NCBI RefSeq assembly: GCF_016820445.1
Contig: NZ_JADHDT010000001.1
Location: 310,001 to 374,000 of the forward strand
DNA length: 64,000 nt
Direction of reading: 5' to 3'
Source of the DNA: Sphingomonas beigongshangi
GTDB lineage: Bacteria; Pseudomonadota; Alphaproteobacteria; Sphingomonadales; Sphingomonadaceae
Below are positions 1-64,000 of this stretch, piece after piece. Numbering within the stretch: the first letter of the stretch is position 1; each line of letters begins with the position of its first letter. Under the pieces are notes generated by a model. That model had not been told where the DNA came from, ran no database searches, and worked only from the letters and a program-made list of their open reading frames with translations. The position numbers and the translations under genes are program-made.

Positions 1-2
1 CG

Positions 3-1046
3 AGCCTCGGCGCGCCGCTGCGGGTCGTCACGATCGCGCCCGAGGGGCGATGGTCGGCGCAGCTGACGATCGCCTATGAACGGGGCACGGCGACGATGCG
101 GCTGGCAATCGATCTCGCCGCGCCCCACGCGGTCACCGGCCTGCTCGTCACCGGGACGCAGGTCGCCGACGATTCCGCCGCGCATATCGCCGCGGACCTT
201 GCTGCCCTGCCCGGCCAGGCCGCGCTGGCGCTCTACCCGCTCGACGGCAAGCTGCCGCCATCCCTGGCCATCCAGGATGCACGGCCGATGCCGCTCGGCT
301 CCGCGTTCAAGCTGTGGGTGCTGGCCGAGCTGGCACGGCAGATCGCGGCGGGCACGCATCGCTGGGACGAGGTGGTGCCGACGGGCACGCCCTCTCTGCC
401 GACGGGTATCCTGCAATCCTGGCCGCGCGCGACACCGATGACGGTGCAGTCGCTCGCGACGCTGATGATCGCGGTGAGCGACAATACCGCGACCGATACG
501 CTGATCGCGCTGCTGGGGCGCGACGCGGTCGACGCCACCGCCGCGCGCTACGGCGGGTCGGGGCCGGTCCTGACGACGCGCGAGGCGTTCGCGATCAAGG
601 CCGATGGCACCTTGACCCGGCGCTGGTCCGCCGCGGATGCGCAGGCGCGGCACGCGATGTTGAGAGGGATCGGCCCGACGTTGGCCGCCGCGCCGCTCGA
701 CCCGATGATGTTTGCCGGCGCACCGCTCGCCACCGACAGCGTCGAATGGTTCGCCGCGCCCCGGGACGTGGTCCGCCTGCTCGCCGACCTGCGCGACGCA
801 GGTCCCGTGGTGCGCGCCATCCTCGCGATCAATGCGGGAACGGATCCGGGCACCGCGCGACGGCTCGACTATGTGGGTTTCAAGGGCGGGTCCGAACCCG
901 GCGTCATCGCCTTGTCCTATCTGGTCCGGACGAAGGACGGCCGCTGGTATGCGCTCGTCGGCGGTTGGCATCGCACCGATGCGGCGGTCGACGAGGGAAA
1001 GTTCGCCGCGCTGGCGATGCGCGCTTTGGGGCTGATCGGCCGCTGA
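3..1046 (+). CDS. Class A beta-lactamase-related serine hydrolase (5' end outside window)
   Basis: The reading frame is open to the left edge, so the N-terminus is missing; an ATG at 96 lies inside the frame and is probably not the start. The visible 347 residues carry the serine beta-lactamase/PBP-like signature: SAFK (SxxK, nucleophile Ser and general base Lys) near visible residue 100, SDN about 60 residues later, and KGGS near the C-terminus in the place of the KTG box. The sequence before the catalytic domain resembles the small N-terminal domain of exported serine hydrolases. Such proteins are periplasmic; whether this one hydrolyses beta-lactams, esters or peptides cannot be told. The family call is firm and the substrate unknown. 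Confidence 0.85.
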   Translation, partial: SLGAPLRVVTIAPEGRWSAQLTIAYERGTATMRLAIDLAAPHAVTGLLVTGTQVADDSAAHIAADLAALPGQAALALYPLDGKLPPSLAIQDARPMPLGSAFKLWVLAELARQIAAGTHRWDEVVPTGTPSLPTGILQSWPRATPMTVQSLATLMIAVSDNTATDTLIALLGRDAVDATAARYGGSGPVLTTREAFAIKADGTLTRRWSAADAQARHAMLRGIGPTLAAAPLDPMMFAGAPLATDSVEWFAAPRDVVRLLADLRDAGPVVRAILAINAGTDPGTARRLDYVGFKGGSEPGVIALSYLVRTKDGRWYALVGGWHRTDAAVDEGKFAALAMRALGLIGR

Positions 1047-1064
1047 GCCGGAGACGGCGTTCGA

Positions 1065-1508
1065 TCAGCGCTGCGCGGCGAGATACGCGATGATGTCGGC
1101 GCGATCGAGCGGGTCGGCGAGCCCCGGGAATCCCATCGACGTACCCGGCGCGAAGCGCTGGGGATTGGTGAGCCACGCATCCATTCGGTCGGGCGTCCAC
1201 CGCCCGCCGACCTGTTGCAACGCCGCGGTATAGCCGAAGCGGGCGCTGTTCTGCCCGACCGGCTTTCCCATGACGCCGAACAGGTTCGGACCGTTGCGGT
1301 CGGGTGCACCGCGGCGGATCGAATGACAGGCGGCGCATCGCCCGAACAGCGCCGCGCCGGCGGATGCGCTGGCGACCGACGCTAGCGCCGCCCGCGTGGG
1401 TGCCGGCCCGGCCGCGCGGCGCCGCGCCTCCTTGTCCTCGCCCGAGCAAGCACCGCAGCACAAAGATGTACCGACGACGAACCCGAGCAGCAGGACACGG
1501 CAGCGCAT
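1065..1508 (-). CDS. Class I cytochrome c
   Basis: This 147-residue exported c-type cytochrome has one haem-attachment motif, CAACH, at residues 58-62, and a likely axial methionine in GTSMGFPG near residue 125. The layout matches small periplasmic cytochromes c of the c2/c550 kind that shuttle electrons between respiratory complexes. The N-terminus is hydrophobic and Cys-rich (residues 1-21), so a signal peptide or a lipoprotein anchor is possible. The ATG at 1508 was chosen over upstream in-frame codons because GGAAGG lies 6 bases before it and the signal sequence begins there. It is last in a leftward run after the GNAT gene, separated by 61 bases that hold a perfect inverted repeat, so it may have its own promoter. 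Confidence 0.88.
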   Translation of the reverse strand: MRCRVLLLGFVVGTSLCCGACSGEDKEARRRAAGPAPTRAALASVASASAGAALFGRCAACHSIRRGAPDRNGPNLFGVMGKPVGQNSARFGYTAALQQVGGRWTPDRMDAWLTNPQRFAPGTSMGFPGLADPLDRADIIAYLAAQR

Positions 1509-1527
1509 GACGACCTTCCGCTGGGAT

Positions 1528-1552
1528 GAACCGCGTTTCTCCGGCGCGGTTC
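1528..1552 (-). terminator. 8-bp inverted repeat between GNAT and cytochrome c genes
   Basis: GAACCGCG and CGCGGTTC are perfectly complementary around a 9-base spacer. Read leftward this could end the metZ-apaG-lysR-GNAT transcript, but no T-run follows. The same bases also read GGAAC-N16-GGTT (1553 to 1529), close to the EcfG stress-sigma promoter pattern GGAAC-N16/17-CGTT, with the cytochrome c start 21 bases further on. Both readings are inference. Confidence 0.4.
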
Positions 1553-1569
1553 CGAAGGAGGCGCCGGGC

Positions 1570-2142
1570 CTATGCCCCGCCGTGCCGGCGGTGGCCCGAT
1601 GGCGCATATGACCACTCGTCCGCGAGCAACCCGTAGATCAGCGAATCGCGCACGCCGATATGCGTCTGCCACTCGCCGCGCAGCCGCCCTTCCAGGACGA
1701 AGCCGAGGCGCTCCAGAAGACGGATCGACGCCAGATTGTCGGGGTCGGTGTCGGCGAACACCCGACGATAGCCTTCCCCGAACAGCTGTTCGATCACCGC
1801 GGCCACGGCCTCGCGCGCGATCCCCCGGCCCGTCACCTGCGAGGCGAGCAGATAGCCGATCTCTGCGACCCCGCCCTGCCGCTTCGGCCCCGCCGCGACG
1901 AAGCCGACCGCATGGTCCTTCCCCGTCTCGGTGATCGCCCAGGCACGCCAGGGGCCTTCGCCGTCGGCAGCGAAATGCGCGCGCAGCGCGGCGACGCTGT
2001 CGAATGGCGGGTGCGACCACCAGCGCATCGCGGCGGGATCGGCCATGGTCACGAACAGCGCGTCGGCGTCCCGCGGGCCCCGCGGCCGCAGCGTCAGCCG
2101 CGTCGTCGTCAGCGTCGGGGTCGGCGCTGCGGTCGGCTTCAC
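1570..2142 (-). CDS. GNAT family N-acetyltransferase (RimJ/RimL-like)
   Basis: This 190-residue acetyltransferase shows the order typical of the RimJ/RimL branch: an LTTTRLTLRP strand at the N-terminus, the acetyl-CoA loop QVTGRGIA (Q/RxxGxG/A), and a C-terminal GFVLEGRLR strand typical of enzymes acetylating protein or amino-acid amines. The GTG at 2142 is preferred because it overlaps the stop of the LysR gene (GTGA), indicating translational coupling; longer in-frame extensions would run into lysR. It is fourth in the metZ-apaG-lysR-GNAT run. The substrate is unknown. Confidence 0.85.
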   Translation of the reverse strand: MKPTAAPTPTLTTTRLTLRPRGPRDADALFVTMADPAAMRWWSHPPFDSVAALRAHFAADGEGPWRAWAITETGKDHAVGFVAAGPKRQGGVAEIGYLLASQVTGRGIAREAVAAVIEQLFGEGYRRVFADTDPDNLASIRLLERLGFVLEGRLRGEWQTHIGVRDSLIYGLLADEWSYAPSGHRRHGGA

Positions 2143-2936
2143 GCGGTCAGCGCGTCGACCAGCGCCCGCACCTTCGCCTGGCGCCATTGCGGCAGCGGCG
2201 CGACCAGCCAATAGCCAAGGCGCGACGGTTGCGGCTCGCCCGTCACGACCAGCCGCCCGGCGGCTATGTCGCGCGCCGCCAGCATTTCCGGCACCACCGC
2301 CTGGCCGAGGCCCGAGGCCGCCGCGTCGATCGCGAGGCCGGCGTCGGCGACGCGGACCAGCGCCTGGCCGTCGCCGTCCCCCGGCCAGCCGATCCGCGCC
2401 GTGGCACCGCCCGGCGCGGTGACGGTGACCATGCCTTCCGACTCGAGCGCCTCGCCCTCGTGTTCACCCGGTCCCTCGCCCCAGCGGATGGCAAGGTCGA
2501 GGTTGGCCTCGGTGAAATCGAGCGCGGTGCCGCCGCCATGGCTGTCGGCCGGCAGCAGCACGAAGCGCAGGTCGGGATCGTGCGCCGCGATCGCCGCCAG
2601 ACGCGGCATCAGCCATTTCTCGGTCACGTCGCGCGGCGCGGCAATGGTCAGCGACTTGGACGACTGGCCCGCCTGCATGGCGCGCACCGCCTCCTCGAAC
2701 TGCAGGAAACCGTCGCGCAGCGGTGCCAGTCCCGCCTCCGCCTCCGGCGTCAGCTCCAGCCCGCGCGTCGTGCGGCGAAAGAGCACGACGCCCAGCGTGT
2801 CCTCCAGCGCGCGGATCTGCTGGCCGACCGCCGCCGGCGTCACCGCCAGTTCGTCCGCGGCGCGTGTGAACGACAGGTGCCGTGCCGCCGCGTCGAGCAC
2901 GCGCAGGCCGTTCAGCGGCAGGTGCGTACGCTTCAT
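2139..2936 (-). CDS. LysR-family transcriptional regulator (GcvA-like)
   Basis: This 265-residue protein has an N-terminal winged HTH (about residues 6-65, containing LSFTRAADELAVTPAAVGQQI) followed by a shortened LysR effector-binding domain. The opening LPLNGLRVLDAAARHLSFT is typical of the GcvA/AmpR branch. At 265 residues it is shorter than the usual 290-310. It overlaps apaG by ATGA upstream and the acetyltransferase by GTGA downstream, so it sits inside an operon rather than opposite a divergent target, which is unusual for LysR regulators. The regulated gene and the inducer cannot be deduced. Confidence 0.9.
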   Translation of the reverse strand: MKRTHLPLNGLRVLDAAARHLSFTRAADELAVTPAAVGQQIRALEDTLGVVLFRRTTRGLELTPEAEAGLAPLRDGFLQFEEAVRAMQAGQSSKSLTIAAPRDVTEKWLMPRLAAIAAHDPDLRFVLLPADSHGGGTALDFTEANLDLAIRWGEGPGEHEGEALESEGMVTVTAPGGATARIGWPGDGDGQALVRVADAGLAIDAAASGLGQAVVPEMLAARDIAAGRLVVTGEPQPSRLGYWLVAPLPQWRQAKVRALVDALTA

Positions 2937-3331
2937 GTCTCCACCGCCGGCGCGATCAGCGCAAAGCGCGGAATGGCGACGTCGAACGTCTCGCCGCCGG
3001 CGCCGATCATGCGGTAGCTGCCCTGCATCGCCCCTGACGGCGTCGCGAGCGGACAGCCCGACACGTAATCGTAGCTGCCGCCCGGCGCGATCACCGGTTG
3101 GTCGCCGACGACGCCCTCGCCCTCGACGCTATGCCGTGCGCCCCGACCGTCGGTGATGATCCAGTGACGCGTCAGCAGCTGCACCGGTGCCGCCGTCGCG
3201 TTCTCGATCCGGATATGATAGGCCCAGAACCAGCGGCCGCGCGCAGGTTCCGACTGGTCCGAAAGGTAGCTGACCGACACCCGCACGGTGACGCCGTCGG
3301 TCGTCGCGGCATGCGGGAAGAACTGCTTCAC
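2933..3331 (-). CDS. apaG: ApaG domain protein (Co2+/Mg2+ efflux-associated)
   Basis: This 132-residue protein matches ApaG along its length: a beta-sandwich (FN3-like) protein with the conserved blocks VSYLSDQSEP, WAYHIRIEN, LLTRHWIITDG, GVVGDQPVIAPG and GSYRM. ApaG proteins are implicated in divalent cation homeostasis and linked to Ap4A metabolism, but their biochemistry is poorly defined. I prefer the GTG at 3331 (start VKQFFPHA) because it aligns with family N-termini and leaves a 10-base gap after metZ; a TTG at 3355 would overlap metZ. The 3' end overlaps lysR by ATGA. Confidence 0.9.
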   Translation of the reverse strand: MKQFFPHAATTDGVTVRVSVSYLSDQSEPARGRWFWAYHIRIENATAAPVQLLTRHWIITDGRGARHSVEGEGVVGDQPVIAPGGSYDYVSGCPLATPSGAMQGSYRMIGAGGETFDVAIPRFALIAPAVET

Positions 3332-3341
3332 CGTCCCGTCC

Positions 3342-4547
3342 TCACAATCCGGCAATCTTCAGGGCCTGGTCGAGGTCGTCGATCAGGTCCTGCGGATCCT
3401 CGAGGCCCACGTTCAGCCGCAACATGCCCTCTGTGACGCCCATCTCCGCGCGCGTCTCCGCCGACACGCCGGCATGCGTGGTCGACGCGGGATGCGTCAT
3501 CAGCGAGCGCGAATCGCCGATGTTGTTGGAGATGTCGATCAGCAGGAGCGCGTCGAGCAGCGCATGCGCCTGCTCGCGCCCCTGGACTTCGAAGGCGAAG
3601 ATGGGTCCGGTCGCGCGCATCTGGCGCATCGCGAGATCGTGCTGCGGATGACTGGGCAGACCGGGGTGGAGGATGCGGGGTACGCGCGCCTCGAGGAATC
3701 GGCCGACCGCCAGCGCGTTTTCCGACTGGCGCATGATCCGGAGATCCAGCGTCTCCAGCCCCTTCAGCACCACCCAGGCATTAAACGGGGAGAGCGTCGG
3801 GCCCGTGTTCCGCGTGAACGGCAACAGCGTGTTGGTGATGAAATCCTCGGTGCCGCACACCGCCCCGGCGAGCACGCGCCCCTGCCCGTCCATCATCTTC
3901 GTCGCCGAATAGGCGGTCACGTCGGCGCCGAAATCCATCGGCCGCTGCAGCGCGGGCGTGGCGAAAGCGTTGTCGACGACGGTCGTGATGCCGCGCTCGC
4001 GCGCGATGGCGCAGATCGCCGCCAGGTCGGCGACGTCCATCGTCGGATTGGCGGGCGTCTCGAAGAAGAAGACCTTGGTCTCCGGCCGGACCGCGTCGAG
4101 GAATTGTTGCGGGTCGCGCGCATCGACGATCGACGTCGCAATGCCGAACTTTGGCAGCAACGTGTCGGTCAGCCATCGGCACGACCCGAACGCCGCCCGA
4201 CCACCGACCAGATGATCGCCCGCCTGGAGCTGGCAGAGGAGCACTGCGGTCATCGCGGCCATGCCGCTCGCCATCGTGCGGCACGCCTCCGCGCCTTCCA
4301 GCAGCGCGATCCGCTGCTCCAGCATTTCGACGGTCGGGTTCTGCAGGCGGGAATAGGTCATCCCCTGCTGCTCGCCGGCGAAGCGCGCCGCCGCGTCCGC
4401 CGCCCGGTCGTAGGTGTAGCCGGAGGTGAGGAACAGCGCCTCGCTCGTCTCGCCATATTCGCTGCGCGCGGTGCCGCCGCGCACCGCGAGCGTCGCGGGG
4501 CGCCACGACTGGGTGATCGAACGGTCCTGGCCTGCCTTGCGCTTCAT
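3342..4547 (-). CDS. metZ: O-succinylhomoserine sulfhydrylase
   Basis: This 401-residue enzyme belongs to the Cys/Met-metabolism PLP family. It should convert O-succinylhomoserine and sulfide to homocysteine in the direct-sulfhydrylation route to methionine. The PLP lysine is K217 in SATKMMDGQG; other family marks are TYSRLQNPT, ETPANPTMDV and NVGLEDPQDLIDDL. The start ATG at 4547 gives the usual length, and family members open in the same way (MKRK then a stretch ending RGGTARSEYGET). metZ-apaG adjacency is common in alphaproteobacteria. The gene is divergent from the GT39 glycosyltransferase, with a shared upstream region of about 97 bases. MetZ and the related gamma-lyases are hard to separate by sequence, but context and motif spacing favour MetZ. 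Confidence 0.92.
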   Translation of the reverse strand: MKRKAGQDRSITQSWRPATLAVRGGTARSEYGETSEALFLTSGYTYDRAADAAARFAGEQQGMTYSRLQNPTVEMLEQRIALLEGAEACRTMASGMAAMTAVLLCQLQAGDHLVGGRAAFGSCRWLTDTLLPKFGIATSIVDARDPQQFLDAVRPETKVFFFETPANPTMDVADLAAICAIARERGITTVVDNAFATPALQRPMDFGADVTAYSATKMMDGQGRVLAGAVCGTEDFITNTLLPFTRNTGPTLSPFNAWVVLKGLETLDLRIMRQSENALAVGRFLEARVPRILHPGLPSHPQHDLAMRQMRATGPIFAFEVQGREQAHALLDALLLIDISNNIGDSRSLMTHPASTTHAGVSAETRAEMGVTEGMLRLNVGLEDPQDLIDDLDQALKIAGL

Positions 4548-4644
4548 GGCGTCCGCTTTGCCGGGAAGACGCGCGGGGAGCAAGGGTCGCGGGAGGACGC
4601 GTGTCGCCTTGCCAAGCGCCGTGCCAACGGGAACAACGTGCCGC

Positions 4645-5877
4645 GTGCGTGTCCTCTCCCGTCCCCTTCCCGCTGCTGCCGCGATCGGGCTCCTCGCGCA
4701 GGGACTGTTCAGCTGGCGAATTGCCACGCCGCACAGCTATGTCTTCGACGAGATGCATTACGTCCCCGCGGCGCAGGTGCTCGGACGGCTGTGGGGGCCG
4801 ACCAACACCGAACATCCCCTGCTCGGCAAGACGCTGATCGCGCTCGGCATTCGCGTGTTCGGCGACGATCCGGTCGGCTGGCGTGCGCTGTCGACGCTGG
4901 CGGCGACGGGCGTGGTGCTCGGGGTGTTCGCGATCCTGTGGCTCGGGCTCGGCCGGCTGCGGCCGGCGGTGATCGGGTCGCTGCTGACGCTGCTCGACTT
5001 CACCGTCTTCGTGCAGGCCCGGATCGCGATGCTCGACGGGTTCATGGCTGCCTTCGTCGTGCTCGGACTCGCCGCGCTGCTCTGGGCGATGCGTGGCGCG
5101 GGAGCGGCGGCGTGGTGGCGCTGGCTACTCGGTGCCGTGTTGCTGGGGCTTGCGGTCGGGTGCAAGTGGACCGCCCTGACCTATATCCCGCTCGCCGGAG
5201 CCGGTTTCCTGGTGTTGCGGCGCGGCCGGACGGATCGTTGGGGAGGCATGCCGTGGTGGGCGGGCCTCGCCATCCTCGGCGTGGCGAGCGCGCTCGTCTA
5301 TTTCGCCACGTTCTGGCCCGCCTTCCTCTACGCCAGTGCGCCGCTGACGCTGGATCGGCTCCTGCCCTTCCAGCTCGATATGTATCGGCAGCAGACGGAG
5401 GTGCTGCCACCGCACAGCTATCAGTCAGCCTGGTACAGCTGGCCGTTCGACTATCGCCCGATCTGGTATCTCTACGAACGGGCGGATGGCGCGCAGCGCG
5501 GCATCCTGATGCTCGGCAACCCGGCGGTGATGTGGGGCGGCCTGGTCGCGGTGGCTGCCTGCCTCTGGGCAGGAATGCGCGCGCGAGCGGCGGCGCCGAC
5601 ACTCGCGGGACTGTTATGGGCCGCCAGCATCGCGATGTGGGCGATCATCCCCAAGTCGCTCGGCTTCTTCTATTATTACTATCTGTCGAGCATCTGGCTC
5701 GGCATCGCGATCGCGGTCGCCCTCGATCACTGGCGCACGAAGCTGGCCTATTGGGACGAAGGCTTTCTACTGCTGTCGGCGGTGCTGTTCGTCCATTTCT
5801 ACCCGATCCTCGCCGCCACTGCGCTCGACGGGCCGGGCGCCTTCCATCGCTGGATGTGGCTGCAGAGCTGGATCTGA
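4645..5877 (+). CDS. GT39-family (Pmt-like) membrane glycosyltransferase
   Basis: This is a polytopic membrane protein of about 410 residues from the dolichyl-phosphate-mannose protein mannosyltransferase family. The diagnostic acidic/His motif DEMHYVPAA lies in the first extracytoplasmic loop, followed by HPLLGKTLIALG, and GCKWTALTYIPLA and IPKSLGFFYYYYLSSIW come later. Bacterial relatives transfer a sugar from a polyprenyl-phosphate donor onto protein or lipid at the periplasmic face. The start is uncertain: GTG 4645 was chosen because the hydrophobic N-terminus begins a few codons later; GTG 4621 is possible. A GT2-GtrA gene that could make such a lipid-linked donor lies at 16857, which is only suggestive. 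Confidence 0.85.
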   Translation: MRVLSRPLPAAAAIGLLAQGLFSWRIATPHSYVFDEMHYVPAAQVLGRLWGPTNTEHPLLGKTLIALGIRVFGDDPVGWRALSTLAATGVVLGVFAILWLGLGRLRPAVIGSLLTLLDFTVFVQARIAMLDGFMAAFVVLGLAALLWAMRGAGAAAWWRWLLGAVLLGLAVGCKWTALTYIPLAGAGFLVLRRGRTDRWGGMPWWAGLAILGVASALVYFATFWPAFLYASAPLTLDRLLPFQLDMYRQQTEVLPPHSYQSAWYSWPFDYRPIWYLYERADGAQRGILMLGNPAVMWGGLVAVAACLWAGMRARAAAPTLAGLLWAASIAMWAIIPKSLGFFYYYYLSSIWLGIAIAVALDHWRTKLAYWDEGFLLLSAVLFVHFYPILAATALDGPGAFHRWMWLQSWI

Positions 5878-5947
5878 CGGTCGACCGGCGCCTGATCCAC
5901 CTGCATGGCAGCGCCGCCGCGCCGATCCCGCGCGGCTGGACCGCACA

Positions 5948-6793
5948 TCAGGGCGTCGTCGCGGCGGGCATCGGAGCCTGCGCCTCGGGCGGAGATGCGG
6001 GCGTCGTGGCCTGCGTCGCGGGCGCCGGCGTTTCGGCGGCCGCCGTCGGTGCCTGCGCCTGCGCCCCCGCGTCCGCGGTCATCGCCGCGCCTTCGCCCGG
6101 CACCGGCACCTGCGCGATGGCAGCCGCAGGCGCGGGCTGCGGTGGCAGCGTCGGGACCACCGGCGGCGGCGTCACCCGTGGCTCGTAATAGTCGCGCCAT
6201 TTCTCGAACGCGCCGAAGAAGGCGATGAACGGATGGTCGAGCCGGCCGAGCGAGCCGCGCGCAAAGGCGGGAAGATCGGCATCGGAAACGTTGAGCACCG
6301 CGGCGATCTCCTGTCGCGCGACGGCGCAGAACGCGACGCGCAGCGCCGGCGCGCCGTAGAAATTGTACAGCCGCGTCTGGTTGGCGTCGAAAGCCGCTTC
6401 CCAGTCGCTCCAGCCCGTGTCCGCCCATTCGTCGCGATATTTCTTGACGTAGCGGTCGAGACCGGCGGCATGGCCGACGAGCCAAGCGTTATACGGCCCG
6501 ACCACCCCGCCGCCCGCGCCGTCGCACGCCAGCGCGGCGACATTGAGCGCGCCGCGCAGGTGCCAGACCGCCGCCGCGTCGGTCATCCGGAAATTGGGCG
6601 TGACGAAGGTGCCGTCCTCGCGCTTGTCCGGTATCTCCATTCCGGCATAGCCGCCCGCGGGCATCGTCGGCGGTGGGGGTGGCGGCGGCGGCAGCGTGGC
6701 GACGACCGGCGGCGGCGCGACCGGCGTCGCGCAGCCGGCGAGCGCCAGCACGGGCGCAACGATCAAGAGCCAGCGCACGCGGATCGTCGTCAT
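5948..6793 (-). CDS. Proline-rich putative lipoprotein of unknown function
   Basis: This 281-residue protein opens with a lipoprotein signal (hydrophobic stretch ending LALAGC), then a proline-only tract of about 8 residues, a compact middle domain of about 150 residues with many aromatic residues (AWLVGHAAGLDRYVKKY, TRLYNFYGAP, FFGAFEKWRDYY), and an Ala/Pro-rich low-complexity tail of about 80 residues. The middle domain contains paired cysteines (LACDG and AFCAV). I do not recognise a named family. The ATG at 6793 is preferred because the signal peptide begins there; AGGAGG lies a little far upstream. It is convergent with the GT39 gene. It probably sits on the inner face of the outer membrane, with the tail reaching into the periplasm or peptidoglycan. 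Confidence 0.75.
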   Translation of the reverse strand: MTTIRVRWLLIVAPVLALAGCATPVAPPPVVATLPPPPPPPPTMPAGGYAGMEIPDKREDGTFVTPNFRMTDAAAVWHLRGALNVAALACDGAGGGVVGPYNAWLVGHAAGLDRYVKKYRDEWADTGWSDWEAAFDANQTRLYNFYGAPALRVAFCAVARQEIAAVLNVSDADLPAFARGSLGRLDHPFIAFFGAFEKWRDYYEPRVTPPPVVPTLPPQPAPAAAIAQVPVPGEGAAMTADAGAQAQAPTAAAETPAPATQATTPASPPEAQAPMPAATTP

Positions 6794-6949
6794 CGTAACG
6801 TTCAAACCTCCTGCCACCGCGGCCAGGCCGCGACGGAGCCCGCCCGTCGAAGGCAGGCACGATCGTCGATGCGTCGCTAGACGCCGACGTCCGAACGCCG
6901 CAAGCGCCGCCGCGATCCCCCGCCCCGGGCGCGCGGCGACCCGCGCCGA

Positions 6950-8410
6950 TCAGCGCGGCGGCGGAGCCTGCGTCGCCGGTGTCGCGATCGGACCACCCGC
7001 CGCCTGGAAGATCGCCACCGTGTCGGTCAGCCGCGCGGCGCGCGCCTGGATCAGCTGCGCGCGCGCCTGCGCGTCCGCACCGGTCGCGTTCAGCAACTGG
7101 AGCGATCCGACGCTGCCCAGCGCGAGCTGCCGCCGCGCGAAGGTCAGCGCCTGCGTCGCCGCGTCGCTCGCGCGGGTCGCGGCCGTCAGCGCGTCCGCAT
7201 CGGTCTGCAGGCCCGTCAGCGCATTGGCGACGTCGCCGAACGCCTGGAGCACCGCCGCGCGATATTGCGCCTTGGCCCCTTCCAGCGCCGCCTCGGCGGC
7301 CTTCTGCTGATGGCGCAGCGCACCACCGTGGAAGATCGGCTGGGTGATGCCGCCGATCAGGCTCCAGAACGGATTGCCGGTCGCGAACAGGTCGCCGAAC
7401 CGCTGCGCCGCGCCGCCGGCGCTGGCGCTGAGCTGGATGCTCGGCAGCCGCGCGGCGATGGCGGTCCCGACATCGGCGCCCGCGCCGACGAGCTGGGCCT
7501 CGGCCGCCTGCACGTCGGGACGGCGCGCGACGATGTCGGACGGCACCACCGCGGGCAAGGTCTCGGGCAGCGTCAGCGAGGCCATGTCGGGCAGCGCCGG
7601 CAGCGGCGACCCCGCCGCCCGACCGATCAGCGTGCCGATCAGCACGCGCTGCTGCGCCTCCGCGCGGATCAGCGGCGGCAGGACGCCCTCTGCGGTCGCG
7701 AGCGCCGTCTGCTGCGTCGCCACGTCGGCGAGGCCCACGTCGCCAAGTCGCTGGCGCTGCTGGATCTTGCCCAATATGTCGCGATTCACGCGGATGCTCG
7801 TCTGCGCCGCCGCGATCTGCTCCGCGAGGCTCGCCCGCGTGATCACGGCGGTGACGAGGTTGGCGACCACCGTCATCCGCGCCGCGTCCAGGCGATGCGC
7901 CTGCACCGCCGCCGCCGCGCGCGCCGACCGCAGGCGATTGCGGTTCAGGCCGAACAGGTCGACGTCATAGGTCACCGTCGCCTGCGCGGTGTGGAGCGTA
8001 TAGAGCTGCTGGTTCTGGTCGGCCACCGCCGGCGACAGCGCGTTCGATACGCGCGTCCGCTGCGCCTGGTAACTGGCATCGGCCTGCGGCAGCAGCGCGG
8101 CGCCGGCGACACGCGCCTGCTCCCGCGCCTGACGCAGCGTCGCCTCCGCCACCGCCACGTCGGTGCTGTGCGCCAGCGCCTCCGCGACGAGGCCGTCGAG
8201 CGACGGGTTGCGGAAGGCGGTCCACCAGTCGGCGGCAACCGCCGTCTCCCCCGTCGCTTGTGCCGGGCCACCGATCGGCGCGATGCGCACGGCCGCCGGC
8301 GCGGGCGGCAGCGCCGCATGCGGATCGAGATCGCGCGGCCCGATGCTGCACCCGGCGAGCAGGCCGGCCAAGCCGAGCTGGGCCAGCGCGCGCGTCTTCC
8401 CATGCGTCAT
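6950..8410 (-). CDS. RND efflux outer-membrane factor (NodT/OprM family lipoprotein)
   Basis: This 486-residue outer-membrane channel subunit has a lipoprotein signal ending LLAGCSIGP and two tandem OEP domains (about residues 60-250 and 270-465) typical of the TolC/OprM fold. Recognisable stretches include WWTAFRNPSLDGLVAEAL, the repeat-domain start PSDIVARRPDVQAAEAQLVGA, and the Gly-rich SASAGG/GGITQPIF region. It forms the exit duct for the adjacent RND pump. The start codon overlaps the stop of the pump gene (ATGA), making it third in the adaptor-pump-channel operon. The C-terminal Pro-rich end is short and unremarkable. Confidence 0.93.
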   Translation of the reverse strand: MTHGKTRALAQLGLAGLLAGCSIGPRDLDPHAALPPAPAAVRIAPIGGPAQATGETAVAADWWTAFRNPSLDGLVAEALAHSTDVAVAEATLRQAREQARVAGAALLPQADASYQAQRTRVSNALSPAVADQNQQLYTLHTAQATVTYDVDLFGLNRNRLRSARAAAAVQAHRLDAARMTVVANLVTAVITRASLAEQIAAAQTSIRVNRDILGKIQQRQRLGDVGLADVATQQTALATAEGVLPPLIRAEAQQRVLIGTLIGRAAGSPLPALPDMASLTLPETLPAVVPSDIVARRPDVQAAEAQLVGAGADVGTAIAARLPSIQLSASAGGAAQRFGDLFATGNPFWSLIGGITQPIFHGGALRHQQKAAEAALEGAKAQYRAAVLQAFGDVANALTGLQTDADALTAATRASDAATQALTFARRQLALGSVGSLQLLNATGADAQARAQLIQARAARLTDTVAIFQAAGGPIATPATQAPPPR

Positions 8411-11400
8411 GCCAGCGCCTCCCCGTCCTGTGCGAGCGGATCCCCGTCCCCGGCTTCACGGACGTCCTCCGCATGACTGACGTCGCGGCCATGCGCGCCG
8501 CGCAGGTCCGGCGGCACGCGACGCGAGAAGCGCGCGATCAGCACCGGCAGCAGCAGCAGGATCAGCACGGGCGCCAGCGTCATGCCGCCGACCACGACGA
8601 GCGCGAGCGGCTTTTGCACCTGGCTGCCGATGCCGTGCGACAAGGCGGCGGGGAGCAGGCCGATCGCCGCGACGAGACAGGTCATCACCACCGGGCGCAG
8701 GCTGTTGCGGACCGTGGTCGCCAGCGCCACGTCGGGATGCGCGCCGTCGTCGATCGCGTTGTTGTAGGTCGTGACGACGAGGATGCCGTCCATCACCGCG
8801 ATCCCGAACAGCGCGACGAACCCGATCGCCGCGGAGATGCTGAACGCCGTGCCGGTCAGCGCCAGCGCGATCACACCGCCGACGATGGCCATCGGAATGG
8901 CGCTGAACGCCAGCAGGCTGTCGCGGATCGAGCCGAAATTGGCGTAGAGCAGCAGCAGGATGACGATGAGGCTGATCGGCACGACGATCTCCAGCCGCGC
9001 GATGGCGTTCTTGAGATTGTCGAGCTCGCCCGCCCATTCCAGATGGTAGCCGGCGGGCAGATGGACGTTGCGCTGGATCCGCGTCCGCGCCTCTTCCACC
9101 GCGCCGCCCAGGTCGCGCCCGCGCACCGAGAATTTGATCGGTATGTAGCGTTCCTGATGCTCGCGGTAGATGAAGGAGGCACCCGTCGTCAGCTTGATGT
9201 CGGCGACTTGCGACAGCGGTACCTGGATCGTGCCGGTCCCGTCGGGTGCCGGCGCCGCGATGGCGATCTGGCTGACCGATTCGATCGAGTCGCGCTGCGC
9301 CGGCTTCAGGCGGACGACGATCGGGAAGTGGCGGTCGGTCCCCGCCTCGTACAGGTCCGACACCGAATTGCCGCCGATCGCCGCCGCCACGGTCGCGTTG
9401 ACGTCGTCGGGCGTCAGACCGTAGCGCGCCGCCTTCAGCCGATCGACGTCGATGCGCACCGTCGGCTGGCCCAGCGACTGGAATACGCCAAGGTCGGTGA
9501 TGCCCTGCACCTTGGCCATCTGATCCTTGATCTGATCGGCGTATTTCTCGAGCGTCGGCAGGTCGGGACCGAACAGCTTGATCGAATTGGCGCCCTTCAC
9601 GCCGGACGCGGCCTCCTCGACATTGTCCTCGATATATTGGGAGAAGGAGAAATCGACGCCGGGGAAGCGCTGCTGCAATTTCTTCGACAGCTCGTCGGTC
9701 ATCGTCTCCTTGGTGACGCCGCTGGGCCAGGTGTCGAAGGGCTTGAGCGGCACGAAGAATTCGGCGTTGAAGAAGCCGGTCGAATCGGTCCCGTCATCGG
9801 GCCGGCCCTGCGCCGACAGGACGGACTGCACCTCCGGATAGCGCATGATGATCCGGCGCACCTGGTTGACCATCGGCTGCCCCGCCTCGAGGCTGATCGA
9901 CGCGGGCATGGTCGCGCGGATGTACATGTTGCCCTCTTCGAGGTGCGGCAGGAACTCGATGCCCAGCGAGCGTATGCCGACCACCGCCAGCAGCAGCATG
10001 ATGACGCCGCCGCCGATCGCCAGGACGCGGTTGCCGAGCGCGAACGCCGCGGCCGGTTCGTAGGCGCGCCGCAGCTTGCCGACGATCCACGTCTCCACCT
10101 CCGACAGCTTGTCCGGCAGCAGCAGCGTCGACAGCACCGGCGCGACGGTGAAGGTCGCGAGCAGGCCGCCGGTGATCGCATAAGCGTAGGTCTTGGCCAT
10201 CGGGCCGAAGATATGGCCTTCGACCCCGGTGAGCGTGAACAGGGGCAGGAAGCTCGCGATGATGATCGCCGCCGCGAAGAAGATGCCGCGGCTGACCTCG
10301 CTCGATGCCCCCAGTACCGCGGAGAAGCGGTTGGCGACCGTGTAATGCCCCCTGCCGCTTTCGACGTGCGCGGACCGTTCGACCATGTGGCGGAAGATAT
10401 TCTCCACCATGATCACGCTGGCATCGACGACGAGTCCGAAGTCGAGCGCGCCGACCGACAGCAGATTGGCGCTCTCCCCCTGCAGCACGAGCAGCAGGAT
10501 GGCGAAGGCGAGCGCGAAGGGAATGGTCGCGGCGACGATCACCGCGCTCCTGAGATTGCCGAGGAAGACCCACTGGAGCGCGAAGATCAGCAGGATGCCG
10601 ACCACCATGTTCTCCAGCACGGTGTGGATCGTCAGGTTGATCAGGTCGGAGCGGTCGTAGATCCGTTGCAGCTGCACGCCGGGCGGCAGGATACCGGACG
10701 CGTTGATGTCGGCGACTTCCTTCTGCACCGCCTTGATCGTCGGCATCGACTGGGCGCCGCGCTGCATCAGCACGATCCCCTGCACGATGTCGTCCTGGTC
10801 GTTGTAGCCCGCGATGCCCAGCCGCGGCGCGTTGCCGATCGTCACATGCGCGACGTCCTTCAGAAGGATGGGCTGGCCATTGGCCGTGCCGACGAGCACG
10901 TTCTCGATCCCGCCGACCGACTGAATCAGGCCCACGCCGCGCACGATCGCCGCCTGGCTGCCGAAGTTGATCGTCTGGCCGCCGACGTTGCCGTCGCTCT
11001 TTGACAGCGCCGTCAGCACCGCCGGGATCGAGACGTTGTGCGCGACCAGCCGGTCGTTGTCGATGACGACGTCATAGGTGCGCAGCTTGCCGCCCCAGCC
11101 GGTCACATCGATCACGCCCGGAATACGCTTGAACCGGCGGTCGAGGATCCAGTCCTGGATCGTCTTCAGGTCCATCACCGAATAACCCGGCGGCGCGGTC
11201 AGCTTGTATCGAAAGATCTCGCCCACCGGACTGGTCGGCGAAATCGACGGCTGTGCACCCCCGGAAAGTGGCGGCAACTGTGACAGGCGATTGATGACTT
11301 GCTGTTTCGCCTGTTCGTTGGTGTAGTCGTAGGTGAACTGGATCTTGATGTCGGACAGGCCGAACAGGCTGATCGCGCGGATCGCCGTCATATGGGGGAT

Positions 11401-11622
11401 GCCCGCCATGCCGACCTCGATCGGAATAGTGACGTTGCGCTCCATCTCCTCCGCGGACAGCCCCTTGGTCTGGGTGATCACCTCGACCATCGGCGGGACC
11501 GGATCGGGATAGGCCTCGATGTTCAGATTGGCGAAGCCGATCACGCCCGCGACCAGCATCGCGACGAACACGCCGACGATCAGCAGCCGCTGGCGCAGCG
11601 CGAAGGAGACGATGCGGTTCAT
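8407..11622 (-). CDS. Heavy-metal efflux RND pump (CzcA/CusA family)
   Basis: This 1071-residue inner-membrane proton-driven transporter has the full RND architecture: TM1 at the N-terminus, a periplasmic porter domain, TM2-6, a second porter domain and TM8-12. The TM4 signature DFGLVVDASVIMVEN (around residue 393) resembles the DFG-x2-VD form of Co/Zn/Cd/Ni-type HME pumps rather than the Cu/Ag-type pumps, but it is not identical to either. Motif EEMERNVTIPIE near the N-terminus is also HME-type. It is linked by ATGA overlaps to the adaptor (upstream) and the channel (downstream). The substrate metal is not established by sequence. Export is from the periplasm or cytoplasm across the outer membrane. 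Confidence 0.93.
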   Translation of the reverse strand: MNRIVSFALRQRLLIVGVFVAMLVAGVIGFANLNIEAYPDPVPPMVEVITQTKGLSAEEMERNVTIPIEVGMAGIPHMTAIRAISLFGLSDIKIQFTYDYTNEQAKQQVINRLSQLPPLSGGAQPSISPTSPVGEIFRYKLTAPPGYSVMDLKTIQDWILDRRFKRIPGVIDVTGWGGKLRTYDVVIDNDRLVAHNVSIPAVLTALSKSDGNVGGQTINFGSQAAIVRGVGLIQSVGGIENVLVGTANGQPILLKDVAHVTIGNAPRLGIAGYNDQDDIVQGIVLMQRGAQSMPTIKAVQKEVADINASGILPPGVQLQRIYDRSDLINLTIHTVLENMVVGILLIFALQWVFLGNLRSAVIVAATIPFALAFAILLLVLQGESANLLSVGALDFGLVVDASVIMVENIFRHMVERSAHVESGRGHYTVANRFSAVLGASSEVSRGIFFAAAIIIASFLPLFTLTGVEGHIFGPMAKTYAYAITGGLLATFTVAPVLSTLLLPDKLSEVETWIVGKLRRAYEPAAAFALGNRVLAIGGGVIMLLLAVVGIRSLGIEFLPHLEEGNMYIRATMPASISLEAGQPMVNQVRRIIMRYPEVQSVLSAQGRPDDGTDSTGFFNAEFFVPLKPFDTWPSGVTKETMTDELSKKLQQRFPGVDFSFSQYIEDNVEEAASGVKGANSIKLFGPDLPTLEKYADQIKDQMAKVQGITDLGVFQSLGQPTVRIDVDRLKAARYGLTPDDVNATVAAAIGGNSVSDLYEAGTDRHFPIVVRLKPAQRDSIESVSQIAIAAPAPDGTGTIQVPLSQVADIKLTTGASFIYREHQERYIPIKFSVRGRDLGGAVEEARTRIQRNVHLPAGYHLEWAGELDNLKNAIARLEIVVPISLIVILLLLYANFGSIRDSLLAFSAIPMAIVGGVIALALTGTAFSISAAIGFVALFGIAVMDGILVVTTYNNAIDDGAHPDVALATTVRNSLRPVVMTCLVAAIGLLPAALSHGIGSQVQKPLALVVVGGMTLAPVLILLLLPVLIARFSRRVPPDLRGAHGRDVSHAEDVREAGDGDPLAQDGEALA

Positions 11623-12881
11623 TCGCCCAGGCCCGCTTCGTTCACGAACAGCGCGCCCGCGGTGACGATCCGCTCGCCTGGCTTCAGGCCGTCGGTAATC
11701 GACACCTGTCCGTCGGTCGAATCACCCGTGCGCACGCTGCGCGCGGCGAGCAGCCCGTCGGGCCTAACCACCCAGACGCGCGCCGCGTCGCCCTCGTGGA
11801 TCACCGCCGCGGCGGGAACGCGGATCGCCTCCGCCTGTTGGCGGCTGCGGATCGCGAAGCTGGCGAACATCTGCGGCTTCAGCGCGCCATCGGGGTTGGC
11901 GATGGTGGCACGGACCGGCAGGCGATGCGTCTGCGGATCGAGGGCCGCGCCGACCAGGTCGATCGTCGCGTAGAAGGTCCGCCCCGGCAGCGCCGGCGTC
12001 GTCACGGTCACCGTATCGCCGAGGTGGACGTCGCTCGCGTCGCTCTCCGCGACCTGCGCGACCAGCCAGACGCGCGACGGGTCGGTGATCGTCATCACCG
12101 GCTTGTCCCCGCCCTGCGACACATATTGTCCCGCGGCCACGTCGCGCGATGCGATCAGGCCGCCGATCGGGGCGTGCAGCGTCGTGACGTCGTGGATGCC
12201 CGACACCTCGCCGACGCTTTCCAGCCGCGCGATCTCGGCCTGCGACTTGCCCAGGATCGACAATTTGTCGCGCGCCGCGCCCAGCGACGCCGCCGCGGTG
12301 CGTGCGCTCGCCTGCGCCGCGACCAGATCGGCGCGCGCCTGCTGATAATCCTTCAGCGCGCCGCCCGCGGTCTGGTAGATCTGCTGCTGGCGGTCCGCGG
12401 TACGCTGCGCCGCGCCGAGTTGCGCCTGTGCGTTCTGATAGGCCGCGCGCGCGGCGAACAGCCCGCTGCGCGCGTCGACGAAGTCGCTCGTCTTGATCAG
12501 CAGCAGCGGCTGGCCCTGCTTCACGCGCTGGCCCGCATCGGCAAGCACCCGCACGACCTGACCCGAATAGGGCATCAGCACCGGCGTCGACCGGTTGCCG
12601 TCGACGGTGATCGCGCCGGTCGCCAGCGTCCGCTCGCCCGTCGCCGCCACGCCGACCCGCATCGTCGTCAACGACGCCATCTGCTGCGGCGTCAGACGCA
12701 GCGTGCCCGGCGGCGTGGTCGGGGCGGGTGCGGGCTCATGGTGCGTCAGCTTGCCGACGATCAGTACGAGCAGGGCGATCCCGACGAGCACCGCCGCGAC
12801 GATCCCCAGCCAGCGGACTTGCTGCGGACGCGACAGCGTCCGGGTGGGGGGCAACGGTTCGGCGGGGGTAGAAGCGTGCAT
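11619..12881 (-). CDS. RND efflux periplasmic adaptor (CzcB-like)
   Basis: This 420-residue membrane-fusion protein has an N-terminal membrane anchor (GIVAAVLVGIALLVLIVG at about residues 26-43), a barrel-sandwich domain split around a helical hairpin of about 100 residues (coiled-coil AAYQNAQAQLGAAQ and ARDKLSILGKSQAEI), then a beta-barrel (VWLVAQVAESDASDVHLGD) and a membrane-proximal domain. The hairpin docks on the outer-membrane channel. CzcB-type adaptors often carry an extra His-rich N-terminal domain; here there are only two adjacent histidines (THHEP). It is first in the efflux operon and divergent from the response regulator, 95 bases away, so that spacer probably holds the operon promoter. 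Confidence 0.92.
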   Translation of the reverse strand: MHASTPAEPLPPTRTLSRPQQVRWLGIVAAVLVGIALLVLIVGKLTHHEPAPAPTTPPGTLRLTPQQMASLTTMRVGVAATGERTLATGAITVDGNRSTPVLMPYSGQVVRVLADAGQRVKQGQPLLLIKTSDFVDARSGLFAARAAYQNAQAQLGAAQRTADRQQQIYQTAGGALKDYQQARADLVAAQASARTAAASLGAARDKLSILGKSQAEIARLESVGEVSGIHDVTTLHAPIGGLIASRDVAAGQYVSQGGDKPVMTITDPSRVWLVAQVAESDASDVHLGDTVTVTTPALPGRTFYATIDLVGAALDPQTHRLPVRATIANPDGALKPQMFASFAIRSRQQAEAIRVPAAAVIHEGDAARVWVVRPDGLLAARSVRTGDSTDGQVSITDGLKPGERIVTAGALFVNEAGLGE

Positions 12882-12926
12882 TCGGCGGTCCTGACGATAT
12901 CCGACTGGCCCCGATACGGTCGCTTC

Positions 12927-12942
12927 CTTACAAGCGGCTTAC
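12927..12942. promoter_or_regulatory. Possible response-regulator operator between efflux operon and two-component genes
   Basis: Two copies of CTTAC start at 12927 and 12938, exactly 11 bases apart, in the 95-base divergent spacer. OmpR-family regulators bind direct repeats with about one helical turn of spacing, so this is a reasonable site for the regulator encoded from 12977 to control the efflux operon and itself. The repeat unit is short, so chance is not excluded. Confidence 0.35.
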
Positions 12943-12976
12943 GGATGCTGCGCTGCGGGAATGGGAGAGCCGGGTT

Positions 12977-13666
12977 TTGCGGATTTTGCTGGTCGAGGAC
13001 GACCCCGACCTTGCGCGCGAACTTGCCGATGCCCTGGAACGGCGTGGCATGGCGGTCGACCGCGCCCGCGACGTGGAGGAGGGGGAAGCCTTCCTGCGCG
13101 CCGGCGCACACGACGCGGTGCTGCTCGACCTGGGGCTGCCCGATGGCGACGGGCTTGCGCTGCTGCGCGGGCTGCGCGCCCGTGGCGTGACGCGGCCGGT
13201 GCTGCTGCTCACGGCCCGCGGCGCGGTGGAAGCGCGGATCGCGGGGCTCAACGCGGGAGCGGACGATTATCTGGTCAAGCCGTTCGACACCGACGAGCTG
13301 CACGCCCGCATCCTCGCCGTCCTGCGTCGCCAGGGCGGCTATATCGGCGAAACGCTCGGCTGCGGGGCGCTCACCTTCGACATCGCCGCGCGGCGCGCGC
13401 GCATCGGCGAGACGGTGCTGACGCTGTCCGCGCGCGAGACCGAACTGCTCGAGCTGTTGCTCCGCCGGCAGGGCAGCGTCGTGCCCAAGCGACTGGCGGA
13501 AGACCATCTGTTCGGCGTCGGCGGCGATCTGGGCTCGAACGCGATCGAAGTCTATGTGCACCGCCTGCGCAAGCGCCTGGGCGACGCCGGGGGCGGCGTG
13601 CGGATCGAGACGGTGCGCGGCGTCGGCTACATGATCGCGCCCGACCGGACCGGCGCGCCGGCATGA
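12977..13666 (+). CDS. OmpR-family response regulator, probable regulator of the RND operon
   Basis: This 229-residue protein has a receiver domain (acidic pocket E7-D8-D9, phosphoacceptor D51 in LLDLGLPDGDG, K101 in DDYLVKPF) and a C-terminal winged-helix DNA-binding domain (LSARETELLELLLRRQG to VRGVGYMI). The start is TTG at 12977 with GGGAG 9 bases upstream; no better in-frame start exists. Its ATGA overlap with the kinase gene marks a two-component operon, and its divergence from the heavy-metal efflux operon suggests metal-responsive control like CzcR/CusR. Which metal is sensed is unknown. Confidence 0.92.
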   Translation: MRILLVEDDPDLARELADALERRGMAVDRARDVEEGEAFLRAGAHDAVLLDLGLPDGDGLALLRGLRARGVTRPVLLLTARGAVEARIAGLNAGADDYLVKPFDTDELHARILAVLRRQGGYIGETLGCGALTFDIAARRARIGETVLTLSARETELLELLLRRQGSVVPKRLAEDHLFGVGGDLGSNAIEVYVHRLRKRLGDAGGGVRIETVRGVGYMIAPDRTGAPA

Positions 13667-15000
13667 CGCACGGACGGTTCGCGGCCCGGCTGCGGCGCCT
13701 CTGGCCACGGTCGCTGTTCGGCCAGTTCATCGCGTTGCACGTCATCCTCGGCATCGTCGCCGCGGCGGTGCTGTCGCTCGGTGTTTCCGTACTGCTCAAC
13801 CGCACCGCGCGCCATTATCAGCGCGACCTGCTCGTGCAGCAGGCGACGGCGGCGGAACATGTGCTGGCGCGCCGCCCCGATGCGACGATCGTCGCCGCGA
13901 CCGACCTGCCGGTCAGCGGCCTGTCGATCGCGGTGCTCGACGCGCGCCGCCGCGCGCGGATCGTCCACGGCCCGGCCCGCCGCGCGATCATCGCCGCGGC
14001 GCCGCTGACGCGCGAGACGGTGTTCTTCCATCGCGGCAGCGTGCGGGCGCTCAGCCGGCCGTTCCGGGCCGGATGGATCGTCGTCGCGCAGGATTCGGAC
14101 GCGCCCCAGGTCGTCACCGACGATATCGTGCGCGTCTTCCTCACGCGGTTCGCGCTGCTGCTGCTGCCATTCGCGGCGTTGCTGCCGCTGATCGGTGCGC
14201 TGCTCACCCGGCGGCTCACCCGGCGGATGCGGACCGTGTCCGCGATCGCCGCGGGGATCGGGCCGCGCGCGATCGACCAGCGCCTGCCGCGCGGCACGCT
14301 GCCGCTGGAGGTGGAGCCGCTCGCCGTGGCGACCAACGCCGCGCTCGACCGGCTCGAAAAGGGGTTCCGCGCCCAGGCCGCCTTCGCGGCCGACATCGCG
14401 CACGAACTGCGCACGCCGCTGGCCATCGTGCGCCTGCGCGCCGAAAAGGTCGCGGACGAGGAGCAACGGCGCGCGTTGCTCGACAGCCTCGACCGCAGCT
14501 CGCGTGTGGTCGGCCAATTGCTCGGCCTCGCGGATCTCGAACGCCGGGTCGAGGACGCGGGCACGCGTATCGATCTCGCCGCGCTCGCCGAAGAGGTCGT
14601 CGCGTCCCGCGCCCCCGCGATCCTCGCCGGCGGTCGCACCATCGCGCTCGACGATCGCGGCGCGATGCCGCTCCACGGCTTTGCCGGCCCGCTGACGCTG
14701 GCGCTGGAGAATCTGGTCGACAATGCGGTCCGCCACACGCCGCAGGGAACGCATATCACCGTCATCGTCGGCCCCGGCACCCGGCTGACCGTCAGCGACG
14801 ACGGCGATGGCGTGCCCGCCGAACAGCGCGCGCGGCTGTCCGAACGGTTCTTCCGCGGCGATGCGCCGCGCACGGAGGGGCATGGCATCGGCCTGTCGAT
14901 CGTCCAGCGCGTCGCGGAGGCGCATCACGGCACGCTCGCCATCGCCCCGGGCGAGGATGGTCGCGGCATCGCCTTCACGCTGCGTTTCCGCGGCGCCTGA
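13663..15000 (+). CDS. Sensor histidine kinase partner of the upstream regulator
   Basis: This 445-residue membrane kinase has TM1 at about residues 20-42 ([20 protein letters not shown]), a periplasmic sensor loop of about 100 residues, TM2 near 165-185, a HAMP-like linker, the H-box [13 protein letters not shown] with phospho-His H247, and an ATPase domain with N-box [10 protein letters not shown] and G-boxes DDGDGVP and GHGIGLSIV. The start ATG overlaps the regulator's stop (ATGA). The periplasmic loop has no His/Met cluster of the CusS type, so the metal-sensing role comes only from the neighbours. It is followed 19 bases later by recO, which may be co-transcribed. Confidence 0.9.
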
Positions 15001-15019
15001 CCGCGCCTATATCGCCGTC

Positions 15020-15751
15020 ATGCATCGCGTCGCCGAAGCCCTGGTCCTCGCCGTTCGCGCACATGGCGAGCATGGCGCGGTGGTGCGTGCGCTGACCCGC
15101 GACGACGGGGTACAGCCGGGCTATGTGCGCGGCGGCCGCTCGCGCGCGCTGCGTCCCATCCTGCAACCGGCGAACGCGATCCGCGGCGAATGGCGCGCGC
15201 GCACGGGCGAACAGCTCGCGGCGCTGACCGTCGAACCGCTGCACAGCCGCGCCGCGCTGCACGGCGAGCCGCTGCCCGCCGCCGCGCTCGCCTGGATCGC
15301 CGCGCTCACCGCCGCCGCCCTGCCCGAGGCGCAGCCCTATCCACGGGTCTATGACGGCCTCGCCGGCCTGCTCGACGCGATCGAGGCGGCACCGAGCGCA
15401 CGCGGCTGGGCGGCGGCGCTCGCGCGCTACGAGCTGCTGCTGCTCGCCGAACTCGGCTTCGGCCTGGACCTCAGCGCGTGCATCGTCACCGGCGCCACGG
15501 CCGACCTTGGCTTCGTCAGCCCCAAGAGCGGCGCCGCCGTCAGCGGCGCGGCGGCCGCGGGCTATGAAAGCCGGCTGTTCCCGCTGCCCCCGTTCCTGCG
15601 CGACGGCGGCGTCGCGGACTGGCCGGCGGTGTTCGAGGCGCTCCGCATCACCGGCCATTTCCTCGCGCGGGACCTGCTCACCGACCGCCGCGCCGACACC
15701 ATCGCCGCGCGCGCGCGGCTCGTCGACCTGATGCAAAGGGCGGTTGCCTGA
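15020..15751 (+). CDS. recO: DNA repair protein RecO
   Basis: This 243-residue protein matches RecO: an N-terminal OB-fold (residues 1-80, with [28 protein letters not shown]) and an alpha-helical C-terminal domain ([21 protein letters not shown]). RecO works with RecR and RecF to load RecA on SSB-coated gaps. The four-Cys zinc finger seen in many RecO proteins is absent; only one cysteine is visible here, which is common in alphaproteobacteria. The ATG at 15020 aligns with family starts; an earlier in-frame start would overlap the kinase by about 190 bases. leuB follows 59 bases later. Confidence 0.9.
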
Positions 15752-15810
15752 TCGGCCGCCCGTCGCCATGAAGCCGCGTCGGCACCAACCGCATGACTGG
15801 AAAGGCGTTC

Positions 15811-16860
15811 ATGGCCCTCGTAGCAATCCTCGCCGGCGACGGCATCGGTCCGGAGGTGACGGCGGAGGCGCGGCGCGTGCTCGAGGCGCTCGACCTCGAC
15901 CTGTCGTTCGAGGAGGCGCCCGTCGGCGGTGCCGGCTATGAAGCTGCCGGCCATCCGCTGCCGCCGGAGACGCTGGCGCTCGCCCGCCGCGCCGATGCCA
16001 TTTTGTTCGGCGCGATCGGCGACCCGCGCTACGAAAGGCTCGACCGGCACCTGCGCCCCGAGGCCGCGCTGCTCGGCCTGCGCAGTCGACTAGGCCTGTT
16101 CGCCAACATTCGCCCGGCGACGATCTTCCCTGCCCTGACCCATGCGTCGTCGCTCAGGCCAGAGGTGGTCGAGGGCCTGGACATCGTCATCGTCCGCGAA
16201 CTGACGGGCGACGTCTACTTCGGCGACAAGGGGCAACGCACCACCGAGGCGGGCAAGCGCGAGGGCTACGACCTGATGCGCTACGACGAGGACGAGGTGC
16301 GCCGCATCGCCACCGTCGGCTTCGAGATGGCCAAGCGTCGCAAGCGCAAGCTCTGTTCGGTCGACAAGGCGAACGTGCTGGAAACGTCGCAGGTCTGGCG
16401 CGACGTCGTGATCGAGCTGTCCGCCGCCTATCCGGAGGTCGCGCTGACGCACATGTACGTCGACAATGCCGCGATGCAGCTGGTGCGCGCGCCGACGCAG
16501 TTCGACGTCATCGTCACCGGCAATCTGTTCGGCGATATCCTGTCGGACCAGGCGAGCATGTGCGCCGGCTCGATCGGCATGCTGCCCAGCGCCTCGCTGC
16601 GCGCCTGGAGCGGCGACACCGGCATGTACGAGCCGATCCACGGCTCCGCGCCCGATATCGCCGGGCAAGGCAAGGCCAATCCCTGCGCGGCGATCCTGTC
16701 CGCCGCGATGCTGCTGCGCCATTCGCTGGACGACGAGGCGTCGGCGCAGCGGATCGAGACGGCCGTGGCCCGGGCGCTGGACGGCGGTGCGCGCACCGCC
16801 GACCTTGGCGGCACGCTGTCGACGCGGGCGATGGCGGACGCGATCCTCGCCGCGCTATGA
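15811..16860 (+). CDS. leuB: 3-isopropylmalate dehydrogenase
   Basis: This 349-residue enzyme oxidatively decarboxylates 3-isopropylmalate to 2-oxoisocaproate with NAD+ in leucine synthesis. Family motifs are present: the N-terminal [11 protein letters not shown], the substrate-binding [17 protein letters not shown]-equivalent [28 protein letters not shown], the metal-binding [13 protein letters not shown], and the NAD-binding [18 protein letters not shown]. An ATG at 15793 is in frame, but the second ATG at 15811 has GGAAAGG placed 5 bases upstream and matches family starts. The 3' end overlaps the GT2 gene by ATGA. No leuCD lies in view. Confidence 0.95.
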
Positions 16861-17954
16861 GCGACCTGCTCGAGATCGCCGTCGTCATCCCGACGTTCAA
16901 CGAGCGTGCGAACGTCCCGACCCTCGTGGCAAAGCTGGACCAGGCGCTCGTCGGGCGGCAGTGGGAGGCGATCTTCGTCGACGACGACAGTCCCGACGGC
17001 ACAGCCGATGCCGCGCGCGAGATCGCCCGGCTCGACCGCCGCGTCCGCGTGATCCAGCGAATCGGCCGGCGCGGCCTGTCGTCCGCCTGCATCGAGGGGA
17101 TGTGCGCGACCGCCGCGCCCGTGGTCGCGGTGATCGACGGCGATCTGCAGCATGACGAGACGCTGCTGCCCGCGATGCTCGACCTGCTGCAACGCGACAC
17201 GGAGCTCGACGTCGTCGTCGGCTCGCGCTTCGTCGCGGGCGGCGGCACGGGCGACTGGGATCGCGACCGCGTCGCCAAATCGGCCTTCGCGACCAAATTG
17301 TCGCGCCGCGTGCTGAAGGGCGACCTGTCCGACCCGATGAGCGGCTTCTTCGCGATCCGCACCGACCACGTCCGCCGCCTCGCGCCCGACCTGTCGGCGA
17401 TCGGGTTCAAGATCCTGCTCGACCTGATGACGACGTCGCCGGAGCCGCTGCGCTTCGCCGAGCTGCCCTATACCTTCCGCCTGCGGACGGAGGGGGAGAG
17501 CAAGCTCGACCACGTCGTCGCGATGGAATATCTGATCGCGCTCTACGACCGGATGTTCGGCCATGTCGTGCCGGTCCGCTTCGCGATGTTCTCCGGCATC
17601 GGCGTGCTGGGCGTCGGCGTCCACATGGGCGTGCTCGGCGCCGCCTTGTCGCTCGGCGCGGATTTCCTGCTCGCACAGATCCTCGGCGCGATGAGCGCGA
17701 TGACCTTCAACTTCTTCCTCAACAACACCCTCACCTATCGCGAACGGCGCCTGAAGGGGTTCCGCAAGCTGTTCGACGGCTGGGTATCGTTCTGTATCGT
17801 CTGCTCGGTCGGACTGATCGCCAATATCGGCATCGCCGCCTTCCTGCACGACTTCCGCGACGGCAGCGCGGCCGGCTCCGCACTGGCCGGGATCCTGGTG
17901 GGCGCGGTGTGGAACTACGCGCTGTCGTCCAAATTCACCTGGGGGCGGTATTAG
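16857..17954 (+). CDS. GT2 glycosyltransferase with C-terminal GtrA domain (polyprenyl-phosphate sugar synthase-like)
   Basis: This 365-residue protein joins a cytoplasmic GT2 domain (residues 1-230: [31 protein letters not shown] as the DxD-type metal site, and MSGFFAIR) to a four-helix GtrA membrane domain (about 240-365, starting [16 protein letters not shown] and including [14 protein letters not shown]). The GT2 part resembles dolichol-phosphate mannose synthase, which makes polyprenyl-phosphate sugars, and GtrA proteins are thought to flip such lipids. The start overlaps the leuB stop (ATGA), coupling translation, although the pathways look unrelated. It could supply the donor for the GT39 enzyme at 4645; that is inference. 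Confidence 0.9.
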
Positions 17955-17973
17955 GGCCTGGTCCGGCACGGCT

Positions 17974-17994
17974 GGATCGGCGCGGTACCGGCCC
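17974..17994. repeat. Single copy of the GGTACC-centred repeat
   Basis: These 21 bases, centred on GCGGTACCGGC, recur identically at 57595-57615, where the motif forms the outer arm of a larger palindrome. Here only one arm is present, between the convergent ends of the GT2-GtrA gene and nudC. This is consistent with a solo REP-like unit. Confidence 0.55.
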
Positions 17995-18011
17995 GCACGC
18001 GTCTGCGCGCC

Positions 18012-18911
18012 TCAATCTCGCTCCGCCGCCCAGATGCTCAACAGCGTGTGCGCAATCGCATAGGGCGGCGGCGGCAAAAACGCGCCCGCCTCGCCCGCCA
18101 GCACCCGGCGTACCGCGTCGCGCGGCACCCAGATCGCATCCTCCAACTCGTTGCGGTCGAGCGTCAGCGCATCGTCGTCGGCGACCGCGACGCAGGCGAT
18201 CATCAGCGACGAGGGGAAGGGCCAGGGCTGGCTGGCGACATAGCGGACGTCGCGGACGCGGACGCCGGCCTCCTCCGCGATCTCGCGCGCCACCGCCTCT
18301 TCAATCGATTCGCCCGGCTCCAGGAACCCCGCGAGCGCGGAATAGCGGCCCGGCGGAAAGCTCGGCTGACGGCCGAGCAGTGCGCGCCCGTCATGTTCCG
18401 CAATCATGATGACCACCGGGTCGACGCGCGGAAAGTGTTCGGTGCCGTCGGCGTCGCACCTGCGCCCCCAGCCGGCGCGGAAGACGTGCGTCGTCGCGCC
18501 GCAGCGCGGGCAGAAACGATGCCGCGCGTGCCAGTCGAGCAGGCTGCGCGCCGCTGCATAGACCGCCGCCTCGCCCGGCGCGAGCGCGCCAAGGATCGCC
18601 ATCAGCTGCGGATTGCGCATCGCCGGCGCCGTGCCTTCCGCGCCGGCCGGGGGGATTGCGGCAAGGTGTGCGCGTCCGTCGCCGTCGAGGCCGAGCAGGG
18701 CGAAATCCGCGCCATCGGGAGCTTCGGCGATGCTGCCCCAGCACAGGTGGTCGCCGTCGACCGCAGGCATCAGCCCGTCGAGGCGGAGCAGCCGCGCCGC
18801 GGGGGTCAGCAGCGCCGCGAAGGCATCGGGATCGTGGCGGATAGCGTCGGCGCGGTCCAGCATGCCGCCGGTGAAGCCCGGCGTCGGGCGCTCCCGGGTC
18901 GACGTGCTCAC
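18012..18911 (-). CDS. nudC: NAD+ diphosphatase (NADH pyrophosphatase / possible RNA deNADding enzyme)
   Basis: This 299-residue Nudix hydrolase should cleave NAD(H) to NMN(H) and AMP; E. coli NudC also removes NAD caps from RNA. The Nudix box is GFLEPGESIEEAVAREIAEEAGV (residues 195-217), and the NudC-specific SQPWPFPSSLM follows at about 227. The zinc ribbon is imperfect: Cys134, Cys137 and Cys152 are in place, but the fourth ligand position reads Asp155 (CDAD). The start is GTG at 18911, overlapping the stop of the serine hydrolase gene (GTGA). It is last in the mutY-hydrolase-nudC operon. Confidence 0.92.
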   Translation of the reverse strand: MSTSTRERPTPGFTGGMLDRADAIRHDPDAFAALLTPAARLLRLDGLMPAVDGDHLCWGSIAEAPDGADFALLGLDGDGRAHLAAIPPAGAEGTAPAMRNPQLMAILGALAPGEAAVYAAARSLLDWHARHRFCPRCGATTHVFRAGWGRRCDADGTEHFPRVDPVVIMIAEHDGRALLGRQPSFPPGRYSALAGFLEPGESIEEAVAREIAEEAGVRVRDVRYVASQPWPFPSSLMIACVAVADDDALTLDRNELEDAIWVPRDAVRRVLAGEAGAFLPPPPYAIAHTLLSIWAAERD

Positions 18912-20269
18912 GGGCGCAGACGCGTCAGGTCGCCGGCGAAGGCGGCGACGGTCTGTTCGCGGACCGGCCAGCGATCGGCGGGGAAGTAATTGACCATGAT
19001 CGTGCCGCGGATGCGCTTGACCGGATCGACGAACGCGACCGTCCCGGCCGCGCCTCCCCAGCCGTAGGTGCCCTTGGACGGGACGCCGGCCGGGCCGTCG
19101 GCAAGATACACCGATCCGCCCGCGCCGAACCCCATCGGCGTCGCCGCGCGCGTGCCGCCGGTATTGCCCGCGACGCCGCCGAAGGTGACGCCGGCGGGCA
19201 GCAGGTTCGACATGGCGAGGCGGACCGTCTCCGGCTTCATGATCCGCACCCCGTCCAGCGTGCCCTGATCGGCGAGCATGTGCAGGAAGCGATCATAGTC
19301 GCGCGCCGACATGACGAGTCCCGCGCCCCCGTAGGGGAAACTGGGCGGCTTCAGCCACACAGAGGTCGCGCCCGGGTCCAGCGGCGTCAGCTGGTCGCCG
19401 ACGAAGGCGTAATTGGTGGCGAGCCGCGCAGCGTCCTGCGGCGGCACCGTCCAGAAACTCGACGTCATCGCGAGCGGGTCGAAGATGCGCTGCTGGACGA
19501 AGCGGTCGAACGGCTTGCCGGACGCGATCTCGATCACCCGGCCCATGATGTCGAGGCCGATCGAATAATGCCAGCGCGTGCCCGGCTGGTAGACCAGCGG
19601 CAGCGTCGCGACGCGGTCGGCGAAGGCGGCGAGCGTCGCGGGTCGCGTGCGGCGGGCGAGCGCCTCGACCGGCGTGTTGACCGCCGCCGGCACGATTCCC
19701 TGCGCCTCGTAGAGCTTGAGCAGCGGCCCCTGCGCATTGATGTTGTAGCCGAGGCCGGAGGTGTGGGTCAGCAGTTCGCGGATCGTGATCTGGCTCTTCG
19801 CCGGCTCGCTGTCGAGGCTGGTATCGGGGCTGGTCAGGACGCGCATCTTCGCGAAGGCGGGGATATATTTGGACAGGGGATCGTCGAGCCCGATCTTCCC
19901 CTCCTCGATCAGGATCATCGCCGCCATCGCCGTGACCGGCTTCGTCATGGAATAGACGCGCCACAGGCTGTCGGGCGTGACCGCGGCGGCACCGGCGTCG
20001 GTGGCGATCCGGCCGGCCGCGATGAATTGCGTCGGACGGTCCCCGATGCCGAAGGCGGCGACGATGCCGGGCATCTTGCCGTCGCGGACATAGCCGTCGA
20101 ACAGCGCCTGCGTCCCCGGGAAGGCGGCATTCGCCCGCGCCGGCACGGCGTCGGGCGCGGGCACGCGGGCCGGCAGCGGCCGCGCCTCCTGCCGCAGCGC
20201 CTGCGCTCCGAGCGTGGCGGTGCCCGCGAGCGCGACAAGCGCCGCGCCGATCATCACTGGAACGCGCAT
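18908..20269 (-). CDS. Exported class C beta-lactamase-like serine hydrolase
   Basis: This 453-residue protein has an N-terminal signal peptide (residues 1-22) and a beta-lactamase/EstB-like catalytic domain. The nucleophile and base are S107 and K110 in VYSMTKPVT, with a Tyr in HYSIGLDIMG as the second catalytic motif and a C-terminal GWGGAAGT block in the KTG place. Such proteins are usually esterases or peptidases of the periplasm rather than true beta-lactamases. The ATG shares one base with the mutY stop (TGATG) and the stop overlaps nudC (GTGA), so the exported enzyme is embedded in an operon for oxidised-base repair and NAD hydrolysis. Its substrate is unknown. Confidence 0.88.
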   Translation of the reverse strand: MRVPVMIGAALVALAGTATLGAQALRQEARPLPARVPAPDAVPARANAAFPGTQALFDGYVRDGKMPGIVAAFGIGDRPTQFIAAGRIATDAGAAAVTPDSLWRVYSMTKPVTAMAAMILIEEGKIGLDDPLSKYIPAFAKMRVLTSPDTSLDSEPAKSQITIRELLTHTSGLGYNINAQGPLLKLYEAQGIVPAAVNTPVEALARRTRPATLAAFADRVATLPLVYQPGTRWHYSIGLDIMGRVIEIASGKPFDRFVQQRIFDPLAMTSSFWTVPPQDAARLATNYAFVGDQLTPLDPGATSVWLKPPSFPYGGAGLVMSARDYDRFLHMLADQGTLDGVRIMKPETVRLAMSNLLPAGVTFGGVAGNTGGTRAATPMGFGAGGSVYLADGPAGVPSKGTYGWGGAAGTVAFVDPVKRIRGTIMVNYFPADRWPVREQTVAAFAGDLTRLRP

Positions 20270-21339
20270 CAGTCTTCCCTCCTCATGATCGCGGCCGCAG
20301 CCTTGGCGAAGACGGTCGGCAGCCCCGCCGCCCCCAGGTCGGCGATCGGCCACCATTCGCCGTCCGCCGCGTGATGCGCGTCCGCCGACGCGACGGCAAG
20401 CGCCAGTTGCAGGTCGAAATGCGTAAAGCCGTGGTCGACCACGATGTTGCGCATCTGCCAAGCGGCATCCGCCGGAGCGTCCGCGAGGCCGGGCGGCTCA
20501 TCCTGCCAGGGTCCCGTCGGCAGCGCGCGCATGCCGCCGAGCAGCCCCTTGTCGGGCCGACGGACCAGCAGCACGCGGCCGTCCCGTTCCAGCCAGAAGA
20601 TCGTGCCATGCCGCTGCGGCTTTGCCTTCTTCGCGGCCTTGGCGGGCAGTGCCGCCGCCACCCCCTCGATCTGCGCCCGGCAGTGCGATTGCAGGGGACA
20701 GAGCAGGCACTTGGGCGCCCTCGCCGTGCAGATCGCGGAGCCGAGATCCATCATCGCCTGCGCGAAGTCGCCCGCGCGCCGGGCCGGCGTGATCGTGTCG
20801 GCCGCCGTGCGGATCGCCGGACGCGCGGCGGGCAACGTCGTGCGGATCGCGAACAGCCGCGCGACCACCCGCTCTACATTGGCGTCGACCACCACCGCCC
20901 GCTCGCCGAAGGCGATCGCCGCCACCGCCGCCGCCGTATAGGCGCCCAGGCCCGGCAGCGTGCGCAATTGCGCCTCCGTCCGTGGGAACGCCCCGCCATG
21001 GTCCGCGACCACGGCACGTGCCGCCTTCACCAGGTTGCGCGCGCGGGCGTAATAGCCCAGCCCTGCCCAGGCGGCCATGACGTCCGCCTCCGCCGCCGCG
21101 GCGAGGCTGGTGAAGTCGGGCCAGCGCTGCGTCCAGGCGAGGAAACGGGGCGTCACCGCGGCGACCGTCGTCTGCTGCAGCATCACCTCCGACAGCCAGA
21201 CGCGATACGGGTCGGGCGTCTCTCCCGGCCTGGCGCGCCACGGCAGGTCGCGGCGATGGCGGTCGTACCAGGCGAGGAGCAGCGGCGCGATATCGCCGGG
21301 GGCGGCCGTATCCGCTGGGTAAAGGCATGTAGCGTCCAC
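20269..21339 (-). CDS. mutY: A/G-specific adenine DNA glycosylase
   Basis: This 356-residue enzyme removes adenine mispaired with 8-oxoguanine. It has the catalytic Glu in SEVMLQQT (E51), a helix-hairpin-helix LPGLGAYTA (about 128-136), the catalytic Asp in VVDANVERV (D152), a [4Fe-4S] loop C204-x6-C211-x2-C214-x5-C220, and a C-terminal Nudix-like 8-oxoG recognition domain (from about 245). The only plausible start is GTG at 21339, 14 bases from the dciA frame on the other strand, so its promoter must lie within dciA coding sequence or in that tiny gap. It heads the mutY-hydrolase-nudC operon. Confidence 0.95.
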   Translation of the reverse strand: MDATCLYPADTAAPGDIAPLLLAWYDRHRRDLPWRARPGETPDPYRVWLSEVMLQQTTVAAVTPRFLAWTQRWPDFTSLAAAAEADVMAAWAGLGYYARARNLVKAARAVVADHGGAFPRTEAQLRTLPGLGAYTAAAVAAIAFGERAVVVDANVERVVARLFAIRTTLPAARPAIRTAADTITPARRAGDFAQAMMDLGSAICTARAPKCLLCPLQSHCRAQIEGVAAALPAKAAKKAKPQRHGTIFWLERDGRVLLVRRPDKGLLGGMRALPTGPWQDEPPGLADAPADAAWQMRNIVVDHGFTHFDLQLALAVASADAHHAADGEWWPIADLGAAGLPTVFAKAAAAIMRRED

Positions 21340-21365
21340 GCTTTCGCTATGGCATGGAGCGGCGG

Positions 21366-21887
21366 ATGAGCAAGCGCGGCCGCGCCCCCGAAATGGAATC
21401 CCCCCGGCAGAACCGCGCCCGCGCGGTCAGCGAGCTGCTGCCCGCGGTCGGCGGCGCCGCCTTCCGCCGCTTCGGCTTCGTCCAGAGCGCGCTCGTCAGC
21501 CACTGGCCCGAGATCGTTGGGGAGCGCTGGGCGGGGGCGTCCGCGCCCGAATCGCTGCGCTTCCCGCCGGGCAAGAAGGCGGACGGGACGCTCACGGTGA
21601 CGGTGCGCGGCAGCCATGCGCCGATGATGCAGCATATCGCGCCGGAGATCGTCGAGCGGGTGAACCGCTTCTTCGGCTATGCCGCGGTCGCGCGCCTGAC
21701 GCTGCGGCAGGGCGAGGTCGCGAAGCCCGTGCGCCGCGCGCCCGCCGCCGGGGCGACCCTGCGCCCGGTGCCCGCCGATCTGGGCGAGGGATTGAAGACG
21801 ATCGCCGATCCCGAATTGCGCGCCGTGCTCGAATCGCTTGCCGCGGGCGTCGCCGCCACGCCGCGCGGCCTGCCGAAGATAGGATAG
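21366..21887 (+). CDS. dciA: DciA-like replicative helicase loader (DUF721)
   Basis: This 173-residue protein carries the DUF721/DciA domain (about residues 20-110: SELLPAVGGAAFRRFGFVQSALVSHWPEIVG, then a KH-like fold ending RVNRFFGY). DciA binds DnaB and helps load it at replication origins in bacteria that lack DnaC. The C-terminal part (LRPVPADLGEGLKTIADPEL) is a variable tail typical of alphaproteobacteria. ATG 21366 has GGAG 6 bases upstream; ATG 21354 is in frame but lacks a ribosome binding site. The gene is head-to-head with mutY and is followed 6 bases later by a dsbA-like gene. Confidence 0.85.
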   Translation: MSKRGRAPEMESPRQNRARAVSELLPAVGGAAFRRFGFVQSALVSHWPEIVGERWAGASAPESLRFPPGKKADGTLTVTVRGSHAPMMQHIAPEIVERVNRFFGYAAVARLTLRQGEVAKPVRRAPAAGATLRPVPADLGEGLKTIADPELRAVLESLAAGVAATPRGLPKIG

Positions 21888-21893
21888 GTTCTC

Positions 21894-22589
21894 ATGCGTC
21901 CCCTCGCCGCCGGTCTCGCCGTCTTCCTCGCCGCCGCCGCGACGGCCGGCGCACTGGTCGCGGCCGCGCCCGCGACGGACTGGGCCGGCCACGCGACGCA
22001 GACCGCCAAGGGCGCGTTCGTGCTCGGCAATCCCGCCGCCCCGATCAAGCTGGTCGAATATGGCAGCTACACCTGCTCCCATTGCGCCGAATTCTCGAAG
22101 TCGAGCGAGGCGGCGCTCAAGGGCCAGATGGTGCGATCGGGCAAGGTCAGTCTCGAATACCGGCACCTGATCCGCGATCCCGCCGATCTCGGCGCGGCGA
22201 TCCTGGCGCGCTGCACGGGCACCAGGGGCTTCTTCCCGACCAGCGCGATGATCTTCGCGACGCAGGAGACGTGGCTGCCCAAGCTCGCCAGCTACGCCCA
22301 GGCGCATCCGGAGCTCGATGCCAAGCCGGGGATCGCGCAGGCGCGCGCGCTCGTCGACGCTGCCGGGCTGACGCAGGCAGTCCGCGCGCGCGGACTGACC
22401 CCGGCGCAGATCAACGCCTGCTTCGCGGACAAGGCCGGGGTCGACCGGATCACGGCGATGACCGGCGACGCGCCGATCGAGGTCCAGTCGACGCCGACCT
22501 TCTACATCAACAATCAGCTGCAACCGCCGATGGCGTGGGAGCAGCTCGCCGCCGCCTTGCGCGCCAAGGGCGCGCCGGCGGGCAAGTAA
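21894..22589 (+). CDS. DsbA-like periplasmic thioredoxin-fold protein (CSHC)
   Basis: This 231-residue exported protein has a signal peptide (residues 1-25) and a thioredoxin fold with an inserted helical domain. The redox motif is C61-S-H-C64 (in YGSYTCSHCAEF) and the cis-proline loop is STPTFYIN near the C-terminus. Such DsbA/DsbG/BdbD-like proteins introduce or rearrange disulfides in exported proteins. CSHC is a less common dipeptide than the CPHC of DsbA and should change redox potential. The gene follows dciA by 6 bases and precedes a paralogue by 34 bases, suggesting one transcript with two partly specialised enzymes. Confidence 0.9.
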   Translation: MRPLAAGLAVFLAAAATAGALVAAAPATDWAGHATQTAKGAFVLGNPAAPIKLVEYGSYTCSHCAEFSKSSEAALKGQMVRSGKVSLEYRHLIRDPADLGAAILARCTGTRGFFPTSAMIFATQETWLPKLASYAQAHPELDAKPGIAQARALVDAAGLTQAVRARGLTPAQINACFADKAGVDRITAMTGDAPIEVQSTPTFYINNQLQPPMAWEQLAAALRAKGAPAGK

Positions 22590-22623
22590 TCGTCCAGTCC
22601 CCTTCGTGGAGCGTTAGTCCGAT

Positions 22624-23361
22624 ATGAAGTTCCTCGCCCTCCTCCTTGCGCCGCTGGCGCTCGTCGCCTGTTCGAAGGGCGGCGACGCCGGCACCGCCAA
22701 CGGCGGCACGCCCGCCGCGCCCGTGGCGGCGAAGGCCCCGCCCGCCGGCCAGCATTGGACCGACGTGGTCGCGCAGACCAAGGAGGGCTATGTGATGGGC
22801 AATCCCGACGCGCCGCTGAAGCTCGTCGAATATGGCTCGCGCCTGTGCCCGACCTGCGGCGCGCTCGCGCGTGAGGGCTATGCGCCGCTCACCTCCAAAT
22901 ACGTCGATTCGGGCAAGGTGAGCCTCGAGTTCCGCGAGTTCCTCGTCCACGGCGCGATCGACATGCCGCCGACGCTGCTCGGCAATTGCACGGGCAAGGA
23001 CGCCTTCTTCCCGCTGCTCGAGCAGATGTACGCCAACCAGCAGAGCTTCCTCGACAAGATGCAGTCCGCGTCGCCCGCGGTGCAGCAGCAGATCCAGTCG
23101 GCCAAGCCCGTCGACGCCTTCCGCATGATGGCGCAGCAGATGGGCCTGATCGACTTCGTCAAGCAGCGCGGCATTCCCGAGGCGAAGGCGATGCAGTGCC
23201 TCGCCGACCAGGGCCAGATCGACCGCTGGACCAAGCAGACCGCCGACAAGGGCGCCGACGGCACCGTGCAGGGCACCCCGACGCTGATCCTGAACGGCCA
23301 GAAGCTCGACGCGATCACCTGGGGCCAGCTCGAGCCGCTGCTCAAGGCTGCGGGCGCGTAA
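22624..23361 (+). CDS. DsbA-like thioredoxin-fold lipoprotein (CPTC)
   Basis: This 245-residue paralogue of the upstream gene has a lipoprotein signal (LALVAC, lipid Cys16), a Gly/Ala/Pro linker, and a thioredoxin fold with C75-P-T-C78 (SRLCPTCGAL) and the cis-Pro loop GTPTLILNG. It is therefore anchored to a membrane, whereas the first copy appears to be soluble. The similarity extends along the chain (GNPDAPLKLVEYGS here, GNPAAPIKLVEYGS upstream), showing tandem duplication and then divergence in localisation and active-site dipeptide. Two consecutive hairpins follow the stop. Confidence 0.9.
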   Translation: MKFLALLLAPLALVACSKGGDAGTANGGTPAAPVAAKAPPAGQHWTDVVAQTKEGYVMGNPDAPLKLVEYGSRLCPTCGALAREGYAPLTSKYVDSGKVSLEFREFLVHGAIDMPPTLLGNCTGKDAFFPLLEQMYANQQSFLDKMQSASPAVQQQIQSAKPVDAFRMMAQQMGLIDFVKQRGIPEAKAMQCLADQGQIDRWTKQTADKGADGTVQGTPTLILNGQKLDAITWGQLEPLLKAAGA

Positions 23362-23371
23362 CGGCCATTCA

Positions 23372-23434
23372 ACCGGCCGACCGGAACGGCCGGTGTCTGC
23401 AAGTACCGGGCGAGGCGGCCGTGCCCCTCGCCCG
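23372..23434 (+). terminator. Two consecutive GC-rich hairpins after the dsbA-like pair
   Basis: The first has 7-bp perfect arms ACCGGCC (23372-23378) and GGCCGGT (23388-23394). The second has 9-bp arms CGGGCGAGG (23407-23415) and CCTCGCCCG (23426-23434). No T-run follows, so intrinsic termination is not certain, but their placement just after the operon end fits a terminator. I see nothing else recognisable in the rest of the 241-base gap up to 23602. Confidence 0.45.
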
Positions 23435-23602
23435 CGAGACGTGACGGCGGCAGGCCCGCGCATCTGGCGCCCTTCGCCCCGGATTGCCGCACCGTCGGGT
23501 TCGACACAAACCTGCCGCAATGTTCCCGGAGTTTGCGCCCGGGCGGCCGCTCCCAGCCTCGCGTGGCGGCCCCTGCGTCGATCACGTTGCCAAAGGACCC
23601 TC

Positions 23603-24298
23603 ATGTCGCCCTGTCAGCTGCGCCGCCTGGCTGCGATATCCTGCCTGCTCCTCTCGGTCGAAGCCAGGGCGGACGAGCTGCAGAACAGCCTGGTCCAGGC
23701 CATGCGCGCCACCCAGCCGGATGCCTATGCGTTCCAGCGCACCATGGCCTTCGAGCGGACCGGCGCATCCCGCAAGGTTTTCGTCGAGCGCTTCGATCCG
23801 CGGCGGCCTGCGGATCAGCGTTGGTCGCTCGTCAGCGTGGACGGGCACGCGCCCAGCGACAAGGAGATCGACCAGTCGCGCAAGACCAAAAGGGGGCCCA
23901 CGCCGTCCTATCATGAGCTGGCGGAATGGTTCGGCGCTCCCGCCACGCGCAGCGACTCCGCTCCCGGTTACGCGACCTATCGCTTCAGCCGATTGCCCGC
24001 CGGCGTCGTCAAGATCGGATCGCACGATGCATCCGCCGACACGCAGGCCGAAGCCGTCGTGAACATGAAGGGCAAGACCCCGTTCGTCGAGCGGGTGCGG
24101 TTCCTGTCGAACAAATCGTTCAGGATGATGCTGGTCGCGTCCGTGCAGAGCATGGATGTCAGCGCCCGATATGCACCGCTGCCGAACGGCGCGATCATTC
24201 CCGCCGGATCGTCGAGCGTGATGAAGGGCTCGATGCTGGGCAAATCGGGGCAGATCACCACGCTCGTGACCTTCTCCGGATTCGAGAGCGTCCGCTAG
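23603..24298 (+). CDS. Exported protein of unknown function
   Basis: This 231-residue protein opens with a signal peptide (residues 1 to about 24, ending EARADE). The mature part is basic, with many Arg/Lys, and has an Asp/Lys segment (SVDGHAPSDKEIDQSRKTKRG), a Tyr-rich middle (GYATYRFSRLP) and a C-terminal segment rich in Gly/Ser and beta-strand pattern (IIPAGSSSVMKGSMLG). I do not recognise a named domain; the spacing of strands suggests a beta-rich lipid- or ligand-binding fold, which is speculative. The start ATG 23603 has AAAGGA 5 bases upstream. smc lies 110 bases downstream in the same direction. Confidence 0.7.
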   Translation: MSPCQLRRLAAISCLLLSVEARADELQNSLVQAMRATQPDAYAFQRTMAFERTGASRKVFVERFDPRRPADQRWSLVSVDGHAPSDKEIDQSRKTKRGPTPSYHELAEWFGAPATRSDSAPGYATYRFSRLPAGVVKIGSHDASADTQAEAVVNMKGKTPFVERVRFLSNKSFRMMLVASVQSMDVSARYAPLPNGAIIPAGSSSVMKGSMLGKSGQITTLVTFSGFESVR

Positions 24299-24407
24299 AA
24301 CCCGATACACCGACGTGGGAGCGGCGCCTCCCCGACACCCTTCCCCCATGCCGCAACACGTGTAGGATGGCGCGAGCCCGCCACCATGCCTCACCCCCTC
24401 CCCTGAC

Positions 24408-27400
24408 ATGCAGATCAAGCGGCTGCGCATCGCCGGCTTCAAGAGCTTCGTGGACCCGGCCGATCTCGTCATCGCGCCGGGGCTGACCGGCGTCGTCGGC
24501 CCCAATGGCTGCGGCAAGTCGAACCTGCTCGAGGCGCTGCGCTGGACCATGGGCGAGAATAGCGCGAAGTCGCTGCGCGGCACGGGCATGGAGGACGTTA
24601 TCTTCGCCGGGACGGCGACGCGCCCGCCGCGCGACTTCGCCGAAGTTTCCATCCTGCTCGACGGCGCCGACGGCGAGGAGCGCGAGGTGGTGCGCCGGAT
24701 CGAGCGGGGCGCGGGCAGCGCCTATCGCATCGATGGGCGCGACGTGCGGGCGAAGGACGTGGCCCTGCTCTTCGCCGATGCCGCGACAGGCGCGCACAGC
24801 CCGGCGCTGGTCAGCCAGAACAGGATCGGCGCGGTAATCGCCGCCAAGCCGACGGAACGGCGCGCGATGCTGGAGGAAGCGGCCGGCATCGCCGGACTGC
24901 ACGTGCGACGCCGCGATGCCGAGGCGAGATTGCGGGCGACCGAGGCGAACCTCGCGCGGCTGGACGAACTGATCGCCGACCAGGATGTCCGTGCGGCGGC
25001 GCTGCGCCGGCAGGCGCGACAGGCGGAGCGGTACCGCACGCTCTCCGAACAGATCCGCGTCGCCGAAGCGCGGATGATCTTCGCGCGCTGGCGAGAGGCC
25101 GTGGCGGCAGCGGACGCGGCCCGCGCGGACGCAACGGCGGCGGAGGCGCGGGTGACGGCGGCGGGCGAGGCGGAACAGGCCGCCGCCGCGGCACAGCATG
25201 CGGCGGTGGCGGCACTTGCCGATGCGCGCGGCGCGGCACTGGCCGCACGCGAGGCGGCGAGCGAGGCGGGACACCGGCTGGCGGCGCTGAAGACGGAGCG
25301 GGAGGCGGCGGCGCGGCGGGTGGCCGATCTCGCCGACCAGCGGCGGCGGATCGCCGAGGACCGCGCCCGCGAGGGCACGCTGGCGGCCGACGCGGCCGAA
25401 GCACTGGCGCGTCTGGCCGACGAGGCGAAGGCGCTCGATCGCGCGCTCGCCGCGTCCGCCGCCGACGTCCCGGCGCTCGACGCCGCGCTGGCGCAGGCGG
25501 AACGGCAGGCGCGCGACGCGGAGGTGGCGCTGGCGCAGGGCCTGGCGGCGCAGGCGCGCGAGGCGGCGGAGGTTCGCGTCGCAGAGGCGGCCCTGGCGGC
25601 GGCTGCGGCGCGCCAGTCGCGCGCGGCGCGGGCGGCGGCGGAGGTCGCCGCGCAGATGGCGGCGCTGGGGGCGGATTCCCCGCTTGCCGCCGCGCGCGAT
25701 GCCGCGGCCGCCCGACGTCACGCCGCTGCCTCCGACGCCGAAGCGGCGCGTGCCGGCCTGGCGGCGGCGGAAAACGAGGAGCGCGAGGCTGCCGGCGCCC
25801 GCGACGCCGCCGAGGCGGCGAGAGCCGCCGCGCGCGCCGAACTTGCGGCGATCGATAGCGAGGCGGCGGCGCTGACCCGGACGACGCAGCGCACTGGCCG
25901 CGATCGGCTGCTCGACCATGTCCGGCCCGCGGCGGGCTATGAGCGCGCCCTGGCGGCGGCGCTGGGCGACGATCTGGAGGCGGGGCTGGCGGCCTGGCCG
26001 GGCGCTGCGCCGCTGCCGGACGATCCGGCACCGCCCGGTGATGCCGAGCCGCTGACGACGCATGTCGCCGGCCCGGCGACGCTGGCGCGGCGGCTGGCGC
26101 AGCTGTTCGTCGTCGCGGCGGACGACGGCCGCCCCCTCGCGGTCGGTCAGCGACTGGTGACGCGGGACGGCCGGCTGCGGCGGTGGGATGGCTTCGTCGC
26201 CGACGGAACGGGCGCGGCGGCGGCGGAGCGGCTGGAACGGATCAATCGGTTGGCGGCTCTGGCGGAGGCGCGCCCTGCGGCGCTGGAGGCGGCGGAACGC
26301 GCCGATGCCGCCTGCGCGACCGTCGAGGCGCGGATCGGCGCGGCCCGCCGCGCCGCGCAGGCGGCGCGTGGCGCGATCGCGGCAGCGGACGCCACGCTGC
26401 GCGAGGCGACCCGCGACGAGGATCGCGCCGTGGCCGCGCTGGAGCGGCTGGGGGTGCAACGGGCCGATCTGGTCGTGCGCGAAGCGAGGGTCGGAGCCGA
26501 AGCCGCCGAGGCCGCCGACGAGCTGGCGGCGGCGCAGGCGGCACGCGCCGCACTCCCCGACGGCGGCGACAGCGCCGCGACGGTCGCCGCGCTGAGCCGC
26601 GATGCGGAGGATCGCCGCACCGACGTCGCGGCGGCGCGCGCGGCCCGGGCCACCGCCGAGCGTACAGCCCAGGCCCAGCGGGAGCGACTGGCGGCGGCCC
26701 AGGCCGAGAGCCGCGGCTGGCGGGCCCGCGCGGGCGAGGCCGCACGGCGGATCGCCGAGATGGACAAGCGTGCCGCCGCGCTCGCCGAAGAGGCGACGGC
26801 GATCGATACGCGACCGGTCGTCCTCGACGCGGCGATTGCCGACGAATCGGCGGCGCATGCCCTGGCGCGCGACGAAGCGACCCGCCTGGCGGCGGCGGAG
26901 GCCGCCACGGAACAGGCGGTACGGCGCACCGAGGAGGCGCATCGCAGGGCGAACGCGACACTGGCCGAGGCGCGCGAGGGGAGGGCGGGTGCCGCGGCCC
27001 GGTTGGAGAATCAGGAGCTGCGTCGGGTGGAGATGGGGCGGCTGTCCGGCGAGCGCTTCTCTTGCCCGGCACCGGTGCTGCCCGAACGCCTCGGCTTCGC
27101 GAGCGAAAGCATCCGCGCGCCGGCTGCGGAAAGCGCGCTGCACGAGAAGCTGGTGCTCGACCGCGAGCGGATCGGTCCCGTCAATCTGGTCGCCGAACGC
27201 GAGCTGGCGGAGCTGGAGGCCATGGGCCGCAGCACCGCGGCCGAGCGCGAGGAGTTGGGACAGGCGGTCCATCGGCTGCGGGGTTCCATCGGCACGCTCA
27301 ATCGCGAGGGGCGACAGCGGCTGCTCGCGGCGTTCGAGGCGGTGGACGCGCATTTCCGCCGGCTGTTCACCACGCTGTTCGATGGCGGGCAGGCGCATCT

Positions 27401-27797
27401 CGCGCTCGTCGAATCGGACGATCCGCTGGAGGCCGGGCTGGAGATCATGGCCCAGCCGCCCGGCAAGCGGCTGCAATCGCTGACGTTGCTGTCGGGCGGC
27501 GAGCAGGCGTTGACTGCCGTGGCGCTGATCTTCGCGCTGTTCCTGACCAATCCCGCGCCGATCTGCGTCCTCGACGAGGTCGATGCGCCGCTCGACGACG
27601 CCAATATCGAACGGTTCTGCAACCTGCTCGACCGGATGAGCCGCGAGACGCAGACGCGCTATCTCATCGTCACGCACAATGCCGTGACGATGAGCCGCAT
27701 GCACCGCCTGTTCGGCGTGACGATGGTCGAGCGCGGCGTGAGCCGGCTCGTCTCGGTCGACCTGGGCGGCGCGGCGACCCTGCTGGCGGCGGAATAG
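24408..27797 (+). CDS. smc: Chromosome segregation ATPase SMC
   Basis: This 1129-residue SMC protein has an N-terminal ATPase half with Walker A GPNGCGKS (31-38) and Q-loop, two Ala/Glu/Arg-rich coiled-coil arms, a hinge region at about 480-620 (around LLDHVRPAAGYERALAAAL and TLARRLAQLFVVAADDGR), and a C-terminal half with signature LSGGEQAL (about residue 1031) and Walker B CVLDEVDAPLDD. SMC with ScpAB compacts and segregates replicated chromosomes; scpA/scpB are not in view. The coiled-coil DNA has strong purine and GC skew, giving long meaningless open frames on the other strand. No good Shine-Dalgarno precedes the ATG. Confidence 0.96.
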   Translation: MQIKRLRIAGFKSFVDPADLVIAPGLTGVVGPNGCGKSNLLEALRWTMGENSAKSLRGTGMEDVIFAGTATRPPRDFAEVSILLDGADGEEREVVRRIERGAGSAYRIDGRDVRAKDVALLFADAATGAHSPALVSQNRIGAVIAAKPTERRAMLEEAAGIAGLHVRRRDAEARLRATEANLARLDELIADQDVRAAALRRQARQAERYRTLSEQIRVAEARMIFARWREAVAAADAARADATAAEARVTAAGEAEQAAAAAQHAAVAALADARGAALAAREAASEAGHRLAALKTEREAAARRVADLADQRRRIAEDRAREGTLAADAAEALARLADEAKALDRALAASAADVPALDAALAQAERQARDAEVALAQGLAAQAREAAEVRVAEAALAAAAARQSRAARAAAEVAAQMAALGADSPLAAARDAAAARRHAAASDAEAARAGLAAAENEEREAAGARDAAEAARAAARAELAAIDSEAAALTRTTQRTGRDRLLDHVRPAAGYERALAAALGDDLEAGLAAWPGAAPLPDDPAPPGDAEPLTTHVAGPATLARRLAQLFVVAADDGRPLAVGQRLVTRDGRLRRWDGFVADGTGAAAAERLERINRLAALAEARPAALEAAERADAACATVEARIGAARRAAQAARGAIAAADATLREATRDEDRAVAALERLGVQRADLVVREARVGAEAAEAADELAAAQAARAALPDGGDSAATVAALSRDAEDRRTDVAAARAARATAERTAQAQRERLAAAQAESRGWRARAGEAARRIAEMDKRAAALAEEATAIDTRPVVLDAAIADESAAHALARDEATRLAAAEAATEQAVRRTEEAHRRANATLAEAREGRAGAAARLENQELRRVEMGRLSGERFSCPAPVLPERLGFASESIRAPAAESALHEKLVLDRERIGPVNLVAERELAELEAMGRSTAAEREELGQAVHRLRGSIGTLNREGRQRLLAAFEAVDAHFRRLFTTLFDGGQAHLALVESDDPLEAGLEIMAQPPGKRLQSLTLLSGGEQALTAVALIFALFLTNPAPICVLDEVDAPLDDANIERFCNLLDRMSRETQTRYLIVTHNAVTMSRMHRLFGVTMVERGVSRLVSVDLGGAATLLAAE

Positions 27798-27827
27798 GCG
27801 AAGGCGGCCGGGTCATCGGCCGTGGCT

Positions 27828-28241
27828 TCACGCCTGATCCTCGTCGCGCAGCGTGCGGCCGGCCAGCGTGATTTCGACGACGAAGCACGCCAGCCCCAGG
27901 ACGGCGCAGAGCAGGCCGCCGCCGAAGAACACGAACAGGAAGGCGGCATGACCCGAATCGCGCAGCACGCCGAAGAACAGGGTGATGGCGGAGCAGCATG
28001 TCATCGCGCCCGCCGCCGCCGCGAGCGTGACCGCGATGTCGAGGATGCGCGACCGCTTTCGCAGGCGGGCCATCTCGTGCTGATTGACGCGCGCCTCTTT
28101 CTTCAGCGCATGGATTCGGTCGCTGATCCGCCCGAGCCGGGTCGCAAAGACGTTGAGCAGCGAAGCGACCGCGGTCAGCAGGAAGATGGGCGTCAGCGCC
28201 AGCTGGATGACATGCGCCGCGGCGCTGAGAGGTTCGTGCAT
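27828..28241 (-). CDS. DUF2721 family membrane protein
   Basis: This 137-residue protein matches the DUF2721 pattern: a first hydrophobic helix (IQLALTPIFLLTAVASLLNV), a basic cytoplasmic segment (RLGRISDRIHALKKEARVNQHEMARLRKRSRIL), and two further helices (ITLFFGVL and FVFFGGGLLCAVLGLACFVV). The function of the family is unknown. ATG 28241 starts the conserved domain directly; an extension to 28271 has no support. It is convergent with smc. Its upstream region contains the strong hairpin at 28313-28346. Confidence 0.85.
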   Translation of the reverse strand: MHEPLSAAAHVIQLALTPIFLLTAVASLLNVFATRLGRISDRIHALKKEARVNQHEMARLRKRSRILDIAVTLAAAAGAMTCCSAITLFFGVLRDSGHAAFLFVFFGGGLLCAVLGLACFVVEITLAGRTLRDEDQA

Positions 28242-28312
28242 GCGTGTCGTCTTACCCTTCGCCGCGCACATCGACGCAGACCGGCGAAGGTTCCCTGGCC
28301 ACCGCTGCCGCG

Positions 28313-28346
28313 CGTCGCGGCGGCCGGCGTCCCGGCAGCCGCGACG
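28313..28346 (-). terminator. Hairpin with 9-bp stem downstream of the 50-aa gene
   Basis: CGTCGCGGC (28313-28321) and GCCGCGACG (28338-28346) pair perfectly around a 16-base loop. It lies just after the stop of the 50-residue leftward gene and upstream of the DUF2721 start, so it may end the former's transcript. No T-run follows in that direction. Confidence 0.45.
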
Positions 28347-28352
28347 TCGCCA

Positions 28353-28505
28353 TCAATGGCGGCTTCGCACCAGCCGCGCCAGCGCCTGACCGACGTAGAG
28401 CAGGCAGAGTTCCTGATGCACCACCGCCGCGGCGGGATGGGTGGCGTGGATCGAACGCACAGCTTCCTGGCGGGAGCGTTCGAGGAGGTAGGTCGTATCG
28501 GGCAT
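28353..28505 (-). CDS. Small conserved sphingomonad-type protein (50 aa), function unknown
   Basis: This short ORF encodes a 50-residue soluble, His-containing helix-rich protein with the pattern TYLLERSRQEAVRSIHATHPAAAVVHQELCLLYVGQALARL. I recall similar small proteins, with the same opening and a HPxAAxxHQEL core, as widespread in sphingomonads, so I treat it as real. GGGAG lies 8 bases before ATG 28505; another in-frame ATG at 28511 is too close to it. Function unknown. It is divergent from the radical SAM gene with about 110 bases between them, so the LexA box there could affect both. Confidence 0.75.
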   Translation of the reverse strand: MPDTTYLLERSRQEAVRSIHATHPAAAVVHQELCLLYVGQALARLVRSRH

Positions 28506-28609
28506 GGGCATACTCCCTTTCGTCCCCTGCCCCGCCCTTATCCACCCGCCACCTTGCACCAGGATGACTGGCGGCGCGGCGAATGCGTCCCTTGCGACAT
28601 GCGTCCCGA

Positions 28610-28624
28610 GAACGTAAATGGAAC
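28610..28624. promoter_or_regulatory. LexA-box match (GAAC-N7-GAAC) at the start of the radical SAM gene
   Basis: GAAC at 28610-28613 and GAAC at 28621-28624 are separated by exactly 7 bases, giving the alphaproteobacterial LexA operator GTTC-N7-GTTC read on the other strand. It lies at the start of the radical SAM gene and overlaps its first possible ATG (28618), so binding would block transcription of the radical SAM-hemerythrin-UdgX genes. The match is perfect to the 8 fixed bases; function is inferred. Confidence 0.65.
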
Positions 28625-29874
28625 ACATGGCGCAGCTCGATACCCGCGAGAAGCTGGCGATCCTGGCGGACGCGGCGAAATACGATGCCTCCTGTGCATC
28701 GTCCGGCACCGCCAAGCGCGACAGCCGCGACGGCAAGGGGATCGGCTCGACCGAGGGCATGGGCATCTGCCACGCCTATGCGCCCGACGGTCGCTGCATC
28801 AGCCTGCTCAAGATCCTGCTGACCAACAGCTGCATCTTCGACTGCCATTATTGCATCAACCGCAAGTCGTCGAACGTGCGCCGCGCGCGCTTCACGGCGC
28901 AGGAGGTCGTGAACCTCACGCTGTCCTTCTACCGGCGCAACTATATCGAGGGGCTCTTCCTGTCCTCGGGGATCATCCGGTCGTCCGACTATACGATGGA
29001 GCAGCTGGTCGAAGTAGCGCGCAGCCTGCGCGAGGACCATCAGTTCCGCGGCTACATCCACCTCAAGACGATCCCGGACGCGGATCCCGAACTGGTGCAT
29101 CAGGCGGGTCTCTATGCCGATCGCGTGTCGATCAACGTCGAGCTGCCCACCGCGGGCGGGCTGAAGCGGCTGGCGCCCGAAAAGGACGGCGCACGGATCG
29201 AGGGCGCGATGCGCGACGTGAAGGGCGCGATCCTGGATTCGGGCGACGCGCGCAAGAAGTACAAGTCCGCGCCCCGCTTCGCCCCCGCCGGCCAGTCGAC
29301 CCAGATGATCGTCGGCGCGGATGCGGCGACCGATGGCGACATCGTCACGCGCGCTTCGTCGCTGTACGATCGGTTCGGCCTGCGCCGCGTCTATTATTCC
29401 GCGTTCAGCCCGATACCCGACGCCAGCGCCGTGTTGCCGCTGCAGCGCCCGCCGCTGATGCGCGAGCATCGCTTGTACCAGTCCGACTGGCTGATGCGCT
29501 TCTACGATTATGCGCCGCACGAGGTCGTAGCGGCGGCGGACGAGGGCACGGGCATGCTGCCGCTCGACATCGATCCGAAGCTGGCCTGGGCGCTCAAGTT
29601 CCGCGACCGCTTTCCGGTCGACGTCAACCGAAGCCCGCGCGAGATGCTGCTGCGCGTACCGGGGCTCGGCGTGAAGGCGGTCGACCGCATTCTCGCCAGC
29701 CGCCGCTGGCGGCGACTGCGTCTGGACGACGTCGCGCGGCTGACGGTGTCGGTGGCGAAGGTCCGTCCGTTCATCATCGCCGAGGATTGGCGCCCGGTGA
29801 TCCTCGCCGACCGGGCGGACCTGCGCCCGATGGTCGCGCCGAAGCGCGAGCAGCTGGAACTGTTCGCCGCCTGA
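28618..29874 (+). CDS. Radical SAM protein, putative DNA modification/repair (partner of UdgX)
   Basis: This 418-residue protein belongs to the radical SAM family that occurs next to UdgX-type proteins. The [4Fe-4S]/SAM motif is C72-x3-C76-x2-C79 (CIFDCHYC). A helix-hairpin-helix, VPGLGVKAVDRILASR, near residue 345 suggests DNA binding, with a C-terminal extension to LELFAA. Conserved starts include LAILADAAKYDASCASSGT. The reaction is unknown. ATG 28618 lies inside the LexA box; ATG 28627 may be the true start. Together with the hemerythrin gene (85 bases downstream) and UdgX it forms a rightward cassette. Confidence 0.9.
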   Translation: MEHMAQLDTREKLAILADAAKYDASCASSGTAKRDSRDGKGIGSTEGMGICHAYAPDGRCISLLKILLTNSCIFDCHYCINRKSSNVRRARFTAQEVVNLTLSFYRRNYIEGLFLSSGIIRSSDYTMEQLVEVARSLREDHQFRGYIHLKTIPDADPELVHQAGLYADRVSINVELPTAGGLKRLAPEKDGARIEGAMRDVKGAILDSGDARKKYKSAPRFAPAGQSTQMIVGADAATDGDIVTRASSLYDRFGLRRVYYSAFSPIPDASAVLPLQRPPLMREHRLYQSDWLMRFYDYAPHEVVAAADEGTGMLPLDIDPKLAWALKFRDRFPVDVNRSPREMLLRVPGLGVKAVDRILASRRWRRLRLDDVARLTVSVAKVRPFIIAEDWRPVILADRADLRPMVAPKREQLELFAA

Positions 29875-29922
29875 CCGGGCGCGCCGCGCCGGGTGAGAGT
29901 GATTCGCGGGTGAAACAGCTGG

Positions 29923-29943
29923 GCGGCTCGCCGGTTGAGCCGC
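29923..29943 (+). repeat. 7-bp hairpin between radical SAM and hemerythrin genes
   Basis: GCGGCTC (29923-29929) and GAGCCGC (29937-29943) pair around a 7-base loop, directly before the GAAGGAG ribosome binding site of the hemerythrin gene. It may attenuate transcription or modulate translation between the first and second gene of the cassette. The rest of the 85-base spacer shows nothing recognisable. Confidence 0.4.
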
Positions 29944-29959
29944 GCGAAGGAGACACACG

Positions 29960-30445
29960 ATGGCGACCGCCCAGATCTACGCCGACCTCAAGCGCGACCA
30001 CGACAAGCAGCGTGAGATGCTCAAGCAGCTCGGCGAACTGAAGGGCGACACGGCCAAGCGCCAGAAGCTGTTCGAGGCCTTTCGCCTGGAACTGCAGAGC
30101 CATGCCGCCGCCGAGGAGGAATCGCTGTACGCCGAGATGCTGGGCAAGCCCGACCTGCGCGACGACGCCCGCCACTCGGTCGCCGAGCACAAGGAGGTCG
30201 ACGATTTGCTGGGCGAGATGGCGGACCTCGATTTCGGGTCGGACGAGTGGGAATCGAAGTTCTTCCACATGCGCCACCGCTACGAACATCATATCGACGA
30301 GGAAGAGGAAGAGATGTTCCCGGCCGCCGAGAAGGGGCTCGACGACGCGACGGAGGAGCGGCTCGCCGACGTCTATGAGGAGCGCAAGCCCGAGGAGTTG
30401 AAGCTCGCCAAGGCGAATCCGCCGGGCGGCGACGACCGCGACTGA
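29960..30445 (+). CDS. Hemerythrin-like HHE-domain protein
   Basis: This 161-residue acidic four-helix protein carries the spaced His/Glu residues expected of a di-iron HHE cation-binding domain: LKRDHDKQ, LQSHAAAEEESLY, SVAEHKEVDD and MRHRYEHHIDEEEEEMFP. Such domains bind O2, NO or sense iron/redox; catalysis is not established. A short Glu-rich patch (EEEEEMFP) sits near residue 118, and a charged tail follows. GAAGGAG precedes the ATG well. It lies 85 bases after the radical SAM gene and 5 bases before UdgX, so it appears to be co-expressed with the repair genes. A role in iron-sulfur or redox protection of its neighbours is only a guess. Confidence 0.9.
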   Translation: MATAQIYADLKRDHDKQREMLKQLGELKGDTAKRQKLFEAFRLELQSHAAAEEESLYAEMLGKPDLRDDARHSVAEHKEVDDLLGEMADLDFGSDEWESKFFHMRHRYEHHIDEEEEEMFPAAEKGLDDATEERLADVYEERKPEELKLAKANPPGGDDRD

Positions 30446-30450
30446 TCGCC

Positions 30451-31848
30451 TTGCGGATCGTCACGCTTCCCGCCCCCGACGATTTCGAGGCATGGCGCGA
30501 CGCCGCGCGCGCGCTGGCCGCGGCGGAGGTGGCCCCCGATGACGTGGTCTGGCAGGTCGGCGACACGCCCGCCGATCTGTTCGCCGTCGCCGCGGGCGGG
30601 CAAGCGGCGGCTAAGACCGCGCCAGGCGCGACATTCTCCGTCCCGCGCGGCTTCGTCGATCTCGCCCGCAGCGTCGTCCTCGCCGACGATCCCGAGCGGT
30701 TCGCGCTGCTCTATGCCCTGCTGGTGCGGCTGCGGCGCCAATCGGGGATTCTCGCCGATCAGGCGGACCCGCTGGTGCGCCGGCTGGAGGGCCTGGCCAA
30801 GGCGGTCCGCCGCGACATTCACAAGATGCGCGCCTTCCTCCGCTTCCGCGAGGTGGCGACGGACGAGGACGACAGCCGCTATGTCGCCTGGTTCGAGCCG
30901 GACCATCATATCGTCCGCGCGAACGCGGCCTTCTTCGTCAACCGCTTCGCGTCGATGCGCTGGTCGATCCTGACGCCGGAGGTCTCGTTGCACTGGGACG
31001 GCAAGGCGCTGAGCGAGGGCCCCGGCGCGAGCCGCGCGGATGCGCCGGAGGGCGATCCGGTCGAGGAGGTGTGGAAGACCTATTATGCCAGCATCTTCAA
31101 CCCCGCCCGCCTGAAGGTGGGCGCGATGCTGAAGGAGATGCCGCGCAAATACTGGAAAAACATGCCGGAAACCGCGTTGGTCGGCGAACTGATCGCAGGC
31201 GCGCAAGCGAGGGAGAGCGGCATGATCGAACAGGCGCGCGCCGTGTCGGGCGACAACAGCGTGGCGGCGTGGCAGGCGCTGCGCGAAGAGGCGATGGGCT
31301 GCACGCGGTGCCCGCTCTACAAGCCGGCGACGCAGACGGTGTTCGGCGAAGGCCCGGTCGACGCGGCGATGATGGTCGTCGGCGAGCAGCCGGGCGACCA
31401 GGAGGATCTGGCGGGGCGGCCGTTCGTCGGCCCGGCTGGCCAGGTGTTCGATCGTGCGATCGCCGCGGCGGAGATCGATCGCGCGCGCCTCTACGTCACC
31501 AATGCGGTCAAGCATTTCAAATACGAGCAACGCGGCAAGCGGCGCATCCATGCCAAGCCGGGGACGGGCGAGATCGAGGCATGCCGGTGGTGGATCGAGC
31601 AGGAAAGGCTGCTCGTACGGCCGCAGATGACGGTGGCGCTGGGCGCGACCGCCGCGCGGTCGCTGCTGGGACGGACGGTCACGATCTCGCGCGAGCGTGG
31701 GCGGACGATCGCGCTGCCTGATGGCGGCGCGGCATGGATCACGGTCCATCCCAGCTATCTGCTCCGCCTGCCAGACCCGGCGCAGAAGGAAGACGAGTTC
31801 GCGCGGTTCGTCGAGGATCTGCGCGGCGCGAAGGCGGCGCTGGGCTGA
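30451..31848 (+). CDS. UdgX-type uracil-DNA binding protein fused to an N-terminal DUF4130 domain
   Basis: This 465-residue two-domain protein has an N-terminal DUF4130/TIGR03915-type domain (about residues 60-180, including VRRDIHKMRAFLRFREV and WFEPDHHIVRANAAFFVNRF) and a C-terminal UDG-superfamily domain (about 280-465). The latter has GEQPGDQED (from residue 311), the UdgX-specific loop KRRIH (363-367) whose His367 would attach covalently to the abasic site after uracil excision, and HPSYLLRLPD. Cys residues in MGCTRCPLY and ACRWW fit the [4Fe-4S] cluster. The start is TTG at 30451, 5 bases after the hemerythrin stop. UdgX forms suicidal DNA adducts that are resolved by recombination. Confidence 0.93.
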   Translation: MRIVTLPAPDDFEAWRDAARALAAAEVAPDDVVWQVGDTPADLFAVAAGGQAAAKTAPGATFSVPRGFVDLARSVVLADDPERFALLYALLVRLRRQSGILADQADPLVRRLEGLAKAVRRDIHKMRAFLRFREVATDEDDSRYVAWFEPDHHIVRANAAFFVNRFASMRWSILTPEVSLHWDGKALSEGPGASRADAPEGDPVEEVWKTYYASIFNPARLKVGAMLKEMPRKYWKNMPETALVGELIAGAQARESGMIEQARAVSGDNSVAAWQALREEAMGCTRCPLYKPATQTVFGEGPVDAAMMVVGEQPGDQEDLAGRPFVGPAGQVFDRAIAAAEIDRARLYVTNAVKHFKYEQRGKRRIHAKPGTGEIEACRWWIEQERLLVRPQMTVALGATAARSLLGRTVTISRERGRTIALPDGGAAWITVHPSYLLRLPDPAQKEDEFARFVEDLRGAKAALG

Positions 31849-31995
31849 CGCCGTTGCCGGTCGAGGCAGGGTCCGCCATCCGGTGGCGAGGCTCTCGAGA
31901 GGAGTCGCGCTCGTCGGTCGGCGAGCTGTCGGCTTCCCCGACCGTCACCAAGGGGCATAGCGCCCTTCAGTCAATCGGCCCGATGGGCTTGCGCA

Positions 31996-32012
31996 GGAGC
32001 GTTCAGCGCTCC
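31996..32012. terminator. Short hairpin at the end of trmJ
   Basis: GGAGCG and CGCTCC pair around TTCAG; the loop overlaps the trmJ stop codon (32003-32005). With a 154-base convergent gap between UdgX and trmJ, it may help separate the two transcripts. No T-run is present. The rest of the gap (31849-31995) shows no gene; CTCTCGAGAG at about 31891 is a perfect 10-bp palindrome of unknown meaning. Confidence 0.3.
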
Positions 32013-32740
32013 CGCGGCCGCGCGAGCGTGGTGAGCACGCCGCGCAGCGTGCGGACCTCCTGACTCGACCAGCCGGGTTTGGTCAGTAGCGTGCGCAGCG
32101 TGCGCTTGGTGGTCGGCGTGCGATCCGGCGGGAAGAAATAGCCGGCGCCTTCCAGCATTCCCTCCAGCTGGCCGATCATGCCGTCGAGCTCGGCTTGCGG
32201 CGCGACGTCGGGCAGGTCGACCTGCGGCGGCTGCGCGAGCCCCTGCCCCTTCGACCATTCATAGGCACAGAGGATCACCGCCTGCGCCAGATTGAGGCTG
32301 CCGAATTCGGGATTGATCGGCACGGTGAGAATGGTGCGCGCGACCGCGACGTCGTCCGTCTCCAGCCCGGATCGTTCCGGGCCAAACAGCAGCGCGGATC
32401 GCCCGGCTTCGGCATGGATCGCGCGCGCCGCCTCTTCCGGCGTCACCACCGGCTTGGTGATGCCGCGCTTGCGCACGGTGGTCGCATAGACATGGACGCA
32501 ATCGGCCACCGCGTCCGCGACGGTATCGAACACCTGCGCGCGTTCCAGCACGATGTCGGCCCCGCTCGCGGCGGGACCTGCCTGCGGATTGGGCCAGCCG
32601 TCGCGCGGGGCGACCAGACGCATCTCGGTCAACCCGAAGTTGAGCATCGCGCGTGCGGCCTTGCCGATATTCTCGCCCAGCTGCGGGCGAACGAGGATGA
32701 TGACGGGCGGCGGGGCTGAAATGCTGTTGGGGATGGCCAT
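32003..32740 (-). CDS. trmJ: tRNA (cytidine/uridine-2'-O)-methyltransferase TrmJ-like
   Basis: This 245-residue SPOUT-class methyltransferase uses SAM to 2'-O-methylate tRNA position 32 in TrmJ members. The fold is visible in VIILVRPQLGENIGKAARAMLNFGL, then the trefoil-knot blocks LLFGPERSGLETDDV and INPEFGSLNLAQAVILCAYEW. The C-terminal extension of about 70 residues (DGMIGQLEGMLEGAGYFFPPDR and LRTLLTKPGW) is typical of TrmJ rather than TrmL. It is the last gene of the leftward rpiB-glyA-small protein-nrdR-trmJ block, a recurrent alphaproteobacterial order. The 33-base gap to nrdR suggests co-transcription. Confidence 0.9.
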   Translation of the reverse strand: MAIPNSISAPPPVIILVRPQLGENIGKAARAMLNFGLTEMRLVAPRDGWPNPQAGPAASGADIVLERAQVFDTVADAVADCVHVYATTVRKRGITKPVVTPEEAARAIHAEAGRSALLFGPERSGLETDDVAVARTILTVPINPEFGSLNLAQAVILCAYEWSKGQGLAQPPQVDLPDVAPQAELDGMIGQLEGMLEGAGYFFPPDRTPTTKRTLRTLLTKPGWSSQEVRTLRGVLTTLARPRER

Positions 32741-32773
32741 GTCCTTGTTTCGTCTGCTCTTGCGCGGCGGACC

Positions 32774-33238
32774 CTATCCTTCTCGCCCCGCCTCCTCCAC
32801 CGTCCCGGCGAATTCCTCGAAATCGCGTGCCTCGCTGAAGTCGCGATAGACGCTGGCGAAGCGGATATAGGCGACGGAATCGAGCCCGCGCAGCCCGTCC
32901 ATTACCATTTCGCCGATCCGCTTCGACGAGACTTCACCGTCGCCCGCGGTTTCAAGCTGGCGCTGGATGCCGCTGACCAGCTTCTCGATGCGCACCGGGT
33001 CGATCGGCCGCTTGCGCGTCGCGATGGCGACCGAGCGCAGCAGTTTCTCGCGATCAAACGGCTCGCGTCGGCTTTCGCTCTTGAGCACCCACAATTCGCG
33101 CAGCTGGATGCGTTCGAAAGTGGTGAAGCGTGCGGCGCAGCCCTCGCACTGGCGCCGGCGACGGATAGCCGCCCCGTCTTCGGTGGGGCGGCTATCCTTT
33201 ACCTGGCTGTCTTCATGGCCGCAAAACGGGCATCGCAT
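32774..33238 (-). CDS. nrdR: Transcriptional repressor NrdR
   Basis: This 154-residue regulator represses ribonucleotide reductase genes in response to ATP/dATP. It starts with a zinc ribbon (C3-x2-C6 in [13 protein letters not shown] and C31-x2-C34 in [14 protein letters not shown]), followed by an ATP-cone (about residues 49-139, with [19 protein letters not shown] and [11 protein letters not shown]). It is usually adjacent to glyA and rpiB in alphaproteobacteria, as here. ATG 33238 gives the usual length. It sits 19 bases after the small membrane protein gene in the same operon. Target NrdR boxes would lie upstream of nrd genes, none of which is in the window. Confidence 0.95.
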
Positions 33239-33257
33239 GTCGGTCCGTCAGGGCCTT

Positions 33258-33434
33258 TCAGATCTTGTTGCGGCGCGCATAGGCGACGCCGGCACCGACC
33301 AGCGCGCCGAACACCGGGCCGACGAACGGCACGGGAATCGCCAGCACCGCGCCGACGGCACCGTATTTCGCCATCTTCTTGCCCAGGCCCGGCGTCGACT
33401 TGACGGTGTCCTGGACCTCTTCGATCTTCGACAT
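33258..33434 (-). CDS. 58-aa small membrane protein between glyA and nrdR
   Basis: This 58-residue ORF begins with a polar segment rich in Lys/Glu (MSKIEEVQDTVKSTPGLGKK), followed by a hydrophobic Gly/Ala/Val segment (about residues 22-53, from AKYGAVGAVLAIPVPFVGPV) and a basic end (YARRNKI). It therefore looks like a single- or hairpin-membrane-segment protein with a cytoplasmic N-terminus. Its start is 3 bases after the glyA stop, and its ribosome binding site (GAAGGA) lies in the last glyA codons, so it is translationally coupled. Function unknown. Its place in a conserved operon argues against chance. Confidence 0.75.
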   Translation of the reverse strand: MSKIEEVQDTVKSTPGLGKKMAKYGAVGAVLAIPVPFVGPVFGALVGAGVAYARRNKI

Positions 33435-33437
33435 GGC

Positions 33438-34748
33438 TTATCCTTCGTAGATGGGGAAGCGTGCGCAGAGCGCGCGCACGCGGTCCCGAACGTTCGCCTC
33501 GACCTCCGGGTCCCCCGCCTCGCCCTTGCTGGCGAGCCCGTCGAGCACGTCGGCGACCATGTGGCCGATTTCCCGGAATTCCGCCGGGCCGAAGCCACGG
33601 GTCGTCCCCGCGGGCGAACCGACGCGAATGCCGCTGGTCTTCATCGGCGGCAGGGGGTCGTTGGGAATGCCGTTCTTGTTGCAGGTGATGCCGGCGCGCT
33701 CCAGCGCCTCATCGGCATCCTTGCCGGTGATGCCGAGCGGACGGAGGTCGATAAGCGCCAGGTGCGTGTCGGTACCCCCCGCGATCACGTCCGCGCCGCG
33801 CTCCTTGAGCGTCGCGGCGAGTACCTTCGCATTTTCCACCACGGCGGCGATATACGTCTTGTACTCGGGCTGCAGCGCCTCGCCGAACGCCACCGCCTTC
33901 GCCGCCACGACGTGCATGAGCGGGCCGCCCTGCAGGCCGGGGAAGACCGCCGAGTTGATCTTCTTCGCGATCGCCTCGTCGTCGGTCATGATCATGCCGC
34001 CGCGCGGGCCGCGCAGCGTCTTGTGCGTCGTGGTCGTGACGACATGCGCATGGCCGAACGGCGTCGGATGCAGTCCGGCGGCGACGATGCCGGCGAAGTG
34101 CGCCATGTCCACCATGAAATAGGCGCCGACCTTGTCCGCGATCTCGCGGAAGCGCGCGAAGTCGATGACGCGCGGATAGGCGCTGCCGCCCGCGATGATC
34201 AGCTTCGGCTGGTGCTCGACCGCGAGCGCCTCGACCGCGTCGTAATCGATCAGGTGCGTATCGGGGTCGACGCCATATTGCACCGCGTTGAACCACTTGC
34301 CGCTCATCGCCGCCTTGGCGCCGTGCGTCAGGTGGCCGCCGGCATCCAGGCTCATGCCCAGGATCGTCTCGCCCGGCTTGACCAGCGCGAGCATGACCGC
34401 CCCGTTCGCCTGCGCGCCCGAGTGCGGCTGGACGTTGACGAAACCGCAGCCGAAGATCTGCTTGGCGCGCTCGATCGCCAGCGTCTCCACCTCGTCCGAG
34501 GGCGCGCAGCCCTGGTAATAGCGCTTGCCCGGATAGCCCTCGGCATATTTGTTGGTGAAGACGGAGCCCTGCGCCTCCAGCACAGCCCTGGACACGATGT
34601 TCTCCGACGCGATCAGTTCGATCTGCGTCTGCTCGCGCGTCAGTTCGTGCGAGATCCCGGCGAAGACGGCGGGATCGGCCGCCGCCAGGCCGCGGGTGAA
34701 GAAGCCGTCCGCGCGGACGTCGTTCGCGGGATTGGGTTGCGTGCTCAT
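33438..34748 (-). CDS. glyA: Serine hydroxymethyltransferase
   Basis: This 436-residue PLP enzyme interconverts serine and glycine with tetrahydrofolate, supplying C1 units. Marks include [49 protein letters not shown] and the PLP lysine in [17 protein letters not shown] 34748 gives the family length; an extension to 34781 would overlap rpiB. It is second in the leftward operon, 4 bases after rpiB, and coupled to the 58-residue gene. Co-location with rpiB and nrdR links C1 and nucleotide precursor supply. Confidence 0.96.
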
Positions 34749-34752
34749 CGGT

Positions 34753-35187
34753 TCATCCTTCCTGCGACAATTTGTCGACACGATGCTGGTGGCGACCGCC
34801 GGCGAACGCGCCGGCGAGGAATGCGTCGACGCAGGCCTTGGCCATCTCCTCGCCGATCAGGCGGGCGCCCATCGCGATGGCATTGGCGTCGTTGTGCATG
34901 CGCGCCAGCGTCGCGGACAGGGGCTCCGAGACGAGCGCGCAACGGCAGGCCGGATTGCGGTTGGCGGCGATCGAGATGCCGATGCCCGATCCGCACAGCG
35001 CGATGCCGCGATCCGCGCGGCCGTCGGCCAGCGCGGCGGCGATTGCATAGCCGTAATCGGGGTAATCCACGCTATCGGTCGAGTCGGTGCCGAGGTCGAT
35101 CAGATCGTGCCCGGCCGCGCGGACATGATCGGACAGCGCGCGCTTCAACGCGACGGCGGCATGGTCGGAGGCGATGGCGATGCGCAA
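34753..35187 (-). CDS. rpiB: Ribose-5-phosphate isomerase B
   Basis: This 144-residue sugar-phosphate isomerase of the RpiB/LacA family interconverts ribose-5-phosphate and ribulose-5-phosphate. Marks are [11 protein letters not shown] at the N-terminus, the catalytic Cys in [15 protein letters not shown], and the His of [19 protein letters not shown]. The start is taken as TTG at 35187 (LRIAIASDH), since no ATG or GTG lies at the family start; a far-upstream start would add about 54 unmatched residues. It leads the rpiB-glyA-small protein-nrdR-trmJ operon. The upstream 160 bases are shared with the divergent DUF3429 gene. Confidence 0.92.
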
Positions 35188-35312
35188 GGCGGTCGTGACC
35201 CCGAAAAAAGTTGGCGTGTAACGTCCGCGCGCCTTAGCCGCGTGGCGCGACGATTGCCACCGTCCGCATGGTCTTCCATCGCGACCGCGCACATTTTCGC
35301 CGGCCTGCCGGG

Positions 35313-35338
35313 GGAACGTATCCCTGTTGCGCAGTGTT
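35313..35338 (+). promoter_or_regulatory. Possible EcfG-type stress promoter before the DUF3429 gene
   Basis: GGAAC at 35313-35317 is followed after 17 bases by TGTT, close to the EcfG general-stress pattern GGAAC-N16/17-CGTT of alphaproteobacteria (one mismatch at the first base of the -10). Transcription would begin a few bases before the ATG at 35348, giving a very short leader. Inferred from pattern only. Confidence 0.35.
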
Positions 35339-35347
35339 GCTACGACC

Positions 35348-35863
35348 ATGAACGCTGATCTGCATCATATGGCCGAGACGCGTCATGGCGCTGCGGCGCC
35401 CGGCCGCCGCCAGGTGGGCGAGGCGGCGATGATCCTCGGTTATGCCGGGCTGTTGCCGCAGATCGCGGCGGTGGCGATCGCCACCTTCGACCCGCGGCTC
35501 GGCCTCGGGGCGATGTTCGCCTTCGGCTATGCGGCGCTGATCCTCAGCTTCCTCGGCGGCATCTGGTGGGGATTCGCGATGCGCGCCACGGCCGATCCGA
35601 TGGCGGATCGCGGCCAGGGGACGATCGCCGGGCTGGCGGTCGTGCCGCCCCTGATCGCCGCCGCGCTGATCCTGCTGCTGATCTGCCGGCTGATGCCCAT
35701 GTCCTGGGCGCTGGTGCTGCTCGGATCGACGGTCCTGCTGACGTTGCTCGTCGACCGGCGGCTGGCCGAGGAGAGGGTCGCGCCGGCAGGCTGGATGGCG
35801 ATGCGCGTGCCGCTTTCGATCGGGCTGGGCGTGCTGACGATCGCCTGCGGAACGCTCGCCTGA
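35348..35863 (+). CDS. DUF3429 family membrane protein
   Basis: This 171-residue protein has a short polar N-terminus followed by about five hydrophobic helices (GEAAMILGYAGLLPQIAAVA, GAMFAFGYAALILSFLGG, LAVVPPLIAAALILLLICRL, WALVLLGSTVLLTLLV, and a last one ending ACGTLA). The block ALILSFLGGIWWGFAM is characteristic of DUF3429. The family is uncharacterised. It is divergent from rpiB and convergent with hemA. An EcfG-like promoter sequence precedes it. The start ATG 35348 was chosen as closest to the conserved domain with the promoter before it; an upstream TTG frame is less likely. Confidence 0.82.
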   Translation: MNADLHHMAETRHGAAAPGRRQVGEAAMILGYAGLLPQIAAVAIATFDPRLGLGAMFAFGYAALILSFLGGIWWGFAMRATADPMADRGQGTIAGLAVVPPLIAAALILLLICRLMPMSWALVLLGSTVLLTLLVDRRLAEERVAPAGWMAMRVPLSIGLGVLTIACGTLA

Positions 35864-35876
35864 CCGCACCGGCGGC

Positions 35877-37091
35877 TTACGCCGCCTTGCGCAGGTCGAG
35901 CCGGCCCCAGATCTCCACCAGCGCATCGGTCAGTTCCCGCATCATCGCCTCGTCATGGCTCGGCCCGGGCGTGAAGCGCAGGCGCTCGGTACCGCGCGGC
36001 ACGGTGGGATAGTTGATGGGCTGAACGTAGACGCCATATTCGGCCAGCAGGATGTCGCTGATCGTCTTTGCCTTCACCGGATCGCCGACCAGCACCGGGA
36101 CGATATGCGTCTCGCCCAGCATCACCGGCAGACCGGCGTCGCGCAGCATCGCCTTCAGCGTCGCCGCCGCCACCTGCTGTCCCTCGCGCTCGACGCTCGA
36201 GGCCTTCAGGTGGCGGACGCTGGCGAGCACGCCGGCGACCAGCACCGGCGAAAGCGATGTCGTGAAGATGAACCCCGGCGCATAGGAGCGGATGACGTCG
36301 ACGATCGTGCGGTCCGCGGCGATATAGCCGCCCATCACGCCGAACGCCTTGCCCAGCGTCCCCTCGATGATCGTCAGCCGCTGGGCGACGCCGTCGCGTT
36401 CGGAAATGCCGCCGCCGCGCGCGCCGTACATGCCGACCGCATGGACCTCGTCGAGGTAGGTCAGCGCATTGTATTTGTCGGCAAGGTCGCAGATCGCCGC
36501 GATCGGCGCGACGTCCGCCTCCATCGAATAGACGCTTTCGAACGCGATCAGCTTCGGCACCGACGGGTCCTCGGCGGCGAGCAGCTCCTCGAGATGCGCG
36601 AGATCGTTGTGGCGGAAGATGCGCTTTTCGCAGCCGGCGTTGCGGATGCCCGCGATCATCGAGGCATGGTTGAGCTCGTCGGAGAAAATGACGCAGCCGG
36701 GCAGGATCTTCGCCATGGTCGACAGCGTCGCCTCGTTCGAGACATAGCCGCTGGTGAACAGTAGCGCGGCTTCCTTGCCGTGCAGATCGGCGAGTTCCGC
36801 CTCAAGGTCGACGTGATAATGGGTGTTGCCGCCGATGTTGCGCGTACCGCCGGATCCCGCGCCGACATCGTGCAGCGCCTCCTCCATCGCGGCGATCACC
36901 TTGGGGTGCTGGCCCATCGCGAGATAGTCGTTCGAGCACCACACCGTGATCGGCTTGGGTCCGTTATGGCCCGCGAAACAGCGCGCATTGGGAAACATGC
37001 CCTTGTTGCGCAGGATGTCGATGAAGACGCGGTACCGCCCTTCGGCATGCAGTCGGTCGATCGCCTGGGTGAAGACACGGGAATAATCCAC
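35877..37091 (-). CDS. hemA: 5-aminolevulinate synthase
   Basis: This enzyme of about 404 residues condenses glycine and succinyl-CoA to 5-aminolevulinate (the Shemin pathway, typical of alphaproteobacteria). The N-terminus [21 protein letters not shown] is family-specific, followed by [39 protein letters not shown] and the PLP lysine in [13 protein letters not shown]. The GTG at 37091 aligns with family starts and has AGAGG 5 bases upstream; an ATG at 37118 adds 9 residues without a ribosome binding site. The 120-150 bases between it and murI hold no gene that I can support. Confidence 0.94.
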
Positions 37092-37240
37092 GCGTGCCTC
37101 TGTCACGTCGCTGTCCATGGGGAGCCCATGTAGACCGCCGGACAGGGGCTTGCCAGCGGAGAATGACGCTCAGGGTGATCGATCCCTTGGGCATTTTGTC
37201 CCAGGTCGGCCGCCGCTCCCCTTCCTTGCAGCAGGCGATG

Positions 37241-38032
37241 CTAAAGGGCTTCGGCGGTATCGAAGCCCTGCGCCGCGAGGCCGGCGGCGATGGCACGCTC
37301 CCGCGCGCCGAGATGCGTGAAGACGAGGCGGTGAGGCGCGGGCCCCTGGGGCCAGTCCTGTCCTTCGGTCAGCGCGGCGATCCGGCGGGCGATGCCGGGG
37401 CCGCCGTCGACGAACCGCACGGTCGGCGCCGCGGCTGCGAGTTCCTGCGCGAGCAGCGGGAAATGCGTGCAGGCATTGACGACGACGTCGATCTCCGCGC
37501 CGCCCGGTTGCCCCGTCAGGCCGGCAAGTTCCGCCGCGACCGCCTCCGCCGGCACCGGCTCGCCGCCAAGCTTCGCCTCCGCCAGCGCGACCAGCCGCGC
37601 CGACCCGTGCCGCAATACGCGGCAATCGGCGGCGAAGCGGGCCGCGAGGTCGTCGACATAGGGCTGCCGCACCGTGGCCTCCGTGCCGAGGACGCCGATC
37701 GTGCGCGTCACGCTCATCGCCGCAGCTGGCTTGATCGCGGGCACCGTGCCCACAACGGGAAGGTCCAGCGCGGCGCGCACCGCCGGCAGCGCGATCGTCG
37801 ACGCGGTGTTGCACGCGATCACCACCAGCCGCGGGCGATAGCGTTCGACGAGGCGGCCGAGCAGCGCGGGCACGCGGGCCGCGATCTCCCCCTCGCTCTT
37901 GATGCCGTAGGGGAAGCCCGCCGAATCCGCGGCATAGACGATCGGCGCGCGCGGTAGCAGCGCCCGCGTCGGCCCGACGACGGAAAGGCCGCCGACACCG
38001 GAATCGAAAAACAGGATAGGCCGCGCGTCCAT
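37241..38032 (-). CDS. murI: Glutamate racemase
   Basis: This 263-residue cofactor-independent racemase makes D-glutamate for peptidoglycan. Catalytic cysteines occur in VIACNTAST (about residue 73) and NACTHFPLL (about residue 184). Other marks are FFDSGVGGLSVV at the N-terminus and YAADSAGFPYGIKS. ATG 38032 starts the domain at the usual point; longer frames are unsupported. It is divergent from plsY, with 155 bases between the starts. hemA lies downstream in the same direction, but the two probably have separate promoters. Confidence 0.94.
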   Translation of the reverse strand: MDARPILFFDSGVGGLSVVGPTRALLPRAPIVYAADSAGFPYGIKSEGEIAARVPALLGRLVERYRPRLVVIACNTASTIALPAVRAALDLPVVGTVPAIKPAAAMSVTRTIGVLGTEATVRQPYVDDLAARFAADCRVLRHGSARLVALAEAKLGGEPVPAEAVAAELAGLTGQPGGAEIDVVVNACTHFPLLAQELAAAAPTVRFVDGGPGIARRIAALTEGQDWPQGPAPHRLVFTHLGARERAIAAGLAAQGFDTAEAL

Positions 38033-38187
38033 GGCCTTGCGCCATAGGTCGGCCCCGCGCCGCTCGTCCAGCCGTGCCGGCAACGAAGCCCACCGTCCGC
38101 CGCCGGACGGAAGCGCACGTTCACCGATCGATATTGTGGCCAAGGACGCCGTACGCCGCTATGAGGCATCGACGGAAAGGGGGCCGT

Positions 38188-38796
38188 TTGCAGACCGAAA
38201 TTCTCTGGATCGCGCCGACCTGCGCACTGCTGCTCGGCTATCTGCTGGGCTCGATCCCGTTCGGAGTCATTCTGACGCGGATGGGCGGTGCCGGTGACCT
38301 GCGCCAGATCGGGTCCGGCAATATCGGCGCGACCAACGTCCTGCGCACCGGGCGCAAGGGCCTGGCCGCGGCGACCTTGCTGCTCGACCTGCTCAAGGGG
38401 GCGGCGGCAGTCTGGCTGGTCGCCTGGCTGTTTCCCGGCGACGAGATGATCGCCGCGGCTGCCGCGTTCATCGGCCATTGCTACCCCGTCTGGCTGCGCT
38501 TTCGCGGCGGCAAGGGTGTCGCCACGCTGATGGGCATCGTCCTCGCGCTGCACTGGCCGATGGGACTCGTCTATGCGGCGGTCTGGCTGGGGCTTCTGGC
38601 CGGCATCCGCATTTCGTCGGTCGCGGGCATGGCCGCTGCGGTGAGCGCGCCGGTGAGCGGTGCGGCATTCGGCCGCTTCGACCTCGTCATGCTGCTGCTG
38701 GGCCTCGCGGCGATCGTCCTGTGGAAGCACCGCGAGAACATCGAGCGGCTCGCGGCGGGCGATGAGCCGCGCATCGGCGGCGCAAAGGATCGCTAG
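38188..38796 (+). CDS. plsY: Glycerol-3-phosphate acyltransferase PlsY
   Basis: This 202-residue polytopic inner-membrane enzyme transfers acyl groups from acyl-phosphate to glycerol-3-phosphate in phospholipid synthesis. The three conserved motifs are present: GYLLGSIPFGVILTR, the loop IGSGNIGATNVLRTGRKG, and HCYPVWLRFRGGKGVATLMG; KHRENIERL ends the core. I prefer the TTG at 38188, because GGAAAGGGGG lies 4 bases before it and the first helix follows at once; ATG 38161 adds 9 basic residues. dprA starts 4 bases after its stop, so the pair is co-transcribed. Confidence 0.94.
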   Translation: MQTEILWIAPTCALLLGYLLGSIPFGVILTRMGGAGDLRQIGSGNIGATNVLRTGRKGLAAATLLLDLLKGAAAVWLVAWLFPGDEMIAAAAAFIGHCYPVWLRFRGGKGVATLMGIVLALHWPMGLVYAAVWLGLLAGIRISSVAGMAAAVSAPVSGAAFGRFDLVMLLLGLAAIVLWKHRENIERLAAGDEPRIGGAKDR

Positions 38797-38799
38797 CGC

Positions 38800-39873
38800 G
38801 TGGAGGACGGCGCCGCCCGCCTCCGCCTGATCCGTACGCCGGGCGTCGGACCCGTTACCTACCGCCAGCTGCTGGCCCGCTTCGGCAGCGCCGGCGCGGC
38901 GATCGAGGCGCTGCCGACGCTCGCGCGACGCGGTGGCGGCAGGCCACCCGCGGTGCCGGACGAGCGTGCCGCCCTGCGCGAGATCGCCGCCGTCGACGCG
39001 CTGGGCGCCCGTCATGTCTTCCTCGACGCGCCCGACTATCCGCCGCTCCTCGCCGCCATCGACACGGCGCCGCCGGCGGTGATCGTCCGCGGCGACCTGG
39101 CACTCGCCAACGCCGCGCCCTGCGTCGCCCTGGTCGGCGCGCGCAACGCCTCGGCCGCCGCCTGTCGCTTCGCGCGCGGGCTGGCGCACGATCTCGCGGA
39201 GGCCGGCGTCGTGGTCGTCTCGGGCCTCGCGCGCGGGATCGACACGGCCGCCCATGCGGGCGCATTGCCGCGCACGATCGGCGTGATCGCCAGCGGGATC
39301 GACATCGCCTTCCCGCCGGAGAATGCCGCCTTGCAGGAACAGGTCGCCTGTGTCGGCCTGATCGTCGCCGAACAGCCGCCCGGCACGCAGCCGCTGGCAC
39401 GGCATTTCCCGTCCCGCAACCGCATCATCGCGGGTCTGGCGAGCGGGACGGTCGTAGTCGAGGCCGCGCCCCGCTCCGGCTCGCTCATCACCGCCCGTCT
39501 GGCGACCGAGGCGGGGCGCGAGGTGATGGCCGTGCCCGGCAGCCCCCTCGATCCGCGCGCGCAGGGTTGCAACTTGCTGATCCGCGAGGGCGCGACGCTG
39601 ATCCAGAACGCTGCGGACGTGCTGGAACAGATACGTCCGATCGATCCGCGCGGCGTGCGTGCGCCTGCGACGCCGTTCGGCATGGCGCCCGCCCGCGACG
39701 CGTCCGACCGGGACCGCGGCGCCGTGGTAGGGCTGCTGGGCCCGGTTCCGGTGACGATCGACGAGCTGGTCCGCCAGAGCGGCCTGGCGCCGGCCGTGGT
39801 GCTGACCGTCCTGCTCGAACTGGAGATGGCGGGGCGGCTGGAACGTCACGCCGGCGGGCGCGTGAGCCTGTGA
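38800..39873 (+). CDS. dprA: DNA-processing protein DprA
   Basis: This 357-residue protein protects incoming single-stranded DNA and loads RecA during transformation. It has an N-terminal helical/HhH region (LIRTPGVGPVTYRQLLARFG), the Rossmann DprA core (VALVGARNASAAAC, VVVVSGLARGIDTAAH, FPSRNRIIAGL, VVEAAPRSGSLITARLA, and VPGSPLDPRAQGCN) and a C-terminal winged-helix (PVTIDELVRQSGLAPAVVLTVLLELEMAGRL). The start is GTG 38800. Its position directly after plsY is common. Whether this strain takes up DNA is not shown by the window. Confidence 0.95.
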   Translation: MEDGAARLRLIRTPGVGPVTYRQLLARFGSAGAAIEALPTLARRGGGRPPAVPDERAALREIAAVDALGARHVFLDAPDYPPLLAAIDTAPPAVIVRGDLALANAAPCVALVGARNASAAACRFARGLAHDLAEAGVVVVSGLARGIDTAAHAGALPRTIGVIASGIDIAFPPENAALQEQVACVGLIVAEQPPGTQPLARHFPSRNRIIAGLASGTVVVEAAPRSGSLITARLATEAGREVMAVPGSPLDPRAQGCNLLIREGATLIQNAADVLEQIRPIDPRGVRAPATPFGMAPARDASDRDRGAVVGLLGPVPVTIDELVRQSGLAPAVVLTVLLELEMAGRLERHAGGRVSL

Positions 39874-40012
39874 CGCAATGGCGGCTCCCGTGCGCATCCT
39901 TCCATCCGCATGAGAGACGCGATCGACTTCCACGCGGGCAGCGCAGGCCGTAGGGGGGTGCCATCATCGCGCCCTCGACCACGGCGGGCGCATCGAAAGG
40001 GACAGGGAGACC

Positions 40013-40120
40013 ATGGAAAACCGGCCGATCGTCCGACGCGTGATCGTGGTCGCGCTCGTCTGCCTCTTCGTCGCCATGGCGGGCGTGCTGTTTCTCGGCG
40101 TGGCCCTGCTGCGGACCTGA
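40013..40120 (+). CDS. Putative 35-aa single-helix membrane protein
   Basis: This very short ORF encodes a polar start (MENRPIVRR) followed by one hydrophobic segment of about 22 residues (VIVVALVCLFVAMAGVLFLG) and a short end (VALLRT). GGGAGA lies 4 bases before the ATG. It is located in the convergent gap between dprA and the protease gene. Small single-span proteins of this kind are often real but unannotated; no family is recognised. Coding status is supported only by the ribosome binding site and the neat membrane-helix pattern. Confidence 0.5.
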   Translation: MENRPIVRRVIVVALVCLFVAMAGVLFLGVALLRT

Positions 40121-40166
40121 GCGCCAGCGACACGGCGCGCGCGATCCGCCGTACCGCCGCGCATGA

Positions 40167-41438
40167 TCAGGGCGCCGGCGGATCGCCCCCTTCCGCCACC
40201 GGAACGGCGTCCGCGGTCAGCAGGTGCCACCCCTCGGGCAGGTAATCCGTGGACATGTAGAAATAGAAGGCGCAGCTGCCGTTCGACCGGTAGCTGCCGC
40301 CCTTCAGGATGCCATAAGCGGTGGTGCCCAGGAACACCGGGCTGCCGCTGTCGCCGCCCTTGCAGGTCGGCCCCGCCACGGTTGTCCAGGTCGGCAGGCA
40401 GGCGCCGCCGCACAGGTCGCCCGCCGGGGCGAAGTCGGTCAGTTCCACCTCGGCACAGCTGTAGCCCGTCCGCTCGCCGCGGTGACAGACGACGTCGCCG
40501 GCCCGCATCCCCGCGCGCGGGCGGGCCCCTGTGACGGGGCGGCTGACGGTTCGCGCGCTGTCGGCGAAGAAGACGGGCGCGAGCGCCGTCGGGCTGGCGT
40601 TGATCTGCACGTCCTGATTGCCCCAGCCCCATTGCCCGACGAACGGCAGCTCGGTCTCGACGCCGTCCGCGTCGCGCGTGCTGAGCGCATCGGGGCAATG
40701 GGCGGCCGTGGCGAGGCCGGTACGCTGACCGTCGCTGACCACGAAGCCCGCCGTGCACATATAGAGATGCGGGTCGCCCGGCACGGTGCCGACGACCCGC
40801 GCGCCGCCCGCGATCGTCCCGCCCATGTCGAGCGCAGGCGTGTCGACGACGCGCAGCCGCACCGGCACATGCGTCATCGCCGCCAGTCGGTCGCGAAGGG
40901 CAGCCGCGCCTTCGCGCGCGACGTCGCGCGTCGACACGACCGCGACGACCTCGCCCGATCGGGGGTCGACGCCGAGGCCCGGTGGCGCCAGCAGGCTGGC
41001 GCGGATCGCCGCCTGGTAGGTGGCGATCGCCTGGACGAGCTCGACGTGCCGCGCCCGCGCACCGGTGGCGAAGACGACGGGGACAGCCTCTTCGTCTACG
41101 AGCACGGTCTCATCGGGCACCGGTTCGTCGCCGGTAAGGAGCACGACGATGCCGAACTGCGGCTGATGGCGGATCGCGATGCCCGCGAGCCGGCCGGCAA
41201 AGCGCGTCGCGAGGGCGTCGCTCGCGGCGACGCTGTCCTCCTGCAATCGCAGCTGGTGCGCCGCGACGTCGGCCGGAATGCCGAGGTGATTGGCGATCGT
41301 CGCCCCATCCTGCGCGAGCGCCGCCTGGCGCGCCGCCGCCATCGGCGCCGCGGCGGGGGTATAATCCTGCGCCGCTGCCGGAACGCCTCCGAGCAACGCC
41401 GCCACCGCGCCGATTCTGACCCAAAATGCCCACCCCAC
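40167..41438 (-). CDS. Secreted streptogrisin-like serine protease (S1-family)
   Basis: This 423-residue protein has a signal peptide (about residues 1-22, ending GVPAAAQ), a helical pro-region of about 170 residues that contains VVAVVSTRDVAREGAAAL, and a chymotrypsin-fold domain. The apparent triad is His in LATAAHC, Asp in NQDVQIN and Ser in KGGDSGSPVF. Disulfide-type Cys pairs and the VCHRGERTGYSC segment resemble streptogrisins of actinomycetes. The pro-region should be removed on maturation. The start is uncertain (GTG 41438 before the signal peptide). It is divergent from the alkyladenine glycosylase gene. Confidence 0.85.
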   Translation of the reverse strand: MGWAFWVRIGAVAALLGGVPAAAQDYTPAAAPMAAARQAALAQDGATIANHLGIPADVAAHQLRLQEDSVAASDALATRFAGRLAGIAIRHQPQFGIVVLLTGDEPVPDETVLVDEEAVPVVFATGARARHVELVQAIATYQAAIRASLLAPPGLGVDPRSGEVVAVVSTRDVAREGAAALRDRLAAMTHVPVRLRVVDTPALDMGGTIAGGARVVGTVPGDPHLYMCTAGFVVSDGQRTGLATAAHCPDALSTRDADGVETELPFVGQWGWGNQDVQINASPTALAPVFFADSARTVSRPVTGARPRAGMRAGDVVCHRGERTGYSCAEVELTDFAPAGDLCGGACLPTWTTVAGPTCKGGDSGSPVFLGTTAYGILKGGSYRSNGSCAFYFYMSTDYLPEGWHLLTADAVPVAEGGDPPAP

Positions 41439-41562
41439 GATAGGAAGATTACATGTGCCGACGTGTCTCGCAACTGAACATTGCGGCGCCACCGGCCTGG
41501 GCGGGCCGGCGTCCGCGACGCCGGACTGGCATTCGGCCGCCGCAGCGTGCAGCGAAGGGCGG

Positions 41563-42117
41563 ATGGAAACCTTATCCCCCGCCTTCTTCGATCGCGACGT
41601 CGAAACCGTCGCGCGCGCGCTGGTCGGCGTGACGTTGCTGGTCGACGGCACGGGCGGTCCGATCGTCGAGACCGAAGCCTATGCCCCGGACGATCCGGCC
41701 GCGCACAGCTTCCGCGGACCGACGCCGCGCAACGCGGCGATGTTCGGCCCGCCGGGCCATGCCTATGTCTATCGCAGCTATGGGCTGCACTGGTGTCTGA
41801 ACGTCGTCTGTCGGCCGGGCAGCGCGGTGCTGATCCGTGCGATCGAACCGCTGGAGGGGGTGGCGCGCATGGTGCAACGCCGCGGTCTTTCCGACCTGCG
41901 GCTGCTGTGCGCCGGCCCGGGGCGACTGTGCCAGGCGCTGGGCGTCGACAAATCGCTGGACGGTGCGCCGCTGCACCGGCCGCCCTTTGCCCTGATCGAC
42001 GCCGGTGCAGCGCCGCCTCTCCTTGCCGGTCCGCGCATCGGCATCAGCGTCGGCGTCGACACGCCCTGGCGATTCTGTGCGGCAGGCTCCCGCTACCTCA
42101 GCAAGCCACCGCGCTAG
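41563..42117 (+). CDS. DNA-3-methyladenine glycosylase (AAG/Mpg family)
   Basis: This 184-residue monofunctional glycosylase excises alkylated purines and hypoxanthine. Family marks are ARALVGVTLL, the catalytic Glu in VETEAYAPDDPAAHSF, TPRNAAMFGPPGHAYVYRSYGLHWCLN, the active-site loop VLIRAIEPLEG, and the C-terminal RIGISVGVDTPWRFCAAGSRYLS. ATG 41563 follows GAAGGGCGG at a suitable spacing and starts the domain; a longer frame to 41455 would overlap the shared upstream region. No adaptive-response regulator (Ada) is visible nearby. It is a standalone repair gene. Confidence 0.92.
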   Translation: METLSPAFFDRDVETVARALVGVTLLVDGTGGPIVETEAYAPDDPAAHSFRGPTPRNAAMFGPPGHAYVYRSYGLHWCLNVVCRPGSAVLIRAIEPLEGVARMVQRRGLSDLRLLCAGPGRLCQALGVDKSLDGAPLHRPPFALIDAGAAPPLLAGPRIGISVGVDTPWRFCAAGSRYLSKPPR

Positions 42118-42212
42118 AATTCCGCAATCTCGGCGGCCGGCGCCATGGATTGGCAGATCGCGCCAGGCCGCCTCGCGGCAACCGGCTGATCTTCCTCGAG
42201 AAGGTGTTTGGC

Positions 42213-42521
42213 ATGCATAATGCACTAACACACGTGCAGCCGCTTCGGCTGCGTTGTTCGAGGAGATCGCTCATGCTCGTCACCGTCGCAGCCATGCTCT
42301 TGTCCGTCGCCGGCCCTATCGACACCGCCGCTTCCAAGTCTCCCGTCGCGACACCCGCGCCGGCGATCGCCGCATCTGCGGACAAGGGCGCGAAACCGCG
42401 CGCCTACAATCCGCGCGTCTGTGTCGTCGATACCGTCACCGGATCGCGGGTCCCCATGCGGGAATGCCGCCTGCTCGGCCAATGGCGTACGCTGGGGATC
42501 GACCCGCTGCCCGGACGGTGA
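42213..42521 (+). CDS. Small secreted protein of unknown function (Cys-pair tail)
   Basis: This 102-residue protein has an N-terminal hydrophobic signal (about residues 21-38, around MLVTVAAMLLSVAGP) followed by an Ala/Pro/Lys-rich spacer and a conserved-looking C-terminal block, RVCVVDTVTGSRVPMREC, with two Cys. Small sphingomonad secreted proteins that I recall carry the same VDTxTGSR…C arrangement, suggesting a short disulfide-closed loop. ATG 42213 has AAGGT 6 bases upstream; ATG 42273 at the signal peptide is an alternative. It is followed by glgX after about 100 bases. Function unknown. Confidence 0.65.
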   Translation: MHNALTHVQPLRLRCSRRSLMLVTVAAMLLSVAGPIDTAASKSPVATPAPAIAASADKGAKPRAYNPRVCVVDTVTGSRVPMRECRLLGQWRTLGIDPLPGR

Positions 42522-42624
42522 TCGCAGACCGGCGCCGGCACCGGGTCGTCGGGCGCGCAACCATGGCGGACCTTTCCATGCTGCATCTGCGTTGCGCGCA
42601 GGTCAGATCAAGGGGGACACCATC

Positions 42625-44727
42625 TTGCACAGCCTGCCCGACCGGCTCGATGCCGGCTCGCCCTACCCGCTCGGCGCGACGTTCGACGGCCTGGGCGTGA
42701 ATTTCGCGGTCTTTTCCGCCAACGCCGACCGGATCGACCTGTGCCTGTTCGATCCTTCGGGGAAACGCGAGATCGGGCGCATCGCGCTGCCCGAATGTAC
42801 CGACGAGGTGTTCCACGGCTACCTGCCGGATGCGGAGCCTGGCCTGCTCTACGGCTATCGCGCACACGGCCGCTACGCGCCGGAGGAAGGGCATCGGTTC
42901 AACCCGAACAAGCTGCTGCTCGACCCCTATGCGCGCAAGCTGGCCGGGCAGATCAAATGGACCGATGCCTTGCACGGGTACAAGGTCGGCCACGCCAGGG
43001 AGGATTTGTCCTTCGACAAGCGCGACAGCGCACCGGCGATGCCGAAGGCGGTGGTCGTCGACGATCACTGGGACTGGTCGCGCGACAGGCGCCCCAACAC
43101 GCCTTGGTCCGAAACCGTCATCTACGAGGCGCACGTCAAGGGCCTCACCAAGCTGATGGAACTCGTGCCGGCGCGCGAGCGGGGCACCTATGCCGCGCTC
43201 GGCCATCCGGCCGTGATCGCGCACCTGAAGCGGATCGGCGTCACCGCGCTCGAACTGCTGCCGATCCATGCCTTCACGCAGGACCGGTTCCTGCAGGAAA
43301 AGGGGCTGAAGAACTACTGGGGCTATAACACGCTCGGCTTCTTCGCCCCCGAACAGGCCTATATGGCCTCCGACCATCAGGACGAACTCCGGCGCGCGGT
43401 GCACCGGCTGCACAAGGCGGGGATCGAGGTGATCCTGGACGTCGTCTACAACCACACGTGCGAGGGATCGGAAAAGGGGCCGACGCTGTCGTGGCGCGGG
43501 CTCGACAACGCCAGCTACTATCGCCTCGTCAAGGATCAGCCGCGCTATTCGATCAACGACACCGGCACCGGCAATACGCTGAACCTGTCGAAGGCGCGCG
43601 TCATCCAGATGGTGGCGGATTCGCTCCGCTACTGGGCGACCAGCTTCGGCATCGACGGCTTTCGGTTCGACCTCGGCCTGACGCTCGGCCGCGAGGACGA
43701 CGGCTTCGATCCCGGCGCAGCCTTCTTCGACGTGCTGCGGCAGGACCCGGTGCTCGGCCGTCTGAAGCTGATGGGCGAGCCCTGGGACGTGGGGCCGGGC
43801 GGCTACCAGCTTGGCAACTTCCCGCCCGGCTTCGCCGAATGGAACGACAAGTATCGCGACACGGTCCGTCGTTTCTGGCGCGGCGACGCGGGCCAGCGCG
43901 GCGAACTGGCCGCGCGTCTGGCCGGCTCCGGCGATCTGTTCGACCGGCGCGCGCGCCGGCCGTGGGCGAGCATCAACCTGATCTCCGCCCACGACGGCTT
44001 CACGCTCGCCGACACGGTGATGTACGAGGAACGCCACAACGAGGCCAACAAGGAAGACAATCGCGACGGCCATTCGGAGAATTACGCGCGCAACTGGGGG
44101 GCGGAAGGGCCGACCGACGATGCCGCGATCAACGACGCGCGCGGCCGCGTGATGCGATCGATGCTGACGACGCTGCTTGCTTCGCTCGGCACGCCGATGC
44201 TGGTCGCGGGCGATGAATTCGGCCGGACGCAGCAGGGCAACAACAACGCCTATTGCCAGGACAATGCGATCAGTTGGCTCGACTGGAACGCCGCCGCCTC
44301 GGAAGACGGACAGCGCCAGATCGACTATGTCGCGCGCCTCGCCGACCTGCGCCGCCGCTACCCCGTCCTGCGCGCCGCGACGTTCCTCTACGGGCAGGAT
44401 TCGCCCGGCCAGGGCATCAACGACATCGAATGGTGGGACGAGCGCGGCCAGCAGCTGAGCGCGGCGGATTGGGACAATCCGGAAGGGCGCGCCCTGATGA
44501 TGCGCCGCGCGACGCGCAACGAGGCGGGCGAACTCGAGGCGGTGTCGCTGCTGCTCAACGCCTCGAGCGAGCCGATCACCTTCCACCTGCCGCCGCCCCA
44601 CACCGCGCGCATCGTGCTGATCGACAGCGCGAAGCCCGATCAGGGCGAGACGCGCATCGATGACAGCTACGAGGTCGCGCCGCAGGGTGCGGTGCTGCTG
44701 ACCTGGACGGGAGAGCTCGAGGCATGA
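42625..44727 (+). CDS. glgX: Glycogen debranching enzyme
   Basis: This 700-residue GH13 enzyme hydrolyses alpha-1,6 branches of limit dextrins. Order: N-terminal CBM48-like domain (PYPLGATFDGLGVNFAVFSAN), TIM barrel with LDVVYNHT, nucleophile Asp in IDGFRFDLGLTLG, acid Glu in KLMGEPWDVGPGGYQLGN, and transition-state residues in ISAHDGFTLADTVMYEERHNEANKE, then a C-terminal beta domain. Start TTG 42625 has AGGGGGA about 8 bases upstream and gives the standard N-terminus LHSLPDRLDAGSPYPLGA. It is first of the glgX-treZ-malQ-treY operon and overlaps treZ by ATGA. Confidence 0.94.
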   Translation: MHSLPDRLDAGSPYPLGATFDGLGVNFAVFSANADRIDLCLFDPSGKREIGRIALPECTDEVFHGYLPDAEPGLLYGYRAHGRYAPEEGHRFNPNKLLLDPYARKLAGQIKWTDALHGYKVGHAREDLSFDKRDSAPAMPKAVVVDDHWDWSRDRRPNTPWSETVIYEAHVKGLTKLMELVPARERGTYAALGHPAVIAHLKRIGVTALELLPIHAFTQDRFLQEKGLKNYWGYNTLGFFAPEQAYMASDHQDELRRAVHRLHKAGIEVILDVVYNHTCEGSEKGPTLSWRGLDNASYYRLVKDQPRYSINDTGTGNTLNLSKARVIQMVADSLRYWATSFGIDGFRFDLGLTLGREDDGFDPGAAFFDVLRQDPVLGRLKLMGEPWDVGPGGYQLGNFPPGFAEWNDKYRDTVRRFWRGDAGQRGELAARLAGSGDLFDRRARRPWASINLISAHDGFTLADTVMYEERHNEANKEDNRDGHSENYARNWGAEGPTDDAAINDARGRVMRSMLTTLLASLGTPMLVAGDEFGRTQQGNNNAYCQDNAISWLDWNAAASEDGQRQIDYVARLADLRRRYPVLRAATFLYGQDSPGQGINDIEWWDERGQQLSAADWDNPEGRALMMRRATRNEAGELEAVSLLLNASSEPITFHLPPPHTARIVLIDSAKPDQGETRIDDSYEVAPQGAVLLTWTGELEA

Positions 44728-46415
44728 CCTGGGGTGCGCATCCGCTTGAAGGAGGTCGGGTGCGCTTCCGGCTCTGGGCACCCGATCGCGACGCGGTGAC
44801 GCTGGAGATTGACGGCGCCGATCCGGTGGCGATGACCGCGGCCGAGGACGGCTGGTTCGTCGCGGAGGCATTCGCGCCCGCGGGGAGCCGCTATCGCTTT
44901 CGCCTCGACGCCGAGACGGCGGTGCCCGACCCCGCGTCGCGCCTGCAGGCGGACGGCGTCCACGGCTGGAGCGTCGTCGTCGATCCGGGCTTCGCATGGC
45001 AGCAGGCCGACTGGCGCGGGCGGCCCTGGGAAGAGACGGTCGTGCTGGAGGTGCATGCGGGAACGCTCGGCGGCTTCGCCGGCGTCGCCGACCATCTGGC
45101 GGACTGGGCGGCGCTCGGCATCACCGCGATCGAACTGATGCCGGTCAACGCCTTCGGGGGACGGCGCAACTGGGGCTATGACGGCGTGCTGCCCTATGCC
45201 GTCGCCGAAAGCTATGGCACCCCCGACGACCTTCGCGCACTGGTCGACGCCGCGCATGGCCACGGCCTGTCGGTCTTCCTCGACGTGGTCTACAATCATT
45301 TCGGGCCGGACGGAAACTACCTCAACGCTTATGCCAAGGGGTTCTTCCATCCGGAGGTGCATACGCCCTGGGGCGGCGCGGTGGCGGTCGACCAGCCGGC
45401 GGTGCATCGCTACTTCGTCGACAATGCGCTGATGTGGCTGACCGACTATCGCATCGACGGGCTTCGCTTCGACGCCGTCCATGCGATCGCCGACGACGCC
45501 TTCCTCGATGCCATGGCGCGGGAGATCCGTGCCGCGCTGCCCGACCGGCACGTCCATCTCGTGCTGGAGAACGAGCGCAACGATGCGGCGCGCCTGACGT
45601 CCGCGACCTTCGACGCGCAATGGAACGACGATTTCCACAACGTCCTCCACGTGCTGCTGACCGGAGAGACCAGCGCCTATTATGGCGACTTCGGGGACCG
45701 GCCGGCGGAGCGGCTGGCGCGCTGTCTGGCGGAAGGATTCGTCTATCAGGGCGAGGGATCGGGCAATCACGACGGCAGGCCGCGCGGCACGCCGAGCGCA
45801 CATCTGCCGCCGACCCGCTTCGTCTCCTTCCTCCAGAACCACGACCAGGTCGGCAACCGCGCGTTCGGCGAACGGCTGACCGTGCTGGCCGATGCCGATC
45901 GTCTGCGCGCCGCGACCGCGCTTTTGCTGCTCTGCCCGCAGATTCCCCTACTCTTCATGGGCGATCCCGAAGGCAGCAAGACGCCGTTTCTCTTTTTCAC
46001 CGATTTCCACGACGCGCTCGCCGATGCGGTGCGCGAGGGACGCCGCAAGGAATTCGCCAAGTTCGACGCTTTCGCGGATGCCGAGGCCCGTGCGCGCATC
46101 CCCGATCCCAATGCGCTGTCGACGTTCGAGGCGAGCCGGCCACGGCCGGGACCGGACGCCGAGTGCTGGACAGCGCTGTACCGTGACCTTCTCGCCCTGC
46201 GCGCAAACCAGGTCGCGCCATACCTCGACGGCGCGACGGCCCTCGGCGCGGTCGCCACGGGAGAGGCGGCGGTGACCGCACGCTGGCGATTGAACGACGG
46301 CAGCGTGCTGACGATCGCGATCGATCTCGGTGATACCCCGGCTTCGCTGCCCGCGGGTGGCGGAGCGCTGCTCCACGCCGACGGCGATCGTTTCGCCGCG
46401 TGGATCGCGCGGTGA
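44724..46415 (+). CDS. treZ: Malto-oligosyltrehalose trehalohydrolase
   Basis: This 563-residue GH13 enzyme releases trehalose from maltooligosyltrehalose. It has an N-terminal beta-sandwich (VRFRLWAPDRDAVTLEI), barrel motifs FLDVVYNHFGPDGNYL, nucleophile Asp in IDGLRFDAVHAI, Glu in LVLENERND, and HD in FLQNHDQVGNRAFGERL, plus the TreZ-typical GDPEGSKTPFLFFTDF segment. The ATG overlaps the glgX stop; malQ starts 16 bases after its end. It works with TreY, which makes its substrate. Together they convert linear maltodextrin released by GlgX into trehalose. Confidence 0.95.
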   Translation: MTWGAHPLEGGRVRFRLWAPDRDAVTLEIDGADPVAMTAAEDGWFVAEAFAPAGSRYRFRLDAETAVPDPASRLQADGVHGWSVVVDPGFAWQQADWRGRPWEETVVLEVHAGTLGGFAGVADHLADWAALGITAIELMPVNAFGGRRNWGYDGVLPYAVAESYGTPDDLRALVDAAHGHGLSVFLDVVYNHFGPDGNYLNAYAKGFFHPEVHTPWGGAVAVDQPAVHRYFVDNALMWLTDYRIDGLRFDAVHAIADDAFLDAMAREIRAALPDRHVHLVLENERNDAARLTSATFDAQWNDDFHNVLHVLLTGETSAYYGDFGDRPAERLARCLAEGFVYQGEGSGNHDGRPRGTPSAHLPPTRFVSFLQNHDQVGNRAFGERLTVLADADRLRAATALLLLCPQIPLLFMGDPEGSKTPFLFFTDFHDALADAVREGRRKEFAKFDAFADAEARARIPDPNALSTFEASRPRPGPDAECWTALYRDLLALRANQVAPYLDGATALGAVATGEAAVTARWRLNDGSVLTIAIDLGDTPASLPAGGGALLHADGDRFAAWIAR

Positions 46416-46431
46416 CGACGGGGATCGCGGC

Positions 46432-48342
46432 ATGACCGACCTTGCTGCCCGCGCCGCCGCCGTCGGGCTGAATCGCGTCTGGCAAGATGCCGACGGCCGG
46501 CAGCATGTCGTCGCCGATGCGGTGCTGGACGCCATCCTGGCGACGCTCGATACAGAGACAGGCGAGCGCACCTTCGTCAGCGCGGATGTCGGCGCGCCGA
46601 TCGTGCTGCCGGATACGCCGGATGGCGCCGCGGAGCTCGAACTGGAAGACGGCACGCGCCGCGTACTGCAGCTGACCGCCGGCCGGCTGGAGCCGATCGC
46701 CGCACCTGGCTATCACCGGCTGTCGATCGACGGTCGCGGCATCGACATCGCAATCGCCCCGCCGCGGTGCATCTCGCTGCCCCCGGGCCGCTTCTGGGGC
46801 CCGGCGGTGCAGATACCCGCGCTGCGCGACGCGCGCGGGACGGACTTCGGCGATCTCGGCACGCTCGCCGATGCGGCGCGCGCCTTCGCCGCCGCCGGTG
46901 CGGATGCGCTGGCGATCAGCCCGACCCACGCGCTGTTCCCCGCCGATGCCTCGCGGTTCAGCCCCTATGCGCCATCCTCGCGCCTCTTCCATCATGCCTT
47001 GCTGGCCGATCCGACGCTGGCGGGCGTCTCTCCGGAAGCCGGGACGTCCCCGGCGCTGATCGACTGGACTCATGCCCTGCCCTCGCGGCTTGCGCTTTTG
47101 CGTCAGGCGTTCGACGCCGCTATGCCCGACGTGCGCCAGCAAATCGCGGGCCTGCGCAGGGAACGGCCTGCGCTCGAGGCGCAGGCTCGCTTCGATGCGC
47201 TGCACGCCCATTTCTTCGCACGCGGCGGCGCCCGAGGCTGGCAGGACTGGCCCACCCCCTATCACGATCCCGCCGGCCCCTCCGTCGCCCGCTTCGCGGC
47301 CGAGCATGACGCGGACGTCGCCTTCTACGCCTTCCTGCAATGGCTGGCAGAGGACAGCCTTGCCGCCGCGCAAGGCGCCGCGCGCGATGCCGGCATGCGA
47401 ATCGGCCTGATTGCCGATCTCGCCGTCGGCATGGACGCAGGTGGCGCCCAGGCGTGGAGCAGGCGCGACGACGTCCTGACCGGTCTGTCGATCGGCGCGC
47501 CGCCCGACCCGCTCGGGCCGCAAGGGCAGAATTGGGGGATCACCGCTTTGTCGCCCTTCGCGATGCGGCGGACGGGGTTCGACGCCTTCATCCGCACCGT
47601 GCGCGCGACCCTGTGTCACGCGGGAGGCATCCGTATCGATCACGCGCTCGGCCTGAAGCGCCTGTGGGTGATCCCGGACGGCGGCAACGCGGCCGACGGC
47701 GCCTATCTATCAATGCCGTTCGACGATCTGCTGCACATCCTCGCGATCGAATCGCATCGCGCCGGCGCGGTGGTGATCGGCGAGGACCTCGGCACCGTGC
47801 CGCCGGGCTTCCGCGATACGATGAAAGCGCGCAATATCCACGGCATGCGCGTCCTGCCGTTCGAGCGCGACGACACGGGCGGGTTCACCGATCCCGCCGG
47901 ATGGGACCGCTGCGCCGTGGCGATGACGGGCACGCATGACACGGCGACGCTCGCGGGCTGGTGGGCGGGGCGTGACATCACTTGGGCGCACAAGCTGAAG
48001 CGCAGTGACGGCGACGAGGGGGCGGAACGCGTCCGCCGTATCGGCGAGCGCAAGAAGCTGTGGATCGCGGCGACCGAGGCAGGCGTGGCGAGCGGGCCGA
48101 TGCCCAACGATCCCGCCCCGGCGGTCGATGCCGCGCTCGCGCTGACCGCCACCGCCGCCTGTCCCCTGGTGATCGTGCCGGCAGAGGATCTGATCGGGCT
48201 TGAAGAGCAACCGAATCTGCCCGGGACGACCGACGAACATCCCAACTGGCGCCGCCGCCTTCCCGATACGACGGCGGCGCTGCTCGCCCGGCCGGAGGTT
48301 GCGCGACGTACCGCCCTGCTTGCCGAAAGCCGATCCGCATGA
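46432..48342 (+). CDS. malQ: 4-alpha-glucanotransferase
   Basis: This 636-residue GH77 amylomaltase disproportionates short maltodextrins, which lets the operon use chains too short for TreY. Marks are the N-terminal helical domain (LAARAAAVGLNRVWQDADG), nucleophile Asp in IRIDHALGLKRLWVIP, acid Glu in VVIGEDLGTVP, and the Asp of TGTHDTATLAGWW. The long N-terminal region is as usual for proteobacterial MalQ. ATG 46432 was chosen because it begins the conserved helical domain and follows treZ by 16 bases; longer frames overlap treZ. It overlaps treY by ATGA. Confidence 0.93.
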   Translation: MTDLAARAAAVGLNRVWQDADGRQHVVADAVLDAILATLDTETGERTFVSADVGAPIVLPDTPDGAAELELEDGTRRVLQLTAGRLEPIAAPGYHRLSIDGRGIDIAIAPPRCISLPPGRFWGPAVQIPALRDARGTDFGDLGTLADAARAFAAAGADALAISPTHALFPADASRFSPYAPSSRLFHHALLADPTLAGVSPEAGTSPALIDWTHALPSRLALLRQAFDAAMPDVRQQIAGLRRERPALEAQARFDALHAHFFARGGARGWQDWPTPYHDPAGPSVARFAAEHDADVAFYAFLQWLAEDSLAAAQGAARDAGMRIGLIADLAVGMDAGGAQAWSRRDDVLTGLSIGAPPDPLGPQGQNWGITALSPFAMRRTGFDAFIRTVRATLCHAGGIRIDHALGLKRLWVIPDGGNAADGAYLSMPFDDLLHILAIESHRAGAVVIGEDLGTVPPGFRDTMKARNIHGMRVLPFERDDTGGFTDPAGWDRCAVAMTGTHDTATLAGWWAGRDITWAHKLKRSDGDEGAERVRRIGERKKLWIAATEAGVASGPMPNDPAPAVDAALALTATAACPLVIVPAEDLIGLEEQPNLPGTTDEHPNWRRRLPDTTAALLARPEVARRTALLAESRSA

Positions 48343-50669
48343 CGCCGCGCGCCACCTATCGCTTCCAGTTTCACAAGAATTTCGGCTTCGCCGACGCGGA
48401 GGCGCTGCTTCCCTATCTCGACGCGTTCGGGATCAGCCATGTTTATGCGTCCCCCGTGACCGTGGCGGCGGCGGGATCGATGCACGGCTATGACGTCGTC
48501 GATCCAACGCGGATCAATCCCGAACTGGGTGGCGAGTCGGCGTTCCGGGCGCTCGCCGCGGCGGCGAAGGCGCGCGGAATGGGCATCGTCATCGACATCG
48601 TGCCCAATCACATGGGGGTCGCCGGCGGCGGCAACGCGTGGTGGAACGATGTGCTGGCCAAGGGGCAGGCGAGCGAGCATGCCCGCGTCTTCGACATCGA
48701 TTGGACGCGCGATCCCGACGGCAAGCTGGTCCTGCCCGTGCTCGGCGCACCGCTGTCCGAGGTTCTTGCCGCAGGCGACCTGGCGATCGAGCGTGACGCC
48801 GATCGGTGGACGCTGGTCGCCTATGGCGAGCACCGCTTCCCCATCCGCGATCAGGATCAGGCGAAGGCCGACACCCTGCCGCTCGCCGCGCTGGTCGATC
48901 GCCAGCATTATCGGCTCGCAAGCTGGCGCGTCGCGAACGACGAACTCAACTGGCGGCGGTTCTTCACGGTCAACGATCTCGCCGGCGTGCGGATCGAGGA
49001 TCCGGCGGTGTTCGAGGCGACCCACGCGCTCTATTTCCGGCTGTACGATGAAGGACTGATCGACGGCGTGCGCGTCGACCATGTCGACGGGCTGACCGAT
49101 CCGATCGGCTATTGCCGCAAGCTGCGCGAGCGGCTCGGGCCGGGCGCCTGGATCGTCGTCGAGAAGATCCTGGGGACGGCGGAGACTCAGCCGGTCGGCT
49201 GGGGCGTCGACGGCACGAGCGGCTATGATTTCATGGAACAGGTGAGCACGCTGATCCACGATCCGGCGGGATCGGAGCCGCTCGCCGGCATGTGGGACGC
49301 CATCAGTCGCCGCGGCGAATTTTTCGAGGTCGAGGAATTCGAAGCGCGGCAAGACCTTCTGTCCTGGCAGTTTGCCGGCCAGTTTGACGCCTGCGTCGCC
49401 GCCTTTGCCGCGCTCGCGGCATCGTCACCACAGGGCGACGGCATCACGCGCGCGATGTTGCGTCGCGCGATCGAACGGCTGCTCTGGGTCTTTCCCGTCT
49501 ATCGCACCTATGGCACCGGCACTGCCGCTCCCACCTCCGACGCCCGCATCCGCGCGCTCGTGCGCGAGAAGGTCGCCGCCCTCATCCCGCCCGGGGAGGA
49601 CGCGGTGACGGACATGGTCCTTGCGTGGCTGGCGGGCGAAGGGCCCGGCGATATGGCGCTGGCGGCGGATGCGGTGCGTCGTTTCCAGCAATTGTCCGCA
49701 CCGATCGCGGCCAAGGCGGTCGAGGATACCGCCTTCTACCGCCATGGCCGGTTGATCAGCCGCAACGACGTCGGTGCGGACGCGGAGACGCTCGGCATTT
49801 CCGTCGCGGCGTTTCACGACGCCATGGCGGAGCGCGCGCGCGACGTACCGCATGCGATGCTCACTACGGCGACGCACGACCACAAGCGCGGCGAGGACGT
49901 GCGCGCCCGGCTCGCGGTGCTGAGCAACCGGCCGGACGACTGGCGCGTGCGGGTCGAGCGCTGGATGCGGCTGTACGAGGCGCGCGGAGTCGCTCCCGAC
50001 GACCGCTACATGCTGCTGCAGACGTTGGTCGGCGCCTGGCCGGCAGACGGCGCGCGGCATGACCTCGCCGATCGCGTCAAGGCGTGGCAGCAGAAGGCGT
50101 TACGGGAAGGAAAGCTGCGGTCCTCCTGGGAAGCGCCGGACGAGGCCTATGAAGCGGAGGCTGCGGGTCTGGTCGACGACCTGCTCGGCGATGCCGCCTT
50201 CGTCCGCGACCTGGCCGACTATGTCGCCACGCTAGCTCCCGCGGCGGAGGCGAATTCCCTGGTCCAGACGCTGCTGCGCTATACCGTGCCCGGCGTCCCG
50301 GATCTCTATCAGGGGACCGAACTTGACGACCTGAGCCTTGTCGACCCCGACAACCGGCGACCGGTGGATTATGCGCTGCGACAGCGGCTGATCGCGGACG
50401 GCATGCGGGCGAAGATGCGGCTGATCGCCGATCTGCTGGCGCTGCGGCGCGCGGAGCCGGCCCTGTTCGCGGACGGCGACTACCGGCCCGTGGCGGTCAG
50501 CGGTAGCGACAGGATCGTCGCGTTCGAGCGATCCGCGGCGGGCAAGACGCTCAAGGTCGCCGCGCTGATCCGGGGAATCGACGTGCCGGCGGCGACCGTC
50601 CGCTTCGGCGACGGCCCTGTTCCGGCAGCGACGCTGTTCGCCGCGGGGCCGGTGTGGTTCACGCTATAG
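48339..50669 (+). CDS. treY: Malto-oligosyltrehalose synthase
   Basis: This 776-residue GH13 enzyme isomerises the reducing-end alpha-1,4 bond of maltodextrin to alpha-1,1, forming maltooligosyltrehalose. It begins with PRATYRFQFHKNFGFADAEA and SHVYASPV, then SMHGYDVVDPTRINPELGGE, IDIVPNHMGVAG, nucleophile Asp in GVRVDHVDGLTDP, Glu in IVVEKILG, the Asp in TATHDHKRGEDVRARLAVL, and the C-terminal TVPGVPDLYQGTELDDLSLVDPDNRRPVDY. It ends the operon; its product feeds TreZ. Trehalose is an osmolyte and desiccation protectant, so the operon probably responds to stress, though no promoter is obvious. Confidence 0.95.
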   Translation: MTPRATYRFQFHKNFGFADAEALLPYLDAFGISHVYASPVTVAAAGSMHGYDVVDPTRINPELGGESAFRALAAAAKARGMGIVIDIVPNHMGVAGGGNAWWNDVLAKGQASEHARVFDIDWTRDPDGKLVLPVLGAPLSEVLAAGDLAIERDADRWTLVAYGEHRFPIRDQDQAKADTLPLAALVDRQHYRLASWRVANDELNWRRFFTVNDLAGVRIEDPAVFEATHALYFRLYDEGLIDGVRVDHVDGLTDPIGYCRKLRERLGPGAWIVVEKILGTAETQPVGWGVDGTSGYDFMEQVSTLIHDPAGSEPLAGMWDAISRRGEFFEVEEFEARQDLLSWQFAGQFDACVAAFAALAASSPQGDGITRAMLRRAIERLLWVFPVYRTYGTGTAAPTSDARIRALVREKVAALIPPGEDAVTDMVLAWLAGEGPGDMALAADAVRRFQQLSAPIAAKAVEDTAFYRHGRLISRNDVGADAETLGISVAAFHDAMAERARDVPHAMLTTATHDHKRGEDVRARLAVLSNRPDDWRVRVERWMRLYEARGVAPDDRYMLLQTLVGAWPADGARHDLADRVKAWQQKALREGKLRSSWEAPDEAYEAEAAGLVDDLLGDAAFVRDLADYVATLAPAAEANSLVQTLLRYTVPGVPDLYQGTELDDLSLVDPDNRRPVDYALRQRLIADGMRAKMRLIADLLALRRAEPALFADGDYRPVAVSGSDRIVAFERSAAGKTLKVAALIRGIDVPAATVRFGDGPVPAATLFAAGPVWFTL

Positions 50670-50689
50670 GCTAAACCTGCGGCGGTTGC

Positions 50690-51994
50690 TCACACGCTGA
50701 CCGTCGCCGCCTCACGCCCGGCGTTCCCGAAAATCCTCAAATAGCGGGCGATCTCGGCCGGATCGCCGGTCGCCTTCGCCGGATTGTCGGAAAGCTTCAC
50801 CGCGGGATGACCGTCCGCGCTGACGACCTTTGCGACGAGGGAGATCGGCTCCAGCCCCGGCAGCCCGTCGGGATCGCAGCCGCGAAAATCGTTGGTCAGG
50901 TTGGTTCCCCAGCCGAAGCTCATCCGCACCCGACCATGGAAATGGCGATAGACGCGCTCGATACTGTCGACGTCCATCCCGTCGGAAAAGATCAGCAGCT
51001 TGGTGCGGGGATCCTGGCCATGGTCCTGCCACCAGCGGATGATGCGCTCGCCCGCCTCGATCGGCGGCGCGCTGTCCGGGCGGAACCCGGTCCATTCCGC
51101 AACCCAGGCAGGCGCATTCCGCAGGAATGCCTCGGTGCCGAAGGCATCGGGCAGCACGACCAGCAGGTTTCCCGCATAATGCGCCTGCCATTCCTGCAGC
51201 ACGCGATAGGGCGCCGCCGCGATCCCGGCGTCGTCCGGCGCGAGGGCGGCGAGCACCATCGGCAGCTCGTGCGCATTGGTGCCGATCGCTTCCAGGTCGT
51301 TGTCCATCGCCAGCAGCACGTTGGACGTGCCGACCATCCGCTCTCCCAGGCCCTCCTTCAACGCCTCGACGCACCAGCGCTGCCACAGGAATCCGTGCCG
51401 CCGCCGCGTGCCGAAATCGGAGAGGACGAGGTCGGGAAGGTCGCGCAGCCGCTCCACCTTGTCCCACAGCTTCGCCTTGGCGCGGGCGTACAGCACGTCG
51501 AGCGCGAACCGCCCCTTGTCGCGCAGCGCCGCCCGCGCGCGCAATTCGTTGACGATGGCGAGCGCGGGTATCTCCCACATCGTGGTATGCGTCCACGGCC
51601 CCGCGAAGGTCAGTTCGAACTGGCCGTCGACCACGTGCAGTTCGTAGGGCGGCAGCCGGAAATCGGCCAGCCAGGCCAGGAAATCCGCCGAAAACATCTG
51701 CGAGCGCCCGTAGAAGCTGTTACCCGCCAGCCAGATCAGCTCCTTTTTCGAAAAACGCAGTGTCCTTACATGATCCAGCTGCGCGCGCAGGTCGGCCTCG
51801 TCGATCACCGCTGCCAGCCGCACTGACGTCGTCCGGTTGATCAGCCGGAAGGTCGCCTGGGTCTCGCCGTGCAGATGCCGGATCATCTGCAGCATCAGCA
51901 ATTTGTAGAAATCCGTGTCGAGCAGGCTGCGAACGATCGGGTCGAGCCGCCAGTTGTGATCCCAGGTGCGCGTGGCGATATCGGTGACGGCCAT
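50690..51994 (-). CDS. pncB: Nicotinate phosphoribosyltransferase
   Basis: This enzyme of about 434 residues joins nicotinate and PRPP (using ATP) in NAD salvage. Family marks are [15 protein letters not shown], the Phe-rich [49 protein letters not shown] with the phosphorylated His, [45 protein letters not shown], and [17 protein letters not shown] 51994 was selected, although a start at 52030 (MPLPMVSGK) cannot be excluded. It is divergent from the photolyase gene with 49 bases between starts. NudC in this window degrades NAD(H), so salvage and turnover are both represented. Confidence 0.93.
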
Positions 51995-52043
51995 AGCCGC
52001 CGGCTTGCCTGACACCATCGGAAGCGGCAAGCGTTAGGGGGCG

Positions 52044-53531
52044 ATGACCGATACCCTTCCCCCGGCGCTGGCAGACTGGCGCGAGGCGCCGCGCGTGCGT
52101 GCGATGAACGGCTGCGAACCCCCGGCCAAGGCGGACTACGTCCTGTGCTGGCTGCAACAGGCCTTGCGCGCGCACGACAATCCGGTGATCGACGCGGCCG
52201 TGCGGCTGGGCAATGCGCTGGGCCTGCCGGTGCTGGTCTATCACGGCCTGCGCGAGGATTATCCCTACGCCTCCGACCGGCTGCACCGCTTCATCCTCGG
52301 TGCGTCGCGCGATTTGGGCAAAGGGTGCCGAGAGCGCGGCCTTGCCTGCGTCCATTTCGTCGACCGCGAAGACAAGCGCGAGAAGGGCCTCGTCTATCGC
52401 CTTGCCCAGCAGGCCGCGGCGGTGGTGCTGGAGGATCAGCCGGCCTTCGTCGCGCAATGGCAGGCCGAACGGGTGGCTGGCAGGGTCGAGCGGCCCGTCT
52501 ATGCGGTGAATGCCGCCTGCACGGTGCCGCCCTCGGCGCTCGACCAGGATATTCGCGCGACCAGCGCCTTCCGTCGCCGGCACGAAGCGATCCGCGAGGA
52601 CTGGTACGACAGCCACGACGAGGAGCCGGAGCGCCCCCCCTATGACGGCCCCCTGCCTTATGCGCCGGACGACGTCGCGGGCATGGACGATGCCCAGATC
52701 GACGCTTTGGTCGCCGGCCTCGCGATCGACCACGATCTGCCGCCGGTCGCGCGTTTCCCGGCGACGCGCGAGGCGGTGACCGAGCGGCTGCAGCGGCTGG
52801 CAGAAGACGTGCTGCCCCGCTACGCCGAGGCACGCGGCGATGCCTCGCGCGATGACGGCGCCAGCGAACTGTCGCCCTATCTTCATTTCGGGATGGTCGG
52901 CCCGCGCGAGATCGTCGCGGCGGTACGAGGGGCGGACGTGTCGGCGGAAAAGCGCGGCAAGTATCTGGACGAGTTGCTCACCTGGCGCGAATGGTTCCAC
53001 TACAAGGCGCGGCGCATGCGCGTTCCCGAAAGCTTTGCGCGCCTGCCCGACTGGGCACGACGGGAACTCGGGGAACACGCCGGGGACGAACGACCGCATC
53101 GTGAGACGCTGCATGCGCTCGTTCATGGTGAGACCGAGAACGAGAGCTGGAACGCCGCCCAGAAGCAATTCCTGCTCGATGGCTGGATGCACAACAACCT
53201 GCGCATGTTCTGGGCGAAATGGCTGATCCAGATGACCCCGAGCCCGGAAGAAGGCTGGGCGACCGCCTGTTATCTCAACGACCGATTCAGCCTCGATGGC
53301 CGCGATCCGTCGACCTATGGCAACATCGCCTGGGCCTTCGGCGATTCAGCGCCAGGCTATGGCCGACGACCGATCTATGGGCTGGTCGCCTATCGGACCG
53401 ACGCTTCGATCCGCAAGCAGAAGAACGGCCCTGCGTGGCTGGCGGAACAGGCCGCCCGCCCCGCCATCAAGGTCCACGTACCGCGCAAGCCGCCGAAGGA
53501 CCCGTATCTCAGCGAGAAGATACCGATCTGA
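52044..53531 (+). CDS. Class II-type deoxyribodipyrimidine photolyase
   Basis: This 495-residue flavoprotein should repair cyclobutane pyrimidine dimers with blue light. An N-terminal Rossmann domain (about residues 29-160: YVLCWLQQALRAHDNPVIDAA and VLVYHGLREDYPYASDR) is followed by a helical FAD domain. WNAAQKQFLLDGWMHNNLRMFWAKW and FSLDGRDPSTYGNIAWAFG (about 370-430) correspond to class II signatures rather than the class I/cryptochrome form. It starts divergent from pncB. No obvious regulatory site is visible. A (6-4) activity or a cryptochrome role is less likely. Confidence 0.87.
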   Translation: MTDTLPPALADWREAPRVRAMNGCEPPAKADYVLCWLQQALRAHDNPVIDAAVRLGNALGLPVLVYHGLREDYPYASDRLHRFILGASRDLGKGCRERGLACVHFVDREDKREKGLVYRLAQQAAAVVLEDQPAFVAQWQAERVAGRVERPVYAVNAACTVPPSALDQDIRATSAFRRRHEAIREDWYDSHDEEPERPPYDGPLPYAPDDVAGMDDAQIDALVAGLAIDHDLPPVARFPATREAVTERLQRLAEDVLPRYAEARGDASRDDGASELSPYLHFGMVGPREIVAAVRGADVSAEKRGKYLDELLTWREWFHYKARRMRVPESFARLPDWARRELGEHAGDERPHRETLHALVHGETENESWNAAQKQFLLDGWMHNNLRMFWAKWLIQMTPSPEEGWATACYLNDRFSLDGRDPSTYGNIAWAFGDSAPGYGRRPIYGLVAYRTDASIRKQKNGPAWLAEQAARPAIKVHVPRKPPKDPYLSEKIPI

Positions 53532-53567
53532 GCGATCAAGCCGCGCCGGCAGCCAGACGCTCGGATC

Positions 53568-54815
53568 TTATAACCCCGCCGCCTCACCGATTGCCGCATA
53601 GACCTCATCGAGGTCGCCGTCGTCGATGCAATAGGGCGGCATCACGTAGACGGTCGTACCGAGCGGCCTCAGCAGCAGGTCGCGCTCGCGGAAGAAGGCG
53701 AGCAGGCGTGGCGATCGATCCGAAAGATAGCCGACTTCGCCCCCCGGCAGGTCGACGGCCGCGATCGTGCCGATTTGCCGCGCGTTCGCCACGCCGGGAA
53801 CGTTCGCAAGTGCGGACAGGCGCACGCGCTGCCGCTCGACCAGGGTCTTGATCCGCCCCATCACCGGCTCCTCGCGCCAGATCGCAAGGTTCGCCGCCGC
53901 CGCCGCGCACGCGATCGGGTTGGCGGTGTAGCTGGACGAGTGGAAGAACATCCGCGCGCGGTCGGCGGCATAGTGCGCCTGATAGATGGGTTCGCTCGCC
54001 ATCGTCACCGCGAGCGGCACCGCGCCGCCGGTCAGCCCCTTCGACAGGCACAGGATATCGGGGACGACACCCGCCTGCTCGCAAGCCAACAGCGTACCCG
54101 TGCGTCCCCACCCGGTCATCACCTCGTCCGCGATGAACAGCACGCCCGCGTCGGCGCACATCCGTCGCATCGTGGCGAGCACGTGCGGCGGGTAGGTCAG
54201 CATGCCGCCCGCGCCGACGATCAACGGCTCAATGATCAGCGCCGCGGGATCGTCCGCCAGCGCCGCCGCCAGCGCGTCGAGCGTTACCTGCTCCGCGCCC
54301 TCCGCAGGAAAGGGGATGGTCGCAACGTCGAACAGCAGGGGCTCGTAGGCGCGATTGAACGCGCCCCGCGCGCCGATCGACATCGCGCCGATCGTATCGC
54401 CGTGATAGCCATGTTCGAGGACGAGGATACGGTGGCGCGGCGTGCCGCGATGCAGCCAGTATCCGAGCGCCATCTTGAGCGCGACCTCGACCGCGGTGGA
54501 CCCTGAATCGGAGAAGAAGACGCGCGTCAGCGCCGGCGGCATGATCGCGCGCAGCCCCTCGGCCACGTCGAGCGCCGGCTGATGCGTCCACCCGGCGAAG
54601 ATGATCTGGTCGAGCCGCGCCGCCTGGTCCGCGATGGCGGCGGCGATGCGCGGATGCGCGTGACCGTGCGTCGTCACCCACCAGGAGGAGATCGCATCGA
54701 CGATACGACGGCCATCCGCCGTGTACAGCGCGGCGCCCGAGGCATGGGTGACCAAGGGGATCGGCTCGCCCAGGCCGTGCTGGGTGAACGGATGCCAGAT
54801 CGGCGAGTCGCTCAT
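53568..54815 (-). CDS. bioA: Adenosylmethionine-8-amino-7-oxononanoate aminotransferase
   Basis: This 415-residue class-III PLP aminotransferase makes DAPA from KAPA using SAM as amino donor. Marks are the N-terminal WHPFTQHGLGEPIPLV, ISSWWVTTHGHAHPRI, SDSGSTAVEVALKMALGYW, HGYHGDTIGAMSIG, ADEVMTGWGRTG and the PLP lysine in CLSKGLTGGAVPLAVTM. It is third in the leftward bioF-bioD-bioA operon; its start overlaps the bioD stop. bioB and the early pathway genes are not in view. Confidence 0.95.
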   Translation of the reverse strand: MSDSPIWHPFTQHGLGEPIPLVTHASGAALYTADGRRIVDAISSWWVTTHGHAHPRIAAAIADQAARLDQIIFAGWTHQPALDVAEGLRAIMPPALTRVFFSDSGSTAVEVALKMALGYWLHRGTPRHRILVLEHGYHGDTIGAMSIGARGAFNRAYEPLLFDVATIPFPAEGAEQVTLDALAAALADDPAALIIEPLIVGAGGMLTYPPHVLATMRRMCADAGVLFIADEVMTGWGRTGTLLACEQAGVVPDILCLSKGLTGGAVPLAVTMASEPIYQAHYAADRARMFFHSSSYTANPIACAAAAANLAIWREEPVMGRIKTLVERQRVRLSALANVPGVANARQIGTIAAVDLPGGEVGYLSDRSPRLLAFFRERDLLLRPLGTTVYVMPPYCIDDGDLDEVYAAIGEAAGL

Positions 54816-55435
54816 CGGAACGCCGCCAGATCGAAGTTGGCGGCAAAGGCGTCGGCGAGCGCTTCGGGCGTCAGCGGGTCCAGTAGCGGCAGGCGGCCGA
54901 GGCGGCGGACGCCCCCGATGCGCGCGATCGTCGCCTCGCTGTCCTCGACGGCGTCGCCGACGAAGGCGATGCCCAGTATCGGCACCCCGCGCGAGCGGAG
55001 CGCCTCGATCGACAGCAGGCTGTGGTTGATCGTGCCGAGCGAAGTGCGCGCGACAAGCACGACGGGTGCCTGCCAGCGCGCGAAAAGGTCCGCGAAGAGG
55101 AGGCCGTCGGTCACCGGCACCAGCACGCCGCCAGCTCCCTCCACCACCAGACTGCCGTCCAGGGCCGGCAAGACCAGTCGCGCCGCGTCGATCGTCACGC
55201 CGTCGATCGCCGCGGCGCGGTGCGGCGAACAGGGCGTGCGCAGGCGATATGCCTCCGGCAGGATCGCCCCCTCAGGCAGGCGGGCAAGACGGCGGACCCG
55301 CTCACGGTCGGTCCCGTCATCATCGCCTGCCTGGACGGGCTTCCAATACCGCGCGCCGATCGCGGCAGCGAGCGCAGCGGCGAAGACGGTCTTGCCGACG
55401 TCGGTGTCGGTGCCGGTGACGACGATCGGGTTCAT
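54812..55435 (-). CDS. bioD: Dethiobiotin synthetase
   Basis: This 207-residue ATP-dependent carboxylase forms the ureido ring of dethiobiotin from DAPA and CO2. It has the P-loop GTDTDVGKTVF, the switch-like YWKPVQAGDDDG, the VEGAGGVLVPVTDG block and VVLVARTSLGTINHSLLSIEALR. ATG 55435 overlaps the bioF stop (ATGA) and its stop overlaps bioA, so the operon is translationally coupled throughout. The stretch of about 140 codons in frame upstream of the start is not coding because bioF occupies it. Confidence 0.95.
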   Translation of the reverse strand: MNPIVVTGTDTDVGKTVFAAALAAAIGARYWKPVQAGDDDGTDRERVRRLARLPEGAILPEAYRLRTPCSPHRAAAIDGVTIDAARLVLPALDGSLVVEGAGGVLVPVTDGLLFADLFARWQAPVVLVARTSLGTINHSLLSIEALRSRGVPILGIAFVGDAVEDSEATIARIGGVRRLGRLPLLDPLTPEALADAFAANFDLAAFR

Positions 55436-56556
55436 GCCATCTCCAGTTCCGCGGCAAGTGTCCGCGTCAGTTCGTCGATCGCGTTCGCGTCGACGTTGAG
55501 GGTGATCGACAGGCGCAGCCGCGCTGTCCCAGGCGCGACCGTCGGCGGCCGGATCGCCCGCACGTCGAACCCCGCCGCCTGCAATGCCGCCGCGCGCGAG
55601 ACCGCGAGTCCATCCGCACCCAGGATGACGGGGATGATCTGCGTGCCCGTCGTCGCCGCGCCTATGCCGGCCAGGCGGACACCCGCATGGTCGACGAGTG
55701 CGGCAAGGGCTGCCTGTCGCTGCGGTTCGTCGACAAGGATGCGCAACGCTTCGCGGACCGCCGCGGCGATCAGCGGCGATGGCGCGGTCGAAAAGACGAA
55801 GCCGCGACCGCGGTTGATCAGGAAGTCGCGCAGGTGCGCGGGCAGGCACAACAGCCCCCCCTCCACGCCCAGCGCCTTGCCGCAGGTATGCAGGGTCACG
55901 ACGTCCTTACGGCCATGGAGATGGTGGGCGAGGCCGCGCCCCTGCGGGCCGAAGACGCCCGTCGCATGCGCCTCGTCGATCAGCAGCATCGCCTCGTGCC
56001 GCCGGGCGATCTCCGCCAGATCGTCGAGTGGCGCGATATCGCCGTCCATCGAATAAAGGCTTTCCACCGCGATCCAGGGCGTGCCGGTGCCTCCCTCGAG
56101 CCGCCAGCGGCGTACCGCCGTCTCCATCGCATCGGCGTCATTGTGGGCCACGGCGATATGCGGCGCGCGGCCCAGACGCATGCCGTCATGCGCGCTGGCG
56201 TGGATGCGGGCATCGTGGACGACGAGGTCCTGCGGCTGCGGCAAGGTCGCGAACAGGGCCTGATTGGCGGCGAAGCCTGTCGCGAAGAACATGGCGGACT
56301 CGCTGCCGAAATGCCGCGCCGCCTCCGCTTCCAGCGCCTCATGCTCCGGATCGTTGCCGCGCAGCAGCCGCGACCCGCCAGAGCCGACCGCGACGCCGCG
56401 CGCCAGCGCATCCGCCACCGCCGCGCGCAGACGCGGCGCATCGGCAAGGCCGAGATAATCGTTCGACGCGAAGTCGTGTCCCATCCGCGGCCGCAGCGAC
56501 CGGAAGCGGTCGGCTGCGCGAAGCTTGGCCAGATCGTCATGATGAAACTGCGGCAT
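55432..56556 (-). CDS. bioF: 8-amino-7-oxononanoate synthase
   Basis: This 374-residue PLP enzyme of the alpha-oxoamine synthase family makes KAPA from pimeloyl-ACP/CoA and alanine. Marks are FASNDYLGLADAPRL, VGSGGSRLLRGNDPEHEALE, VESLYSMDGDIAPL, DEAHATGVFGPQG and the PLP lysine in HTCGKALGVEGG. It is related to ALA synthase (hemA at 36 kb) but is shorter and groups with the biotin genes. It leads the bioF-bioD-bioA operon. The Cys in HTCGKALG is a mild variation on the usual T(L/F)GKA. Confidence 0.94.
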   Translation of the reverse strand: MPQFHHDDLAKLRAADRFRSLRPRMGHDFASNDYLGLADAPRLRAAVADALARGVAVGSGGSRLLRGNDPEHEALEAEAARHFGSESAMFFATGFAANQALFATLPQPQDLVVHDARIHASAHDGMRLGRAPHIAVAHNDADAMETAVRRWRLEGGTGTPWIAVESLYSMDGDIAPLDDLAEIARRHEAMLLIDEAHATGVFGPQGRGLAHHLHGRKDVVTLHTCGKALGVEGGLLCLPAHLRDFLINRGRGFVFSTAPSPLIAAAVREALRILVDEPQRQAALAALVDHAGVRLAGIGAATTGTQIIPVILGADGLAVSRAAALQAAGFDVRAIRPPTVAPGTARLRLSITLNVDANAIDELTRTLAAELEMA

Positions 56557-56645
56557 TGTCGTCGCGGCTGATAGCGCGCGATTGCGGGTGCGTCATGTCC
56601 CTACACCGGTTGTGGCGGCGCCGCCTTGTCTGGCAAGAGGCATGG

Positions 56646-57548
56646 ATGATCCGCCTGCTTCCCGCGCTGCTCCTCGCCCTGATACCGTCCGCTGTGCAAG
56701 CTCGCACAAGTCAGCGCGTCTCGCCACCGCCGACCGCGCCGACCCAGCGCTCGATCCTGTTCATCGGCAATAGCTTCACGCAGGGCGCGCATTCGGCGGT
56801 GCGCAATTGGCATGCGGATCGGGTCGTCGATCTCACCGGCCAACGCTATGGCGGCGTCCCGGCGCTGTTCAAGGAGTTCACCGAAGAAGCGGGGCTGCGC
56901 TACGCGGTCAGCCTGGAGACGCAGGGCGGGCGCAGTCTTGCGTTCCACTATGACGAGCGACGGCAATTGTTCGACCGCGCATGGGATGTCGTCGTGCTGC
57001 AGGAATATAGCACGCTCGACGCGGAGCGACCTGGCGATTCCGGCAGATATCTGTCGGCCGTGGAACGGCTGACCCGGCTGTTCCGGGCGCGCAATCCCGG
57101 CGCCCGGATCGAGCTTACCGCGACATGGAGCCGAGCGGACCAGACCTACCGCCCCGGCGGCCATTGGTACGGGCGGGGCATCGCGGCCATGGCCGACGAC
57201 CTCGCCGCGGCCGCCGAACGCGCGCGGCGCGCGAGCGGCGCGACGGGCGTCATCAGCGTGGGCCAAGCCTGGACCCGCGCGATGGCGCAGCATGTCGCCG
57301 ATCCGGATCCGTATGACGGCATCACCTTCGGCCAGGTCAATCTATGGTCCTACGACCAATATCATGCCAGCATCGCCGGCTATTACCTGGAAGCGCTCAT
57401 GGTGTTCGGCAGGGTCACAGGCCTCGATCCGCGCATGCTCGGCGCGAACGAACGCGCCGCCGACGAACTGGGCCTGTCGCCCGACCTTGCGCTTTCGCTG
57501 CAACGCGTCGCGGCAGAGCAACTCGCCGCGGTTCGTGGGCGCGGCTGA
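56646..57548 (+). CDS. Secreted SGNH/DUF4886-like hydrolase
   Basis: This 300-residue exported protein has a signal peptide (residues 1-16, ending SAVQA) and an SGNH-fold pattern: block I ILFIGNSFTQG (Ser nucleophile), a Gly-containing SLETQGGRSL block, VVLQEYST, an Asn-bearing VGQAWTRAM segment, and the catalytic Asp/His pair in SYDQYHASIAGYYLEALMVFG. DUF4886 and PEP/GDSL-like enzymes have this form, and act as esterases or glycan deacetylases. ATG 56646 is preferred because AAGAGG lies 5 bases before it; ATG 56595 adds 17 basic residues. It is divergent from bioF. Substrate unknown. Confidence 0.8.
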   Translation: MIRLLPALLLALIPSAVQARTSQRVSPPPTAPTQRSILFIGNSFTQGAHSAVRNWHADRVVDLTGQRYGGVPALFKEFTEEAGLRYAVSLETQGGRSLAFHYDERRQLFDRAWDVVVLQEYSTLDAERPGDSGRYLSAVERLTRLFRARNPGARIELTATWSRADQTYRPGGHWYGRGIAAMADDLAAAAERARRASGATGVISVGQAWTRAMAQHVADPDPYDGITFGQVNLWSYDQYHASIAGYYLEALMVFGRVTGLDPRMLGANERAADELGLSPDLALSLQRVAAEQLAAVRGRG

Positions 57549-57594
57549 TACGGCGCGGACGAGCGAACGCCTTTGTGTGCGATCCAGCAAAGCC

Positions 57595-57685
57595 GGATCG
57601 GCGCGGTACCGGCCCTTACCCCACCCGGCCGCCCATCCGGGATATGCTGAGCGGGCGACCGGGTGGGGGTGATTGCCGGTACCGC
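57595..57685. repeat. Nested palindromic REP-like element
   Basis: Outer arms GCGGTACCGGC (57603-57613) and GCCGGTACCGC (57675-57685) are perfect inverted repeats. Inside them CCACCCGGCCGCCC and GGGCGACCGGGTGG pair with one mismatch around a central loop. The first 21 bases recur at 17974-17994. The element lies in the 172-base convergent gap between the SGNH-like gene and the hybrid kinase, where REP/BIME-type or transposon-derived palindromes often settle. No gene is visible in that gap. Confidence 0.65.
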
Positions 57686-57720
57686 TTCCATGCATGCGGA
57701 TCTAGTTCTAGCGACCCGCC

Positions 57721-59376
57721 TCAGCCGATCTGCTGCCCCCGCAACGTCGCGCGTAGCGCGCTCGACAACTGCTCGGCGGAATAGGGCTTGTTCAGCAACG
57801 GGAAGCCATGCTCGGCATCGTCGACCAGTACATGGCTGTATCCCGATGCGAGGATCACCGGCAGATGGGGCAAACGCGCGCGGATGGTATGCGCCAGCTC
57901 GACGCCGCCCATCCCGGGCATCACCACATCGGAAAAGACGATGTCGAACCCGCCGCCGTCGCGCCCCAGCTTGGCGAGCGCCGCATCGGCGTTGGTCACC
58001 CAATGGGGGTGATAGCCGAGGTCCTCCAGGATCTGCGACGCGAAACCACCGACCTCGACGTTGTCCTCCACGACCAGCACGTGGCTGCCGTGACCGCGCG
58101 GAGCGACCGTCACGTTCACGCTTTTTGCCCCCTGCGCAGGTTCGGACACTTGCGGCAGGTATAAGGTGAAGGTGCTGCCCTGCCCCGGCGTGCTCTCGAC
58201 CTCGACGTCGCCGCCGGACTGTTTGGCGAAGCCGAACACCTGGCTGAGGCCGAGCCCGGTCCCCTTCCCAACGCCCTTGGTGGTGAAGAAGGGCTCGAAG
58301 ATCGCGGCCAGATGCTGGGGCGCGATCCCCTCGCCATGGTCGACGACGCTGACCGCGACGAACGGGCCCGGCGATCCGGCATGGCCGCGGATCGCGGGAA
58401 GCGTGCGATGCGCGGTCACGCGCAGCGTGATCGTGCCGGTTCCGTCCATCGCATCGCGGGCGTTCACCGCCATGTTGACGAGCGCCGTCTCGAACTGGCT
58501 GAGGTCCGCATCGATGAAGCACGGCTGCTCGGGCAGTTGCAGCGCAATATCCACCCGTGCGCCGGTCAGCGTATCGAGCATGTCGACCACCTCGGAAAGC
58601 TTGCAGCAGACGTCGAACGTTTCGGGCTTCAGCGTCTGACGCCGGGCAAAGGCGAGCAATTGCCGCGTCAGGCGGGCTGCGCGATCGACGGTATCGGATA
58701 CCGCATCGAGATACCGGCGGCGGCGGTCGTCGGGCAGGTCAGGACGGCGAAGCAGGTCGACCGACGATCGAATGATGGTCAGCAGATTATTGAAGTCGTG
58801 GGCGACGCCGCCGGTCAGCTGCCCGACCGCCTCCATCTTCTGCGACTGACGCATCGCCTCTTCGACCTGCTCGCGTTCTGCGATCGCGGCGGCCACGCGC
58901 TGCTCGAGCATGGTGTTGAGTGCCAGCCTTTCCTCCTCGGCCTGCTTGCGCTCGGTGATGTCGAGCGAAGACCCGACCAGACCGATCACCTCGCCCGCGG
59001 CATCGAACAGCGGCGCCTTGGTGGACAGCCAGACGGCGCGCGTGCCGTCGGGCAGGCTCACCTCCTCCTCGATCTGCTCGGCCTCCTGCGTCTCCATGAT
59101 GCGACGGTCGTTCGCCATCACCCGCAGCGCCTGATCGCGATCGCGCAGCACCTCCAGGTCGGTGCGGCCGATATAGTCTTCGGGCGGCAGGCCGATCAGC
59201 GCCGTCGTGCCGGCATTGCCCAGGATCAGCCGACCCTGGCGATCCTTGGCGAAGACGACCCCGGGCACGGCCTCGATGATCGAGGCGGCGAGCGCAAGCT
59301 GCGCGCGCGCGGCATCCGTGGACGCTCCAGCGTCGGCGCCGTGCCCCCACGGCTGACCCGATCGATCGTCTCCCAT
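57721..59376 (-). CDS. Hybrid sensor histidine kinase/response regulator with PAS domain
   Basis: This 551-residue cytoplasmic protein has no membrane segment. Order: PAS (about 35-155, with GVVFAKDRQGRLILGNAG and SSLDITERKQAEEER), a coiled-coil linker, HisKA with H193 in GVAHDFNNLLT, an HATPase domain (NMAVNARDAM, DHGEGI, GKGTGLGLSQVFGFAKQSGG), and a receiver (about 430-551, Asp in VFSDVVMPGMGG). No output domain follows, so it should signal through a phosphorelay. ATG 59376 begins MGDDRSG; upstream in-frame codons are unsupported. The adjacent gene on the left is convergent, so it seems to be monocistronic. Confidence 0.9.
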   Translation of the reverse strand: MGDDRSGQPWGHGADAGASTDAARAQLALAASIIEAVPGVVFAKDRQGRLILGNAGTTALIGLPPEDYIGRTDLEVLRDRDQALRVMANDRRIMETQEAEQIEEEVSLPDGTRAVWLSTKAPLFDAAGEVIGLVGSSLDITERKQAEEERLALNTMLEQRVAAAIAEREQVEEAMRQSQKMEAVGQLTGGVAHDFNNLLTIIRSSVDLLRRPDLPDDRRRRYLDAVSDTVDRAARLTRQLLAFARRQTLKPETFDVCCKLSEVVDMLDTLTGARVDIALQLPEQPCFIDADLSQFETALVNMAVNARDAMDGTGTITLRVTAHRTLPAIRGHAGSPGPFVAVSVVDHGEGIAPQHLAAIFEPFFTTKGVGKGTGLGLSQVFGFAKQSGGDVEVESTPGQGSTFTLYLPQVSEPAQGAKSVNVTVAPRGHGSHVLVVEDNVEVGGFASQILEDLGYHPHWVTNADAALAKLGRDGGGFDIVFSDVVMPGMGGVELAHTIRARLPHLPVILASGYSHVLVDDAEHGFPLLNKPYSAEQLSSALRATLRGQQIG

Positions 59377-59489
59377 GCGGTCAGCATACGGTAATCCGGC
59401 GCGCGCACAACAGGCGGATCGCCGCCCGGTACGGAACCGGACGGCGACCACGAGCGTCGATCAAGTCACTGAGTAAACACAACTTAATA

Positions 59490-60116
59490 TTAGCCTTTCG
59501 GCACCGCGGTAGGAGCCTGGGGCGGCACTGCCGGCGCCGCGCCAGGCTGGCCACCGGGCATCGTGCCCGCGCCCGGCATCGGCGGCTGGCCGGCAGGTCC
59601 CGGCGGCGGGGGCGGCGGCGGTCCCGCATCCCCCGGGCCGCGGCCGCCATGCGGCGGGGGGCCGTCGGGGCGCGGTCCACCGGGACCGTCCGGACCGCCC
59701 GGATGCGGCCCATGCGGCGGGCGACCCGTCGCGTAGGTGCGCCCATCGGCGCCGATCAGATACATGGCGTGGATCGAACCGTCGCCATACCGTCCCTGCG
59801 CCGTGATCGTCTGGCCGATGGCGAGCGTGGGCCCGTCGCGGCCCGGCCCCGTGTCGACCAGCACGCGACCGCTGCCGTCGTCGAGCACCACGCGATTGCC
59901 GAACTGTTCGGCGATGCGGCCACGCACGGTCGCGATCGGGTCGCCCAGGATCGGCGCCTGCATCGTGGCGAGCGAACCGATGCGCACCGGCGGCGCCGCG
60001 GCCATCACCCGCTCTGGCGCCACCGCATGGGTGATCGCCGACCCGATCCCGCCGCCCGCGAGCAGCAAAGCGGCGCCGGCCATGGCGATACGCGCCTTGG
60101 GAGTAGCAAAAACCAT
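59490..60116 (-). CDS. Secreted Pro/Gly-rich protein with a small beta-barrel (OB-like) domain
   Basis: This 208-residue exported protein has a signal peptide (about residues 1-25), an N-terminal domain of about 100 residues with a beta-barrel-like pattern (IATVRGRIAEQFGNRVVLDDGSGRVLVDTGP and QTITAQGRYGDGSIHAMYLIGADGR), and a C-terminal half made almost wholly of Pro, Gly and His (PPHGPHPGGPDGPGGP). The barrel resembles OB-fold domains of small periplasmic proteins (e.g. DUF5666/YgiW types). ATG 60116 has AGGAGG 8 bases upstream. It is divergent from the response regulator at 60301, making it a likely target. Confidence 0.8.
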   Translation of the reverse strand: MVFATPKARIAMAGAALLLAGGGIGSAITHAVAPERVMAAAPPVRIGSLATMQAPILGDPIATVRGRIAEQFGNRVVLDDGSGRVLVDTGPGRDGPTLAIGQTITAQGRYGDGSIHAMYLIGADGRTYATGRPPHGPHPGGPDGPGGPRPDGPPPHGGRGPGDAGPPPPPPPGPAGQPPMPGAGTMPGGQPGAAPAVPPQAPTAVPKG

Positions 60117-60178
60117 TTTCAAAACCTCCTCTTCGTCAGATGACATCCGGGGATTTACGCGCATCGGGTAGCGGCCAG

Positions 60179-60205
60179 ACTGAACCGGATCGTTCAGTTT
60201 CGGTT
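60179..60205. promoter_or_regulatory. Inverted and direct repeats in the divergent spacer (possible regulator operator)
   Basis: ACTGAAC (60179-60185) and GTTCAGT (60192-60198) are perfect inverted repeats with a 6-base spacer. GTT also recurs at 60192 and 60203, exactly 11 bases apart, as GTTCAG and GTTTGG. An OmpR-type regulator starts at 60301, and such proteins bind tandem sites of this spacing. This is a good candidate for autoregulation and for control of the divergent secreted-protein gene. Confidence 0.5.
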
Positions 60206-60300
60206 TGGCTTTCTTGCCTAGACGGCGTTCCTGTCCGCATTCGGTCCATCGTGGCCGAGCCCGGGCGCGATCGGCGCGGCGGGTCAGGGAGACGAAGACG

Positions 60301-60975
60301 GTGCGCATCCTGCTGGTCGAGGACGACGAGGATCTGGGCAGCGAGATCGCCCGCGCGCTGCGGGCCGAGAATTTCGCCGTCGACCTCGCGCGGAACGGCG
60401 AGGACGGGCTGCACCTCGGCGACACCGAACGGTATGACGCCGCCGTCCTCGACCTCGGATTGCCGGTGATCGACGGACTGTCCGTGCTGGCGGCGTGGCG
60501 CAAGGCGGGGCGCGACCTGCCCGTGCTGATCCTGACCGCGCGCGATGCCTGGTCGGAAAAGGTCGCGGGCTTCAAGGCCGGCGCCGACGACTATCTGACC
60601 AAGCCGTTCCGGATCGAGGAGGTGGTGATGCGGCTGCGCGCGCTCGTCCGGCGTGCGGCGGGCCATGCCGCCGCGCGGGTAACATGCGGGCGGCTCGGCT
60701 ATGATACGCAGGTCGGGCATTTCGATCTCGATGGCCTGCCGCTCAAGCTGACCGCGTTCGAATGGCGCGTCCTGTCCGCCCTGATGCTGCGCCGGGAAAT
60801 GGTGGTCGATCGCGGCGAGTTGCTCGAACGGGTCTACGAATATGATGCGGAGGGCGACTCGAATTCGCTCGAGGTGATCGTCGCGCGGCTGCGTCGAAAG
60901 ATCGGCGCGGACATGATCGAGACGGTACGCGGTCGCGGCTATCGCCTCACCGCGGGCAACGCGGTGGCGACGTGA
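60301..60975 (+). CDS. OmpR-family response regulator
   Basis: This 224-residue regulator has a receiver domain (E7-D8-D9, phospho-Asp D51 in VLDLGLPVIDG, K101 in DDYLTKPF) and a winged-helix domain (LTAFEWRVLSALMLRREMVVDR to RGRGYRLT). The sequence around ADDYLTKPFRIEEVVMRL and FEWRVLSALMLRREMVVDRGELLERVY resembles the PhoP/QseB branch. Start GTG 60301 with GGGAGACG upstream. It overlaps the kinase by GTGA. The divergent gene at 59490 is a likely target. The signal is unknown. Confidence 0.92.
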   Translation: MRILLVEDDEDLGSEIARALRAENFAVDLARNGEDGLHLGDTERYDAAVLDLGLPVIDGLSVLAAWRKAGRDLPVLILTARDAWSEKVAGFKAGADDYLTKPFRIEEVVMRLRALVRRAAGHAAARVTCGRLGYDTQVGHFDLDGLPLKLTAFEWRVLSALMLRREMVVDRGELLERVYEYDAEGDSNSLEVIVARLRRKIGADMIETVRGRGYRLTAGNAVAT

Positions 60976-62360
60976 GCCGGCTGTCGCTCCACGCACGCCT
61001 GCTGCTCGTGGCCGGGGTCAGCGGTCTGGCCGCGCTCGCCTTCGCGGCGTTCGCGATCGGCGGCGTGCTGGAGCGTTTCGTCATGCAGGGGCTCGACGAA
61101 CGGCTGGACGCACAGGTGACCGTCCTTGCCCGCGCGATCGACGCGCAGGGGCGTCTGGATCCTGCACGGGTCGTCGATCTGCCCGGCTTCTCCCGAACGG
61201 GATCCGGCTGGGGATGGCGGGTACGGACCCCGGCGGGCGAATGGCGGCTTGGTGCGCGCATCGGCGACGTGGCGGACGCGGATCGCCCGCCTCCCCGTGA
61301 TCGCCATCCGCCGCTACCCGGTCCCCCGCCCCCTTCCGAGGCATCGCCCGTCGCGGCGCCCCCGCCGCCGGCGCCGATCATGCCCGGCGATGTCCGCGGC
61401 GCCGATGGCGAGCCGATCCACCTGCGGCGGCTGACCATGCCCGTCGCGGGCGGCACCGCAGAGGTGGTCGCCGCGGCCCCGCGCGCACTCGTACGCCGAC
61501 CGATCCGGGCGGCGATCGGCACGCTGTCGGGCGCCCTCGCGCTGCTCGGCCTGGGTCTCGCCGCAGCGACCTGGGTACAGTTGCGCGTCGGGCTTCGCCC
61601 CATCCGCCGCCTGCAGGACGCGGTCGCCCGCGTCCGTGCGGGTGACGACAACGCGCTGCCCATCGATCAGCCGCGCGAGCTGGTGCCGCTGGCGGCGGAG
61701 ATCAACGCCCTGATCGCTCAGAATGCAGCCGGCCTCGCCAATGCGCGGCACCACGTCGCCAATCTGGCCCATGGGTTGAAGACGCCATTGGCGACATTGG
61801 CGCTGCGTCTGGACCGCGAGCAGGCGTCCGCGGAGGCGCGCGGCCTCGTCGCGGAACTCGGCGAGCGCATCGCGCATCACCTGCGCCGCGCCCGCAGCGC
61901 CGCACCGTCCGCCGGGACACGTGCGCGGACCGAATTGGCCAGCGTGACCCGCGACGTCGCCGGCGCGCTGCGGCACATCCACGCCGAGCGGGAGATCGCA
62001 ATCCGATCGACGATACCGGCACAAGCCGCCGTCGCGGTCGAGCGTCAGGACCTGGAGGAGATGCTGGGCAACCTCATCGACAATGCCTGTCGCCATGCTT
62101 CGGCGATCGTGGAGATCAATGCCACGCCCGGCGACGCGATCTGGGCGATCGACATTGCCGATGACGGGCCAGGCCTCTCGCCGGCGGCGCGCGCGCAGGC
62201 GCTGCAGCCAGGCGTGCGGCTGGACGAGCGTCAGCCGGGCTATGGCTTCGGGCTCGCGATCGTCGCGGAACTGGCGGAACTCTATGGCGGCACGCTGACG
62301 CTCGGCGCCGCAGACATGGGCGGATTGCGCGCGCGACTGACGCTGCCGCGCCTATCCTGA
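60972..62360 (+). CDS. PhoQ-like sensor histidine kinase with Pro-rich periplasmic segment
   Basis: This 462-residue membrane kinase has TM1 (about 10-35), a periplasmic domain of about 140 residues holding a proline-rich stretch (from DADRPPPRDRHPPLPGPPPP to PVAAPPPPAPIMPGD), TM2 (about 185-205), HAMP (GLRPIRRLQDAVARVRAGD), an H-box HGLKTPLATL with H267 of the PhoQ type, and an ATPase domain (NLIDNACRHA, DDGPGLS, GYGFGLAIVAELAELYGG). The start is GTG, overlapping the regulator's stop. PhoQ senses divalent cations or peptides; this protein's insert makes its ligand uncertain. A Pro/Gly-rich secreted protein is encoded next door. Confidence 0.9.
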   Translation: MSRLSLHARLLLVAGVSGLAALAFAAFAIGGVLERFVMQGLDERLDAQVTVLARAIDAQGRLDPARVVDLPGFSRTGSGWGWRVRTPAGEWRLGARIGDVADADRPPPRDRHPPLPGPPPPSEASPVAAPPPPAPIMPGDVRGADGEPIHLRRLTMPVAGGTAEVVAAAPRALVRRPIRAAIGTLSGALALLGLGLAAATWVQLRVGLRPIRRLQDAVARVRAGDDNALPIDQPRELVPLAAEINALIAQNAAGLANARHHVANLAHGLKTPLATLALRLDREQASAEARGLVAELGERIAHHLRRARSAAPSAGTRARTELASVTRDVAGALRHIHAEREIAIRSTIPAQAAVAVERQDLEEMLGNLIDNACRHASAIVEINATPGDAIWAIDIADDGPGLSPAARAQALQPGVRLDERQPGYGFGLAIVAELAELYGGTLTLGAADMGGLRARLTLPRLS

Positions 62361-62427
62361 GGGTCCGATCCGGACGACGCGATCGAGCGGAACGCCGGCC
62401 CGCGTCAGCCGATCGCCCGGCGCGGGA

Positions 62428-64000
62428 TCAGATCGCGACCACCAGAATGTGCGCGACGTCCGGCACCGGCCAGGCGATCATCCGCGCGGCGCCCGCCAGT
62501 GCCGCCTCGTCCACCCGCGAGCGATCGGCGACGCGCACGCGATAGCGCCCCGCATGCGCGGAGGCGGCTGCGACATTGGCCTGTCCGCCGAGGGCCGCGA
62601 GCAGCCCGTCCGGTAGCACCACCGGTGCCGCCGGTGCGACGTCAAGCGCGGCCGGCGGCACCGGATCGGCGTCGAGCGCCGCGCGCATGTCCATCGCGAG
62701 ACCATCGGCGATACCACCGACGATCACCTGCACCGCCGTCGGCGACGGGCGCAGCACGCCACGCGCCCCCAGCGCCTTCAGGCGCGGCTCGTCGATTACC
62801 TGGGCGTCGGCGACGGTCAGCCGCAGCCGCGTCGTACAGGCATCGATGGCGCGCAGGTTGCTCGCGCCGCCCAGCGCGGCCACGAACGCGGCGGCCTTCG
62901 CATCGGCGGTCGCGGGGGCGGGCATCGACGTCGCCGCTGCCTCCAGCGGCTCGCGTCCTGGCGTCTTCAGGTCGAACCGCACGATCGCCCATCGGAACAG
63001 GCCATAGTACAGCCCGGCGTAAAGCAGGCCGACCGGCAGCAGCAGCAGCGGCTTCGTCGCCTTGCCGAAGTTCAGGAGATAGTCGAACAGCCCGGCCGAA
63101 AAACCATAGCCCATCCGGACGCCCAGCGCGTTCATCAGCGCCTCCGCCGCCCCGGTCAGCAGCGCATGGATCGCATAGAGCACGGGCGCGAGGAACATGA
63201 AGCTGAACTCGATCGGCTCGGTGACGCCGGTCAGGAACGAGGTCAGCGCTAGGCTGAGCAGCATGCCGCCGACCGCCTTGCGCCGCTCGGGCAGCGCAGT
63301 CCGGTACATCGCAAGGCAGGCGGCGGGCAGGCCGAACATCATGACCGGAAAGAACCCGCTCATGAAACCGCCCGCGGTCGGATCGCCGGCGAAGAAGCGC
63401 GTCAGGTCGCCCGTCTTGCCGTGATAATCGCCGACGACGAAATAGGCGACGTTGTTCAGGATGTGGTGCAGCCCGGTGACGATGAGCAGCCGATTGAGCA
63501 CGCCGAACGCGAACAGGCCCCAGCCACCGGCCGCGACGACGCCGCGGCTGAGGCCGTCCACGCCCGCGCTGATCGCGCCATAGCTCGGCCCCAGCAGACC
63601 GCCGATGACGAGACCCGCGATTCCCGCCAGGATCGGCACCAGCCGTCGCCCGCCGAAGAATGCGAGATAGTCGGGCAGCTTCACCGTCGCGAACCGATTG
63701 TAGAAGCCGCCGCCGACCAGTCCGGCGATGATGCCGATCGGCACCTGCAGCTTGTCGATCGCCGCCGCCTTCCACGCCGCGGTCAGCGTCGCGGAAAGCT
63801 TGTCCTCCAATCCCGCAGGCACGGCGCCCGGGGGCACGGCAAAGAACAATTGCGCGCAATTGCCGACGACGAGGTAGCAGACCACGCCCGCCATCGCCGC
63901 CGCGCCGTTGCCGTCACGCGCGAACCCCGTCGCGACGCCGACCGCGAAGAGCAGGCCGAGATGCGCGAAGATCGCGTCGCCGGCGGCGCTGACGAACGCG
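62428..64000 (-). CDS. PTS N-acetylglucosamine/glucose-type IIC-IIB permease (5' end outside window)
   Basis: The frame is open to the right edge. The visible part starts in the IIC domain (AIFAHLGLLFAVGVATGFARDGNGAAAMAGVV) and continues with GVTEPIEFSFMFLAPVLYAIHALLTGAAEAL, a hallmark of the glucose/GlcNAc family. A IIB domain (about 110 residues from PATADAKAAAFVAALGGASNL) bears the phospho-Cys in IDACTTRLRL. A second, shorter IIB-like repeat follows (LLAALGGQANVAAASAHAGRYRVRVAD), aligned residue for residue with the first, where that Cys is replaced by His. No IIA domain is attached; phosphate must come from a separate IIA. A GlcNAc (NagE) role is likely but not proven. Confidence 0.9.
   Translation of the reverse strand, partial: AFVSAAGDAIFAHLGLLFAVGVATGFARDGNGAAAMAGVVCYLVVGNCAQLFFAVPPGAVPAGLEDKLSATLTAAWKAAAIDKLQVPIGIIAGLVGGGFYNRFATVKLPDYLAFFGGRRLVPILAGIAGLVIGGLLGPSYGAISAGVDGLSRGVVAAGGWGLFAFGVLNRLLIVTGLHHILNNVAYFVVGDYHGKTGDLTRFFAGDPTAGGFMSGFFPVMMFGLPAACLAMYRTALPERRKAVGGMLLSLALTSFLTGVTEPIEFSFMFLAPVLYAIHALLTGAAEALMNALGVRMGYGFSAGLFDYLLNFGKATKPLLLLPVGLLYAGLYYGLFRWAIVRFDLKTPGREPLEAAATSMPAPATADAKAAAFVAALGGASNLRAIDACTTRLRLTVADAQVIDEPRLKALGARGVLRPSPTAVQVIVGGIADGLAMDMRAALDADPVPPAALDVAPAAPVVLPDGLLAALGGQANVAAASAHAGRYRVRVADRSRVDEAALAGAARMIAWPVPDVAHILVVAI

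Follow-up and report, generated by a model that had tools for sequence, protein, structure and literature searches.

A LexA-type operator and an ECF-type promoter motif in a radical SAM-hemerythrin-UdgX gene order of Sphingomonas

Described systems and the locus compared with them

SOS control of the uracil-DNA glycosylase operon COG1573-COG4277, which occurs in Bacteroidetes, Verrucomicrobia and Alphaproteobacteria, is already published, as passages of PMC8565304 state, citing da Rocha 2008 and Erill 2016 for the LexA-regulated pair. For the general-stress sigma factor EcfG, sections of PMC7083833 give the consensus GGAAC-N16-CGTT, in which the AAC is nearly invariant and the -10 variants include GGTT. 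The locus that we compare with these systems lies in a stretch of 64,000 nucleotides, here called the window. Its relevant features are the following:

28592-28597, + strand: putative -35 TTGCGA (relatives' consensus TTGACA), at -18 to -13 from the operator
28610-28624, + strand: LexA-type operator GAAC-N7-GAAC, which reads GTTC-N7-GTTC on the - strand; all 110 relatives' loci have it, as does the window
28615-28620, + strand: putative -10 TAAATG (relatives TATAtn), 17 bases after the -35 and within the operator spacer
28627-29874, + strand: gene for a radical SAM protein, TIGR03916 (COG4277 type), likely leaderless, by profile match and start conservation
29911-29936, + strand: putative ECF-sigma promoter, a conserved motif with -35 TGAAAC (29911-29916), 16-base spacer and -10 GGTT (29933-29936)
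29960-30445, + strand: gene for a hemerythrin HHE protein (PF01814) with candidate di-iron ligands
30451-31848, + strand: gene for a DUF4130/TIGR03915-UdgX fusion with a TTG start, by family profiles and alignment to 6ail
31549-31551, + strand: codon of H367 in the KRRIH loop, numbered from the TTG at 30451 and aligned to 6ail

A preliminary description, made from the letters alone, had named the three genes correctly. The first product matches TIGR03916 (567.5 bits, cut-off 343.5), which we take to be the COG4277 protein, and carries the radical SAM motif CxxxCxxC as CIFDCHYC at residues 72-79, counted from 28618; it found no match among solved structures. The second exceeds the Pfam cut-off for hemerythrin (65.7 against 25.3 bits). 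The third matches both TIGR03915 and TIGR03914, the UdgX family, the latter at 314.7 bits against a cut-off of 189.95. Its KRRIH loop, also named beforehand, aligns at 182 bits with that of the solved structure 6ail, presumably UdgX from Mycobacterium smegmatis, but here UdgX is fused to an N-terminal TIGR03915/DUF4130 domain. We assume that H367 is the residue which forms the covalent uracil-DNA adduct in UdgX, and we know of no agreed physiological role for this protein.

The locus resembles the COG1573-COG4277 operon, as far as the relevant parts of PMC8565304 describe it, in its pair of genes and in its presumed SOS control; unlike that operon, it holds a hemerythrin gene with its own ECF-type promoter motif. 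The preliminary description had treated an SOS operator before the radical SAM/UdgX pair, with a hemerythrin in between, as an arrangement that it could not place: the SOS control of the pair is in print in those same parts, and the intervening hemerythrin is variable rather than fixed. DNA-damage control is thus the known part, and a second, general-stress switch may be the new one. In the open-licence library searched, we found no paper on UdgX with radical SAM or LexA, nor on EcfG with hemerythrin, also when narrowed to promoters in Sphingomonas. The reading that we favour, at a probability of roughly 55% and judging from sequence, is that of a repair pair under LexA control that received a second promoter along with a general-stress hemerythrin gene.

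The LexA-type operator before the radical SAM gene

The sequence GAACGTAAATGGAAC at 28610-28624 is the sole exact GAAC-N7-GAAC within the 64-kb window, and its identification as a LexA-type operator holds. Its count is no evidence, because chance alone gives one exact match per 64 kb (1 found, 1.15 expected from shuffles). The box takes its meaning from position and conservation: in all 111 loci (110 relatives and the window) it immediately precedes the radical SAM start, while most flanking bases have drifted. It is also found upstream of all eight clear homologues (at least 65 bits) from other alphaproteobacterial families, one of them a truncated gene; the six weak radical SAM hits (18-25 bits) lack it. 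The host genome holds 82 GAAC-N7-GAAC sites, against 31 for a reversed control pattern, and further boxes precede uvrA, radA, an ImuA-like gene, an RmuC-like gene and a radical SAM gene of the PA0069 type. With an operator that is located at the promoter and conserved in relatives, the gene has the marks of a member of the alphaproteobacterial LexA regulon.

The box overlays the -10 of a promoter of the type TTGACA-N17-TATA, and the start codon falls at about +1. Among 106 unique sequences, the base frequencies of the -35 are T 0.92, T 0.50, G 0.92, A 0.48, C 0.68 and A 0.50; positions 2 and 3 of the operator spacer are T and A in every sequence, followed by T (0.68) and A (0.79). The first ATG or GTG after the box lies 2 nt downstream in 102 of the 111 loci. 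Since the box covers the -10 and in most loci leaves only 2 nt between itself and the start codon, a leaderless mRNA is probable, with 28627 as the start of the gene. The box had been said to overlap the first ATG of the radical SAM gene. It does overlap the ATG at 28618, but this codon was rejected as a start, because it is missing in most relatives, which keep the second ATG; the latter, at 28627 (MAQLD...), is most likely the real start. In an operon of the COG1573-COG4277 type, the overlap of an operator with what is probably a leaderless promoter is described here, and the coincidence of operator, -10 and start codon would make a clear case of this configuration.

LexA bound to GAAC-N7-GAAC would cover the -10, reach the start point and block the leaderless promoter. 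RecA-triggered cleavage of LexA would lift this block, and the radical SAM and DUF4130-UdgX proteins would be made together. UdgX would then excise uracil and, as is expected from general knowledge of its chemistry, stay covalently attached via H367, while the radical SAM enzyme may act on the damaged base or on the adduct.

The hemerythrin gene and its upstream motif

Several residues of the hemerythrin that may bind the two irons, namely H14, H48, E52, H72/H77, H110/H111 and E115, are kept in 72 of 72 homologues. Among solved structures there is one weak match (6q09, 29.8 bits). The sole NCBIfam match is the PA2171 family, which part of PMC13041383 describes as a ribosome-binding persister protein; at 55 bits the match is far below the cut-off of 190, and ribosome binding of this type was rejected for that reason.

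Of 40 hemerythrin genes at the radical SAM locus, 32 have a broadly defined motif upstream (0.53 on average in shuffles) and eight lack it. A stricter pattern, G[GC]AAC-N16/17-[CGT][GA]TT, precedes the gene in 19 of the 23 relatives that lie elsewhere (0.17 on average in shuffles), which mostly have a GGAAC -35; none of the 40 shows a strict EcfG pattern. The window's GAAAC-N16-GGTT (29912-29936) has the AAC core, a spacer within the 16-17 bases of EcfG promoters and a CGTT-like -10. Core, spacer, GGTT-type -10 and distance to the start agree with the sphingomonad EcfG regulon as portions of PMC7083833 and PMC6599016 present it, but the -35 is GAAAC rather than GGAAC or GCAAC; therefore, EcfG itself is uncertain and another ECF sigma factor could read the motif. 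Hemerythrin is not named in the main text of either paper. The -10 ends 23 nt before the ATG, with an SD-like gaaggag in between. We take the motif to be a probable promoter that resembles the general-stress consensus of EcfG, with EcfG as its most likely reader. To its left, a conserved TCGCnnn is present in many loci.

In the host genome, GGAAC-N16-GGTT is present between phyR and nepR, and the full hemerythrin-promoter motif is unique. GGAAC-N16/17-CGTT occurs 29 times there, fewer than the 46 of the control, TGAAAC-N15/17-CGTT 7 times against 5, and the longer motif with up to two mismatches 12 times against 8. These comparisons give no support for the TGAAAC/GGAAC motifs as an abundant genomic class or for a large regulon.

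Across 80 Sphingomonas loci, the hemerythrin gene follows the radical SAM gene in 39, and in three it stands immediately ahead of UdgX at another place than the radical SAM gene; the other 38 genomes have no match at E 1e-10, a threshold above which more distant hemerythrins could remain. Forty-seven genomes were searched whole, with six matches at the radical SAM gene, three beside UdgX and 38 genomes with none, and never more than one match each; one search ran without a positive control, and the second recovered all nine known-positive genomes included in it, again with one match each. In the wider family, 100 genomes have a radical SAM match over the cut-off; among the matches listed, the hemerythrin adjoins that gene in 8 of them.

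One alternative, which we consider unlikely although it survives better than the others, holds that the radical SAM-UdgX gap is an insertion hot spot and the hemerythrin a passenger without meaning for repair. Seven other loci do carry 0.27-1.4 kb of other DNA in this gap, including some long open reading frames in the opposite direction, and the hemerythrin label changes at least nine times on the radical SAM tree, four of these changes being forced by supported branches. A mere passenger, however, sits poorly with an orientation that is the same in 39 of 39 loci, with a place at most 0.32 kb downstream of the radical SAM gene in 38 of these 39, and with the three genomes in which hemerythrin and UdgX remain together although the radical SAM gene is elsewhere; bar those three, a hemerythrin missing at the locus was not found elsewhere in the genome.

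A dedicated SOS operon of three genes, in which the LexA promoter alone acts and the hemerythrin shields the two Fe-S proteins or provides them with iron, is less probable again. This is close to what the preliminary description had proposed, naming loss of the box or of the gene order in relatives as what would speak against it. In fact the box is conserved in relatives and the order recurs in several genera and, within Sphingomonas, for example in S. melonis AS2.3. Also in favour of the proposal, the hemerythrin-UdgX gap is 5 nt, and in the 47 genomes the hemerythrin is confined to the two genes concerned. The proposal is nevertheless not supported, as the hemerythrin has its own ECF-type motif while the 120 nt before it hold no LexA box, those of its wider-family relatives that were read are mostly elsewhere with EcfG-type promoters, and the 38 genomes of 80 without a match led us to reject it as a constant member of an SOS unit.

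Least probable is that the TGAAAC-N16-SGTT block is another conserved element, such as a regulator site or RNA feature: its uniqueness in the host genome and the extra TCGCnnn would fit this, but its place and spacing resemble the GGAAC-N16/17-CGTT-like sites before relatives elsewhere, and the distance of 23 nt to the ATG, with its SD-like sequence, would suit a promoter.

UdgX behind one, two or neither of the putative promoters

According to the favoured reading of a repair pair with an added general-stress gene, the di-iron hemerythrin would be of general-stress origin and bring an ECF-type promoter for which EcfG is the most likely sigma factor. As the TTG start of UdgX at 30451 follows the hemerythrin stop by only 5 nt, UdgX has two possible promoters: read-through from the LexA promoter would transcribe it together with radical SAM, and read-through from the ECF promoter together with no other gene than hemerythrin. 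One operon may therefore listen to two alarms, DNA damage and general stress. The proteins may also cooperate. Production under general stress, in the absence of DNA damage or radical SAM, would narrow the possible roles of UdgX and point to non-growing, oxidatively stressed cells.

We tentatively suggest, at somewhat below even odds, that UdgX switches regulons via rearrangement in sphingomonads: behind radical SAM it would belong to the SOS response, behind hemerythrin to SOS and general stress, and when cut loose it would lose LexA control and acquire its own EcfG-type promoter. If this is true, a suicidal protein that cross-links itself to uracil-DNA would join the general stress response and act there without its radical SAM partner. 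The joined, hemerythrin-inserted and split arrangements in close species form a ready test set for such a change of regulon in a repair gene. In every class, the 120 nt ahead of the hemerythrin and UdgX starts examined are free of a LexA box. For displaced UdgX, 15 of 17 loci have as much as 400 nt of DNA upstream, and in none of these 15 does that stretch hold the box; in four of them UdgX is joined to the radical SAM gene, in three it follows hemerythrin, and in one (L199) its start is unsure. With a -10 pattern relaxed after the sequences had been viewed, an EcfG-like site precedes UdgX in 9 of the 14 loci where it is detached from the radical SAM gene, in 1 of 23 directly behind that gene and in 0 of 24 behind hemerythrin, where 12 of 36 starts could not be placed and were left out; for these relaxed-pattern counts the Fisher value, which ignores kinship, is 1.35e-4. 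With the pattern fixed beforehand, the site is found in 1 of 7 split loci, 5 of 7 with another insert and 1 of 23 with UdgX directly behind radical SAM.

The repair pair and its predicted operator

The cassette in the window is made up of the following features:

28610-28624: LexA-type box GAACGTAAATGGAAC, exact GAAC-N7-GAAC
28627-29874, + strand: radical SAM gene, with its probable start
29911-29936, + strand: putative ECF-type promoter TGAAAC-N16-GGTT, 23 nt before the hemerythrin ATG
29960-30445, + strand: hemerythrin gene
30451-31848, + strand: DUF4130-UdgX fusion gene

The products score well above their family cut-offs: TIGR03916 for the radical SAM protein (567.5 bits, cut-off 343.5; NCBIfam), PF01814 for the hemerythrin (65.7 bits, cut-off 25.3; Pfam), and TIGR03915 (226.8 bits, cut-off 112.25) and TIGR03914 (314.7 bits, cut-off 189.95) for the fusion protein. 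The KRRIH motif and H367 of the preliminary description are indeed present (numbered from the TTG at 30451), and the motif aligns with the solved UdgX 6ail (182 bits). The TIGR03916 protein is, we assume, COG4277. One report describes the two-gene operon COG1573-COG4277 as a UDG-based repair system with predicted SOS regulation in Bacteroidetes, and mentions earlier reports of such an SOS operon in Verrucomicrobia and Alphaproteobacteria (PMC8565304); the SOS-controlled radical SAM-UdgX core is therefore not new. The cassette is real and conserved, its core is mostly known, and the new, testable part lies in a putative internal stress promoter and in proposed regulon shifts of UdgX.

Within the window, counting by itself is no evidence for the box (1 exact copy vs 1.15 expected; with one mismatch, 32 vs 33). 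Its conservation was followed in the best 30 loci of a family-wide profile search, in which 100 of 149 genomes have an above-cut-off match to the radical SAM family, and in the best 80 of at least 587 relatives confirmed by a contig scan, nearly all titled Sphingomonas. The box that had been proposed before the radical SAM gene is exact at the gene start in all 110 loci as well as in the window. Across Alphaproteobacteria, radical SAM matches occur in 17 of 190 genomes, 10 of them above cut-off (3 from the own family), and the box lies upstream in 8 of 8 clear homologues outside the family, namely all 7 above-cut-off loci and one truncated gene of 65.6 bits (L133, L134, L136-L141). The DNA examined around the six weak matches (18-25 bits; L142-L147) contains no box. 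At the alphaproteobacterial locus L141, the radical SAM gene seems mostly missing, and the box and a UdgX-like gene are kept. The loci L071 (titled Bacillus sp. 2B10) and L077 (Arthrobacter sp. TPD3018) group among Sphingomonas in the radical SAM tree; these assemblies are probably mislabelled or contaminated.

Among 106 unique sequences, the upstream 30 bases are mostly variable apart from a -35-like TTGACA at -18 to -13, and in the box spacer, T and A are invariant at positions 2-3, with T (0.68) and A (0.79) next. Judged by sequence, TTGACA-17 bases-TATA thus constitutes a predicted sigma-70-type promoter with its -10 within the operator. Of the 111 loci, 102 have 2 nt between the box and the first ATG/GTG (in whichever frame) and 6 have 3 nt; single loci have 0, 6 or 13 nt. 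Transcription therefore probably starts at or beside the A of the radical SAM ATG, giving a leaderless mRNA, and the start in the window is most likely 28627; the ATG inside the box, earlier taken as the first codon, would be there by chance. Divergent to this gene, an ORF of about 50 aa (MPDTTYLLERSRQEAV...; 28353-28505, - strand) lies within a longer ORF.

The hemerythrin and its upstream motif

In 39 of the best 80 Sphingomonas loci, the radical SAM gene has a hemerythrin gene downstream, always in the same orientation and within 0.32 kb in 38 (2.8 kb in L106). UdgX also follows in 36 of the 39, separated by several kb of other DNA in L105 and L106; of the rest, two stop at contig ends and L101 has no UdgX within 4 kb. 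In the other 41 loci, UdgX stands directly behind the radical SAM gene (24), stands behind other DNA (7) or was not found in the flanking DNA examined (10); in three of these ten genomes (L051, L059, L073), hemerythrin directly precedes UdgX apart from the radical SAM gene. The three-gene order hence recurs, but 38 of the 80 genomes, all searched whole (27/27 and 11/11), have no hemerythrin match at E 1e-10; in the search of the 11, positive controls were found in 9/9 genomes. Of the 39 genomes that carry hemerythrin at the radical SAM locus, 6 were searched whole for further copies, and each gave a single match. Besides the cassette gene, the own genome encodes two hemerythrin-domain proteins that exceed the Pfam cut-off and one slightly below it. 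Across the wider family, hemerythrin matches, many of them weak, are present in 108 of 149 genomes, and comparison of match coordinates places the gene beside the radical SAM gene in eight (the own genome G000 and also G091, G021, G044, G055, G077, G124, G145) among the matches listed, which leave out the weakest hemerythrin matches.

The hemerythrin label changes at least 9 times on a FastTree phylogeny built from 117 radical SAM proteins (41 of 114 forks weak), and supported branches force 4 of these changes. A rapid tree of 72 hemerythrins, in which several branches are long and uncertain, requires 6 location changes. Given this patchy occurrence and these label changes, the arrangement appears from sequence to be old or recurrent, and frequently lost. 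Candidate iron ligands are conserved in all 72 hemerythrins.

In the window, an SD-like gaaggag lies between the GGTT and the hemerythrin ATG. The broad pattern G[GCA]AAC-N16/17-[CGT][GA]TT precedes hemerythrin at 32 of 40 radical SAM loci (shuffle mean 0.53, maximum 4; missing at L050, L089, L092, L093, L095, L097, L105 and L110), the strict G[GC]AAC form at 0 of 40. Among the 29 best family relatives used as loci (30 with the own genome), the six beside the radical SAM gene have the broad pattern in 6/6 and the strict in 2/6, and the 23 elsewhere have the strict in 19 (shuffle mean 0.17; missing before L164, L165, L167 and L172). Sphingopyxis EcfG, the general stress sigma factor, reads GGAAC-N16-CGTT, with AAC almost invariant and with GGTT and CATT among its -10 variants (PMC7083833), and the S. 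melonis Fr1 motif is GGAAC-N17-20-GTT (PMC6599016). The own genome has GGAAC-N16-GGTT between phyR and nepR. However, the -35 in the window is GAAAC instead of the consensus GGAAC (PMC7083833), the full motif is unique within the own genome, and GGAAC-N16/17-CGTT shows no genome-wide excess there; we therefore name the motif a predicted ECF-type promoter, with EcfG as its probable reader.

UdgX and a proposed division of inputs

Among the UdgX starts examined, namely those directly behind the radical SAM gene (24), behind other inserts (7), behind hemerythrin (24) and in a further set (14), none has a LexA box in the 120 nt before it. EcfG-like sites (G[GC]AAC-N16/17-[CGT]GT or CATT within 75 nt, the -10 relaxed after a first look) precede 5 of the 7 UdgX genes split from the radical SAM gene and 4 of the 7 that follow other inserts, vs 1 of 23 unique direct ones (decoupled vs direct, Fisher 1.35e-4, with kinship ignored and the relaxed -10) and 0 of 24 behind hemerythrin, where 12 of 36 starts were unplaceable from the match and excluded. 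For these four groups, a pattern set in advance gives 1/7, 5/7, 1/23 and 0/24, respectively.

In the mechanism we propose, the radical SAM gene is most likely ruled by LexA alone, which would block the promoter at its own -10, and SOS input would reach UdgX via read-through. A UdgX preceded by hemerythrin would also receive stress input from the hemerythrin promoter, and rearranged copies would often carry a stress-input promoter of their own. By family knowledge, UdgX would trap uracil or abasic sites covalently and the radical SAM protein would repair or modify bases. Other bacterial hemerythrins are reported to handle O2, peroxide, NO or iron, and this one probably does likewise as an independent stress protein.

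Other boxes in the own genome

In the 3.6 Mb of the own genome (24 contigs), there are 82 exact boxes vs 31 reversed-pattern sites. Around these boxes, 20 stretches, a non-random sample chosen by eye and mostly A/T-rich, include the following (distance from box end to start):

uvrA: 7 nt to the ATG
radA: 21 nt to the ATG
ImuA-like gene (63 bits, cut-off 150): 34 nt
PA0069-type radical SAM gene: 24 nt
RmuC-like gene (180 bits, cut-off 810): 85 nt
pdeM: box just within the predicted ORF

The remaining stretches hold unrelated genes or none recognised; an ORF at L116, considered as another imuA, was rejected as it has no family match. SIR2-like genes at L121 (G000:C4:28000-32000; SIR2_2 and STALD, plus a Dsr2 N-terminal match that falls below cut-off) and L127 (G000:C21:324900-328900; SIR2_2) have GAAC-N7-GAAC 31 and 43 nt upstream of their starts and are candidate anti-phage genes, possibly under LexA. 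At L111 (G000:C19:146400-150400), the 15-mer GAACGTAAATGGAAC recurs with a second box, GAACCGGAACAGAAC, 24 bp away; the two boxes are flanked by the gene for ribosomal protein S2 and by a divergent ORF of 108 aa that matches no family. At L117 (G000:C23:181500-185500), a box lies upstream of a gene for a LexA-like HTH and S24-peptidase protein.
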